Shown: one piece after another, positions 1 through 64,000 of the stretch | How the letters are laid out: each line of letters starts with the position of its first letter | Position numbering within the stretch: position 1 is the stretch's first letter | DNA from: Callorhinus ursinus | Lineage: Eukaryota > Chordata > Mammalia > Carnivora > Otariidae | Direction: 5' to 3' | Length of the DNA: 64,000 nt | Assembly (NCBI RefSeq): GCF_003265705.1 | Contig: NW_020313044.1 | Location: forward strand, 2,962,879-3,026,878 | Position numbers and translations under genes: made by a program | The notes under the pieces: model-generated | The model's input: only the letters and a program-made list of their open reading frames with translations | Told to the model about the DNA's origin: nothing | Database searches by the model: none

Positions 1-240
1 CAGCTGTCGGCCACGGCCCAGTTTCCGAGATGTTGCATGTTCAGGGTAGGGGAAGTGCCTCCCAGGGCCAATGGAATGGGATACGTCTGCCCGAGGAGAC
101 ACTCCATGCCGTGCCTCAGACCCCTGCTCTCTGGCCCTACCCTTTCAGTCCTTGGCAGGGGGACTATGAAGAGGTTATGCAAAAGGCACTCTCAGGACAT
201 TAATCTGGAAGACTGAGCAAACAGCTAGTAGTTGTAATAA

Positions 241-430
241 TAACAGCACATTCTGATACAGCACTTTGCAATCTCAAAGCGCTTTCACAGACATGATTTA
301 TACCCTTGTTAGGAGAGAAAAGCAAATACCATCAACCCTATTTTCCGGTTAAGGAGACGGGCTCATAAAGGTCAGTCGTCCCAAGGTCACAGAGCTAGTA
401 AGTGGCAAATTGGGGTGTTCAAAGTGACAT
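241..430 (-). mobile_element. MIR-like SINE relic
   Basis: An antisense MIR pattern is visible: agcactttgcaatctc, then an aaggtcacagagctagtaag core. It is diverged, with soft ends. Confidence 0.55.
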
Positions 431-1229
431 CTCGCTCCGAGGACTGTGCTCTCTGTTTCATGAGATGAAGTGTGAGGTTCGATCACCCCAGCAATGTCCA
501 CTGAAGAAGTCCACAAGTAGTGCCTGACCTCTGTATTTTCAAGTTCTGTCCCTACTCAACAGCTTTCCTTAGAATGATCCTTCAAGGCCTAAGGGGCTAT
601 GGAATACTAGAAGTCACTGCCCATGATGTCAGAGAAAGCAATCTCAACCACGTAAGTTTCACACCACACAGGGAACCCACGAGTCCCTGAACTATCACCT
701 CTGCACCCATAACCTGCCTATGGTGTCATATATTCATTCCTTCCTCAGTCCAGGCAGAAGGGGCCTAGGATCCCAGGCTACATCTACTCAGGGAACAGGG
801 ACAATCAGAAATGCACTTACTCCAGGTGGCTCGGAGACCCCTGAAGAGCAGAGGCAGAGAGCTAGAAATGGTCTCCCCATCTAGGAGATAAACAACCACG
901 GGCTCATCCCAAAGGAAGAATAGCTTACATATCTGCATGCATAAAACAAAAAGGCTCCATCCTCAGCTCTCAGCTTCCCTCCAGGAGTTCTCTTTCCTCA
1001 GGGCATCAGCTACCCCACCTCCTCATTTGTATGCTGTGGACTTGCAATTTGATGTTTCCAACGCTCCTCTCCCATGGGCTCCAGGCCTCTCTCCAGGGAG
1101 CCAGCCTTCCCTCCCTGCTGTCCAACTCTATGTTGCAGTCGCAACTTCCCATCCCAGGGCAAACATTGACTGAGCTAGCTACTGTGCCCTGTGCTGGTCC
1201 CAGAATATGTTCTGAACTTTCTTTCTTCC

Positions 1230-1600
1230 ATGATGTTATTCAAGCTTTGCTCTCTATCTGGAATGGTCTTCCCCTACTCCCAACTATCAAAGTCCAACCT
1301 GACCCATCTTTCAAGGTATATCTACAATCCCATCTCCTTCTTGTTCAAGTCTTTTCTGATATCTCTAACCACATATGCATTTGCCCCCTGCTTCTTGATG
1401 TGCTACCTTCTTGTAGTACAAAACTTAGTGCCCTTTAACAACCACTGGACAAGTGCCCGTCCCTCCCTAGAACTGTACCAGCTCCTTAATGCTATATCCA
1501 TGTCATGCCCATTTTTACATTTCCTGCAAAGAATTCTGCACAGAGGAAGCATTTAACAAGTATTTGATGTCCTACTGTCTGTTACAGTTTCTGCTTGGGT
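1230..1600 (+). mobile_element. L2-like LINE relic
   Basis: The layout resembles L2 3' ends (aaagtccaacctgacc, then catctttcaag and a C/T-rich continuation). It is heavily diverged; the family call is by resemblance only. Confidence 0.4.
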
Positions 1601-1634
1601 CTCCCATTAACAAAGGGGAGCCCAGAGTAACGGC

Positions 1635-1830
1635 CTGGGTTCAGAATATTTACTGATAGCTTCATGACACTGGGCAAATTATTTAACCTTTCCATGCTTG
1701 AGTTTTCCCCTTTGCAATAAAGAAAATAGCAAAGTATTTCTTTTATATGGTTATGATGAGAGCCAAATGAGTTAAGATGAAGTGATTAGTGCCAAGTTCA
1801 TAATAAGTGTCACAGAAGCATTGTTAAGTA
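1635..1830 (+). mobile_element. MIR-like SINE relic
   Basis: A sense MIR order is seen: cctgggttcagaat, cactgggcaaattatttaac, then gagccaaatgagttaa. Confidence 0.6.
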
Positions 1831-1959
1831 AATAAAATCATTGCCAATTCATCATTTTCCTCCTTAAAATTCCTTTTGTTCACAAGTTCTCCATTTCTGC
1901 CAATGGCACTGTTATTTTTCCCGGCTTTCCAAGATTAAACCTTGACCCCTTTCTCAGCT

Positions 1960-2520
1960 TCATGACCCCTTTCCCAGCTGCTACCCAGCTCCTGATCAAA
2001 CCTTACAGATTCTGGAAAGGAACAGCATAGTTTACCTGCCTCTTCCCCCAGTTGCCAGGGCTTCAAGGACTTTATAACTCCCTCCTTGATCTCTGGAACA
2101 TATATCTCTCCCCAACTCCAGTCCACTCTGAATTGTGTATATAATGTATTTGCAAACATTCCTCCCTTCATATCATATCTCTGCTCCAGTACCTACAATG
2201 GGGCCATATCACCTCCAGAACCAAGTCCATGCTCCTTAGCCTGTCTCTGGAGACCGTCTTTAATCTGGTCCTGCCCTGCTTTCCTAATCTTATCTCCCCT
2301 GTATCTCTACCCCAACCACACTTATCTCCTGATGGTCCTGTAAAGACATCTTGCTTGTCTCTACCTCTGTTCATATTGTTCTTTGGGCCTAGAAGCCTTT
2401 CCCTTATCCTCCTAAATCCCAAAAACCTATTCATTCTTCAAGACTAACCTCCAGTCCTAACCCTGTTCTGGAAAATTTCAGCCCCAACGGATCCTCCCCA
2501 TTTCTGAATTCTATAGTCTG
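1960..2520 (+). mobile_element. L2-like LINE relic
   Basis: An L2 3'-end type pattern is seen, including ctggtcctgccctgctttc and cattcttcaagactaacctc. Confidence 0.45.
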
Positions 2521-4839
2521 TTTTCCTTATTTGCAATTATTATATATCTTTTGCTTTATGTCACGTGCTATTGATTCATGTTAATCTGATATCCTCAACT
2601 AGACTGTAAATCTCTCAAGTGTAAGATAACATGACTACCAGACCTCTCTAGCTTCCTTCAAAGAAAATAACAATAAAGGAGCAAAAGTATATATCTATCG
2701 GCCAATATTTGATGGCAAACTTACCTCTCCCTCTGCTTAGGGGGCAGGGAGTGAATGAGAATGGGACCGTATACCCATCTAGCTGATCCTATATGCTGTG
2801 TTCACAGATGGTGTGGCAACCCTACCTGGGGGATCTGCTATAGCCAAAAAGCCTGCTCTCTCTGTTGACAAACGCCAACAATCACTGTAATCTAGGCTGC
2901 CATATGGTTCACCCAGTCCTGTAGCAAAATTGGTTTCTCGGGGATAGGAAGAGACCAAGCAGGCCAACTCTCCTATCTACGGAACGGAGAGAGGTCACCT
3001 TGAGCTAGCCCTACAGAAAACAGGCAGGCAGGCAGAGCCTCCAAGACAAGCCAAAGGTCAAGCAGATGCAAAACCCACATGCCCTGAGGCCCCTGTCAAC
3101 TGAAACTATCCCTCCCCTGGAATCCAGTAACCTGGACCCAATGAGTCCCCTCTCTCAAGACTCCTGAGACTTCCTCAGAGGAGCCCACGGCCCTGCAAGG
3201 GCAGAGAAGAGGTTAGACTGCCCTCCCTGCGTGGAGAGAGCTGCCCAAAGTCAAAGTTTAACTTCTGTTTTCACAGCATCTGGTCCTGAGGGCCATTAAC
3301 AGCAAAACATTTTTATCACCGAGCCAGCTGTCCTCATTTAGGAGGGGCACTCCCCATTTTCTGATCAACTATTTATCATTTTCCCCATTTTCCTTCCTCT
3401 GTGGATTTCAAAGGCAGGAAGAGGTCAGGCCCCCATCATCTTCCTAAATTGCCCCAATCCTTCCCATCCAATTATCACAATCACAGACTTAGGGAGGCTG
3501 CTCGGATTTGATCCTCAGAATGGAAGACAGGGAAGTCCAGGTTCAAGAGAGAAGTTCAGTACTCTAGACGTCCAGATTGTCCCTCAGTCTGGGATTTTGC
3601 TAAAATTTCTAAAGAAAAGCTAGAAACCCATGCAGGCTCTATTTTGATGCCATGCCACTTACCTAGTTGGCTTGTAACACTCTCTCCTCCCCAGTTCTCA
3701 CAGCTGAAGGAGAAACCAGCATTTGTCAGCTCAAAACAAAGCCCAGGGTGTGAGCACAGGCTGCACAAGGTCATACAGAAAGCAGTGGGCTGAGACTGGG
3801 CCCGGGAAGACTGATTTCCAGGAAGGGCTCTCATAATGTAAAAGCACAACAACCAAACACCTGACAATGTCTGAATAGTTTCCTCTTCCTGGACTAGGGA
3901 CACAGCCCAGACTCTCCTCCTGGCCACCTAAAAGAACCTCCTGTCACTTCCGATGGCCTGATTTCAATTGCAATTCTGCCATTCCCTTGCCACTGATCAC
4001 TTATGTCTACATCCGAACGCCCCAGTGTCCCACTCCTCTGTGGCAATGCAGAAAGCTCTGAGTATCAAGAGGACCCTGAATAAATTACTCGTGAGGAATG
4101 AGACTTCTCTTAACTTTGGCTGATTTTGAACTGGCTCTCCAAGCTAGGATCCTTGCGAATGGCACATGTAGGTACCCTAGAGTCACAGAGGAGGAGAAAT
4201 CACTTCTTCACTCACTCTCCCCTCAACTATATTTGTTGAGATCCTGTAATATCCCAAGTACCATGGCATACACTGGCATACAAAACAGCCAAATTCTCCT
4301 ATCCCTGAATAATCTTAGGTCCTTAGGAATTAGCACCCCCGATAATCAAGGTGTTTCCCACAGAGGCTAATAAAACACAGCGTCTAGACCACACATCAGA
4401 GATTTGGTTTTTATTGTTATAAACAGCAGCAACAATACTAGTGAAGAGTCCAGCATAGAGCTCTGTAACTAAACCAACCCCCTATTTTCATCTAAAGTAG
4501 CTGCCTCAATGTACCTCTTTCGTGTATCTCTGCCAACGCATAATATACCTAGGCCAATCTCCTTCCATGAACCAGATGCTTATTCTAATGGCCAGTTCTA
4601 ATCCTAAAGTAAAATTCATTCTCTCTTCAAGTCATCAGGCAGTTGTTAGCCATCTAATCTAACTAAGGCACGAAAAAATAAGTCAGATACATCCTTTGCT
4701 GCAGTTCCATCTCACACTCAAGAAGCTCATAGTCTAGGGACCACACACACATCTCCTGCTTCCCGATTTGACTACGTTAAATGATAGAATAGACCGTTAT
4801 GATTACAGAAGAGCTATGAACCACTACGGAATCATAAAG

Positions 4840-5490
4840 GACGCCATGATTCATTCAGACTGAGGGGATCAGAAAAAGTTTTGAGAAGTGGGATCTGAGC
4901 TGAACGGTGAAGGATGAGCAGGCTAGCAACTGACTGAGAAAGAAAGGAAAAGCACACCAAACCAAGGAAACCGAATGATGCACAAAAGCATTAAGGAAGA
5001 CAAATGTAAAATGTCTCCCCAAATTTTCAAAACAGTCCATCCTGGCTGCAGCAAAGACTAAGGGTACCAGAGTGGGCTGCAGGCTTAAAGGCAGGTGGGA
5101 TGACACCGTGGAAGTCCTTGCATGTCATGTGAAGGCATTTTCACTTTATTCTATAAGCAATAAGAAGCTAATAAAGACTTCCGGGTTGGGCAGACATAAT
5201 TACTTTGTTTTAGAAAGCTAATTCCAGGAAAGGTGATAGAAGAGAGCAGAAACTCTGAAAAATGGGGAATTCCATTTAGCAGCTACTGTGACAGTCTAGG
5301 TGACATACAAGTACCCAACTAGAGCAACACGAATGGTAAGAATTGGATTGAAGAAACTTTGCAGTAGTAAAAACTGTCGTGAACTTGACAACGTACTGGA
5401 CACAGGGGTTGAAGGTGAGAAAGGAACCAAAGATGACGGATTTTGAGGTTCCCAATGGTTTGGAAGACTAGATCAATGTCACTACCTAAG
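4840..5490 (+). mobile_element. Old high-copy mammalian repeat, family not named
   Basis: The same text pattern as at 30180-32210 occurs here in order: gatctgagctgaacggtgaa, a 'ttattctataagcaat' block, and 'gatgacggattttgaggttc'. I recognise it as a widely dispersed mammalian repeat but cannot name the family safely. Confidence 0.45.
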
Positions 5491-6689
5491 ATGGGGGCAT
5501 CCTATATAGCACAGGATATGGTAAGGGGATAATGAACTCAGTTTGAGGCTCTTTGCATGGTATCATTTGTTAAGACCTCAGAAAAATTAAGAAGCAACCT
5601 CTCAACCTTTGAGATAGACAAAAGGCCCTCTAAGGATCTTAAGGAGAGGTCCTTTCCATTCAAGAACAGGGATTCCACTAATCTGAAGGGTGATGTCTAA
5701 TAGCAGTCCCCAGGGAGCTCAAAGTAGAGAGCTTGTCTTGGTAAGATTTGAGAGTGTGGCTTTTGTCTAATGTAGGGAACCCCGATAAGATTCATAGGCA
5801 AACCGCACATTTTTACAAAGAAGTGTACTAGTAGGAACATGGTCTCAAAGGGACCAAGCACTACAAAATGAAAAGCCTTTGGGCCCCCAAACATCTATAA
5901 GTAAGGAGCTGGCTGAGTGTACTCTCTAAGAGTTTTTGTTTTTTATATAATAGGATGTTTTGACATCTTAAAAACCCTTTCTGTCTGGAGAGACTGCACC
6001 ATCAGGGCTGGCCACTTCCTAGAGACAGGGAAGCACTCAATCAGGAGCAAGCCTGTGATATGCAAACTAACCAACTCAGAGCCATACCTCTTCTATCTGC
6101 CCCTTAATCATCCCAGGACCAGGGACCAGGCAAGCAGGCACCAACCACCCCTATAGCTTAGAGTCCAACAGAATTCTTCAAACTAGCCAAGCCTAAAAAA
6201 TTCACCCTGCCCTGGCTCTCTATTCCCAAGGAAATCCCAAAAGGCCTCTGGCCTAATGCTGTCTGCGCTTTTTCTGTCTTGAGCCATCTGACCAAAACGT
6301 GGCACTTCCTCTTGACCCTGAGTGTAATGCAGTGACCCCTTCTCTAGGACCGGTGACTATACTAAGCTTTGTGGGTTTTTTGCACCCCCTCCTTGGGGGC
6401 TGCATCTGACTGACCATCATCTGAAAGAACACAGAACACTGAGACAAGTCCTTAGCTGCAGACACAGGCTGTATTTTATGGGAAAGGAAGGATAATTTAG
6501 AGGGCAAAATGAGGAGCCCATAGGGTGTAGAACCCAGAATAGTGGAGAATCATTCCCAGATGTGAGCCTATTCACATGCCCGGTGGGATTTCAGAACTGC
6601 TAACGCACCAGGGGCTGCATTTTCCCCCTTTCTAAGGGAGAATATCTACCTCAGATAGAAGGCCAAGGAGAAATGACAGCTAATTATGA

Positions 6690-6935
6690 TAGGAGATTGT
6701 AGATTGGATCAGGACTAGGAAAAGGCCATTGGTAAGACAATTGGCAAAATCTGAATAAGGTCTATAAATTAGTTAATAGTATTACATAGATAGTACTATT
6801 CATTTCCTGGTTTTGATAAGTTCACAAGGTTGTATAATTTGGGGAAGCTGGGCAAAGAAGTGTCTTTGTACTATTTTTGCAACTTTCTTGTAAGTTTAAA
6901 ATTATCTCAAAATTTAAGTCACTCCAAAATGTTTA
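6690..6935 (+). mobile_element. Old dispersed repeat 3' end (L1M-like), family not certain
   Basis: A pattern common in old mammalian repeats is seen: tctataaattagttaatag, ggttttgataagttcaca, ggggaagctgggc, then actttcttgtaagtttaaaa. A related copy is at 43980-44230. Confidence 0.4.
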
Positions 6936-7275
6936 TGTATTACCAATTTTTTTAAAAAAGGGGCCTCTATAGCAGTTCCCCTATGTCTATTCCAGCATTG
7001 TGTGGCAGTGGAGGGTTGCGGGGGGGGGGTTCGGATAACTTGTTTCTATAGTTCACTTCTTCGAGTCAAGAGGAGCAAGGCTCAAGTTGCTGTACCCATG
7101 GAAATGACTTAGAGAAGCCTCATCTGCTCCTACACCTGATTTAGAGAGTGAGACCCCAGCCCCTGAGCCTGTGCCTGGTGCCTTAATAGATGAGACTTTT
7201 CTGAAGAAGGAAGATTTTGGGTGAGGTTGAGCATATTTTTCATATCAATAGTTTGTGACCAGAAAGCACACTGTA

Positions 7276-7479
7276 GGGGCGCCTGGGTGGTGCAGTCGGT
7301 TAAGCCTCCAGCTCTTGGTTTCGGCTCAGGTCGTGGCCTCAGGGTCATGAGATCGAGCCTCACTTCGGGCTCCACGCTCAGTGCAGAATCTGCTTGGGAT
7401 TCTCTCTTCCCTCTCCCTCTCCCTCTGTCACTCCATCTCTGTCTGTCTCTCAAATAAATTTTAAAAAGAAAGGAAAAAA
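7276..7479 (+). mobile_element. CAN-SINE, full length, sense
   Basis: tRNA-like head gcgcctgggtggtgcagtcg, CT-rich middle, short A-rich tail. TSD agaaagcacactgta (7261-7275) against agaaagccgactgta (7480-7494), two mismatches, so not recent. It sits just 5' of an LTR relic. Confidence 0.95.
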
Positions 7480-7494
7480 AGAAAGCCGACTGTA

Positions 7495-7975
7495 ATGGTT
7501 TCAAAACATACCCACAAAGTCTTTGACAATCCCTCCACCAAGAAGTAGTCTAATTCTGCTCCCCTTGAACCTGGTCGGGGCTTAGTAACTAACTCTCTTC
7601 TAACAAACAGAATGTGCTAGAAGTGACTTCTGAAGCTAGATCATAAAAGACAACTCAGCTTTTGCCTGGCCCTCTCTTGGGGTACTCCCAGGTGAGGTCC
7701 CTGGCCCTTAACCCCAGCTAAGCTCACAGATGAGAACAGCCAGCAACAACTTCTAGACACGTCAAGAGGAAACTCTGAAGTGACCCAGTCTCAGCTACTG
7801 TCTGTCGGACTGCTCAGCCACCCTGTGACCACAAAGGACATGAAGGAGACTAACCTCCTAGCTGAGCCCAGTCAGTCCCTGGGACTGTGAGAGATAATGA
7901 CAAAGAATGGTTGCAGTCTGAAGCCACTGCATTTTGGGGGGGTTTGTTATGCGGCAACAGATGCCTAAAACAATG
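7495..7975 (+). mobile_element. MLT1-like LTR relic (ERVL-MaLR), solo
   Basis: The 3' part has the typical gggactgtgagagataatg, then gccactgcattttggggggg and tttgttatgcggcaac, ending near cctaaaaca. Only LTR sequence is seen, with no internal retroviral region. Confidence 0.65.
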
Positions 7976-8159
7976 TACCACAGGTAGCGGGAAATGGGGA
8001 CTCAGAAAAATCAAGCGACTCTCCCAAGTTCCCAGAGCTAATGAGGAGTGGAGCCAGGATTTTAATAAGTATCAGGCTGAATCCAAAGCCATTTTCCTTC
8101 CACACCAGCAGCACATCTCTAACAGTGATTTTGCCGCTAGCCTGCCTGCAATGTCTTTC

Positions 8160-8345
8160 TCCACGTGGCCACTTTTCAGAGCACTTTACATGAAGAGCTC
8201 ACTGAAATCTTCCCCCGATGTCATGAGGTAGGTATTAGTATTAACCCCATTAGTATTACCCCCATTAGTATTAGCCCCATTAGTATGAGGCAAAAAGAGG
8301 TTAATTAATTTGCCCAAAGTTATATAGCTAGGAAGTCAGAGGGCC
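8160..8345 (-). mobile_element. MIR-like SINE relic holding a small minisatellite
   Basis: Antisense MIR order: agagcactttacatgaag, tgtcatgaggtaggtatt, then ttgcccaaagttatatagct. The central 'tattaacccc' part has been amplified (see 8234-8287). Confidence 0.6.
8234..8287 (+). repeat. 15-bp tandem repeat, about 3.6 copies
   Basis: Units start at 8234, 8249, 8264 and 8279 (attagtattaacccc and near-identical versions). They sit inside a MIR relic. Confidence 0.9.
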
Positions 8346-8807
8346 GAGATCCACCCTTCAGAGTTGAGCCTGGAGCATGGCGCCGGCGCCGTAACCATGG
8401 TGCCGTCCATAGTTGAAACTTCAGCACAGACTCCTTACGTTGAGAAGAGAACCAAGGATGGTAGGAACTGTACCCTTCCCAAGGCGGTCAAAAGAAGAGC
8501 CAGTGATGGGACGACAGAAGGAAGGGGGAGGGGAAGAAACCAAACACAACCAGCCCAATGTCACTGGAGGGACCCCTGGCAGGAGCCACAGAGCGGCTTC
8601 GGCCTTAAAGGGTGAACGGGTCAATAGCAATCCAGCCATGACCCCTTCCCCAAACTCACAGTCGTCAGTCACAAACCCTCCTGAAGAAAGGAATCTCTGA
8701 CCCATAGAATAAAGAGTAGCACCCACAGAGGGATTACCCTCTGAGACATACGGCCAGGGCAGCAGTAGTGCACGTTTCTACTTTCCTCTTCCCATGACAA
8801 CATGCAC

Positions 8808-9026
8808 CAGAGGGCCTGGGTGGCTCAGTTGGTTCCATGTCTGACTTCGGCTCAGGTCATGATCTCCGGGTCCTGGGATCGAGTCCCGAGCTGGGGCAGG
8901 GTTGGGGAGTGTGGTCCCTGCTCAGCAGGGAGTCTGCTTCTCCCCGTCCTTCTGCCCCTCCCCCCACTTGTGCTCTCGCGCTCTCTCAAATAAATAAATA
9001 AAATTAAAAAAAAAACAACAACAACA
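8808..9026 (+). mobile_element. CAN-SINE, sense
   Basis: Head gggcctgggtggctcagttg, tail aataaataaataaaatt plus an A-rich run. The TSD atgacaacatgcac is exact at 8794-8807 and 9027-9040. Confidence 0.95.
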
Positions 9027-11691
9027 ATGACAACATGCACTCCTCCTCTGGAATGGCTAGGCTATTATTTAACTTCAGAGATGAGAAAAGTAAACTTGGG
9101 TCCTTACTTTAAAAAAATATGGTTTGTGAGCTTGGCCCAGTTAAGACCATCAAACCCCTGGGACCTTTTAACTACTTGATGTCATCCCTTCACAGACAAA
9201 TCTAAAACCAACGCCTTTAATCCTTACTCTGTACAACAAGCTCTAGGCCTAAGGTTCATTCACCAGAGGGCCTAGGCTGTGACCCCACACAGAAGAAGCA
9301 AGGAGCCCACATCCAGTGTGGGCAAAGTAGAAGCTGAGGCGGAAACTGGGAGAGGTGAAAACAATATTCCCAAGGGAACTTGTCTTCTCAGCTCCAGCTC
9401 CCATTTGCCCTCCCAGTTAGATGAGCGCACACCCCGCACAGCAGAAACCTACTCAAATAATTTGCATAATGAGAAACAAAGACAGGAAGTTCCCTCCGAA
9501 TCTGGGGGCCATCCATGTACCTCTCTTCAACTTACATGTTAGATTCCTTCCCAGTAGCAAGAAGTTTCTCTCAGAGGTGGTAATGTTTTGCTTGGCCCAG
9601 AGTATGATTCTACCTGGCTCCACATCCTAGGATCTTCTCAGTAATGGACTGAATCACTTGGGCCAAGCCCTGGGAGGTGCCATCCCAAAGGATTACTACC
9701 AGTACTTGGTCAAGACAATTTAACATGCATGTCACTAGGGGGCCCTGTGAATGTTACTAACCTTTTTGGAGAAAGCATTCCCTTTCGCAAATGACACCTG
9801 GAAGTATGGGAGAGGCTTGCTTGGGGAAAAAAAACAAACCAACCAACCATGTTTTATCCAAAAGAACTGGGCCTGAGAGGAACTCAACCAGATCTGTCAT
9901 ATGTGGTTCTAGCCTCATAGGTCCCTTTCCCAGGCCTTGTTCATTATCTTTCCACTAGGTCCATCAGACCTAAAGTCCAAGGAAGTGTTGGAAAGTTTGC
10001 ACTAGAAATTTCTGGAAACTTCTCTGGTTCTTGGGATTAGGGGCTGAGGACCGGCTATTACGATGAAGACAAAAGCAAGTATGACAGTAGACCTAAGTAG
10101 GGAGCACAGAGGGGTAAGGTAGGAGAGTTGGAACCCCAGAGGTTCAGAAGTAAATCCAAATGAATAGACTATGAAAAAGAAACCAACTAAGAGTAAGCAG
10201 TCAGACAAGCTGCCTTTGGAAGCCCCAGTGTCCTTTGAAAGAAACTCTTCACTTGTAGGCCTTAGCTTCACTCTGGGACAGTTGGATCATGTTGTGGTCC
10301 AAGATTCATTTCTTCCTTTTAAAAAAATTCTTCTTTTTATTATTTCGTTCCCTGAAATCCAATCAACCAATGACAATACTGGGAAAGTTGCACTGGATAT
10401 AGTCCTGCTGTTCTTTTTCTCATTCAGAGACAGGAAGTCAGGCATGACAGATCTCCTTAACCTACCTGTTCCATCCTGACTGGTAAATAAACTCTCTGAA
10501 ACCATACAAAGTTCCTCCAAAAGAGAGTCCTCAATTGGGCAGTGTTTGTAAAGTTCATCACTGGTCTAAGGAACTGTAGTGAGGCACTGTACTGAGATTA
10601 TACTTATGGCCACAGGCACCAGTGGAAGGGACTGAATCGAGGAAGCTGCGTGCCACAGCCTTGTGCAAAGTGGCGATGAGTGGTCCTTAGGCACTCTGAG
10701 CTAGAAGAGAAAGTCCCCTTGAGAGCCACCCCCAACCCTCACCCAATACATTAGCCAAGCAGACAGACGAAAATGCCTCATTACAAGGATATGGGAAAGG
10801 ATGAACATGCCAATGAGAGACATGAAGAAACACTAGGATCCCCCTCCCCACCCTCTGAGGAAACAATGATGATGTAAGAACGAGTCCTGGCCTCCAGAAT
10901 CCCCCAAGCTGCCTACTAGGCAAAGAGGTACAACAACACCTAATTTGTGGTCTCTGCTTACTACAGATCACACGTGGTCATACGTCTTACCTTTCAAGGT
11001 ATTCAGCCTGCAGCATGAGCAGGTCAAAGTAACCGAGTCCAACTGGACACTCCAGTGAGAAACCCGAATGGGGAACATCCCAAAAGCTCCTATGGCAAAG
11101 TGAAACTGGAGGATTTTTTACAGAATGCCAACTAACCAAAACACAGAAGGAAACGCAAGCCAAAATATTAACGTGTGAGGGAAACCACCTAGTCATAATT
11201 CTAAAGCTCGAGAAAAGAGAAGAATTACCCGCAAAATGCTATGAACTATCAAGGGGAAAAAACTGAACAGAAACATAACAGAGAAACCAAATTCTGCCCT
11301 TTATCAAAACGTCTGAGGTTACTTTCTATGATTGCTCTAGTCCCTTAGTCTGGGCTGTCATCTGAGGAACCTTGAAATTTATCTAGGGTAAAAGTGGGCA
11401 GTAGAGAAAGCAAAAAGACCCATTTACTCCCTTTTTTCTTGGTAATGGCCATTAATCAAATATTTACTTTATCATACGTTAAGTTACTGCCCCCAGAGAT
11501 CTTACAATCAGGTGAAACAGATAAGATACTGACCCATCAAAAGGTAATTAACAATGCATGGCATTAAATGATAAGTGTCATATACGTGATACAGGCCATA
11601 AATACTAAGACTCTAAGAATAAGAAAAGAATGGGGAGAACTTGAGCTTGGGGTTGTGTGGCCAGCCCAGAATAAGACCCAACAAATATTTA

Positions 11692-11890
11692 TTTATTTTT
11701 TTTAAAGATTTTATTTATTTATTTGAGAGAGAGAGAATGAGAGATAGAGAGCACGAGAGGGAAGAGGGTCAGAGGGAGAAGCAGATTCCCTGCTGAGCAG
11801 GGAGCCCAATGTGGGACTCGATCCCGGGACTCCAGGATCATGACCTGAGCCGAAGGCAGTCGCTTAACAAACTGAGCCACCCAGGCGCCC
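11692..11890 (-). mobile_element. CAN-SINE, antisense, young
   Basis: Starts (plus) tttttttaaagattttattt and ends gagccacccaggcgccc. The 17-bp TSD gacccaacaaatattta is exact at 11675-11691 and 11891-11907. Confidence 0.96.
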
Positions 11891-12214
11891 GACCCAACAA
11901 ATATTTAGAGGAAGAAGCCAAAGCAAGGAGTTTCTGTCCTATAAACATTTAAGAAGCAAAGATTCATACTTTTCATCAGGTTCCACACATCAATCAATTA
12001 AGTAAAATTAAAATTCAGCCCCACAAACTCCAAAAATGCCACCTCTTATATGCCCACACCTCTACCCCTCTGACCCTGGTCAGCCATGAGATCCACACGA
12101 ACCCAGTATAGAAACAAGGAAAGAGAGAATATGAATGATGCAGTGTGAACCTATCTCCAGTGCTGGAAACCCCCAGATCAAAGCAGGATGAATCAGGGAC
12201 CTGCTTTCTTTGGG

Positions 12215-12430
12215 GGAAAAAAAAAAAGAAAGAGAGAAAGAGGAAGGAAGGAAGGAAGAGAGAGAGAAAGAAAGAAAGAAGGAAGAAAGGAAAGAAAGAA
12301 AGGAAGGAAGGAAGGAAGGAAGGAAGGAAGGAAGGAAAGAAGAAAGGAAGGAAGGAAGGAAGGAAAGAAGGAAGAAAGGAAGGAAGGAAGGAAGGAAGGA
12401 AGGAAGGAAGGAAGGAAGGAAGGAAGGAAG
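12215..12430 (+). repeat. GGAA/GAAA microsatellite, about 215 bp
   Basis: An A run leads into mixed gaaa and gaga, then long ggaa arrays; the largest pure block is near the right end (about 12377-12430). It lies in NRG2 intron 1, about 8.6 kb downstream of exon 1. It produces long but meaningless ORFs on both strands. Confidence 0.97.
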
Positions 12431-12879
12431 GGACACTTTCAGCCATTTTCCAGGACTTTGAGCAGCTCCTCCTAAGAACATCTGGAGAATGGATCTTAGT
12501 CATCCCCTTTGTGAAACAGAGAAAAGCAGTATCTATCTCTAGGCTTCTCAGAATATTGACCAACAGAGACCCATGGATACAGGAAGACTGATAGCCTACT
12601 TAGGACTTCCACAGGACCAGCGTTCAGACCCTGAACTCACATGAACTTCCCTACACTGAAACCACGCACATAACCCACTCCTTTCTCATCACCACCTCCA
12701 CCAGTCCAGCCCAGGGACTCTCAAGTTGAGATAAATAGGAATATCTGAGTTAAAAATAAGAGTGGTTGGTGAAAATTTTCCCCTTGCCTGCCTGCAGTCC
12801 ACTTCTAGAACCTAAAATTTTCACTTACTAGTCTTCCTGCTCACATTGGTCTAGTAAGAGTTTGTTAATAATTAACTAT

Positions 12880-13085
12880 TTTTAAACATTTATTATTGGG
12901 TGCTGTGTTAATCATTCTACATGTATTATCTCATTTAATACGAACAGCTATCCTGTTAAGTGCTCTATCATTATCCCCATTTTATAGGAAACTAAGACAC
13001 AGAAAGTAATTTACACATCACCCAGGTAGAAAATGCAGAAGATGGTTTTCAAATCCAGGTCCATTTGGCTGTAGAGTCCAAATTC
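12880..13085 (-). mobile_element. MIR-like SINE relic
   Basis: Antisense MIR order: ttatctcatttaatacgaac, ttatccccattttatagg, cacagaaagtaatttacac. Confidence 0.65.
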
Positions 13086-13109
13086 TTAGTCATTACACAC
13101 ACTTAGTAG

Positions 13110-13640
13110 ACTTTTTTTTTTTTTTAAGGAAGGACATCTATGAAAAACCTTCAGCTAACGTCGTACTTAATAGTGAAAGTCTGAATGCTTTCCACCATGA
13201 CTAGAACAAGGATGTTTGTCCTCACTACTCTATTAAACACTGTCCTTGGCAGTCCTAGCCAGTGCAATAAGGAAAGAAAAAGAAATAAAGGCAAACAGAT
13301 TAGAAAGGAAAAAGTAAAACTGTCTTTTTTTCACTGACAACTTAGCCATAGAAAAAAATCCTAAGAAACCTACCAAAAACAGTTACTGGAACTAACAAAT
13401 GAATTTCTTAAGGTCACAGGATACAAAGTCAATATTTTATAAGTTATCTTTCTATATGCTAGCAATTAATAACTGGAAAACAAAATTAAACAAAAATACC
13501 CTTTACAGTAGCATCCAGAAAATGTGAAATACTTAGGGATAAATTTAACGAAATAAGTGTAAGACCCATCCACCAATAACTACAAAACATTACTGAATTG
13601 CTTTTAACATAAGCCTTCAAACACTACTTACATAATTACA
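13110..13640 (+). mobile_element. L1M relic, ORF2 reverse-transcriptase region
   Basis: Sense L1 text: catctatgaaaaaccttcag, 'aacaaggatgtttgtcctca', 'gcaattaataactgg' and cttagggataaatttaac. It is frame-broken and has no intact ORF. Confidence 0.7.
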
Positions 13641-13679
13641 AATAAAGTCATCAGCCTGGCATTTAAGACAGTTGAAAGA

Positions 13680-14130
13680 ATCTCACCCTCACTACCTCTC
13701 CAGACTCCTTATCCAGTTCTCCCTTTCATTCTGGTTACTTTGTATACTTTAAGTATACTCCTCTGCTGAAGAGAATACTGCTTTCTCCGCATGCAAGCAA
13801 TTTAATCAATCTTTTCATCTCTCTCTATCCCTAAACCACCTCTACCTCAACTATCTCTGAATGTTAGAATCCCATCTCAAACTACTTCTCCAAGAAGCTT
13901 TCTCTAAATATGATCTTCTTTTCCTCTAAGATGCTTCCCCTGCTCCCCAAAGCACTATACTGGTATATCTTACGGCACTTATCGCATTCTGAATTGAAGT
14001 GCCACTCTACCTTTGTACTTGTAGATTGTAAATTGCTTGATGAGAGGGACTGTGTCTGATACAACTACCCTGAAATACCTAGTTCTTTAAACAGACCACC
14101 TATATTAAATATTTGTTGGGGCAAACATTT
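13680..14130 (+). mobile_element. L2-like LINE relic
   Basis: 3' L2 pattern: ctccaagaagctttctctaa, then 'agattgtaaattgcttgatgag', 'gggactgtgtctgat' and 'taaatatttgttggg'. Confidence 0.5.
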
Positions 14131-15080
14131 GAAAGATGGAATTGAAGCAAAGCTCTTTTACGAATACAACTTCAGGATACCAAAAGGCATCATTGTCATA
14201 ATCGAATTAATGATGTCCTGACTCTCCCAGGGGCTGGACCAGGTATTTAGCCATGTGGTGACTTTCCTTTCACTCAGTTCTGAGGCATGTTAGTTCAGTT
14301 TGGCTTCTGTTAGTTGGACCAATATCAAGATCAAGATGAAGTAAAGCATCCTAGCCTAAAGGACAAAGACAGATCCTCAGTCTGAATAAACAGATCAGGG
14401 AGGGAAAGAAGGGGGAAGCCAATGTCATCAGCACAAGGCAGGAAATCTATGAGAGCAAGACAGAAGCATTAAAGATTCTGTTTCTGAAGACAGAATAAAA
14501 AGCAACCTGAACATCACATCTTGGGGGTCCGTGTTGCTAGTAAAAGACGGAAACCTCTAGGATACTCTGCCACACTGGAAACATCTGCAAGGGTAAATGG
14601 AGGATTAACCACCTCCAGCCAAGCCCAGGAGGCAAGCGGCACAATCAGGTCCTGAGCAGAGGCACAGGGAGGAGCTAACTGGCTCTGTCCCAGAGAAGGT
14701 CCCTGGAGAGGCTACTTGGATCTCACTCCAAGCACAGAGTGGGAAGGGAATGTTGCTGTAGAATGGAGTTCATATGCCTCACTTGGCCGGACGCAACTAG
14801 CCAGAGAAAGAAGGCTCCTTAACTTAACCTCATTTCATAATTATGAAAAAATATCACAGCTGATTAACAGCAAATGCTCTCCGTCAATGTAAATCTCTGT
14901 CTTTTGACCCCAGATTGGCAAAAGCTTCCCAGCTCTTTGCTTGAGTACAGGATGTCCTCTTGCAGGTCATCCTAATGCCTTTTAATCAACCTCCAGGTTT
15001 GCTATGGTTCCTATAGCCTTCCGTGGAGCTCTAGTTCAGCAAGATTCCCCTGTGTGCACTGTTGTTTTTAAAGGTGTCTA

Positions 15081-15305
15081 GGGGCGTGCCTGGGTGGCTC
15101 AGTCGGTTAAGCGTCTGCCTTCGGCTCAGGTCATGATCCCAGGGTCCTGGGATTGAGCCCCACATCAAGCCCCACATCCGGCTCCCTGCTCAGCAGGGAA
15201 CCTGCTTGTGCTTCTCCCTCTCCCTCTGCCCCTCCCCCTGCTTGTTTTTTTTTCTCTCTCTCTCTTCTCCCCCACTTTTGTCAAATAAATAAATGAATAA
15301 ATGAA

Positions 15306-15340
<35 letters not shown>

Positions 15341-15360
15341 AATCTTTAAAAAAATAAAAT
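15081..15360 (+). mobile_element. CAN-SINE, sense, with expanded AAAT tail
   Basis: Head ggggcgtgcctgggtggctc. Its middle contains a short duplicated 'agccccacat' motif. The tail has grown to about 60 bp of AAAT/AATG repeats (15282-15341). TSD aaaggtgtcta (15070-15080) against aaaggagtcta (15361-15371). Confidence 0.95.
15282..15341 (+). repeat. AAAT microsatellite in a SINE tail
   Basis: aaataaatgaata-type repeats resolve into pure aaat units. Confidence 0.9.
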
Positions 15361-16328
15361 AAAGGAGTCTAATTTCACAAACTTGTCATAATTCAGCACT
15401 TCACCAGCCAATTCACCTACCTTGCCCAGTTTTCTAAAGCTTTCTAAAATTCCCTATACGATCTCTTGAAATTCATAAACTGACTTTATTTCTATATGCT
15501 AATTCCAATAAGTGAGTGGGAAAGGAGGGTTAATTACTAGAAACAAGAAAGACAAACATCCACATTTCATACGCATCCATCCAAACTCAAAATCTGGAGG
15601 GAAATTTCTTTTACTTTTGGTTCAATTTATACTACCACCACTTCAGACCTTCAAAATAAAGACCCCAGAACCGGTTGTTGAAGACAACACAGGGGAAACT
15701 TCATTGATACTGTCATTCCTCTTCCAAATCAATGTGCAAAATTGCCAGATGCCACTAAGCCACCAGGATTTAGAGGGTTAAAACTTCCCACTGTTGGATT
15801 TCCATGTTTGCTTTTTTTCCTCAGTGTTCAAGTGGCAATTCCCTGACACTCTGAAATTTTAACACTGTGTTCAAATCGGTTACCTTAAACGTACTTCAAA
15901 GTAGTATTCAAGTGGATAATTCCCCCTAGAATTGTACCAGCTGTATAGGAATACGGTCAAAATCAAACTCTTCATCAGCAACTGGAGTCTTTGGCTCAAC
16001 TTCTAAATGAAAATCAAAGCAATCACGCACTGTGGGGTTTTCTCTTTGCACATATGGAATCACGTGATTTCCCACATGGATTCTGTTGTGAGGCTGTCGA
16101 GAGGGTGAAACAGTAGGGATTGTGGTACCGGCAGATCTGCTGCCCTAAAGCTCAGGGACCAATCCTTGCCTCTCTCCTTTGAGCATCCCAGTGAAGACTC
16201 CTCACAAAATTCGCTGTCACAGAAAACTTCTTAATGGCAAAGTATCTGAAAAACAACTTGGTATTTTCATTCCTGACCCTACGGTTATATTTGTGAGGTA
16301 GGGTAGTGATTAAGAACTTGGGTTAGGT

Positions 16329-16330
<2 letters not shown>

Positions 16331-16361
<31 letters not shown>
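16331..16361 (+). repeat. (AT)n microsatellite
   Basis: About 15 pure AT dinucleotides. Confidence 0.97.
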
Positions 16362-16363
<2 letters not shown>

Positions 16364-16499
16364 CTTGGGAAGAATTTACTATAAAATTGACTTAATGGCA
16401 AAATTAACATTGTCCATCTGTTAAGAGAAAAACATAAGACTACTTTGACAAACCTTTTGCTCTTAGAGAAATACACATTTCAAGAATATGCTATTTTTC

Positions 16500-16701
16500 T
16501 TTTTTCTTTTCTTTTTTAAGATTTTATTTATTTATTTGAGAGAGAGAGAATGAGATAGAGAGCATGAGAGGGAAGAGGTTCAGAGGGAGAAGCAGACTCC
16601 CCGCTCAGCAGGGAGTCCGACGCGGGACTCGATCCCAGGACTCCAGGATCATGACCTGAGCCGAAGGCAGTCGCTTAACCAACTGAGCCACCCAGGCGCC
16701 C
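16500..16701 (-). mobile_element. CAN-SINE, antisense
   Basis: T-rich tail at the left, gccacccaggcgccc at the right. TSD aagaatatgctatttttc (16482-16499) against aagagtatgttatttttc (16702-16719), two mismatches. Confidence 0.95.
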
Positions 16702-17060
16702 AAGAGTATGTTATTTTTCAATTGCCTTAGGGATAGGTAGCTGATGACAGGGGTAAGAGGGAGACTTTTGACCATATATTCATATGCACTTTCTGGATTG
16801 AGGCATATATTACACATTCAAAAAAGTAAATACAATTTTATAAAGAAAAAAACCTAACGATGCATTTGCTATTAGGAAATAAAATGAAAATGTCCTAGAT
16901 GATAAAAAATGGAAAAGGATTGGGACCCAGAAGTTAGTCACCTAGTTAGTTAATATACCACCCTCTCTAGCTCCCAAAATATTTGTTTAATTCAAACGGG
17001 TAATTGTTCTATTTTTGTTTATTTTTGTTTTGAGGGTGAGGGAGTGGTAATCTACTCTCC

Positions 17061-17085
17061 AAAAAAAAAAAAAAAAAAAAAAAAA
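17061..17085 (+). repeat. Poly(A) run, 25 bp
   Basis: A pure A run. No retrocopy is recognised to its left, so its source is unclear. Confidence 0.9.
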
Positions 17086-20000
17086 GAGGGTCCTCTCCAG
17101 CAAGACCTTTATTCTCCGCTGCTCAAATCCCATTAACACTAATCAGCACAATGATTAAGCACATTGTGGTTAAGTACTCTAGTTGATAACGACTCCTTTG
17201 GAAAAAAGGTTCCCATAGCGACAGGTAAAGGCTATCATCAAACTGAGCTTTTCAGAACAAGACTTGGTGTCACAGATCAGAGAGTTAAGATTGTTTTAGT
17301 ATTAATCTGGAGGTTTGCTTTTTTAACTTCACTTGACTTCATCCGTTTAAAAGACACTTAGGAGAGTCCCTGTATACACCAGGCACAGTACCAACATCGG
17401 GGGGCTTGGAGAGGTAGGAAAAAGACCTCAAAGATAAGACATGGTTCCCGCCCCCAAGAACTGCAATCTGCTGAGGAAAGCAGCCACCAAAAGAACTCAT
17501 GACGTTATAATGGTAATTATGCCCCTTAACTCTATAACCAAGCCTTGTCCTCATCACTAGGAATGGTCAGTTTCTAGACTAGTTTCACTTTCCCATCTTC
17601 AAGCTGCAGCACAGCTGGGTTTCCAGCTGGCTGGGGAAGAAAAGAGTCTTTAAATAAACAGAATTTTAAAAATATGCAGTCGCTTTTGCTATGCTGAATT
17701 TTGTGAACCACCTTCCTCTAATATGTGAATCTGGTTGTCAAATTAATTAAAAAACTATCCTAAAGGATGTAAAGTCCCCCCCGCCCCACTCCAGGGATAC
17801 ACCTTTTCCATCTTTAACAACAAAGAACATTATACATTGGAAGAAAACTGCAAATCAGAAAGTCCCAAAGGAAGAATGATTTTTTTTAACACTATTTGCT
17901 GTGTCTCTGTTACAAGGAAACAGCTTAAAACCATATATATAGGAAAGCAACAAGATAGGGTGTGATTATACCAAAATATATGCAACCATCATTAAAAATG
18001 CAGGACTATTTGCAGAACAGGATGCTTTTATAGCATTGTACAGGGTTGCTAATCCCTAAGACTCTTTTCTCTTTTTCCTCTCCTTTCCACAGAAGGCACA
18101 GAAAACACCTCCCTGTACGCAAGCTTCTTAGAAATGCAAAGATTTTACTCAACTCTTTACCACCAGAGGTAGTAATTTTGGATGAATGATACACATGTGA
18201 TCTATAAAAATACCCCTCAGATATTCAGCCAGACTTCACAGGCTTCAAATCAATATTTTACAGTTGCAGTGAAATTAGCCATTCATGAGGGCCTTCTAGA
18301 AAGGGTCCACTAGGACCCCTCATTGATGCTACTGAGGCATGTGTTAGCTTTTAATCTCAACATCCCTCCATATGATACATTGTCCCAAAGTCCTAACCCA
18401 CGCTAACACACCTTTCTAGATGATCTCCCTAAGAACCAGGACTCTCTGAATCCAGACACCATTGGGAGCTGAAACTGGCTAAACAAAGTAACAATTCAAC
18501 CACAGTTGCTCAATGTAACGGGCATGATGACAGTTTCTGAGTGCCAGTTTCCCTATTTTGCAATGGGTAAATCTGCTCCAAGGAGAAAATGTTCCCAATG
18601 ACCTGGTGGCCCAGAAGGCTTTCTTTAGAGATAGAAAACAGAAAATGAATTTGTTAGTTATTTCCTGCTGAGCACAAGGAAGGTGTTGTGGTTAGTTAGG
18701 ATGATTTTGTTTCCTTATTTAATATACCATCACCAGTGCATGTTTTCCTTAATCCCATAGTAGAAAATAAGAAAATGCAGTTTATGCCCTTCCGGCATAT
18801 AACCACCAGTTCCACAAGTTTCCTCTCACAAATATGTCCTTTAATTTCTAATCCGCTTATATAAAGTCTCCCCCTCCCAAACTGACAGAGATCTAGATGC
18901 TATCAACGGAAAGCCAAATTGCATTCTGAAGTGTTTACTTCCATACTTGTTCCTGCTTCTTGACAATTTGCAGTGTGTGAGGGCCTTCTCTTTAGCAGGG
19001 ATTGTGGTACTCTCTGAGAACTAGTCCCACACATGTTACTTCAATAAAATGAGGTGATCGTAACCTGAAAGTAGACAAGAGTTCTGACCTCCACATCTCT
19101 CATGATCTCCACATTCAACTATTCAACTCTTAAACTCTCACCAAAACAAACAAGGTATAATTGCGAAGGAGGGAAGGGGGAAAGGAGGAGGAGGAAGACA
19201 GGAGATTATCTGACGAAGACCATTGGGTCTCAGTGGACCAGACTAGGGGATTATGTGGTGATGTGCACTGTGCATATTCAGGAGCAGCTCACCGAAAACC
19301 AAAACAGAAGCTGTCCTTGGACAAGGTTCAATAAATGTTTTTACTATCTATTTCCCACAGCACAATACAGTTCCACAGCTCCCTACGCGATCTCAGATAA
19401 AATACTTAACGGAATAAAAAATTAGGAATTCTTAACTGGTCTCGACTTGTCATCATAAAACAGTGAAGAACATAAAACCAACATTAAAGAGCAGTCAACA
19501 ATACTCCTCAGAACAATGTCAGAGAGATAAATCACCCTTACCACCAAAGTTTTTCCCTCCTCATTAAGATACCTCGAGATTCTTCTGATTAAAGTGGCCA
19601 CAGTTTAACATAATGCCTGGATACACTACCACTACTAAATTAAAAATTGTCTCTTGAAAGACAGGGGTGGGGGAGGGGGAAAGAGGAGGAAAGTTTCCAA
19701 AAGTCAAAGGTATTGATCTAAAAAGGTGAGGGCAGCAAAACTTCCTCTGAGCTGTTCCACATTCTTTGCTTCCCAAAGCCTATCTAGAACCGATTGGTAA
19801 ACTGGTAAACATGCCAACTTCAGTGACGTCCAGGACATCTATCATAATTCAGTCATTACCCAGCCCAGAGTCACACAGCAAGCACCACATTCAGCCTTAG
19901 CCGGGACAAAAGGAAAGAAACCCCAACAGGAATAAGCACAAGACCAGCCAGCACCAAATACTCCAGTATGGGGACAAGTGGGTTTGAAATATCTCCCTGA

Positions 20001-21010
20001 GAAGTAAGTTCTGGGTTCAGGGAGGAGTAACAAAAGCTCTCAAACTGCTATTTCTTTTACTCCGGACGTGGGAGACCTCCACTCCCTGCTACAGAGATCT
20101 ACAGACTTCAGTGCTCTGTTTCTGATCACCTGCATTCCTGTGCAGCGCCCAACATCATGAAGAGGAGAGATGCAGTCAAACACATCCTGCCAGTAAGATG
20201 TCAGAGCCTGAACTTAAACGGCATTCAGCAGAAGTAAGTTACTCTATTTCATTGTCATCACAACCAACAGACCTAGTCAAATCTCTCAGAGACGGCCAAA
20301 AGGGGTGTCTGCTCCCCGGTTCCTGGAGGGTAAGAGAAGGCTGGGCTAACCGCTTAGCAAAGACAGGCAATCACGATGGAGAAAACACCCCGCGCCACAT
20401 GGAGGACGGAAAACAGTAGCAGAAAAGTCCAACTCTGCCTGCGCCAGCGGTGTGGATGAGCAGAACCCGGAGCCCAGGAGAGGAAGGAGGGGGCGGGGGG
20501 CCATCATTCCCTAGGAGAACTTGTCAGCGGAGGCCCTCACCACCTGGGAGTCTGCCCAGCTGCTCCTGCAGACCCCGGCCAGCCTGCGTGAGGCAGGCCC
20601 CTCGGAGCAGAGCGCGCAAGGCCTCCGAGTGTCCCTCCTGACTCACCGAGCCTCGGGCCAGCACCACCCGGACTTCTCCGTTTTTCCTGCCGCTCCTGGG
20701 CTATGATGGCAGCTTTCCAGCTCCACATGCCATACATCAGCCGCAGATCGCTGCTGGCACAGGCCAGCGCCTTCCCCCGCCCCCCACCCCTGGCACACTT
20801 TGAGCCTGATCCTCCTTCTCCCCAACCCCAACCCCCTCACCCACCCGTGCCAGGTGCCCGGCCCAGGGGCGGCCCCACCCCCCCAGCCCCCTCCCCTCCT
20901 CCCCCGCAGCCGGGCGCTGCCAGGCCTGGGCACCTGCAGCACCTCCCCGCCCCACCCCCATTCTCCACCACCTCGCCCCTCCCCCCTTTCTCTAGCAGAG
21001 GGAGGGGGCG

Positions 21011-21017
21011 ACTCACC
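21011..21017 (-). other. NRG2: 5' splice donor of NRG2 exon 1
   Basis: On the minus strand the exon ends TGC-G and the intron begins gtgagt (plus-strand actcac at 21011-21016). This is a near-perfect U1 match, placed where NRG2 homology ends: the sequence after LCTDC+G is low-complexity Gly/Pro/Arg translation with no family resemblance. Confidence 0.92.
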
Positions 21018-21707
21018 GCAGTCAGTGCACAGGATCTTGCCCACCTCTTTCTTGAGGTTTTTGCCGTTGGTGTCGATGGGGGCAAAGGCCGTCTTAAAGA
21101 CTAAGGGCTGCTCCGTGGGCTCCAGGAAAAAGATGTAGCGCTGGTTCCTTTCGAGCGGTGCACAGGAGCCCACGCTGATCACCTGCTCGCGCTGCAGCCC
21201 CCCGCTCCGGAGCGGCCACTTGTCCAGCACCTTCACCAGCGCCACCCGACCCGAGGCGGGCGGCTCGCGGGTGCTGTTGGAGCTGGAGCCGCCGGCTGGG
21301 GCCAGCCCCTGTACCTTGCCCTCCACCACCACCGGTGCCTTGTACGCCTGGTCCTGCACCGACTTGAGGCTAGGCGAGTAGCAGGCGAGCGACACACCGA
21401 AGAGCAGCATGGAGAAGCCGGGGGCCGGGTCGCGCCTCATGCCGCCGGCGGCTGCGGCTCGAGAGCGGGCGGCGGCTCTCCGGGCTGCGGGGCTGCGGGG
21501 CTGCGGCTGTTGCGGCGGCCGCGGCTCTGGGGGCGCAGCGGGACGGGAGATGCTGCCGCCGCTGCTGCCGCTGCTGCTCCTGCTGCCGCTGCTGCCGCTG
21601 CTGCTCCTCTCGCTGCTGCCGCCGCTGCTGCTGCTGTCGCTGTAGCTGCTGCACCGAGCCTTCTCCAGTGGCGGCGGCGGCAGCGCTGAGCAGCAAACCT
21701 GCCGCAT
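21017..21707 (-). CDS. NRG2: Neuregulin-2, first coding exon (230 codons plus 1 base)
   Basis: NRG2 is a membrane-anchored EGF-family growth factor precursor that signals through ErbB3/ErbB4. This exon encodes only the N-terminal part; the Ig-like, EGF and transmembrane parts lie in later exons outside the window. Seen in the translation: start MRQVCCSALPPPPLEK; a Ser/Gly-rich run at residues about 19-53; a Pro/Arg/Ala-rich stretch at 55-88; an internal hydrophobic segment at about 98-110 (FSMLLFGVSLACY) that is likely to act as the signal for secretion; an N-glycosylation site NST at 144-146; and an extracellular segment running to ILCTDC at residue 230. The last base, G, is phase 1 and is followed by a gtgagt donor, as expected for the known junction before the Ig-like domain. 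The start at 21707 is the first ATG in this frame and matches the family. The start context is weak (C at -3, C at +4). Methionines 90 and 100 are alternative starts, and Met90 has G at -3. The frame runs open upstream and past the donor, which reflects GC-rich DNA. Confidence 0.95.
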
Positions 21708-21720
21708 CTGGCCAGGCCAT
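21370..21720 (-). other. Out-of-frame overlapping ORF (116 codons) starting 13 nt upstream of the NRG2 ATG
   Basis: An ATG at 21720 (minus) precedes the NRG2 ATG by 13 nt in another frame and opens a 116-codon frame ending at a TAG at 21370-21372. It starts MAWPDAAG and then becomes very Gln/Arg-rich, because the AGC serine repeat of NRG2 is read as CAG in this frame. It has C at -3 and G at +4. If this ATG is in the mature 5'UTR it could reduce initiation at MRQVCC. Its length may be only a by-product of the repeat. No protein family is recognised. Confidence 0.3.
21551..21651 (-). repeat. Imperfect AGC/GGC trinucleotide repeat coding for the NRG2 Ser/Gly run
   Basis: On the plus strand this is a run of ctg, ccg and ctc triplets. 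In the NRG2 frame on the minus strand it reads mostly AGC (Ser) and GGC (Gly), with a few Arg and Glu codons. Triplet repeats of this kind change length easily between species. Confidence 0.85.
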
Positions 21721-23029
21721 TTGGGGGGCTCCGCCGCTCCGCCGCCGCCGCCTTGGGAGGGGAAACAGAGCCCGCTAGAAAACCGGAAACAGCGTAACGT
21801 TAGCGCCTCGGAGCCCTCCACCGGCAGCCGGGGGAGGCGGCCCAGCGAGGGCAGGGGGCAGGCGGCAAGCGGGCCGCGATGCGCAGCGCGGAGCGGCGCG
21901 GCGCTCCCACCCTGCGCGCCAGGACCTGGAGGAGGATGCGGAGAATAGGACGCCCGCCCACTTGCTCTCTCGCGCCCCCTCAACCCCAGGACCGAGCGAG
22001 GAGCGCGGCTTCTGCAGGGGAAGCTCGGGACTGCACTGCTTTAGCGCCCGATTTCGCGGCCCGCAGGGGCGCGGGAGGAAATCTTGCTACCTTTGCTCGT
22101 CCGATTTATGGGCAGGACAGTGGGACGGTGCGGGAGGAGAGGGCGGAGTAGAGAAAAGGGATTCTGGCACGGTCCTATGAACGTGAGAGTGGGTCACAGG
22201 GCGTGCCCCTGCCTTCGGCGGCGGACTGGAGCCGCCAGGGAGATTACCACGCTCGGTGTGGCGGGCCAGCAGCCTTCCTCCTCCTAGGTTGTCCCCTTCC
22301 CCCGGAGGACCCTAGAGGCCGGCCCCTAATGGAGCCCACGTGTTCGGCCCAGCCACCGCCTAGTGAGCTCTAGGGATTCGAACTGAGGTGGGGAAGGGTT
22401 CCGGTCCCGTCATTTTGGAAAGAGTTAGGGCTACGTACAGTCTTGTTTCGGCATTGAGGACACCTAACTAAGGTTGGTGGCTGGGAGAGGGTCCAGTCCC
22501 CAAGACTCTGGGCTTTCTGCAGCGGCCAGGCTGGACCAGGCTACACGCTGTGCGACCTCATCTTCCTTTAAAAAAGCTGTTCCCTAAGGGAAGTGGGGGC
22601 TTCTTGAGATCCAGAGCCTGTCAGGGCCAGAGGCTGCTCCATAGGAAATGGTGTCTTTTTTAAAAGTCTGGTCCTTGCAAGGGACAGGAGAGTTTGATCC
22701 ACTGGAGCCAACGTCTGAGTTTAAAAAAGCAAATCCACGATCCGTTCGCCTCCTATCAATAAGGATCTACGGAGTTTCCAATTCCCAGCTTATATCCTTG
22801 AAGGATGTGGAACTCAGGAATTCCACTCAGGTCTTGGAGAATTTTATCCCTGCCTGGGCCTCGCAGGAAATGGGCCCAGGGATGTCTGGCTCAGGCTTGG
22901 ACTGCTATTCTGGAAAGGAAGGACACAGCTAGCTAGACCTTTCCTGCTGGCTGTCTAAGAGCCACCTCAAACTTAACATATCCAAGGCCAATAACATTAT
23001 TTCTCCCACCCACTCCAAATTCCCTATAA

Positions 23030-23330
23030 TTGTTAATGGCAGCGTTTCATACTTGGCCTCCTGATCCATTCCAGTAAGTCCCTTAGTCTCTTCTTATTCT
23101 CCCTCATCGAGTCAATCACCAGGTCCTTCTGCTCTACCTTTTAAAAAATCTCCAATGTATCCAGCTCCTCTCCAACCCTGCTGTGAAGGAACCCTGCCTT
23201 AGGTCTGAGTGCTCATCATCTCTCACCTGGACTACTGCAAAGCCTCCTAACTAGTTTCCCCACTGTTTGCCTCATCAGCCTCCTCCAGTCCTACCCCTGT
23301 CAGAGTCATCCTTCGAAAAATAAAACGTAA
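23030..23330 (+). mobile_element. L2-like LINE relic, left part
   Basis: L2-like text including cacctggactactgcaaagc and 'cagagtcatcctt'. It continues to the right of the SINE at 23331-23530. Confidence 0.5.
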
Positions 23331-23530
23331 GGGGCGCCTGGGTGGCTCAGTCGTTAAGCGTCTGCCTTGGGCTCAGGTCATGATCCCAGGGTCCTGGGAT
23401 CCAGCCCCGCATCAGGGGGGCTGCTCAGCAGGAAGTCTGCTTCTCCCTCTCCCACTCCCCCTGCTTGTGTTCCCTCTCTCGCTGTGTCTCTCTCTCTGTC
23501 AAATAAATAAAATCTTAAAAAAAAAAAAGA
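23331..23530 (+). mobile_element. CAN-SINE, sense, inserted in L2 relic
   Basis: Head ggggcgcctgggtggctcag, tail aaataaataaaatctt plus A12. An imperfect TSD of the form aaataaaacgtaa / aaagaaaacataa. Confidence 0.94.
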
Positions 23531-24060
23531 AAGAAAACATAAATATCAGTTGGCCATGCCACAGCTCTCAGGAGTCAAGTCCAAACTCTTCAGCCTGACT
23601 CTTCCTGGGCTCCCTCTACCTAACCAGCTCCATACCGTGGGAGCCAGCCCCCTACCCTAGGAATCCAGCGCAACGGTCGTCTCTTGCTGTGCTTCTGCCT
23701 ACAATGTCTCTTGTGTCCAGAAGCCTCACCTCATTCTTGTCCATCTGGAAGGCTCTTCTTTCCCCAAGGCCCAGCTCAGCATTATACCTCATCCCTCCCT
23801 TCCTTACATCCACCTCCATCCCAAGCACCACACATATAACATGATGGAATCAATCCCTTCCTCTTCCGTGTAACCATGTGCCTCGTACATATTCCTATTA
23901 CGGCACTGACCTATACTAAATGCAGCTGTTAGTGGGTCTGCATTAGACTCATCGGACCAGGCACCTTAATGGCAGGGACTATGTCCTATTAGTCTTTGGA
24001 GCCCTATCCAAAGGGATGTCTGACACAGTGCCTGGCATAGAATAAAGAGCAGCAAATCTT
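23531..24060 (+). mobile_element. L2-like LINE relic, right part
   Basis: Continues the 23030 element: caagtccaaactcttcagcc, 'gaaggctcttctttcccc', then 'acagtgcctggcatag'. Confidence 0.5.
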
Positions 24061-24315
24061 CCATGAGGAAAGGAGGGAAGGAAGAAAAGAATCAAAAGTC
24101 ATCTCTCTTAAAGGCATCAGGCCAACCTTGTTGGCCCCTTCAATGTCCCCCTTTATGTTTTCATAGATCATGATCTCCTACATCACAGAACACCACTATG
24201 AGGAATATTGCTAACTTCACCCTCACATTTTCCCATGGAGCAAACAGTCCTAGGGAGGAAAAGGGACTTACTCAAGATCACACATGGCCAGGACTGTACT
24301 CAGTCTTCCATTTCT

Positions 24316-24438
24316 TTTTTTTTTTTTTTAAGATTTTATTTATTTATTTGACAGAGAGAGACAGAGCGGGAGAGGGAACACAAGCAGAGGTGGGGGGAGA
24401 AGCAGGCTTCCCGCCGAGCAGGGAGCCCGATGTGGGGC
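24316..24438 (-). mobile_element. 3' part of a CAN-SINE fused to the 3' end of U6
   Basis: The minus strand reads gccccacatcgggctccctg at the junction and continues through the CT-rich part to the A tail (plus-strand T run from 24316). The tRNA-like head is missing, replaced by U6. The 15-mer cagtcttccatttct (24301-24315) and cagtcttctatttct (24546-24560) flank the whole composite and not its parts, so U6 and the SINE part entered the genome together. Confidence 0.9.
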
Positions 24439-24545
24439 AAAAATATGGAGCGCTTCACAAATTTGCATGTCATCCTTGTGCAGGGGCCATGCTAATCTTC
24501 TCTGTATCGTTCCAGTTTTAGTATATGTGCTGCTGAAGCGAGTGC
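24439..24545 (-). pseudogene. U6 spliceosomal snRNA retro-pseudogene, full length
   Basis: The minus strand reads as U6 from nucleotide 1 (gcactcgcttcagcagcac) to the terminal atattttt, 107 nt, the length of U6. The ACAGAG and AGC core region (gatacagagaagattagc) is intact. There are scattered changes, for example at positions 2 and 3. The upstream side (higher coordinates) shows no TATA box at the -30 position, so it is not expected to be a working Pol III gene. Its 3' end is joined directly to a CAN-SINE fragment. Confidence 0.93.
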
Positions 24546-24616
24546 CAGTCTTCTATTTCTGACAACAGAGTAGTGGTAAAGAGCTTGTGCTCTGGGGTCA
24601 GGCGGAGCTGGGTTTC

Positions 24617-24832
24617 TTTCTTCCTTTTTTTTTTTTTTTTTAAAGATTTTATTTGTTTATTCGACAGGGAGAGACACAGCGAGAGAGGGAACACAAGCAG
24701 GGGGAGTGGGAGAGGGAGAAGCAGGCTTCCCGCCGAGCAGGGAGCCCGATGCGGGGCTCGATCCCAGGACCCTGGGATCATGACCTGAGCCGAAGAGAGA
24801 CACTTCACGACTGAGCCACCCAGGCACCCACA
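24617..24832 (-). mobile_element. CAN-SINE, antisense
   Basis: T17 tail, complete head gagccacccaggcaccc. TSD gagctgggtttc (24605-24616) repeated at 24833-24844. A separate insertion from the U6 chimera 56 bp away. Confidence 0.95.
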
Positions 24833-24844
24833 GAGCTGGGTTTC

Positions 24845-24975
24845 AAACCAATTTTGTAATTTACTACCTTTGGAATGAGCCTGTTTTTCTCCCTAGGCCT
24901 TGGTTTCCTCATTTGTATGACAGATAATAATAGGGTCTACCTCATAAAGTTGGTTTTTGCTCATGATATACTTAA
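24845..24975 (+). mobile_element. MIR-like SINE relic
   Basis: Sense MIR: ttggtttcctcatttgtatg, ataataatagggtctacctc. Confidence 0.65.
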
Positions 24976-26289
24976 TAAATATCCAATGAATGGCTCCTCT
25001 GCACCAAGCACTAAGACACGGTACTGGCCACTGGATATACTGCAGGGAGCCAAACTGATTCTGTCCTTGCTCGTAAGACACGTACTGTTGGGAAGACAAC
25101 AGTAAACAAGCAGACAAATAGGTAACTAATTATATAGAACGATTCATCTCCTGAAGGAAATAAACAGGATTAAATGCTAGGGAATAATGGAAAGGGGAAA
25201 GGGCAGGTATAGTTGGATCATAGAGAGCTTCTCTAAGGAGATAACATTTAAGCTGAGACCAGAAGGATTTGAAGGATTATGTGAGATAACAAGTGTAAAG
25301 TGCTTAGAACAATGCCTGATACAGAGTAGGGCCAAAATTAATGTTGAATATCATTGATAACTTACTTACACCAGTGGTTCCTAATCTCAGAGCTAAGAAT
25401 CTCTAGGTGGTGTATAGTTGATGTACTCTTGGACTTTCTGTATATTAATAAAGACAATCTAACTTTTCAATAGTAGATGCCACTGTGAGGAATAAAAATA
25501 CACATTCTTCTTTTTTTTCACATTTCTCATTTAAAGTATAACAAGATATTGTCAAGTATGAAGAACAGTGGAAAGATATGCTATCATTTTGACTTTTTTA
25601 AAAGGATAGGTATGAAAGTATTTGTAAAATATAGACTACCTTTGAAAGACAGAGCAGAAATCGAAACAACAATTGGCTCTGGGAAGGACACTGAGTGACA
25701 GGAGTAGGCTGCAAGTACTGTTCCCTTTGGTACCTTGTGAATTTTCTATCAGGCTCATATATTACCTCCGTGAAAAAAATGTTTGAGAGGATCCTCTAAC
25801 TTTTCACCATTGCTAAATTTTTTCACGTATGTTCTCAATCAAAAGCTACTTAAAATAGAACTGTTATTTTATGGGATTCCTTGAAATAATTTTTGCCTTA
25901 AAATGAGATTCTCATGCTAAAAAGCATTGGGAATTACTGCATTATAATTTTACCCTCTTCAGAACGCAAGGTGAGTTTTGAGATCCCAACAGACTACCAG
26001 AATTCCTGTGGTCAAAGAAGCGGGGACTCAGGCAGAGGCTTCTAAAGGGAAGAGAAGTACCTGTCCAGGTTTTCTCAAGGTGTCATGTGTATGAGGATAA
26101 GCTTCCAGAATTAGCCCCAAGCATTGAGTATAGAAAAACACGGGATTCAGTTTCCTAGAAGGACAGCCCAATTCTGTATTGGCTCTTTCCTGGGGATCAA
26201 AGTGAATGAGTAGGCATGGTTTTAGAAAATAAATCTTGATATTTTGAACCTGCTAACTATTCATCGTAATTCAGTAATTCATAATAAAA

Positions 26290-26450
26290 ATAATAACAGT
26301 CACCATTTATTAATGGCCTAGTGTCTGTCAGGAGCTTATGTTTATCCGTACCTCAACAACATTGCATTTTACAGATTGAAGAGACTTCTAGAGATTTAAT
26401 AACTTGCTCAAATGACAGGCAGAGTTGGGATTGCCATGCAGGCTTGTCCA
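26290..26450 (-). mobile_element. MIR-like SINE relic
   Basis: Antisense MIR: cattttacagattgaagaga, aacttgctcaaatgacaggc. Confidence 0.5.
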
Positions 26451-26584
26451 TGGCCAAAACACCTGCTTTGTGCACACCACCGCGCCGGCCCTCCGCCTCA
26501 CCACATGGTCACGTGAGAGGTCTCTAATCTCTCCCAACCTCTTCTGCCAGGGGCAGACTATTTGAAATTTATACCACTGGAGAG

Positions 26585-26705
26585 CAAGGGGTGTAGGCAT
26601 CACTCTACAAAAAGATGAGGAAAATTGAGACACTGAGAGAATTTAAGCGACTTTCCCAAGATCACGAAGCCATGGATAGGGCCAAGGTTTATCCCAAACT
26701 CAAGC
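26585..26705 (-). mobile_element. MIR-like SINE relic
   Basis: Antisense MIR core: gatgaggaaaattgagacac, gactttcccaagatcacgaa. Confidence 0.5.
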
Positions 26706-26744
26706 TCATACTTTCGGGAGGTTTTTTGGTTTGTTTTATTTCTT

Positions 26745-27645
26745 TTTATTTTTTCAGCTTTATGGAGGTATAATTGACAAAACTGTAAGATATTCAAAGT
26801 GTACAAGGCAGGGGTGCCTGGGTGGCTCAGTCGTTAAGCGTCTGCCTTCAGCTCAGGTCGTGATCCCAGGGTCCTGGGATCGAGCCCCGTGTCGGGCTCC
26901 CTGCTCGGCGGGAAGCCTGCTTCTCCCTCTCCCACTCTCCCTGCTGGTGTTCCTGCTCTCACTATCCCTCTCTGTGTCAAATAAATAAAATAAAGTGTAC
27001 AAGGCAGTAATTTGATACACATATACATTGTAAAAGAATTCCTGTAATCAAGTTAATTGACACATCCATCACCTCATATATTTACTTTTTTTGGTACAAA
27101 CATTTAAATTCTATTCTATTAACAGATTTTAATTATACAATACAGTGTAATCAACTATAGTCGCCATGTATACATTAGATCCTAAGAGCTTATTCATTTT
27201 ATAACTGAAAGTCTGTACCCATTTACCAATCTCTACCCCTTCCCCCACTCCCCAGCCCCTGGCAGCCACTATTCTATTCTGTTTCTATGAGTCTGACTTG
27301 CATTTCATTTTATTTCATTGTTTTATTTTGTCTTGATTTGTTTTGTTTTAAGATTCCACACATAAAGGACACCATGCAGTATTTGTCTTTGGCTCATTCC
27401 ACTTAACGTAATGCCCTCCAGGTTCACCCATGGTGTTGCAAATGGCAGCATTTTCTTCTTTTTTAAGGCTGAATAATAATTTTGTAGAGAGAGATATATC
27501 CCATCTTTATCTATTCATTCATTGATGGACACTTGGGTTGTTTCTATTCCGTAGCTATTGTGAACAATCCTACAATGAACGTGGGAGTATGAGATATGTC
27601 TTTAAGATAATACATGTGTTTCCTTTGGATCAAGCTCACACTTTT
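26745..27645 (-). mobile_element. L1M relic (3' UTR side), antisense
   Basis: Antisense L1M pattern: agctttatggaggtataatt, 'tcatccatgg'-type block at 27421-27435, 'cattgatggacacttgggtt', 'gtagctattgtgaacaa'. Split by the SINE at 26811-26991. Confidence 0.75.
26811..26991 (+). mobile_element. CAN-SINE, sense, young, inside L1M
   Basis: Complete head and tail. The 15-bp TSD aaagtgtacaaggca is exact (26796-26810; 26992-27006). Confidence 0.96.
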
Positions 27646-28189
27646 GAACAGAATAACATGGAGAAATGGAAAGACGGACCTGTTGACTACAGCACGGCTC
27701 CCCACCAGGTTGTGAAAGAAACTGGTTCATGGTAGCAGTAGGCTGTGTCACTATATAATAATTACTGAGAATAAAAACAGAAGTAGACAGAATGGTATAG
27801 ACATTCTGAATTCAAGATAGAACACCCACATGAAAAGCTTGGCTTCTTCTTCCAGATCCCTCCTACATAAGATGGGCTTCTTCCAGCTTTAGTCGATTCA
27901 TTGGCCAGAAATGGCCACTGGACCAGGTTACATGAGTCGCTATGACCAGGAGAACTGGCTTGTGGAGGAGATGTGTATGGCCTTTATGTGGTCACCGAGT
28001 CTCACCCATCAAGCTCAACACGACAGGACAGTCTCGTTTTCTAAATAAAGACATTTTTGTAAAATTCTTTTTTTCTCCTTTTGAGATCTGTTTTCTAAAT
28101 TTGGCTTCCAGAGTCACTCTCAGGTTCTGTGTGGTTAATTGCTTTTCCTCCAAGGATTTTCAAACAAGGGACTAAATAGAAAACAGATA

Positions 28190-28330
28190 CTGAGACTCTG
28201 AGAATATTAGCACTAGGAAGGACTTTGGCATCAATGTCGTCTGAAGTCCTCCTTTCAAGAGGTAGACAGAGGCCATAGAGATGATTTGATTTGCTCAAGG
28301 TCACACAGCCTCATTAGCGGCAGAAACAGC
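28190..28330 (-). mobile_element. MIR-like SINE relic
   Basis: Antisense pattern ending gctcaaggtcacacagcctc. Confidence 0.4.
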
Positions 28331-28369
28331 TCTGACGGCCCAACTCCTTGCCTGGTGCTGCTCTGTCCA

Positions 28370-28560
28370 TGGTTCAAAATCCTGGTTCCGCCCCTTCTAG
28401 AATGGGAGCTCGAGCAGTTCGCTTCACCTTTCTTAGCCTTGGATTCCTCCCCCCAGCGATACTAGGGCAACGGTGTATCTACCTCTTAGGGGTTTTGTGA
28501 GGATTCAGTGAGACAATTCATGCAACACGCTTTACAGTATCCAGCACAGAGTCCCTGGCC
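28370..28560 (+). mobile_element. MIR-like SINE relic
   Basis: Sense MIR: caaaatcctggttccgcccc, ttttgtgaggattcagtgag, ttacagtatccagcacagag. Confidence 0.65.
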
Positions 28561-28584
28561 AAGCGTGTGGGCGATGGGCTCACA

Positions 28585-28800
28585 TTGGCTATGTCTGAGT
28601 TCCAGCTCTTCCACTTGCTTGACTGACACTTTGGTCCAGTTACTTCACTTCTTTGTGTCTCAGTTGCCTCCACTGGAAAATGGGTAGAGTGATCATAGGT
28701 TCCACCTCATTACAACTGTAGTGATTCTTAAATAGAACAATATATGTAGCCTGCTTAAAATAATGCCTGGCTCATGTTAGCTATTATTAGTCCACTTAGA
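28585..28800 (+). mobile_element. MIR-like SINE relic, second copy in tandem
   Basis: Sense MIR: ccagttacttcacttctttg, 'ctcagttgcctccac', aatgcctggctcatgttagc. It directly follows another sense MIR. Confidence 0.65.
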
Positions 28801-28925
28801 CTGACCATTTTTCTTATTTTAAGTAGCTAGACTTAACCCCCAACTCAGCAGTTTTAAAACCACCCATTCTCAGATGTTTTGAACACATGCTAAAATTCTT
28901 AAGAGTAGAGCCTGTTGTTGTACTT

Positions 28926-28962
28926 TACATATGTATGTATATATGTATGCATGTATGCATTT
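28926..28962 (+). repeat. TATG/TGCA-rich simple repeat
   Basis: Short tatgtatgtatatatgtatg array. Confidence 0.8.
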
Positions 28963-31312
28963 ATAAAAAGTCACATCATTGATAGACCCAGCTCCTAATG
29001 AAGAGAGGGCGTGATGCAATCATTTCTAACCTAGGGCTATGTCAGAAGTCCAAGGGTTTCCCCTGTCCAATTTGCTGAAAAGGGCAGCAACCCCTCTGTC
29101 TGAGTTCTTCCATCTGGGATAATAATACTTATTTCTTTGTAAAGTGCTTGGAGACCTTTACATGAAAAGCGCTATGTGAGCCCAAATTATTATCTCTTTT
29201 CCAGAAATCACTTTTAGATTCAAACCCAGAAGCTCCCTAAAATAGACCACAGCAGAGGTATCATCTGGACACAGACTATTGGGTTTGTATTCTCACAATT
29301 GGATAATACATTCGCACTTCACACCCTCAGTGGTTTTCTTTTACATGTTCGAGCATATCTAATCGGGACTGGGGGGGAAATGAGATGTCTTCAGGCTAGA
29401 TGTTCTTACTGGTTAGCATTCAGAGATTTGCCTCCCTCTGTTTTCCTGATTTGTGTATTTGGAACCCTCTCCTGAGGTCAACAGGAACTCTGAGGTTGAT
29501 TCAACTCTGGGGGCGTGAAGTGGGACGAGAAGAAGAAAGTATTCTCTTATTCCCAAATCCTCAGGCTAGTGTACCTTAGAGTGCCCAATTCAACCTTGTC
29601 TCTACCTCATAATTCCCAGGTCAGGAATGTTAAGACTTTATCTCTCCTGAATTTTCTTTCCAATTCATAAGCTCATTTATCCATTCTACCAGGAAGTATT
29701 TATTGAAAACCTACTATGCATAGTGACCTAGATGTTAAAGAAATAATTGTCATGGTTCCTTTTAGCTAGAGCTAAAATCTAGGCAAAATTAAAGTCAGGA
29801 GCTAGCACTTGCCCTTGACCTTTCCCTGCCCCCTGCCAACACACACACTTTTCTCCTATAAGGTCACCCTCTTCTTTGCCTCTCAGGCTCAGTGACCCAC
29901 CATTCTTTCAGCTCTCCCAATTCTGAGGGCAGAAAGAGTTTGGCGTGCAAATGCTAGGCCCTCAATGTTTGCTGAACATGACAAGCTCAACTCCACTAAG
30001 GGGTTAATATCCATTAAAGCCTAAGGCATCATCTCCTTAAGTTGTGCCTTAGTTCCTAAAACATTCTACGTTGTTCATTCCAAAATGAAGTTCCTTATTC
30101 CCAAAGAGGTTTCATTCATTCTTTCTTTTAAAAAATCCATTTGATTATCACCGAGATCCCTGCTCTTGAAGTGCTTAGACTCTTAAAGGGGGATAGACGC
30201 TAAACAGGAAACAATGACATCAAACATTTTAGGAAGAGAAAGAAAAGAGGAAGAGAGAGTTTGTGAGTATGACCAGATTGGAAGTGACTTGGACAGACTG
30301 CCACTTGCAGGGATGCTCTCTCTAAGGAAGCAGTATTTGAGCTGGGATTTGGAAGGAGAAAGAGGAATTGCCATACGAGACTCTGGGAGCAGAGCGTTTG
30401 AGGCAGAAGGAAGAACACCATACAAAGGGCCCAAGGTAACATGATCAAAGTATGGAAGGAAGGTCAGCGAGGTGGGAAATTGTTACAGCAAGGGGAAAGC
30501 ATGGCATGGAACGAGGTTAGGGAGATTGGTAGGGGTCAGACTTGGGCTGAGCCTTGTACACTAGGATAGGTTGGGATTTTATTCTAAGTACAATGGGAAG
30601 TCACTGGGGGGGGGCATAAGTAATGGGAATGACATGGTCTGATGTATGTACAAAAGAGATCACTCTCAGATATGGGGCAGAGACTGTAATGGTTGCAAGA
30701 GTGGAAGCAAAGAGAGCAGTAAAGAAGCTGTTACAGTACTGTGGGTAGGAGGTGACAGTGGCTCAGAATGGGGTAGTGGCAGAGGAGCTGAAAAATGGGT
30801 GGAATTCAAAATGTAATTTGAAGGTAGAACCAACAAGACTTGCTAGAAGATTGGGTGAAGTGAGTACAGAAAATAAAGTGATTGAGGATGACTCAAATTT
30901 TGGCTTGAGTAACTGGACAGATCGGGATGGGAAACTTAGCATGAAACATAATGGGGCTGGAGGAAATAGAAAATTCCAGTTTTGACATGCTAACATCTCA
31001 GATACCTGTTAGACGTTCAGACGAAAGTTCAAGTACCAGCTGCCCAGGTGAGTCTGGACTTCAAACGAGAGGTCAGAGTTAAAGGTCTGAATTGGGGCGT
31101 CAACATACAGATGTTATGTAAAGCTATGGAATTGGATAATGATGAAATGAGAAACCTGGTAGGGAAAATGATCTCTAACTACCGTTCAAAATAAACGTCA
31201 GACACTATGTCAGACGTTTGTCAGACACTATGTAATTTTGAATTTTCTTATAGCCCTATTTAAAAAGTAAAAAGAGATAGACGAAATGAATTTTAATAAC
31301 CCAATATATCCA

Positions 31313-31510
31313 GGGGTGCCTGGGTGGCAAAGTCGGTGGGGCGTCTGACTTTTAATTTCGGCTCAGGTCATGACCTTGGGGTCATGCGATTGAGCCCCTC
31401 ATGGGGCTCTGCGTTGGGCATGGAGCATGCTTGAGATTCTCTCTCTATCGCGCACGCGCGCGCGCGCCCTGCCCCTCCCCTTGCTCTCTTTCTCTCAAAA
31501 AAAAAAAAGA
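31313..31510 (+). mobile_element. CAN-SINE, sense, with a CG-repeat core
   Basis: Head ggggtgcctgggtggcaaag. TSD near acccaatatatcca / acccaaatatatgca. The CT-rich part is replaced by a (CG)n run at 31449-31467. Confidence 0.93.
31449..31467. repeat. (CG)n-rich run inside a SINE
   Basis: tcgcgcacgcgcgcgcgcg: nearly pure alternating CG in a genome where CpG usually decays. Confidence 0.95.
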
Positions 31511-33639
31511 ACCCAAATATATGCAAAATATTATTTCAGTAGATACTCATATAATAAATTTTAATGAGAGATTTTATGTACTTTTTTTCCACATTAAGTC
31601 TTTGAAATTCAGGGTGCATGTTATGCTTACAGCAAATCTTATTTCACACTAGCCACATGTGGTTGGTGCCAGTCTAAAACTTAGCCCTGGAGCAACCCAG
31701 CATTTAGAGATTGAATAGAAGAGGAGGAGTCAGGAAAGGAGACTGAGAGAATGGTGCCACGGAAGCCAAGAGAAGAAAGTATTTTAAAGACAGACTGGTC
31801 AACTGTGTGCAAAGTTTACCAGAGGCTACGGATGAGAAAGAGCAATAGAATTTACCAACATGGAGTTCACTTGTGACCTTGACTAAAGTTTTCTCAGTGG
31901 AGTGATGGCTTCCTGGAAGGAAGCCAGGATGGAGTCAATGAAAGGTAAGGAAGTGCTGACAGCCAGTAAAAACAAGTTTTTGAGAAAGTTTTGCTGGACA
32001 GACAAGCAGAGAAATGAAGCACTAGTTGGAGGGGGATGTGGAGTCAAGGGAATATTTTTACCAAAACAGGAGATGCTAGAGGATGCTTGTACACTGATGG
32101 GAATGTTCCAATAAGAAGGAAGAAATTGCTGTGGGAGAAAGGGCATAACTGAAGAGGGAGGTCCTTCAGAAGACAAGAGAAGATGAGCATAAGAGCACAG
32201 AGAGGGGGCTGTTCTTTGACAGGAAAAGTGATCCTCCTATTATAACCAGAATGAAGACAGGAATGTAGATACAGTGTCAGAGAACCAGATTAGCTTATAG
32301 ATTTGGGTAGCAGAAATCTTCATTTCAACATAAAGCTCAAGCCGTAAGCAAAACAGAACAACAACAGCAAAAGATACATATTTGAGAAATGCAAGCCAGA
32401 AAGTAAAAAGGTAGTAGGCGTGTGGAAAGGGAAAGATGGAAAACTGTATTCTTTTTTCCTTCCCTCTTTCAAGCTGTAAAAAAGGCGGATGAGCTATCTC
32501 TGATACCTACAACAGGATACGCCTGGCTGTCATATTCAGAGTCTCTCTCCCCTGGATGGGGTTGGAAACAGAGTGATAAAATCTCATGATCCAATCTGTG
32601 GGACAGTCTACCTGAAGCCTATTTAATCTTACACCTATTTGGAAGTCCAGGCTTCCTCCATGCCTTTAAGGAATTTGAAAGACTACCAAGGGGGAAATAG
32701 ATCAAGCAGGATCCCAACCAGGAAATAATATTCTACTTGAAACAGTTTACTGAAAATAATTTACTAAGGCGACTATTTACAAGGATGTGGGCAGAGTTAA
32801 GAGAAACAACAGGTAGGTCGAGGCACCCAGGGACGGGCAAGAGTTTGTTAAAACCTTCCCTAGACATGCAGGGGCTAGGTGAGGAAGGGGTTACAGCATC
32901 CCAGGGAGTGCTGGACCAATGTGGGAGGTGTTGTTGGCAGACAAGAACCTGGCACCAAAGCGGGGGGAACGGGGGGAGAAGAAATCCCCCATCTCTTTCT
33001 TCCTCTTCTTCCTACCCTATGCCAAGCTTCTGCTGAGCCCATGGGAAGCCAGAGGTGATATCCCACAGAGGTTGGTGCTCCAGGGCTCAGAGCAGGGCTG
33101 GGCAGGGAGGAGAGTGAATCTGGTAGAGGGTGGGGTGGTATGTGGAAATGGTTGGAGGGGGCACGCAGAGTATAATGTATGCAGCATTAAGTATGTGATA
33201 GAGTTGAGGGGAGGGGTGGAGGGAAAGCTAAATAAAACTAGAATTTACAATCAGGCTGTAGTAACTCTGAGGTTTCAAGTTTTCGTTGATCTTTCTTACG
33301 AGAACAGAGATTTGGAGGGGTGGGGGTTGATTATTTTGTGTTTTGTTTTTATTGAAGAAAAGGGTTTATTTCTCCTTGATTATGTAGAGGCAAAAAATCC
33401 TAAAAGTAAAAATATTTGTTTGATTGCTTAGAAAAGAAATCCTGGGCAGATTTTCTTATCCTATTATTCTCGGTTCTACTACCCCCACCTCCTTCCACCT
33501 GCACCACTGGAAAGAGGCCTAAACCTCCAGGAGACACTGGCTTACTGAGGCTTAAATTTAGACAAAAGCTTGATGCAGACATTTGAGGTCACTAAGCTTC
33601 TGTCACCATATGGACACAATCAAACAGAAAGCAATACAG

Positions 33640-33880
33640 CACTGTGGTTAAGAAGGTAGGCTCTGGAGTCAAATGGCTTGGATTTGAATGCTTGCTCTGC
33701 TGCTTACCTTGGTAAGTGACTCCTCTTTTCTGATGTGCCATCTGTAAATGGGGATAATAATAGTACTTATTCCGCAGGGTCATCTTATGAGGATTACATA
33801 AGATACTTCATGTAAAGTACTTGGATATTGTCTGGCATATAGTGAATGCTTAAGAAGAGTCTTGTTATTAATAAAGCCAA
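33640..33880 (+). mobile_element. MIR-like SINE relic, near complete
   Basis: Sense MIR in full order: gcactgtggttaagaaggta, 'ggctctggagtcaaatgg', 'atctgtaaatggggataata', ctggcatatagtgaatgctt. Confidence 0.75.
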
Positions 33881-33975
33881 TTTTCTGATTCCAAAGTACT
33901 CTTGTAGCCAAATCTAACTCTGTAATAACCTGGCCTTGGTCTCCTGTCCACAGCTTTAGATCCTTCTCTAGAAAC

Positions 33976-34026
33976 CTCTCTGTCTCTGTCTCTCTCTCTC
34001 ACACACGCACATACGTGCACACACAG
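33976..34026 (+). repeat. CT/CA-rich simple repeat
   Basis: ctctgtctc units change into cacacacgcac units. Confidence 0.8.
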
Positions 34027-34079
34027 AGTAGATAGTGGAGACTTCATTTATACCAAAGGTATATGGATACTTTTAAATT

Positions 34080-34340
34080 CACTCATGTACTAATTTATTT
34101 ATTGAATATCTCTTATGTTCCAGCAACTGGACTAGGTGCTGAGCGCAACTTAAAAGCAAGAAAAAACAGACTTAGCCTTTGCCCCTAAGAGCTTGTGATC
34201 CAATGAGGAATAGAAACATTAATCAAATTACTACAAATAAAAACTATGATAGGGCAATGTCCGTTACTGAATTACGATATTGCAGTTCAGTTTTTTTCAG
34301 ATTCTAAGGAAAAGGAGGTGAGCGGAATTTTGTGAGCAAC
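34080..34340 (+). mobile_element. Old dispersed repeat, family as at 30180
   Basis: 'ttatttattgaatatctctt', 'ggactaggtgctgagc' and 'agcttgtgatccaatgagg' follow the usual order of this family. Confidence 0.4.
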
Positions 34341-34354
34341 GAGTGAGACACCAG

Positions 34355-34515
34355 GCTTTCCTGTCCAATATGGTAGCCACTCCCCACATGTGGCTCTTTA
34401 AAAATTAACTATAAGCAATTAAAATGAAATAAAATGTGAAGTTCTATTCCTCATTTGCACTCTCCACATTTCAAGTGCTCAATCACCATATATGACTAGA
34501 GATTACTATTTTAAA
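34355..34515 (+). mobile_element. hAT/Charlie-like DNA transposon relic
   Basis: Starts cctgtccaatatggtagcca and has 'cacatgtggct' and 'catttcaagtgctcaatca'. Matches a common mammalian MER1-group MITE pattern. Confidence 0.5.
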
Positions 34516-35419
34516 CAGTGAAAATAAAGATTTCCATCATTGTAGAAAGTTTTATTGGACATGCCCTTCAGGGGACCTCAAATGTGAAAGAAATTCACAT
34601 CGTCTGGAAAGGGGATTTTGCAGGCAAAAGTAGAGAAAGTGCTATACATTACAGAAACTGTGGCAGAGATAAACTTTTCCAAGTCGGAACCATAATTTCT
34701 AGTAAACGTAATGGTACAGGGTGTGGGATAATGTCCACAGTATCACATGGACTGTCTTTCCTACCCATCACTTCCTCACCAAAATGACATGTTTTCAGTG
34801 GAACTTTATATTCAGTTTCAGGTATTTTTTAGTTTGCAGTTTTGTGATATACATCCAGGGGAAAACAGAATGCCCTTTAAATGAATATAATGCTTACAAT
34901 TCAGGGGTTCTTTTGAAATGGAAAACTATAGGGGCCACGCGGCTCTTCCCAGAAGCTACGTTTTCTTACATCTATCAGTTAGCTCTCGTTCATATTTTCC
35001 TCACTCCACTGTTTCTTACTCATGAACATACAACTTTTTCACCTTTCCTTTTCACCATTCTCTCAGGAACACAAAAGCTCTGAGTCTAATTTCACATTGA
35101 CTGTGTTTCTATCCATGGAATCAGAAGCAAGAGCTCTTCATTCCCCCGTGTGCAATCATTCTTTTTAATGCTCCCCTTATTTTTTGTATATGACGAGTCA
35201 TCCAAAAACTGCTGTAACTAGTATGGAAAAAATGGGACTTTAAAATTTTGCATTCAGGATAAATCTGCCATGTGCCCAGAAAAATATGAGGAATCTTGGC
35301 GACAGGTGGCAGTTTTCTACCTGGAAAAAGAAATGCAAGTCACCAAAGGAGAAATGAAGCTTTGCTTATTTTCTGGGTCTAAGAAAAATCAGTTGTTGTT
35401 TTTTTTTTTAAGAATTCGT

Positions 35420-35595
35420 GGGGTGCCTGGGTGGCTCAGGCCATTAAGCATCCGACTCTTCATGGGTCGTGGGATCCAGCCCGGCGCTTCAGGCTCAGTG
35501 GGGTGTCTGCTTGGAGAAACTCTCCCTCTGCCCCTCCCCCTACTCTCTCTCTCTTACTCTCTCTAAAATAAATAAATCTTTTTTAAAAAAAAAAA
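35420..35595 (+). mobile_element. CAN-SINE, sense, shortened
   Basis: Head gggtgcctgggtggctcagg; part of the tRNA-related B-box side is missing; tail aataaataaatctt. No clear TSD is found. Confidence 0.9.
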
Positions 35596-35639
35596 GACTT
35601 ACTACCAGACAGTTTTAATTAGCAAGACAAAATATGGAT

Positions 35640-36050
35640 ATGGCTTCCCAGCTATAGATTTTATGGGTAAATCTTAGAATGTGGCCCCAAAAGCTGAAAT
35701 TTCCCCAATATTGAATGCCTTCCAAACAACCAAGCGGTTCGACATGTAAGAAGTCCTTCTCCCTTAACACCGTCGTGCTGTGAGGAAGCCTAAGCATCTG
35801 TGTGGAAAGGCCCACAGGCAGGAAAAGCAGGGCCCCTGGCCGACAGCCCCATCTGAGCTTCCAGCAAGTAGCCATCACCAACTGCCAGGCATGAGATTGA
35901 GGCCATTTGGGATATTCCACCATCCTCGGCACCTCGGCCAACGCCACATGAAGCAGAAGAACCACCTAGTCAATTCAGAATGGTGAGAAATAATGGTTTT
36001 AAGCCCCTAAGTTCGGAAGTAGTTTGTTGAAAGGCAAGAGGTACTGAAAC
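35640..36050 (+). mobile_element. MLT1-like LTR relic, solo
   Basis: Has 'aagaagtccttctccctt', 'ccaactgccaggcatgagattgaggcc'-type central order, and 'taagcccctaagttcgg' near the 3' end. No internal region is seen. Confidence 0.55.
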
Positions 36051-36540
36051 AGTACCTTAGGCAAGACTACCTAGAGACTATGTAGCTCACTTCCTTTATG
36101 CACCTTACAGGTAATGGTAGGCATATCTTTTGTGTTGATGAACTCAGCTATGTTGTGGTAGAAGAAAACTGACAGGCCTTCGCCCTTCTTCCCACTACCA
36201 AGCATACCAACCTTTCCATAGCTGGACTCACACTCTCTGCCTTTGCTCTCTCACACTTGAACAACTGTTCCTTCTTCCTGTCAAAAGCCAACGCTGCCAG
36301 TTGTGTTCTGGATCCCCTCTTTTCTTGTCTTTTCAAGGACTCACTCAATTATCTTTTTCTTCGGCTACATCATCAATTTTTCCCCATCTTTTGACTCATT
36401 CCCATCAGTAGACAAACATGCCTTCATATCGCCTATTTAAAAAAAACAAACTTCTTTGAATCCATATTCCCTTCACCCGTTGTCCCCTTTTCTTGTCTCC
36501 ATTCATAGCAAAACTTCTTGAATCAGTTGTCTCCACTTTT

Positions 36541-36729
36541 CTTCTTTTCTTCTTTTTAATGATTTGTTTAGTTATTTGAGAGAGAGAGCAGAGGGAGGGG
36601 CAGAGGGAGAGAGAATCTAAAGCAGACTCCATGCTGAGCATAGAGCCTGACATGGGACTTGATCCCATCACCCCAAGATCGTGACCTGAGCTGAAATCAA
36701 GAGTCAGATGCTTAACCGACTGAGCCGAA
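36541..36729 (-). mobile_element. CAN-SINE, antisense, 5'-truncated
   Basis: The 'ccacccaggcgcc' head end is missing; it stops at ccgactgagccg. TSD ttgtctccactttt (36527-36540) against ttgtctccgctttt (36730-36743), so it was truncated on insertion. Confidence 0.92.
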
Positions 36730-37326
36730 TTGTCTCCGCTTTTCATCTACTGTGGCCCCAGCTCCTGCTGGGTTTCTATCCATACCATTTCACTTTAAGT
36801 CTCCTTTCTGGCTCTTCCTCGTCTGATCAAACTCCAATTGTTCGCATTCCCCAGGCACCAGTACAGAAGATGAATTAATTCCCTCAAGAAACACAAAGGA
36901 GGTGACGAGGAGGAGAGTTTCTAAAGTATAAACAGGATCTTATCAGGAGGACAAGGAGAAAAGTATATCAGGCAAAGACAACCTCAAACTGGCATTCCTA
37001 AAGGGATGCAGGTCCCTGGATAAATCACACTGTGTGTCGTCTTCCCTCAAATTTTTTACAGATACTATCACCTTTGAAGAAATGGCATCAAAACCTTGGA
37101 GAAAAAGTATAAACAAAACATAAAATTTTAGTTTTTGCCGTCCAGTTAGTCTTGGTGATGGGTTGTGTGTATGTGTTTGAGCTTCTATATAACATATACA
37201 AGCATATTCTTCTCTGTCACCAATTGACCAACATTGAGATTATGATATAGTTAACTAAAAAATTACCTATACAAAACTTTTATAGAATGCCTTCTTGCAT
37301 AAAAAATTGTATAATAATAAACTTTT

Positions 37327-37520
37327 TTTAAAAGATTTTATTTATTTATTTGAGAGAGCGAGAATGAGAGAGAGAGAGCACATGAGAGGAGGGAGGGCCA
37401 GAGGGAGAAGCAGACTCCCCGCCGAGCAGGGAGCCCGATGCGGGACTTGATCCCGGGACTCCAGGATCATAACCTGAGCCGAAGGCAGTCGCTTAACCAA
37501 CTGAGCAACCCAGGCACCCT
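37327..37520 (-). mobile_element. CAN-SINE, antisense, young
   Basis: Complete copy. The 16-bp TSD ataataataaactttt is exact (37311-37326; 37521-37536). Confidence 0.96.
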
Positions 37521-37567
37521 ATAATAATAAACTTTTAAATTTCATTTTGAGCAAGATAGGGCTCAAA

Positions 37568-38900
37568 TTTTTTTAGTAACATATGTATTCTTTGTTTCAG
37601 GAGTACAGGTCTGTGATTCATCAGTCTTACACAATTCACAGCACTCACCATAGTACTTACCCTCCCCAATGTCCATCACCCAAACACCCCATCCCTCCCA
37701 CCCCCTTCCACTCCAGCAACCTTCAGTTTGTCCCCTGAGATTAAGAGTCTCTTATGGTTTGTCTCCCTCTCTGGTTTCATCTTGTTTCATTTTTTCCCCC
37801 CCTTCCCCTATGATCCTCTGTCTTGTTTCTCCAATTCCTCATATCAGTGAGATCATATGATACTTGTCTTTCTCTGACTGACTTATTTTGCTTAACATAA
37901 TACCCTCTAGTTCCGTCCACGTCCTCGCAAACGGCAAGATTTCATTTTTGATGGCTGCATAATATTCCATTGTATATATATACCACATCTTCTTTATCCA
38001 TTCTTCTGTTGATGGACATCTAGGCTCTTTCCATAGTTTGGCTATTGTGGACATTGCTGCTATAAACATTGGGGTGCAAGTGCCCCTTCGGATCACTACA
38101 TTTGTATCTTTGCGGTAAATATGTACTAGTGCAATTGCTGGGTTGTAGGGTAGCTCTATTTTCAACTTTTTGAGGACCCTCCATACTGTTTTCCAGAGTG
38201 GCTGCACCAGCTTGCATTCCCACCAACAGTGTAGAAGGGTTCCCCTATCTCTGCATCCTCACCAACATCTGTTGTTTCCTGACTTGTTAATTTTAGCCAT
38301 TCTGACTGGTGTGAGGTGGTATCTCACTGAGGTTTTGATTTGGATTTCCCTGATGACGAGTGATGTTGAGCACTTTTTCATGTGTCTGTTGGCCATTTGG
38401 ATGGCTTCTTTGCAGAAATGTCTGTTCATGTCTTCTGCCCATTTCTTGATTGGATTATTTGTTCTTTGGGTGTTGAGTTTGGTAAGTTCTTTATAAATTC
38501 TGGATACTTAGCCCTTTATCTGATATGTCATTTGCAAATATCTTCTCCCATTCTGTCGGTTGTCTTTTGGTTTTCTCAACTGTTTCCTTTGCTGTGCAAA
38601 AGCTTTTTATCTTGATGAAGTCCCAATAGTTCATTTTGCCCTTGTTTCCCTTGCCTTTGGCGATGTTTCTAGGAAAAAGTTGCTGTGGCTGAGGTCGAAG
38701 AGGTTGCTGCCTGTGTTCTCCTCAAGGATTTTGGTGGATTCCTGTCTCACATTTAGGTCTTTCATCCATTTTGAGTCTATTTTTGTGTGCGGTGTAAGGA
38801 AATGGTCCAATTTCATTCTTCTGCATGTGGCTGCTCAATTTCCTCAACCCCATTTGTTGAAGAGACTATCTTTTTTCCATTGGACATTCTTTCCTGCTTT
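37568..38900 (-). mobile_element. L1 (carnivore lineage), 5'-truncated, ORF2 3' end plus 3'UTR
   Basis: The plus strand is the reverse complement of an L1 3' end. The 3'UTR occupies about 37568-37840. The ORF2 C-terminus is readable on the minus strand at 37839-38207, with the MEYYAAIKNEI motif and KMWYIYTMEYY context. ORF2 continues with frame breaks to about 38900. The left T run (37568) is the poly(A) tail. A short tcaaatt at both ends may be the TSD. It lacks the endonuclease and the reverse-transcriptase core, so it is inactive. Confidence 0.9.
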
Positions 38901-39611
38901 CAAATTAAAAAAAAACATTAAAAACTATGTCCTCCACTTTCTAAGTCTCTATGTTCTCTCATCTGTGTAAGTGTGTTAATGAATATGCAGTCTTTCTATT
39001 AAGGCTGTAAGATATACATATGTACAAATATTGTTTGGAGCCTAGGCAAAGGAGAAAAAGAAATAAAATTAAACTTACCGCCACTTTCTCTGGTCCAGGT
39101 TGGAACATCTGAATCAACTAATACCACTATTTATCTGGCACTGTTAGATACCCTGAAATGTTCAAGGGTGTGTAAAAATATTTACCATGTGCAGTCAAGT
39201 AAAAATTGGAGAATTTTGCCCAGCAAGAATATGCATACTTATGAGACACCCAGCCACCATAACTTTAATCAGTAGTTTTGACCTCAAAAAATTCACAATA
39301 GAAATAAGACAAGAAAGTGTAAATGAAGTCCTAAGCTATGCCATACAAACTATAGGCACTCTCCGCGTTCTGAAGACAAAAGCAATGTTGATGGGATTCA
39401 TGACCTCCAGAATGCCAATGTCCTTGTTACAGCTTTATATTTCTTTTTAAAAATTTTTCCTCTTCTGTCAGAAAAAGGGAAAGTTTTATTAAGGAAAACT
39501 TGGAAAATAGAGAAAAAGAGAAAAGAAAAACAAATTCGATTGTTCATGTTTCAAAGAATTATCTTCTAAGTGGTGTTGTTGTTGTTGTTTTAAATATGAG
39601 AACCTTTTGTT

Positions 39612-39820
39612 GGGGCACCTGGGTGGTTCAGTCAGTTAAGCATCTGGCTCTTGATTTCTGCTCGGATCATGATCTCGGGGTCATGGGATTGAGCCCTTTG
39701 ACAGGCTTGGGGCTCAGCGTGGAGTCTGCTTGGGATTTTCTCTCTCCCTCTCCCTCTGCCCCTCCCTCCACGCACTCGCTCTCTCGCTCTCTCTCAAATA
39801 ATAAGATCTTTTTTTAAAAA
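39612..39820 (+). mobile_element. CAN-SINE, sense
   Basis: Head ggggcacctgggtggttcag. TSD atgagaaccttttgtt-like at 39596-39611 and 39821-39836, partly decayed. Confidence 0.94.
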
Positions 39821-40053
39821 ATGAGAACCATTTTTTAAAAAAGTAAAATGAGACCCATTCTTCACACCACGCACAAGAATAAACCCTAATGGATCAGAGC
39901 TTTAACTGTAAATAAATAAATAAACACTATACAAGTTCTAGAAGAAAATTTGGGTGAATTCCTCTTTAACTTCTGTGTAGGGAAAGTCTTTATACCTGTA
40001 ATTTTAAACCTAGAGGCAAGAAAAATAAAAGATCGATAAAGTTGACCACATAA

Positions 40054-40242
40054 ACATATTTTTTTTTTTTTAGATTTTATTTATTTGAGAGAGAGAGGTG
40101 GGGGGAGCACAGAGGGAGAGGGAGAGGGAGAAACAGACTTCCTGCCGAGCAGGGAGCCCGATGCCGGGCTCAGTCCCGGGACGCTGAGATCATGACCTGA
40201 GCCGAAGCAGACGTTTAATCAACTGAGCCACCCAGCCACCCT
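40054..40242 (-). mobile_element. CAN-SINE, antisense, inside L1M
   Basis: T-run tail, gagccacccagccaccc head. TSD cataaacatatttt / catagaaatgtttt, decayed. Confidence 0.93.
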
Positions 40243-40945
40243 CATAGAAATGTTTTATATGACAAAACACTATAAGCAAAGTCAAAAGACAAATGAAAAA
40301 ATGGGATATAATATTCACAATATGTATCACAGATAAAGGGCTAATATTTTAAATTTACTTCTTAAAAACCTCCTAAAAATGGAGAAGAAGATGGCCAAAA
40401 ATACTGTAGAAAAATAGGCATGAGTCATGAACAGAAAATTCACAAAGAAACACACAAAGATGGTTTTTAAGCATATAAAATGATGTTCAACTTCATGGAC
40501 AAAAAGAGATAATTATTTAAGCATATTGAGATATCATTTCTCACTATATTGGCAAAAAAATTAAAAGTTTGACAAGACACTCTGTTGGTATGGATATAGG
40601 AAAACAGATGTTCTCATAGATTGCTGGGGGGAATATGGCAAAACTACGTATGAATTTCCCCTTTAATAGCAATCCCACTTGTAGAAATTTATCCTGAAGT
40701 ACAACTCTGATAATAAAAAAATATCCATGAACAAGAACATAAAAATGCACATGAACAGTGCAGGATTATTTATAATTTCAAAATATTGGAAATGACCTAA
40801 ATATCTAAGTAAAGGAGGTTATTTCAAAATGATAGTACATCCATACCTCGGAGTACTATGCAGCTATGAAGAATAATGAGGACAATCTTCATGAATTGAT
40901 CTGGAATGATTTCCAGGACATATTAAGTGCAAAAAGCAACATGTA

Positions 40946-41129
40946 GGGGCACCTGTGTGGCTCAGTCAGGTAGGCATCCAACTCTTGATTTCCACTCAGA
41001 TCTTGATCTCAGGGTTGTGAGATCTAGCCCTGCATTGGGCTTTGCACTGGGCGTGGAACCTCCTTGCCCCTCTCCCTCTGCTCCCCTCCCTGCTCTCAAA
41101 CAAACAAGCAAACAAACAAAATCTTTCCC
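40946..41129 (+). mobile_element. CAN-SINE, sense, with AAAC tail, inside L1M
   Basis: Head ggggcacctgtgtggctcag, tail of caaacaaacaag repeats. TSD aaaaagcaacatgta / aaaaaggcaacgtg. Confidence 0.93.
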
Positions 41130-41822
41130 AAAAAGGCAACGTGCAAAAGAGCATATGTAATATGCTACCTTTTGTATAAGGAAAAAGGATCGATAAGAAA
41201 ATACACGTTACCATTACAAAAAGAAACATAGGAGGGATAAACTAGAAATCAGTGAAGTGTGTTTCCCACAAGGAGTAAGGGTGGGGGAATGAATGGAAGG
41301 GACACAGAAGGGAGTCACCCTACTCTGAGTGTAACTTTTTGTATAGTTTTGACTTAGGAAAGCAGGTTAATATCTTACATATTCAAAAATCAAATCAATA
41401 AGAAGGGAAGACAAAACTAAAACCAAAGCCAGATGAAACAAATGAACGTAATTTATTTCAAATGACTACTATGACCCCACTGAATGGGGAAAAATGTAAA
41501 CAAAATGAACTAATCCAAGGAATTTATGAACACAATATATCCTCCGTTTTGAAGGGGGTGGAGAGAAAAAAAGTGGAAACAAATCCTGAACTCTTTGTAG
41601 TGGGGCTGTTCATTGTCCTGGAATGGGCAAGGCATTCTGAAACTATTTTAGATGTAATCTAGGATTGAGCAAATGAGTAAATGTGTTGCTACTCTTGGGA
41701 GCCAAGTTTCTCACTGTAGGAGGGACATGGAAGTATGGAATGGGGGAAGGCAAGAAAGAATCCTGTGGAGATGGGTTGGAATTAAGGCAATTGGTGTGAA
41801 TTCATGATTTCTAAAATATGAA

Positions 41823-41885
41823 CATGTATGGGTATATATGTGTTTATGTATGTGCCCTTGTATGTGTGTATGTATATTTACATGC
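41823..41885 (+). repeat. TATG/TGTA-rich simple repeat
   Basis: Degenerate tatgtgtttatgtatgtg array. Confidence 0.75.
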
Positions 41886-42361
41886 CTGTATCGCCCAGCT
41901 CTGGCTGTTCAAAGTTCCAAGAAGCAGTACAACCCAATAGCAATGAGCATGCCTAGTGCCCAGATCTTGGTTTCCAATACCATTTCCCACTCAAGAGAAC
42001 CTGGACTCCTTCAAAATGGCTGATTCCAGGGCTGGGGCAAAGTAGGTAGAATTGGAACCCAGAACATCTCATTATGCCAGGAAACAAGTGCGAAAAGATG
42101 ATAGGAGTGTGTTGCGAGGACTTGGGAGCTAATTTGAGGAGGCTCCCACTGGCCAGATCTGGGACAATTTAAGCACCAAACTAAGTAAAAATAGTAATGA
42201 ATGAGAAACTATTTAAAAATAGCAATCTGGGAGGCTACATCACTAATAGGTAGATGATAGATAGATACATGAGAGAGAAGGGAGGTCTCTTACTTAGAAC
42301 AGAACGCTGAGAGCCCAGAGCCAACTTATCCATTTAGCACAGTTTTTAAAGCCCATGTTAC

Positions 42362-42462
42362 TTATTTTTTTTAAGTTGGCTCCATGCCCATCGTGGGGTT
42401 TGAATTCAAAACCCAGAGATCAAGACTCGCGTATTCTACGGACTGAACCAGCCAGGCGCCCC
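42362..42462 (-). mobile_element. Short, old tRNA-type SINE, antisense
   Basis: Ends cagccaggcgcccc with a tRNA-like B box (gggtttgaattcaaa) and almost no CT-rich body. TSD aaagcccatgttact (42347-42361) against aaagcctgggatact (42463-42477). Confidence 0.85.
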
Positions 42463-42536
42463 AAAGCCTGGGATACTCTTAAAGGCCCACAGAAGTGTTT
42501 TAATTTTTATTTCTTTTAAAAAAAATCAGAAGACTG

Positions 42537-42672
42537 GGGCACCTGGGTGGCTCTGTTGGTGAAGCGTCCAACTCTTGATATCAGCTCAGGTCTTGATCTC
42601 AGAGTCATGAGTTCAAGCCCCACGTTGGGGTCCACACTGGGCTGTGGACCCTACTTAAAACAAAACAAACAA
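42537..42672 (+). mobile_element. Short tRNA-type CAN-SINE, sense
   Basis: Head ggggcacctgggtggctctg, tRNA-like gagttcaagccccacgttgg, ends ccctacttaaaacaaaacaa with no CT-rich body. Confidence 0.9.
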
Positions 42673-42947
42673 AAGAAATCAAAAGAAAAATAAATGTAGT
42701 ACCAATAAATCCAGGCTGGATCATAATCATCTTTATACGAACACCGTCATAAAATATAATTTAACCAAATTTTTATGGAGAAAGGGGCCCACGAGGCAAA
42801 GAAGAGCATAGGGCTCGTGAAAATCATAAAGAAGCCCTGTGGGGGATGACTGGTATACGTGGACAGGGTGCAAATTGGAAAATCATCATTTTCAACCTTC
42901 ATGGTAAAGATTGGATGAAGCAAGAGCCATCGAAGATGCTAAATCTA

Positions 42948-43156
42948 GGGGCGCCTGGGAGGCTCAGTCAGTTGAGCTTCCAGCTCTTGATTTGGGCTCA
43001 CGTCATGATCTCAGGGCCCTGGATCGAGCCCCGTGTTGGGCTCCGTGCTCAGCAGGGGTTCTGCTTGGGGATTTCTTTCCCTCTCCCTCTGCTCCTCCCC
43101 TCACTCATGCACGTGCTCTCTTTCTCTCGTGAATGGATAAATCCTTAAAAAAAAAA
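42948..43156 (+). mobile_element. CAN-SINE, sense
   Basis: Head ggggcgcctgggaggctcag. TSD aagatgctaaatcta / aagatgttaaaccta. Confidence 0.95.
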
Positions 43157-43345
43157 AGATGTTAAACCTAGAGGAAATTTTTGGTGAAGAATGAAGAATA
43201 GGTTATTTGCATGGTCTTAAACCATCTCACCTGCTCTTCCCCCAACTTCTTGGTAGTTGAAAGAAAGAAAAAGAAAAGATAATCATATAGTGGGGAATTC
43301 AAGCACCACTTTGACTGGATGATCAAAATTAATATCCCCTACAAG

Positions 43346-43554
43346 GGGGCGCCTGGGTGGCTCAGTTGGTTAAGCGACTGCCTTCGGCTCAGGTCATGAT
43401 CCTGGAGTCCTGGGATCGAGTCCCGCATCGGGCTCCCTGCTCAGCGAGGAGCCTGCCTCTCCCTCTGGCCCTCCCCCCTTTCATGTGCTCTCTCTCTCTC
43501 GCTCTCATTCTCACTCTCTCAAAATAAATAAATCTTAAAAAAAAAATCCCCTAC
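43346..43554 (+). mobile_element. CAN-SINE, sense, young type
   Basis: Head gggcgcctgggtggctcagt with the 'gactgccttcggctcagg' and 'ccctctggccctcccc' variants shared with 62468-62672. TSD atcccctacaag / atcccctacgag. Confidence 0.95.
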
Positions 43555-43979
43555 GAGAGACAGATGAACACCATGCACCTCCAGATGTAATACCATGAGG
43601 TTAGAACAGCATCTACACAGTATTCCTGCTAGAAGTGTATAAACTCAATATAATAATAATTTCCTTAATAGTCAATATAAACAAAAAGTGTTCTATTTTC
43701 TAAAAAGGTGGGGGTGCAGAGGAATTATGTACTTCAAAAATGTCAATGTCAAAAAAAGACCAAGAAAGGCTGGGAAGTCTTCCAGATTTAGGAGACATGA
43801 CAACTAAATGCTCTATCTGACCCTAAAATTGAACCTACACTGGAGGGGGAAAAACCTACAAGGAACATTACTAGATCAACTTAAAAATTTGGAATATGGG
43901 CAGTAAATTGAATAAAAGTATTATACCCATGCTAATTTATGAAGTAAACAACCGTATAGGAAAGCCCTGTTCTTCGGAA

Positions 43980-44230
43980 ATCCATTATGAAGTATTTAGG
44001 GGCAAAATACTATAATGTATGTAATTTACCTCAAATGATTCAGTAAAAACCATTGTGTGTGGGGGGGTGAGAGAGAGAGAATAAGTGATAAAGCAAATGG
44101 AATTAATGGTAACAATAGGTGGATCTTTGTGAAGGGTATACATGTGTTCCTGTACTACATTTATTTTTGCTACTTCCTGTAAGTTTGAAGTTATTTCCAG
44201 GTAAGTTTTTAAAACTTAAAAAATTAAAAA
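43980..44230 (+). mobile_element. Old dispersed repeat 3' end (related to 6690-6935)
   Basis: aagtatttaggggcaaaata, 'tacctcaaatgattcag', 'gtgaagggtatacatgtg', cctgtaagtttgaagttatt. Confidence 0.45.
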
Positions 44231-44359
44231 ACATGCTAGAGTATCACATATTGATTATAACTAATACGGTATGAATAACATTGGCTGGATTTTTCATATT
44301 ATAAATATTTTCTCGTGTTATTACATAATCTCTGAATATCACTTAAAATGTCTGTGAAC

Positions 44360-44549
44360 GGGACATCTGGGTGGCTCAGTCGGTTGGGCATCTGCCTTTG
44401 GCTCAGGTCATGATCCCAGGGCCCTGAGATCAAGTCCCACATCGGGCTCCTTGCTCAGCGGGGAGTCTGCTTCTCCCTCTCCCTCTGCCCCACCCTGCTT
44501 GTGCGTGCTCTCTCTCTGACAAATAAATAAGTAAAATCTTTTTTAAAAG
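44360..44549 (+). mobile_element. CAN-SINE, sense
   Basis: Head gggacatctgggtggctcag. The TSD aaatgtctgtgaac is exact (44346-44359; 44550-44563). Confidence 0.95.
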
Positions 44550-44699
44550 AAATGTCTGTGAACATTCTATAAAATTGCATGCTAGAGTTTGCAGGCCATT
44601 TCCTTATTGTTAAATATTTAGATTCTTTAAAATTTTTCCTGATTTAAACAATGTTTACAGTACTTAAGCTTAAGAGTTGCAAAATCTTATTACATATTT

Positions 44700-44880
44700 T
44701 GAAATCTCAACTGTTATTTACTATCGATGTAGGCCTGAGTCAATTACTTATTTTTCTGTGCCGCAATTTCTTCAAGTAAGCATAACTGTATTCACAGGGT
44801 TGTTGTATTAAATGAGATGTGCATGTAAACAACTTACGATTGTGCCTACCACATATGTAAGCATGCAACAGATATTGGAT
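44700..44880 (+). mobile_element. MIR-like SINE relic
   Basis: Sense MIR: gagtcaattacttatttttc, cagggttgttgtattaaatg. Confidence 0.6.
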
Positions 44881-45938
44881 TTGTATAATTTTTGTGCATT
44901 AAGGTTTTATGTTCAGGGGAATCTAACATCTTGCAATATTAACAGTTTAATGTAAATGCAATGCTAATATTTGGAATATGGGAAAGAATTCATCATGTAG
45001 ACATAGGAGTGGTGGTGTTCTGAACAATGACACCAGTGGTTTTCCAATCCTTGCTTTCTTTAATTTAAAAAAAAGTGTACAGGAGTTCATCTAATGAAAA
45101 GACATCTCCTGCTATCCTAAAGTGTACCACAAGGTGGCAGCATATCCAATTAATTGGCAGTATTAACGTAAATAGGTGATTTTCAAACTCAAATTTACAA
45201 AATCCCGAAATAGAAAGAGGGCTCTTCGAAAAGAACTGTGGTCACAGCAGACACATTACATCTATGGCTGGTGAATCAGCTGAGGTATATCTGTCCCAAT
45301 ACCTCATTAGATTGGCCAGACATCCCTGAACTTACTCATCATTGCTCTAAATTCATTTCCATCCAGCTTAGAAACCTTTTCCTCCTTCAGACCTTCCCAC
45401 CTCAGTAAACAACACTACAGCACTACCATCCACCTAACTGCTGACGGCAGAAATTAAAAGTCATTCTATTGTGGCATGGAGCTTTGTGTTGTTGATCTCT
45501 AGTTCTGTTATATTATGGTAAAAAAAAAAAGTAATGTGTATGATATCAACTCTTTTGTTATTTCTTGAGACCGGCTTTGCAGTACAATTTTATAAGTTCC
45601 CTATGTGTACTTAAGAAGAACATGTACTCTCTTTTAGGTGAAGGATTCTGGCTATCTCCATTAAATCAACCTTGTTAATTGTGTTGTTTGTATCTCCTAT
45701 ATTCTTAGTAATATTTTGTCCGTTTTTTCTGTTTCTGTATGAAATGTAGTTAAAAAAATAATCTGCCATTGCAGTGAGAGATTTGTTGGTCTCTTGCAAT
45801 GCTGTCAATGACATTTTTGCTTTATATCTTTTGAAAAGATATTGTAAGTTACATACAGATTCAGAATTGCTATAGCTCCTTGGTAAATTATTCCTTTATT
45901 GTTTTATTCCTTTTATTTTTTAAAAAATCTTTACTCTT

Positions 45939-46030
45939 GGGGCACCTGGGTGGCTCAGTCAGTTAAGCATCTGCCTTCGGCTCAGGTCATGATCCCAGGG
46001 TCCTGGGATCAAGCCCCGCATCGGGGTCCC
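45939..46030 (+). mobile_element. CAN-SINE head without tail
   Basis: Head ggggcacctgggtggctcag through ccccgcatcggggtccc, then an abrupt stop. The CT-rich part and A tail are absent. Confidence 0.9.
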
Positions 46031-46162
46031 ACCTCATTGTTTTAGAGTCTTCATATTACATTTTTGTCCTTTTGGTAATTATCCTTACATTTTAAACATA
46101 TATATTAGAGAGTCTAAAGTTAATTTATCTATTCTCTTCCTTGAATAATCAAGAGCCTTAGG

Positions 46163-46317
46163 TGAGGCGCCTGGGTCACTCAGTTAAGTGCCTGCCCTCC
46201 GTCTCAGGTCCTGATCTCAGGGTCCTGGGGGGGAGCCCCGCATGGAGCTCTCTGCTCAGCGGGGAATCTGCTTCTCCCTCCGTGTTCTCTCTCTCTCAAA
46301 TACATTAAAAAAAAAAA
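46163..46317 (+). mobile_element. CAN-SINE, sense, internally shortened
   Basis: Head tgaggcgcctgggtcactca, A12 tail. Probable TSD aagagccttagg / aaagtcttagga. Confidence 0.92.
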
Positions 46318-46509
46318 AGTCTTAGGAAGCTTTATCTCCAATCATCCTCCCTCCCATCTTGTTCATTGTTGTTATCTAGTATTTTAGTTTCAACATCTTC
46401 TCAAGTTAGGCTTTAATATCACTGTTAATCTTGTTTATAATCAATGCTTATTTAAAGATGCTGTCGTGTTTAACGATTTTCTTGCTTAGCATTACTTTTT
46501 GGATTATGT

Positions 46510-46960
46510 TATTCCCTTGATTAAAATCCTTCAGTAGGTTCACAGTAGAAAGACTAGTATCCAAGTCCTCCGCCATAGCCTACAAATCTCAGCATGATCT
46601 AGTCCCTGTGCGCTTCTCAATTCTCCCCCATGCCACCCTTCCCCATTGCTCACTGCCTTCCAGTTACCATTGTCTTCTTTCAGCTCTGGGAACAGGCTAT
46701 AAGTGAACACCAATTTCTTTCCCACCTCAAACCCTAGGCACATTGTTTTCCTTCAATTCAGTATGGTGTTCTTTCTATTCTTCCTATTGCTGGCTTCTCT
46801 CTCCTTCTTCTTAGCCGAAATGGTAATGATCTTAAATGATATTCTCAAAGAAGTTTCCTTTTGCCACCTAGAGAGATTAGGTCCTTCCCATCTCATAATT
46901 CTATAAAAGCACTCTGTTCCTCCATGTACTTATCACAAGTCATAATTAAATATTTGAATA
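46510..46960 (+). mobile_element. L2-like LINE relic
   Basis: L2 pattern: ttaaaatccttcagtaggtt, 'gcatgatctagtccctg', 'ttctcccccatgccacc'. Confidence 0.5.
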
Positions 46961-47449
46961 TGTGTTTCCTTGTTTGGTGCCTGCCTTTCCTGCCCAGATT
47001 GGGCTCTGTAAAAACATCACTGGGAATGAGAAGCCAATGAGAAGGAGAAACATTTTAGAAGAAGGAATTACACAGTTTTATATCAAATGAGATAAGAGAG
47101 CAAATAGAAGGAAAACTTAAATGCAATTCTAAGGTTCTCCTTTGAAAGTCTGTAAGAATAGAGATACTACTTTCAGAAATAGAGTAATGCCATTTGAATG
47201 AAATTGAGGAAGGGGGGGGAATGACTCCTGCTTAGAAACATTAGGGCTAAGTACCAGTAGGACACCCACGTGAGGATGTCACAAGGACAACAGGCATGAT
47301 GCTGGTGGGACGTAGATTAGAGGTCAGGGCCACGGATGCAGGTGGGGGGCTGACTTACACATTTTGTCATCCCTTCTCAATTTAATATTCAATTTCTCAT
47401 CGAGCCATTCCAAACCTTCTGCTTTGTCCCCATTCATTCAACAAATAGT

Positions 47450-47800
47450 CTTCCTGGCTCTGTGCTCAATGCAAGGATACTATAGTTAAGTAAGAAGGAT
47501 GCTATTCGTGCCCTCATGAAGCTTGCAGCATTAAGGGGGAGAAAGACAATTCAATATACAGTTACCATAGAGTCTGACCCACCCTGGCACGGGGATTAGA
47601 TAAGAGTGCTATTAGGAGCACCTAGCAGGAAAAACTAAGCGAGCCTGTGGAGTCAGGGAAGGCTTTCCAGGGGCAAATCATGCTTTCCTGAAACCCCAAG
47701 GAGAATAAGGAGTTCTTTGGGAAATAAGGTAAAGGGAGACGCCTTGGTAGAGGAAAGATGTATGCAAAACTTTAAAGCAAGAAAAAACCTGCATGCTCAA
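47450..47800 (+). mobile_element. Old dispersed repeat, family as at 30180
   Basis: 'ctggctctgtgctcaatgca', 'ccctcatgaagcttgcagc', 'gagtcagggaaggctttcca'. The order is as in other copies of this family. Confidence 0.45.
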
Positions 47801-47844
47801 GTGTTCCTACTTTTGTCAAGGAAATATATTCTCTACCCAGCCCT

Positions 47845-49080
47845 TTAAAAAAATTTTAAGTTGATTGATGTATAATTTATATGTAGTGAAGTTTACCCTT
47901 TTCATGTGTATAGCTCTATGAATTTTGACGAACTTATACAGGCATGTAACCATTACAACAATCAAGATATACAGTATTTCTACCACCTTACAGAGTTCCC
48001 TTGTACCTCCTTCTACCCCTCCTGGCCTCAGACACCTGGCAACTACTGATTGGATTTCTGTCTCTATAGCTTTTCCTTTTCCAAATAACACAGAAATGGA
48101 ATCATACAGTATGTAGACTTTTCAATCTGGCTCCTTTCATAGAACATAATGCTTTTCAGAGTGATTTATGTTGTGGTGTGTATCAGTAGTTTGTTTCTTT
48201 TTACTGCTGAACAGTATTCCATTGTATAGGTGTACCATGCTTTGTTTCCGGTTTTTGGAAAATACAGACAAAGCCGCTACAAATATTACCATCAAGGTTT
48301 TTGTGTGGGTATAAGTCTTCATTTCTCTTGGATAAATACCTAGGAGTCGGACTGTTAGATCATAAAGTGAATGCAAGTTTAACTTTATAAGAAATTGCCA
48401 CGCTGTTCCCCAAAGTGGCAGTATCACGTTTCATTCCCACCAGCAATGGGTAGGAGGCTCAGCTGTTCCACATCCTCACCAGCACTTGACATTATCGGTT
48501 GTTACAATTACTGCGGTATTAATTTAAGCTGCTCTTCCAGGTGCGTAGGGATATCTCATTGTTATTTTAATATGCATTTTCCTTTTGATTAAAAATGTCA
48601 AACGTCTTTTCATGTATTTATTTGCCATCTGTCTTCTTTAGTAAAGTGTCTGTCCAAATGTTTTGCCTATTTTTCTTTCTTGGATTGTTTTCTTATTATT
48701 GAGTTTAGAGAATCTTTTACGTACTCAGGTTAACAGTCCTTTATCAGTTATGTGTTTGCTTTTAAGATTTATTTACTTATTTTAGAGAGAGCGTGCGGGG
48801 AGGGGAGGCGGACAGGGAGAAGGAGAGGGTCTTAAACAGCCTCTGCACTGAGCACAGAGCACATCCGCGGAGCACGATCTCACAACTCCGAGATCAGGAC
48901 CTGAGCCCAAACGAAGAGTCGGTCACTTAACTGACGGCGCCAGCCAGGTGCCCCTGAGATATGTGCTTTTTAAGTCGTTCTTCCCAGTGGGTGGCGTGTC
49001 TTTTCCTTTTCGCAGACTGTCTTTCAAAGAGCAGACTTTGTTTTTATCTTGCAAAACCTGATTTATTAATTTTTTCTTTT
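47845..49080 (-). mobile_element. L1M relic, antisense
   Basis: Long ordered antisense L1M match: 'gaattttgacgaacttatac', 'tggaatcatacagtatg', 'gaacagtattccattgtata', 'ggataaatacctaggagtcg', 'tccacatcctcaccagcac'. Split by the SINE at 48764-48954. Confidence 0.8.
48764..48954 (-). mobile_element. CAN-SINE, antisense, old, inside L1M
   Basis: Left ttttaagatttatttactta, right cgccagccaggtgcccc. TSD tatgtgtttgctttt / tatgtgctttttaag, decayed. Confidence 0.92.
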
Positions 49081-49935
49081 TCTACCCAGCCTTTTAATCC
49101 TATTCTTTCCTACCCCTTTCCAACACGGTCTTCTTTCGCTGCATTCAATCAGGCGGAAGTCTCCCACTTTTTCGCAAAAATCTTCACTTGCACTTCCTGC
49201 CCTTCCCCATTGTTCCCGTCTGTTTTCTCTTTATTTCTCTGACATATTTGGAATGGATAGTCTCTGGAAGCCTCCATTTCCTTACTACTTCATCATCTCT
49301 AGATCTCTGAAATTTTGCATCCTTTCATACCACACTACCAAAACTAACCTCTGGATGTCACCAAAAAACCTCTTACGTGTCAATTCCAAGAATTTTCTAG
49401 ACCCTAATTCTCTACTTCCTTTTGGCCTAATCCTTCCTTCCAAAAATTACTTTTCAACCTCTTACTTTCCACGTTCCCGAAAAACTGATTGAAGGCTGTA
49501 TAGTATTCCCTTAGGGATTAATTCAGTTGTTATTTAATGTCATGTCAACAAGAGTTTATTTACTGAATAAAATCAACTTTTTTTGTTCTTCTGAATTCAA
49601 ACTAAAATAATAAATATGAAATAGGTGCTAAATTGTTCAGAAGTAGCTAATTCCCTTACATGAGCTGAATAGCGCCATTTCTTTTTTCAATGACTTCATT
49701 GTCTTTTTTTTTTTAAATCTATATTTCCAGGGATGTAAATTTCAGCACAACCTATGGTAGTGATTTATATTACACATTTGAATTATTAGAGTCCAAATCA
49801 GTGAAGTTTTACCCTAGTTTTTTCATTATAATATATATGTTCATCCACCTGCTAATCACGGATTAGGAAGAAATACCATCCAGGGGCTATCTGCTAGGAC
49901 AGGAAGAAAAGTCATTATTAGAATCACAACGTCGT

Positions 49936-50130
49936 GGGGCACCTGGGTGGCTCAGTTGGTTAAGCGACTGCCTTCTGCTCAGGTCATGATCCCGAAGTTG
50001 TGGGATCGAGTCCCACATCGGGCTCTCATCTCAGCAGGGAGTCTGCTTCTCCCTCTGACCCTCCCCCGTCTCATGCTGTGTCTCATTCTCTCACTCTCTC
50101 TCAAATAAATAAATAAAATCTTTTTTAAAA
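49936..50130 (+). mobile_element. CAN-SINE, sense
   Basis: Head ggggcacctgggtggctcag. TSD agaatcacaacgt / agaatcacaatgt. Confidence 0.95.
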
Positions 50131-50664
50131 AGAATCACAATGTTATCTTCTATTATTTATTGGGTGGAGAAACTGAAATACAGTAAAATAGATTTTCCCC
50201 TCTAAAGTCAAATCATAAAAAGGGCACAGCAAGGAAATTTCAGTTTTGATATCTGCCTTGTTGGAACCGTAAATAGCAATTAGTTTCCTTCTTCTCAGTT
50301 ATCCCCCTAATCATCAGCCCTATCTTTTCTTTTGCCTTCTCTTTCCTTTTTATCTCCTCTATTTAGCATAATGACCAGAGAATGTGGCTAAATTAAATCA
50401 CCCCATTTCTCTCAACTCTAGGTCAAAGTAATTATTTTTGTTATCCCATCTAGCTCTTCTGCTAGCTTTCTTTCACCTGCTGCGAAGTCTGTTTTCTGAT
50501 GGACAGCTCCTACTTCTTTTCTTCTTGGATGGAGCAAAACAGAGCAATGCCTACAATTTTCCTGAAATTCCTTAGTGTCACAAAGCCAATCTAGGGAAAT
50601 CAGTGCCCTGAAATTTTCTATGTTTCTATCTTGAGAATATCGATGCATTCTGAGCACATTGGGA

Positions 50665-50870
50665 GGCAGCATCACATAGGGGAAAGAGCTTTGGAGTTAG
50701 GAAAACCCCAGTTCAGATCAATTCTGATCACCGCTTACTAGCTTTTTGACCAGAAAGTCAATAAATCCTCTGAGCATATTTCCTCATCTGTGAAAGAGAA
50801 AATAACATCTATTTGAACTGGAAGCATGAGGAAAGAATCTGATACTTAGTAAGTACCTAGTACATTTCAG
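50665..50870 (+). mobile_element. MIR-like SINE relic
   Basis: Sense MIR: gaaagagctttggagttagg, tttcctcatctgtgaaagag. Confidence 0.65.
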
Positions 50871-50905
50871 TCCCTTTCTTCCTCTGTGTCCACAATAATT
50901 CTTTT

Positions 50906-51330
50906 TCTTTTTTTTAAGATTATTTATTTATTTAATTTATTTTTTTAAAATTTTTTTTAAAGATTTATTTATTTTGAGAGAGTGAGAATGAGAGAGAGAG
51001 TACATGAGAGGGGGGAGGGTCAGAGGGAGAAGCAGACTCCCTGCTGAGCCAGGAGCCCGATGCGGGACTCGATCCCGGGACTCCAGGATCATGACCTGAG
51101 CCAAAGGCAGTCGCCTAACCGACTGAGCCACCCAGGCGCCCCTATTTATTTATTTTAGAGAGAGAGCACACGAGTGGGGTGAAGGCAGAGGGAGAGTCAG
51201 AGAATCTCAAGCAAACTCCTTGCTGAGCACGGAGCCAGATGAGGGGCTCAATCTCCAACCCCAAGACCATGACCCAAGCTGAAATCAAGAGTGGGATGCT
51301 CAACCCACTGAGCCACCCAGGCACCCCCCC
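50906..51330 (-). mobile_element. Older CAN-SINE, antisense, split by a younger one
   Basis: Outer copy. Its body is 51143-51330 (ending gagccacccaggcacccc) and its tail is at 50906-50936. The TSD caataattctttt is exact (50893-50905; 51331-51343). A second SINE sits inside its A tail. Confidence 0.92.
50937..51142 (-). mobile_element. Younger CAN-SINE nested in the tail of another
   Basis: Complete copy ending gccacccaggcgcccc, directly followed by the tatttatttatttt of the outer SINE. The outer tail text appears on both sides as its TSD. Confidence 0.92.
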
Positions 51331-51357
51331 CAATAATTCTTTTAATCGAGAATGACT

Positions 51358-51515
51358 CTTTGGGTGCCTGGCTGGTTCAGTCAGTTGAGCATCCAATTCT
51401 TGATTTCGGTTCAGATCATGATCTCAGCACAGAGTCTGCTTGAGATTCTCTCTCTCCCTCTTCGTCTGCCCCTCCCCCACTCACTCTCTCTAAATAAATA
51501 AAGAAAATTTTTTTA
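51358..51515 (+). mobile_element. CAN-SINE, sense, with internal deletion
   Basis: Head gggtgcctggctggttcagt runs to gatcatgatctcag, then jumps to cacagagtctgcttgaga. The B-box part is missing. Confidence 0.9.
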
Positions 51516-51694
51516 AAAATCACACAGCAACTACAAGTCTGTAAAGAAAGTTCAAGGCACTTTATATCCTTTTTTATCCTGAAATTTTGTTACATATACT
51601 ATGTGAAGTAATTTCACTTTATTTTGAAACTCTTTTGTCACAGAGCACACATGATCTTTGTGTGTGTGATCACTCCTAGGAATCTGTCCTAGAA

Positions 51695-51752
51695 TATACT
51701 CACGTGTGTGTGTATATATGTATATGTATATATATATTTATATTTATATATG
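51695..51752 (+). repeat. TG/TA dinucleotide-rich repeat
   Basis: gtgtgtgtgtatatatgtat changes into tatatatttatatttatata. Confidence 0.85.
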
Positions 51753-51860
51753 TGCTTACTGCAGCTTATTCATACTAACAAAGACTAGAAACAATTGGTT
51801 CAATATTATAGCATACTCATATGATGAAATGTTATCAACTCATTTAAATAATAAACAATT

Positions 51861-52060
51861 GGGGTGCTTGGGTGTCTCAGTCAGTTAAGTATCTGACTCT
51901 TGGTTTCAGCTCAGGTCATGATCTCATGGGTTGTGAGATGAAGCCCCTCATCCGGCTCTGTGCTCAGCAGGGAGTCTGCTTGAAGACTCTCTCCCTCTGC
52001 CCCTCCCCCTACTCTCTCTCTCTTTCTAACATAAATAAATAAATCTTTTAGAATAAATAA
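51861..52060 (+). mobile_element. CAN-SINE, sense
   Basis: Head ggggtgcttgggtgtctcag, tail aaataaataaatctt. TSD ataaacaatt / ataacaattg. Confidence 0.94.
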
Positions 52061-52268
52061 ATAACAATTGATAATTAAATAGCAACTGCATGTCTAGAAC
52101 CTTATTAAATGATAAAGGAGAATAAAAAGAAGTATAAAGCATGTCTTATCCTGGAGGAGCATGTGACCTATTTGGGAAAGGTCAAAGATGCACGTATCTC
52201 TGGCTTTAACTTTTATGTCTTCTGTGAGACTCAACTCTTTGATTTGTGTTCTTGAAAAATAATCTTCA

Positions 52269-52365
52269 GGGGTGCCTGTAGAGCATGCAACTTTTAATCT
52301 CAGGGTTGTGAGTTCAAACCCCACGTTGGATGTGGAGCCTACTTTTTAAAAAATAAATAAGAAAT
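52269..52365 (+). mobile_element. Short tRNA-type SINE, sense
   Basis: ggggtgcctgtagagcatgc, gagttcaaaccccacgttgg, then cctactttttaaaaaataaa. No CT-rich body; same short class as 42362-42462. Confidence 0.85.
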
Positions 52366-52391
52366 AAGAAAAAGAAAAAGAATCTTCTGGA

Positions 52392-52612
52392 CTAAGCATT
52401 GGCAAACTCTACTTTGTGACACATAATCCAAACTCCTTCCTATTTTTGTAAATAAAATTTTACTGGAACCCAGCCATGGCCATTCATTTACCCATTGTCT
52501 ATGGCTACTTTCCTGATACAGAGTTGAATACTTAAAACAGAGACCATATGGCCCAGAGGCAAAAATACTAACTGTCCCTTTACAGAAAAAGTTTGTCACC
52601 CTCTGTCATAAG
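52392..52612 (-). mobile_element. hAT-like DNA transposon relic, antisense
   Basis: Contains ttttgtaaataaaattttac, 'tggaacccagccatggccat' and ctttacagaaaaagtttgtc, the reverse of the element at 53470. Confidence 0.65.
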
Positions 52613-52734
52613 ACTTAAAAAGAAAACAAAAAATCTTTAAAATGGTTTGGAATTAAGCTTGGTGGATTTAAAATCTGTCTATAAATTTTTTGATACATTT
52701 TTTTCCTTAAAAGGTAAAACTTAATTCTCCTTTC

Positions 52735-53445
52735 TTTGTGTGTGGATCAAAACTTGGTGATTTCCTTCTAAAAAATAGAGTATGGCATAAATAAAGGTAT
52801 GTGACTTCTGAGATTAGATCATAAAAGATGTTACAGCCTCCTCTTCGCTCTTGTTCAGATCACTTGGTGAGAGGAAGCCAGTTGCTATGTTAGTGAGGAT
52901 ATTCAAGTAGTCCCGTGGAGAGGTCCCTGTGGCAAGGAACTGAAACTTCTTGCCAACAGCTAGCCAGGAAATAGTGCCTTCTACTAACAGCCACATGAGG
53001 GAAACATCTTGGAAGTGGATCCCTCAGCTCTGGTCAAGCCTTCAAATAACTGGAGGCCTAACCAAGTCTTGACTACAACCTCATGAGAGACCCTGAGTCA
53101 GAATGACCCAGTTAAGCCACTCCTGAATTCTTTTTTTTTTAAAGATTTTATTTATTTGAGAGAGAGAGAGAGAGAGAGACAGAGATAACGAGAGAGAGCA
53201 TGAGTGGAGAAGAGAGGGAGAAGCAGCCTTCCCACTGAGTAGGGAGCCCAATGTGGGGCTCCATCCCAGGACCCCAAGATCATGACCTGAGCCAAAGGCA
53301 GACGTTTAACAAACTGAGCCACCCAGGCACCCCAACCACTCCTGAATTCTTGACCCACAAAAATTGTGAAACACTAAATATGTTATTTTAAGCTACTAAA
53401 TTTGAGGGTAATTTGTGATTCGTCAATAGATAACCAATACAAAGC
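52735..53445 (+). mobile_element. MLT1-like LTR relic split by a SINE
   Basis: 'gacttctgagattagatcat', 'cactaaatatgttattttaag' near the 3' end, and a tail 'ataaccaatacaaa'. Only LTR sequence is recognised. Confidence 0.55.
53132..53334 (-). mobile_element. CAN-SINE, antisense, inside the LTR relic
   Basis: The TSD ccactcctgaattctt occurs on both sides (ending 53131; starting about 53336). Confidence 0.95.
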
Positions 53446-53469
53446 TGAAAACTTTAGATCCTCTAGAGC

Positions 53470-54215
53470 AGTGGGTTCATAACTTTTTCTTAAAGGGCCA
53501 GACAATGAATGTTTTAGGCTTGTGGGTCATATGATCTTCATTGCAGTGACCCAACTCTGCCCCTGTGGCAGGAAAACAGCCACACACAACAGGTACACAA
53601 ATGAGCACGGCTGTGTTCCAATAAAACTTTATTTACAAAAACAGGTGGCAGGAAACTATGGAAAGAGCCCAAATGTCCATCAACAGATGAATGGATAAAG
53701 AAGATGTGGTGTATATATGTACAATGGAATATTACATAGCCATCAAAAAATGAACTTGCCATTTGCAATGATGTGGATGGAACTAGAGGGTATCATGCTA
53801 AGTGAAATAAGTCAATCAGAAAAAGACAATTATCATATGATCTCAATGATATGTGGAATTTAAGAAACAAGGCAGAGGATCATAGGGGAAGAGAGGAAAA
53901 AATGAAACAAGATGAAACCAGAGAGGGACACAAACCATAAGAGACTCTTAATCTCAGGAAACAAACAGGGTTGCTGGAGGGCAGAGGGGTGGGGGGACAG
54001 GGTGGCTGGGTGATGGACAGTGGGGAGGGTATGTGTTGTGGTGAGCGCTGTGTATTGTGTAAGACTGATGAATCACAGACCTGTACACCTGAAACAAATA
54101 ATACATTATATGTTAATAATAAAAAATAAAAAAAAATAAATTGAAGCTGCAAACAAACAAACAAAAAAACAGGTGGCAGGCCTATAGGCCAGTTTGCCAT
54201 CCTCTGGTTTAAAGA
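53470..54215 (+). mobile_element. hAT-like DNA transposon relic split by an L1
   Basis: Left part (to 53652): aagggccagacaatgaatgt, 'gttccaataaaactttattt'. Right part (54181 on): cctataggccagtttgccat. The L1 sits between. Confidence 0.65.
53653..54164 (+). mobile_element. L1 3' end, 5'-truncated, sense
   Basis: Starts aaactatggaaagagcccaa, runs through the ORF2 C-terminal part and 3'UTR (ctggctgggtgatggacagt), and ends after ttaataataaaaaataaa with a further short stretch and an AAAC tail. The 16-bp TSD aaaaacaggtggcagg is exact (53637-53652; 54165-54180). Same family as 37568-38900, opposite strand. Confidence 0.93.
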
Positions 54216-54789
54216 AAGCAATTTTAATGATATTAAGCAGTGTTTAGAAAAGAGTGGTAGAAGATGGGGGAATTTTCAGCTTCAGGTTGCAAAGCCAACT
54301 ACCAGGGAAACCCATGATTGGGAAAGGCAATGTGCGCAATGTCATCACGATTCTCTTTTATCTTTCCCTGCTAGTTTTTGCCATAGAGGTTAGAGAGATA
54401 AAATAATTGCAAGGTGATGGGACTTTTCCCCTAAGAAATCTGATAGAATGAAGACTGAGCACCATCCAGAAAATAGGAAAAAACTCTTCTCCTGAGTTTT
54501 GTCAACCTCTTAAAGTCTGTGAGCACCAGTGCCAGAACTGGTGTTTTAAACATGCAAAACAAGCTTATTTAGGGTGGGAGGAAGAGTAGTTCCCATTAAC
54601 ACCTAGAAATAAGAACAAAGGACTGATAACTATTGGCGGAAATTAAAAAGGGACCCAAACTTTACTTAAGTCTATTTCTTAACATTATGCTCTAAGTATA
54701 TCATATTCTCTTTATGGTCCTTAGAAGTCAGGAATTGTTCAGATCTGTAAATTTACCAAATACATCATCAGTAGTAGTAGTAGTATTCT

Positions 54790-54892
54790 AAGTAGGCTCC
54801 AACGGGGAGCCCAAACTCATGACCCTAAGATCAAGACTGAGCTGAGATCAAGAGCCAGACGTTCAACCAACTGAGCCACCCAGGCACCTCTA
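54790..54892 (-). mobile_element. Short tRNA-type CAN-SINE, antisense
   Basis: ctaagtaggctccaacgggg at the left, gagccacccaggcacctc at the right. No CT-rich body. Confidence 0.88.
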
Positions 54893-55069
54893 CCAAACAC
54901 ATTATTATGAAAAAAAACTCATACCTAACTGGAACTACACGCTAATGAGATGTCTGTTAGAAGGAAGCCTACCTGGATCTTACCATCCTAGTCAGAAGCC
55001 ATTATTTTTAGTGGCGACTCCTCACACTGCAGCCTCACCATGCAGCCATGCCACTGTGGACCTATTGTG

Positions 55070-55300
55070 ATCATAGTTCATATTTACTGAACATCTACTA
55101 AATACCAGGTGCTGGGGTAAGCACATTACAGACACTCCTTCATAATCCCCCTAATAACCCTGTGTGGTCCGTGTTATTATCCCCAATTTATGGATGAGAA
55201 AAAAGCTGATGCTCAGTAGCTCATCCAAGCTCACTCAGCTACTAAGTGGCAGAACTAGAGTTTGAACCTTGGCAGTTTACTTCTGGCGCCCGTGGTCCTA
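55070..55300 (-). mobile_element. MIR-like SINE relic, long
   Basis: Antisense: atttactgaacatctactaa, 'tattatccccaatttatg', 'tcagctactaagtggcaga'. Confidence 0.7.
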
Positions 55301-55762
55301 ACTATCGCCAGTGCTGAGGAGAAAAGGTTAAGTGCAACACTGTGTGATAGCTGTGAACTCACATTTTCTCTCAAAGAAGGTCAGTTTGGTTGAATGAAGA
55401 GAATTCAAATGCATGAAACAATTGGAAAACACGCTTACAAGACACAATAGCAAGCGATCATTATCACACGGTGGAATATCATCTAATGGGGGGTGGTTCC
55501 TAAAACAGCACATGAGGGGAAAACTAAACTAGACAGATGACTCCAAAATTCCTGAAACTTGCTCCTAAAGTACAGTTCTACAGACATAGTTTTATAAAGA
55601 CACAACAGGTTCACGTCTTCCTTCTCATGCTTACTCTGGGTTGTATCCTCAGTCAGGGGAATGTTCCCTTCAAAACTTCGAATCTCTCTCCTCCCTTTCT
55701 TTCTTTTCCTCCCTCTCTGCGGTTCTGGAGAGTTGAATGTACATAGTTTAAAAAAACATGTG

Positions 55763-55966
55763 GGGGCACCTGGGTGGCTCAGTTGGTTAAGCGACTGCCT
55801 TCGGCTCAGGTCATGATCCTGGAGACCCGGGATCGAGTCCCTCATCAGGCTCCCTGCTCAGCAGGGAGTTTGCTTCTCCCTCTGACCTTCCTCCCTCTCA
55901 TGCTCTCTACCATTCTCTCTCAATAAATAAATAAAAATCCTTAAAAATAAAAATAAAAAATAAATT
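55763..55966 (+). mobile_element. CAN-SINE, sense
   Basis: Head gggcacctgggtggctcagt. The TSD aaaaaacatgtgg is exact (55750-55762; 55967-55979). Confidence 0.96.
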
Positions 55967-56687
55967 AAAAAACATGTGGTATTACTCCTAGAACTCCTTT
56001 GATTACAAACCTAGAACAGAACGTAAACGCTAAGGGAACCCAAGGTAAAGAATATTAATAATTTCTTTTTTATAAACACAGCACAGGAGTTAAGTACCTC
56101 AGGGGTATTTTGACGTGTCTCTGTCATGGTGTAGACATGTCTATATTTCCTTAGCCACCTTAGCCCACCCTGTGCATGGACATGAATCAGGCATAAGAAC
56201 CTCTAACACAAGCAAAGCAACATACCCTCTCCTCTAGCTGTCTAAAATCAGTACAGGAATTGAGGTGCTTTTGGAGACAATGATGACAGAATGTAGCTGG
56301 GATTGAGAAATTTAGGAACCACTGCCTGGAAAAGAAAAGAAAAGAAAAGCCACAAGAGGACAGGAAAGGACAATTAAGAATGTTCTCCCAGAGAACTGAT
56401 CTCAGAGAAAGAAGGCAAAAAAGAAGATAGGATGGGAAAAGCTTTTTGCACAAACCAGTACCTCCTGCATATTTCCAGTTCTCATATTAAGCCAAATTTG
56501 GAAGGGAGCTCGTTCACAAACAGAATCATTACAAGGTTAAAAAAGTAAAAAGGAGGGGCTGAAACAGAGCCAGAGCTAGGACAAGCTGAGTGACACACTC
56601 CCCTTGGGCACCAAATTTAAGAGGTGTCCCCCAAAACTCAGCGATCCAATAAATAATATTGTAATGCAATGGTTTAAAAAATCAAGT

Positions 56688-56742
56688 TGGCAAACTACAG
56701 CCAGCCACCAGCTTTGCAAATAAAGTTTTATTGGAACCAGGG
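56688..56742 (-). mobile_element. hAT-like DNA transposon fragment, antisense
   Basis: ttggcaaactacagccagcc and ataaagttttattggaacca match the 53470 family. Confidence 0.6.
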
Positions 56743-57793
56743 TCCGGTTCAGGGTGAAGTGACTGAGGCAGGGTAGGCAGAACTCAGCAAGATAGAATTC
56801 TGTCTTTACTTAAAATGTTGACATTTTATTCATCATGGATTTTTTGCACCGATTTTGAATTTTTAAAGACCATTACATTAAAGCATTATTTATTTTGATT
56901 GCTGGGGGTTTTGGGCTCCCCTTAAATTTTGTGCCTCACTCACCACACCCTAGTCCTTCCTGGGTTGTAAAAGAGAGGGAGGAAGCAGGAAGGGACAGTG
57001 GTTTAAAAACTTATGCAGGGATTTGGGGTCAAGACCTAAAGCAGAAAAGTGGGAGAGTCCATTTTATCCTGCTGTGTGCATTCTGTGCCCTGGGCGCCCT
57101 CATGCCAGTGAAGGCCGTTCTTTCATTGAGCTCCTTCCCTTGGCTTGGCAGCTGCACTCACTTTCATATGCAGGTTCTGGAATGCTGGGAGCTGTATGGC
57201 AGCCAACATCTCTCCTCTCCCTTCTCAAACATGACGTTCTCTGTAATTCAGTTACAGACACCTCTTTCCTTAGCCTTCTCACTCAGGGAGCCTGATCAAG
57301 GAATCTAAGAACGAAGCCTCATTTGCCTTCTCTGGGTATGCAAGTGAATTTGCATATATCTTGTGTCCATTTGCATTCCCCTCACATGGGGCATTTAGAA
57401 TAAAAACAACATTCATGAATCAAAATGAAGCTTGTTCCATTCTTTCTCTGTCAAAGTATGGTGTAAGTAAAAGGATACCACAGTGTGAGAAGGAGCTGAA
57501 ATTATATTTGCCAGGGTTATGTGTAGTTTTAAAAGCAATCCAATTTGGTGGCATTTACCACGACAAAATTGGCGTTTAATATTTATGGGATTAGCCTTGG
57601 AGAAATCACTCATGACTGAAATAGCCGCCCCCCTCACTACCATTCTTCTAGAAATTTGGGCTGAGAGCCCCTAGAAGCTAAAACTACTTTTCCTTCTCCA
57701 AGTCACCACTTAGAGGGTGGGAAGCCTGATGGTTCTACTTAACTGATTTCTCCATTTGGGGTGAAGTGGATGAAGAACCGATTACAAAGGAGA

Positions 57794-57822
57794 AAAGGAA
57801 GAAGAACTGTTGCTCTTCATCC
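57794..57822 (+). repeat. 29-bp direct repeat, copy 1
   Basis: Shares 28 of 29 bases with 59092-59120 (core actgttgctcttcatcc). The flanks differ. Confidence 0.9.
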
Positions 57823-58452
57823 TCCCTCAGTCCTTCTGGAAGCTGAAAGAACTCAGGAAAGGAAAAGAGCAGTCTGGTATGAACACTACACAAAACTTCA
57901 TCTAAGGAAACAAACCAGTGGACCAGGACTATGAGTGCAAAATAAGATGGAGCTCAAAAAGATGAAAATTGATATCACAAGTAATAAGGGCAAGTTCATT
58001 AGAGTTGTTTTAAAAAGTGGAACAGATAAGTAAGAATACACCAACATGCCTCCAGCACTGTCTAAGAGAACCAGAGGGTGTGAGCCTTGCAATCTGTGTG
58101 ACAGGTAGAGAGTTCAGTGAAGAAGCATGACTCAAATCCTTCACAGCTTGGGGAAAAAAAAATCCCTTAGTTCATTTAACCTTATTTAAAAATATCCAAT
58201 TCTTGAAGCGATTTTCTGGTTATTGGATGATTTGTAACCAAGAAAAGGGGTGCTCTGGACAATGAACTTCTATTTTCAAACAGACACACCTCTGTATAAT
58301 TTAATGTAGTGGCCCTGGTTTATAATTCGGTTTCGTAAATTTGGTTAGTAGGAATTGATGCCCAGTGCAACTCTTGGTTGAATTGATCAAATCAAGCTTC
58401 TGACCAACCTGTCACTAAGCCTTATCATTTCTTCCTTTAAAATGTCATATGT

Positions 58453-58647
58453 GGGCGCCTGGGTGGCCCAGTCGGTTAAGCGTCTCCCTTTGGCTCAGGT
58501 CATGATCCCGGGGCCCTGGGATCGAGCCCCACATCGGGCTCCCTGCTCAGCAGAGAGCCTGCTTCTCCCTCTCCCTCTGCTGCTCCCCCTGCTTGTGCTC
58601 TCTCTCTCTGTGTCAAATAAATAAATGAAATCTTTTTAAAAAATCTA
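58453..58647 (+). mobile_element. CAN-SINE, sense
   Basis: Head gggcgcctgggtggcccagt, tail aaataaataaatgaaatc. TSD aaaatgtcatatg / aaaatgtcacttg. Confidence 0.95.
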
Positions 58648-59091
58648 AAAAATGTCACTTGCATCTAGAGAAATACTGTGACAAGCATGCAGAGGTAGAT
58701 GAGCAGATGGGCTCTCTTATCACTATTCTCATAGGCACTAGAAAAATCTTGGAAATAATGTAATGTCCATCATTAGGAGACTGGTTAAATATATTATGGT
58801 AAATTTATACTATGTGAAACTCCCGACACTACTAAAGAGAGTAAGATAGATTTATATGTAACAATTTGGAAATATCTCTAAGATGTATTATTAAATAATC
58901 TACATTTCAGAACAGTTTTAAGTATTATGATCCAATTTGAGTAAAACGAAGTGTACATACATATATACACATACATGTATGTGAGTGTATGATATCTGTT
59001 TATGATCAAAACTTTCTGAAACGATATCAGTATTAGTAGTTACTTGTTGAAAGTGGTCTTGGGAAGGACTGTGGGACCAGTAGCCTTTTAT

Positions 59092-59120
59092 AAAGGAAGA
59101 AGGACTGTTGCTCTTCATCC
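59092..59120 (+). repeat. 29-bp direct repeat, copy 2
   Basis: Partner of 57794-57822; one mismatch (aagaa against aagga). Confidence 0.9.
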
Positions 59121-59225
59121 ACGTTTACAGTGGTCATGCAGTCCTTTTATATTGAATATTAATTTATAGTGATTAATGTATAGTAACTGAAGTAATTAAT
59201 ATATTCTATATACAATTTACTAATT

Positions 59226-59243
59226 CACACACACACACACACA
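59226..59243 (+). repeat. (CA)n microsatellite, short
   Basis: About nine CA units. Confidence 0.95.
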
Positions 59244-59611
59244 AAGTGAGTGCAGGTGTAAGCACTAATACATATGAAAGAAAACATGCCAAACAATTAC
59301 AGTATTTCTCATTAAGTAGTTGAATGCTAGGTGCTTTTTATTTGCTTCCTTAAATATTATTTTTCTAGATTTTTATAATGATCCTGGGGTCGTTTCCTTG
59401 CTGTAAATATCATTCATTGTTTATTCTTTTCAAGTTACAAAAGTAACTCGTTTTTAAAGTACAAAACCTAGAAAATACACATGGAATTAAAGGAACACTA
59501 TGAAAATTCACCTATAACCTCAGCAGCCAAAAATAACCATGGCTAACCTTTTTGTGTCCTTCTAGATCCTTTGCTGTGTTTTTTTATCTTGTTGAAAAGA
59601 TGATCATTATA

Positions 59612-59805
59612 GGGGCACCTGGATGGCTCAGGTGGTTAAACATCTGGCTCCTGGTTTCAATTCAGGTCATGATCTTAGGGTCCTGGGATTGAGCCCCATA
59701 TCCAGCCCCATGCCAGGCTCTGCGTGGAGTCTGCTTGTCCCTCTCCCTTCCCCTCTGCCCCTCCCCACCCTCTCTCTCTCTTAAATAAATAAAATCTTTA
59801 AAAAA
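59612..59805 (+). mobile_element. CAN-SINE, sense
   Basis: Head ggggcacctggatggctcag. TSD aaaagatgatcattata / aaaagatgattattata. Confidence 0.95.
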
Positions 59806-60161
59806 AAAGATGATTATTATATCTGTTCTATGATCTGTGTTTCTGTTTGTTAGACATATTATCCAGAATATTCCCCTAGGTACATAAAGTATTATCCAAT
59901 ATTATTTTTGATAACTTCACAGTATTCCATTTTATGGAGCTATCATAATTTACTAGGTCAACTCTCTACTTCTGGACTCTCCCGCCTGGGCATTTTTTTT
60001 TTTTTTTTTACTATATCTTTATATCTACCCCATTATTTCGTCTGGGTGGATTCCTAAAATTGAACTTCCTGGGTCAAAGGGTAAGGTGTTACTTTTTCTT
60101 ATTGTGGTAAAATATATATAACATACAATTTACCACTTAACCTTTTAAAGTATACAACGCA

Positions 60162-60354
60162 GGGATGCCTGGGTGGCTTAGTCAGTTAAGCGCCTGTCTC
60201 TGGCTCAGTTCCTGATCCCAGTGTCCTGAGATCAAGACCTGCATGGGGTTCCCCACTCAGCAGGGAGCCTGCTTCTCCCTCTGCCTGCCGCTCCCCCCGC
60301 TTGCACTCTCTCTCTCTTTCTCTGACAAATAAATAAATAAAATCTTTTTAAAAA
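60162..60354 (+). mobile_element. CAN-SINE, sense, inside L1M
   Basis: Head gggatgcctgggtggcttag. TSD aaagtatacaacgca-like on both sides, decayed. Confidence 0.94.
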
Positions 60355-60477
60355 GAAGTATACAATTCAATGGTATTAAGTACATTTATGATGTTGTGCA
60401 ACAATCAACATCATGCAATTTCAGAACTTTTTCATCATCACTAACAAAAATCTTGCACCCATTAAGCAGTCATTTCC

Positions 60478-60662
60478 TTTTTTATATATATTTTATTTAT
60501 TTGAGAGAGAGAGAGAGCAAGCACGAGTGGGGGTCAGAGGGAGAGAGAGAAACAGGTTCCCCGCTGAGCAGGGAGCCCGATGCAGGACTCGATCCCGGCA
60601 CCCTGGGATCACGACCTGAGCTGAACGCAGATGCTTAACTGACTGAGCCACCCAGGCACCCC
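60478..60662 (-). mobile_element. CAN-SINE, antisense, inside L1M
   Basis: From a T-rich left end to gagccacccaggcacccc. The target tcatttcctttttt is repeated at 60470 and 60663. Confidence 0.94.
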
Positions 60663-60676
60663 TCATTTCCTTTTTT

Positions 60677-60844
60677 AAAATAATATTTTATTTATTTATT
60701 TGAGAGAGAGAGAGAGAGAGAGCATGAGCAGACTCCACACTGAGAGCAGAGCCCAACATGGGGCTCAATCCCACAACCCTGTACTCGCGACTGAGCCAAA
60801 GCCAACAGTTAGACCCTCAACCGACTGAGCCACCCAGGGGTCCC
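60677..60844 (-). mobile_element. CAN-SINE, antisense, adjacent older copy
   Basis: Left aaaataatattttatttatt, right gagccacccaggggtccc. Its outer TSD is aagcagtcatttcc (60464-60477) against aagaagtcatttcc (60845-60858), enclosing both SINEs. Confidence 0.93.
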
Positions 60845-60960
60845 AAGAAGTCATTTCCTATTCCCTCCTTCCCTTAGTCCCTGGCAACCAGTAATCTGCT
60901 TTCTGTCTCTATTGGGCCATAGAGACTGACTTGCCTCAGTATCCAGATTTGCCTATTTTA

Positions 60961-61148
60961 TTTTATTTTTTTTTAAGATTTTATTTATTTATTTGAGAGA
61001 GAGAGAGCACATGAGAGGGGGGAGGGTCAGAGGGAGAGGCAGACTCCCCACTGAGCAGGGAGCCCAATGCGGGACTCGATCCCAGGACTCCAGGATCATG
61101 ACCTGAGCTGAAGGCAGTCGCTTAACCAACTGAGCCACCCAGGCGCCC
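60961..61148 (-). mobile_element. CAN-SINE, antisense, inside L1M
   Basis: TSD agatttgcctatttta on both sides (ending 60960; starting about 61149). Confidence 0.95.
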
Positions 61149-61605
61149 AAGATTTGCCTATTTTAGATAGTCCATATACATAGAATCCTACAATATTTAG
61201 CCTTTTGTGCTTAGCTTCTTTCACTTAGCACAGTGTTATTAAGTTTCATCCATGTTGTAGCATATATTAGTATTTTATTCCTTTTTATGACTGAGTAATA
61301 TTTCCTATGGTTATATTTTGTTTTTCAATTCATCTGTTGGTGGACATTTGGGTTGTTGCTACCTTTTGGCTGCTTTGAACATTCATATACAATTCTTTGT
61401 TTGAACATCTGTTTTCTGTTCTTTTGGATATATATCCAGGAGTAGAATTACCAGATCATATGTAATTCTATATTTAACTTCTTTGAGATCTGCCAAACTG
61501 TTTTCCACAGTAGGCTTCACCCACTTACATTTCCATCAGCAATGTAGGAGAGTTCCAATTTCTTCACATCTTCATTAACACTTGTTATTTTCTGTTACTA
61601 TTGTT

Positions 61606-61805
61606 TTATTTTTTTAAAAGATTTTATTTATTTATTTATTTGAGAGAGAGAGAATGAGAGTAGAGAGCACGAGAGGGAAGAGGGTCAGAGGGAGAAGCAG
61701 TCTCCCTGCTGAGCAGGGAGCCTGATGTGGGACTCGATCCCGGGACTCCAGGATCATGACCTGAGCTGAAGGCAGTCACTTAACCAACTGAGCCACCCAG
61801 GCGCC
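61606..61805 (-). mobile_element. CAN-SINE, antisense, young, inside L1M
   Basis: The TSD ctgttactattgtttt is exact on both sides. Complete gccacccaggcgccc end. Confidence 0.95.
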
Positions 61806-61829
61806 CAACTGTTACTATTGTTTTAAATT

Positions 61830-61935
61830 CTTTTTTTATTCATTTAAGTAATCTCTATACCCAACATGGGGCTCAAACTCATGACCCCAAGGTCAAGAGT
61901 TGCACACTCTTCCTACTGAGCCCGTCAGGTGCCCC
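61830..61935 (-). mobile_element. Short tRNA-type SINE, antisense, inside L1M
   Basis: aagtaatctctatacccaac at the left, gagcccgtcaggtgcccc at the right. No CT-rich body. Confidence 0.85.
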
Positions 61936-62121
61936 CTCCTTTTTAATTTGCTGTTGTTGTTGTTTACTGATCACCCCAGTGAATGTGAAGTAATATCTCA
62001 TTTTGATTTTGATTCACATTTCCCTAATGACTAATGATGTTGAGCATCTTGTCATGTTCTTGTTGCCCATTTGTATATGTCCTTTGGAGAAATGTCTATT
62101 CAAGTTCTTTGTCCATTTTTT

Positions 62122-62316
62122 AAAAAGATTTATTAATTTTTTGTGAGAGAGAGAGAGAGCAGGGGGAGGGGTAGAAGGAGAGGGAGAGACAGTCTTTAAG
62201 CAGACTCTGCACTCAGCATGGAGTCTGACCTGGGACTCAATCTCACCTCCCTGAGATCACAACCTGAGCCAAAACCAGGAGTTGGATGCTTAACGGACTG
62301 CACCAGCCAGGTGCCC
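62122..62316 (-). mobile_element. CAN-SINE, antisense, old, inside L1M
   Basis: Right end gcaccagccaggtgcccc. TSD ctttgtccatttt / ctttgatccatttt. Confidence 0.93.
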
Positions 62317-62381
62317 CTCTTTGATCCATTTTGAATTAGTTTTTGCCTATGGTGTGAGGTAGGGATCCAACTTTGGTGGGG

Positions 62382-62417
62382 TTTTGTTTTGTTTTGTTTT
62401 GTTTTTTGTTTTTTTTG
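62382..62417 (+). repeat. (TTTTG)n simple repeat
   Basis: About five gtttt units followed by a T run. Confidence 0.9.
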
Positions 62418-62467
62418 CATGTGGCTATCCAGTTGTTCCAGTACCATTTGTTGAAAAGACTCTTCTT

Positions 62468-62673
62468 GGGCGCCTGGGTGGCTCAGTTGGTTAAGCCACT
62501 GCCTTCGGCTCAGGTCATGATCCTGGAGTCCCGGGATCGAGTCCCGCATCGGGCTCCCTGCTCGGCGGGGAGTCTGCTTCTCCCTCTGACCCTCTCCCCT
62601 CTCATGTGCTCTCTCTCTCTCATTCTTTCTCTAAAATAAATAAATAAAATCTTTAAAAAAAAAAAAAAAAAGA
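62468..62673 (+). mobile_element. CAN-SINE, sense, young, inside L1M
   Basis: Head gggcgcctgggtggctcagt, A17 tail. The TSD gaaaagactcttctt is exact (62453-62467 and just after the tail). Confidence 0.96.
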
Positions 62674-62883
62674 AAAGACTCTTCTTTTCCCCATTGAATC
62701 ATTTTGGAATTCTTGTCGCAATTCAAAGTATTACTTTAAGATTAGAAAACAAAACCAAAGTAATAAAAAATACTTTTCATTAGATTCTTATGCCCTCATA
62801 CTCAGATTGATGTCATGGTCTTCTAATTATCTTGCCTGTCAGTGACAGAGCAGAGTAATATCTCTTTTTGTTTTGTTCTGTTT

Positions 62884-63009
62884 TGTTTTAAGTAGGCTCC
62901 ACACCCAGTATGGAGCCCAATTTGGGGCTTGAACTCACAACCCTGAGATCAAGACCTGAGCTGGGATCTAGAGTTGGACACTTAACCAACTGAGCCACCC
63001 AGGTGTCCC
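62884..63009 (-). mobile_element. Short tRNA-type CAN-SINE, antisense
   Basis: agtaggctccacacccagta at the left, gagccacccaggtgtccc at the right. TSD taatatctctttt / taatatctcttta. Confidence 0.9.
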
Positions 63010-63040
63010 ATAATATCTCTTTATTACCGACATGTTATTA

Positions 63041-63152
63041 AATCCTTCATTTATAAATATTTATTGATCGCCTACTTGATGTAGACAAAGAATTTTCTCA
63101 ACTGTTTGGGATTGAGTTATATAGCTGTAATACTTTTAATAACACTTTCCAA
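63041..63152 (+). repeat. Local duplication, copy A
   Basis: About 112 bp, near-identical to 63708-63815 (gggattgagtta, atagctgtaa and aataacactttccaa are shared in order). A 3-base gap and scattered changes separate them. Confidence 0.85.
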
Positions 63153-63707
63153 GTGAATCAGATTACTACTACTAACGTATTAACTGGAGACTAGACCTCA
63201 GAGCATAGTTACCTACCAAACTACAGTCATCTGTGCCTCTTAGCCTAAAATAACCAACCAGCCTTACCCGTTGCTTCTACTATAGATGGATTAGAAGGAA
63301 ACCTGAGTTAAAATATATTCAAGAACAAAGGAGTAAGGAGATATATCCTTTTTAGCAAGGGATAAAAATAGTATTTTAATCCCAAAATCAACTGTCATTT
63401 ATTCTTTCCACACATTAACTGGATGCCTACTATGTGTCCCAAGATTATAAGAAGGAATAAGATTCAGACGCTGTGCTCTAGTTGTTCACAGTTTAGCAAA
63501 GGAGACAGTTATTTTTAAAGATAAATTATAATCTAACATTATTAGTGCAATTAAAAAATGTGTATAAAACACTGTAGGAACACTAGAGTGCAGCAAGTTT
63601 AATAATAGGAAGATTCCTTTTTTTCCTTAATAGATCTGTTAAATTTCCACTATAATTATCTGGAAACTATTTGTTATAGTATTTCCCCATCACCAGTTTA
63701 TCTTTTA

Positions 63708-63815
63708 ATTCCTTCATTTACAAACATTTATTGATTACCTACTTGATGCAAAGAAATTTCTCTTCTAGTTGGGATTGAGTTACATAGCTGTAAAACTATC
63801 AATAACACTTTCCAA
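63708..63815 (+). repeat. Local duplication, copy B
   Basis: Direct-orientation partner of 63041-63152, about 670 bp away. The flanks do not match. Confidence 0.85.
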
Positions 63816-63870
63816 TCTTGTGATACATTTAAAAATTATATAAAATTAATATATTAGAAAAAATAATACA

Positions 63871-64000
63871 GGGGCACCTGGGTGGCTCAGATGGTTAAGT
63901 GTTTGTCTTCGGCTCAGGTCATGTTCCCAGGGTCCTGGGATAGAGCCCCGCATCAGGCTCCCTGCTCAGCAGGAAGGCTGCTTCTCCCTCTCCCACTTCC
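63871..64000 (+). mobile_element. CAN-SINE, sense, cut by the window end
   Basis: Head ggggcacctgggtggctcag through the start of the CT-rich body; the tail lies outside the window. Confidence 0.95.

What the first reader, a model, noticed from the sequence alone, without database searches (positions are those of the whole stretch)
24301..24560. U6 snRNA-CAN-SINE chimeric retrocopy with its own target-site duplication
Read on the minus strand, a full-length U6 copy (24545 to 24439) joins the 3' part of a CAN-SINE (24438 to 24316) with no spacer. A single 15-bp TSD, with one mismatch, brackets the pair exactly: it abuts U6 nucleotide 1 on one side and the A tail on the other. This fits LINE reverse transcriptase priming on a SINE tail and then switching template to U6 RNA. 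Such U6-LINE/SINE chimeras are known in other mammals; I do not know of a described U6/CAN-SINE one. It would be a marker for template switching in carnivores, and possibly the founder of a small family.
Basis: partly seen in the sequence, partly recalled or inferred. Interest (0 to 1): 0.75.

Follow-up and report, generated by a model that had tools for sequence, protein, structure and literature searches.

The report
U6 RNA–CAN-SINE fused retrocopy
In what looks like a carnivore genome, a copy of the splicing RNA U6 and the tail half of a common jumping element were pasted into one site together in a single event; this is a well-known kind of genomic accident, here with a partner that I did not find described.

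Summary
On the minus strand a U6 copy (24545–24439, Rfam 104.9 bits) runs straight into the 3' part of a CAN-SINE (24438–24316). One 15-bp target-site duplication with one mismatch abuts U6 on one side and the A-tail on the other. No exact duplication of 6 or more bases flanks either part alone, and no SINE head was found directly 5' of U6. So this is one LINE-1-type insertion of a U6–SINE hybrid. The SINE breaks inside its Pol III box B (GGATCGA|GCC). U6 ends in five T, like mature U6, with no overlap at the join. 'Founder of a family' is disfavoured: box A and most of box B are gone, and T5 at the junction is a Pol III terminator. The kind is known: U6/L1 is common, and Doucet 2015 reports U6 or U6atac chimeras with SINEs and counts repeat-linked U6 copies in four carnivores. 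No carnivore genome could be searched. The site lies about 3 kb upstream of an NRG2 coding match, handy for orthologue checks. Ordinary, cleanly preserved example.

The parts
24546..24560 (-). 5' target-site duplication copy, AGAAATAGAAGACTG, directly abutting U6 nt 1
24439..24545 (-). U6 snRNA copy, 107 nt, 8 differences from human U6 (recalled), 4 at CpG sites
   Evidence: cmscan RF00026 104.9 bits
24439..24443 (-). T5 at the 3' end of U6: matches the five-U end of mature U6 and would act as a Pol III terminator at the junction
   Evidence: mature U6 end UUUUU>p from a passage of PMC10415362
24330..24438 (-). 3' part of a CAN-SINE (109 nt): starts inside box B (GGATCGA|GCCCC), polypyrimidine stretch, AATAAA repeats, shortened terminator TCTT
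   Evidence: blastn and alignment with 21 full-length copies of the window
24316..24329 (-). A-tail, 14 A (a 15th A is counted in the TSD)
24301..24315 (-). 3' target-site duplication copy, AGAAATGGAAGACTG, one mismatch
24625..24829 (-). Separate, full-length neighbouring CAN-SINE with its own 14-bp TSD (24844–24831 and 24616–24603, one mismatch); not part of the chimera, closest relative of its SINE part in the window
   Evidence: element limits and TSD coordinates counted by eye

Best explanation
A single LINE-1-type target-primed insertion put a hybrid of U6 RNA and the 3' half of a CAN-SINE transcript into this site. Shown by the sequence: one TSD round the pair, same orientation, U6 with a five-T end fused without spacer to the SINE at a break inside box B, then AATAAA repeats and an A-tail. 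Inferred: the SINE A-tail primed on the nicked target; L1 machinery did the copying; and the two RNAs were joined either before copying (mature U6 with its 2',3'-cyclic phosphate ligated by RtcB to the 5'-OH end of a broken SINE RNA) or during copying (reverse transcriptase leaving the SINE template and jumping to the 3' end of U6). I lean slightly to ligation (about 50 to 42). The insert is most likely a dead pseudogene: no internal Pol III promoter and a terminator at its junction. The confidence given is for the single joint insertion, by either joining step.
For: U6 matched over the whole covariance model. TSD with one mismatch abutting both ends; no exact repeat of 6 or more bases within 15 nt of the borders of U6 alone or of the SINE part alone; 2 of 2000 random anchors as good. 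No CAN-SINE head match (E up to 1e-5) between 24546 and 24624, so U6 stands in place of the head and is not inserted into a SINE. The neighbouring SINE has its own, different TSD. Junction inside box B and zero shared letters there. T5 end, as in mature U6. U6/L1 chimeras share the anatomy: 98.3% sense, U6 typically full length, partner often 5'-truncated, usually no further propagation (PMC13174262 section 10).
Against: The nick site, bottom strand ATTTCT/GA, departs from the L1 consensus TTTT/AA. For ligation as the joining step: the box B break is not predicted to be exposed in the SINE RNA, with mean unpaired probability 0.28 at the junction against 0.48 over all positions, in the 18 of 21 copies where box B was recognised. 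Human U6 genes, as I recall them, can encode T5, so T5 does not prove a processed RNA end. Mismatched TSDs round a part alone were not scanned for (one search used exact repeats there). No orthologous site was seen, so simultaneity rests on the TSD and the missing head.
Confidence: 0.92

Rival explanations
1. Same single insertion, but joined specifically by template switching: L1 reverse transcriptase starts on the CAN-SINE A-tail, copies about 109 nt of body, leaves the RNA within box B and continues at the 3' end of U6. This is one branch of the best explanation, so the odds overlap with it.
For: Anatomy is that of template-switch chimeras as classed in Doucet 2015 (Group IV; passages). That paper says internal initiation was never observed for U6/L1 chimeras, and here too U6 begins at its very 3' end.
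Against: Nothing in the sequence separates it from ligation. Zero letters shared at the junction give no hint of annealing of the cDNA to U6.
Confidence: 0.42
2. The insertion is a retrocopy of an older genomic U6–SINE unit, i.e. one member of a small replicating family.
For: Not excluded: no carnivore genome could be searched. A Pol II read-through transcript could carry U6, SINE part and A-tail together.
Against: Box A and most of box B are missing and T5 would stop Pol III at the junction. The TSD abuts U6 nt 1, so a read-through transcript would have to begin, or be cut, exactly there. U6/L1 chimeras usually do not self-propagate (PMC13174262).
Confidence: 0.05
3. Two independent insertions, or a later deletion, brought U6 and the SINE part together.
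For: The window is dense in CAN-SINEs (21 full-length copies by my filter), so neighbours are common; a full-length SINE ends about 80 bp upstream of U6.
Against: No exact TSD round either part alone. A deletion would have to end exactly at the U6 3' end and inside the SINE, and still leave one matching TSD round the pair. The near SINE has a different TSD.
Confidence: 0.03

Closest known systems
U6/LINE-1 chimeric pseudogenes (Group IV of Doucet 2015; 180 human loci in Law and Burns 2026)
   Same: U6 complete, 5' of a 5'-truncated retrotransposon in the same orientation, TSD round the pair, A-tail
   Different: Partner is a Pol III SINE of carnivores, not L1
U6/Alu (cited), U6atac/Alu, U6/Mon-1 (platypus) and U6/AnolisSINE2 chimeras, as stated in Doucet 2015 (passages)
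   Same: snRNA fused to a SINE; of two U6atac/Alu cases one lies within a 14-base TSD
   Different: Alu is a T- SINE without its own polyadenylation signal (PMC9599045). Mon-1 and AnolisSINE2 are believed to be moved by L2; almost all platypus U6-L2 chimeras have truncated U6, and most have short TSDs. Here the partner is a T+ SINE with AATAAA and a Pol III terminator rudiment, and the TSD is 15 bp
Repeat-associated U6 copies of dog (26), cat (17), ferret (11), panda (5) in Doucet 2015 Table 2
   Same: Carnivore U6 copies linked to a retrotransposon
   Different: The partner is not named in the parts that I read and supplements could not be opened; CAN-SINE may already be among them. The study's filter was 97.5% identity; this copy, with 8 differences in 107 from recalled human U6, would fall below it
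Full-length CAN-SINEs of the same window
   Same: 3' body, AATAAA repeats, terminator or its rudiment, A-tail
   Different: They keep the tRNA-Lys-like head with boxes A and B; here U6 takes its place

Membership tests
snRNA/retrotransposon chimeric pseudogene (Group IV) | snRNA directly fused to a non-LTR retrotransposon | tested here: met
   U6 24545–24439 then SINE from 24438, no spacer
snRNA/retrotransposon chimeric pseudogene (Group IV) | one TSD round the pair, none round a part | tested here: met
   15 bp, 1 mismatch round the pair; no exact repeat of 6 or more round either part
snRNA/retrotransposon chimeric pseudogene (Group IV) | U6 complete, 5' of and in the same sense as a 5'-truncated partner | tested here: met
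   nt 2 and 3 of U6 differ from the recalled human sequence
snRNA/retrotransposon chimeric pseudogene (Group IV) | L1 endonuclease site | tested here: inconclusive
   bottom strand TTCT/GA, degenerate against TTTT/AA
snRNA/retrotransposon chimeric pseudogene (Group IV) | both parts present or absent together in related species | not testable with these tools
   no mammalian genome collection offered; the genome search 'own' did not complete six times
CAN-SINE | tRNA-Lys-derived head with boxes A and B | tested here: not met
   head absent; box B cut after GGATCGA
CAN-SINE | polypyrimidine tract, AATAAA repeats, terminator or its rudiment, A-tail | tested here: met
   present, terminator reduced to TCTT; features as described in passages of PMC9599045
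Self-replicating chimera (new SINE) | usable internal Pol III promoter and no terminator before the tail | tested here: not met
   box A gone, box B cut, T5 at the junction
Self-replicating chimera (new SINE) | several copies with the same junction | tested here: inconclusive
   one U6 match at gathering level in 64 kb; only microbial and viral collections could be scanned
Functional U6 gene | TATA box at about -30 upstream | tested here: not met
   no TATA string in -45 to -10; the proximal sequence element was not tested

The most novel reading that the evidence does not exclude
CAN-SINE transcripts are recurrently broken inside the T-loop/box B of their tRNA-like head, and the freed 3' halves are joined to mature U6 by RtcB, so that carnivore genomes hold many U6/CAN-SINE chimeras with clustered junctions that record RNA cleavage sites of a Pol III SINE.
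Probability: 0.08. Interest if true: 0.5.

Novelty: new member of a known kind. Interest (0 to 1): 0.2.

Why it matters
On its own it is one more fossil of LINE-mediated RNA recombination, with a clean TSD. Its use is as a seed. Doucet 2015 (passage) says that U6/Alu chimeras were not reproduced experimentally and may be rare because of how Alu inserts. A carnivore census with this junction could show whether SINEs with their own AATAAA signal form U6 chimeras more readily than Alu does, and whether SINE break points cluster, which would speak for ligation over template switching.

Tried and rejected
A longer degenerate junction pattern in genome contigs gave 1 hit, in a Bacteroidetes MAG. BLAST of the 230-base chimera against all 121 fetched stretches gave, in the first 1500 characters of output that I printed, at best a 20-base match, E 0.001: chance. 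One U6 and one CAN-SINE pattern had 0 matches in viral contigs. No match in phages or plasmids. These are not carnivore collections, so they say nothing about copy number.

T-loop exposure: I tested whether the SINE break lies in an exposed part of the SINE RNA. It does not look so (0.28 unpaired at the junction against 0.48 overall; 18 copies scored, 3 of 21 dropped because box B was not recognised). I keep the T-loop idea only as the novel case.

Two-insertion and deletion readings: rejected on the TSD and the missing SINE head. Functional U6 gene: rejected for want of a TATA box.

Of these, (20 of 50 papers listed; 4 of 4; 20 of 88; 15 of 21; 15 of 58,030; 8 of 8; 10 of 19) bear on U6 and SINE chimeras; no listed title or abstract start named a U6/CAN-SINE one. 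In PMC6230240 and PMC12458276 the words 'snrna' and 'chimer' do not occur, and 'chimer' does not occur in PMC13197249 (term counts and passages). This covers open-licence papers and these terms only. Moldovan 2019 and Buzdin 2003 and Garcia-Perez 2007 are not held; I know them from other papers' words and reference lists and from memory.

Full report
What is there. Read on the minus strand the locus is: flank, AGAAATAGAAGACTG (24560–24546), a 107-nt U6 copy (24545–24439), 109 nt of the 3' part of a CAN-SINE (24438–24330), 14 A (24329–24316), AGAAATGGAAGACTG (24315–24301), flank. The U6 part matches RF00026 over the whole model, 104.9 bits, and is the only gathering-level Rfam match in 64 kb. 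A permissive scan (E up to 1) added 10 weaker matches, none to U6.

Is it more than chance. The TSD's 3' copy is the only other place in the window, both strands, within 2 mismatches of the 5' copy. Of 3000 random 15-mers, 2 had a partner with at most one mismatch 200–280 bases downstream. An anchored TSD finder gave 13 for the chimera; 2 of 2000 random anchors reached 13 (best 18). Of the 21 full-length CAN-SINEs of my filter it reported some TSD for 15, none for 6, and 9 reached 13. The TSD abuts U6 nt 1 on one side and the A-tail on the other, so it belongs to the pair. No exact repeat of six or more bases was found within 15 nt of the borders of U6 alone or of the SINE part alone; mismatched ones were not scanned for.

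One event or two. A U6 copy dropped into a full SINE would leave the SINE head 5' of U6; no head match (E up to 1e-5) lies between 24546 and 24624. A SINE dropped next to U6 would carry its own TSD; none is seen. The closest SINE, 24829–24625, ends about 80 bp upstream of U6, has its own 14-bp TSD and is a separate insertion. I therefore take the pair as one insertion.

The junction. The SINE part starts at GCCCC, which in full-length copies follows GGATCGA or a close variant. That is about position 75 of 190 in the neighbouring copy as cut (the cut may include one or two flanking bases), inside box B of the Pol III promoter. PMC9599045 (passages) describes the Can family as a tRNA-Lys-like head, polypyrimidine motif, AATAAA repeats, terminator TCTTT or a rudiment, and A-tail, polyadenylated after Pol III transcription (T+). 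The chimera keeps all but the head, with a terminator shortened to TCTT. U6 ends in T5. Mature U6 is stated to end in five uridines with a 2',3'-cyclic phosphate, after four genome-encoded uridines (PMC10415362 passage). No letter is shared between U6 and SINE at the join.

How it was made. Two models are in print for U6/LINE-1: RNA ligation by RtcB before reverse transcription, and template switching during it (PMC13174262 passages and section 10; PMC13247085 passages). Both predict U6 with its 3' end at the junction, same-sense orientation and a 5'-truncated partner, as seen here. The five-U end and the blunt join fit the ligation of mature U6 slightly better; a poorly exposed break site in predicted SINE folds is against it. 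I put ligation at about 0.50 and template switching at about 0.42. The nick, ATTTCT/GA on the bottom strand, is a degenerate L1 endonuclease site at best.

Can it replicate. Box A and most of box B are missing, U6 promoter elements lie outside the RNA (established knowledge) and no TATA string lies at -45 to -10, and T5 would stop Pol III at the junction. Law and Burns report that U6/LINE-1 chimeras usually do not self-propagate. A family is therefore unlikely, but copy number could not be tested.

Age. U6 differs from human U6 (recalled) at 8 of 107 positions, 4 at CpG sites; the SINE part is 89.1% identical to its nearest copy in the window; the TSD has one transition. No date is claimed and equal age of the parts was not formally tested.

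Setting. The stop-to-stop frame 22040–20643 on the minus strand carries a Pfam NRG2 N-terminal match (residues 231–324, 100.1 bits), i.e. about 21350–21069. The chimera thus lies about 3 kb upstream of that coding stretch, on the same strand. That this is the first coding exon of NRG2 is inferred from the domain. No effect on NRG2 is implied.

What is known. Doucet 2015 (PMC4476161: passages, outline and section 9) classes such loci as Group IV, cites U6/Alu, reports two U6atac/Alu cases (one with a TSD), and describes U6 chimeras with Mon-1 and AnolisSINE2. Its Table 2 counts repeat-linked U6 copies in dog 26, cat 17, ferret 11 and panda 5. The partners are not named in what I read. The listings, several of them capped, showed no paper on U6/CAN-SINE chimeras. 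So this is a new member of a known kind, with a partner that I did not find named.

Limits. No carnivore genome was reachable. The naming of the SINE as CAN-SINE and of the host as a carnivore rests on recalled sequence features and agreement with PMC9599045's description, not on a database match. The host species is unknown to me.

Noticed in passing
20643-22040 (-): A 465-residue stop-to-stop frame carries the NRG2 N-terminal Pfam domain (100.1 bits, residues 231–324); the window probably holds the first coding exon of NRG2.
   Followed up: partly
24603-24844: Full-length CAN-SINE (24829–24625, minus) ending about 80 bp upstream of the chimera's U6, same orientation, own 14-bp TSD with one mismatch, 89.1% identical to the chimera's SINE part.
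   Followed up: yes
whole window: High CAN-SINE density: 21 full-length copies by my filter in 64 kb, by eye of at least two sequence types (GAGTCCC with CTCTCATGTGCTC, and GAGCCCC with TGCTTGTGTTCCC); the chimera's SINE part is of the second type.
   Followed up: partly
60163-60661: Two CAN-SINEs in opposite orientation about 120 bp apart overlap a weak miRNA-precursor-like Rfam match (MIR7533, 45.7 bits, cut-off 230): probably a SINE inverted repeat, not a miRNA.
   Followed up: no
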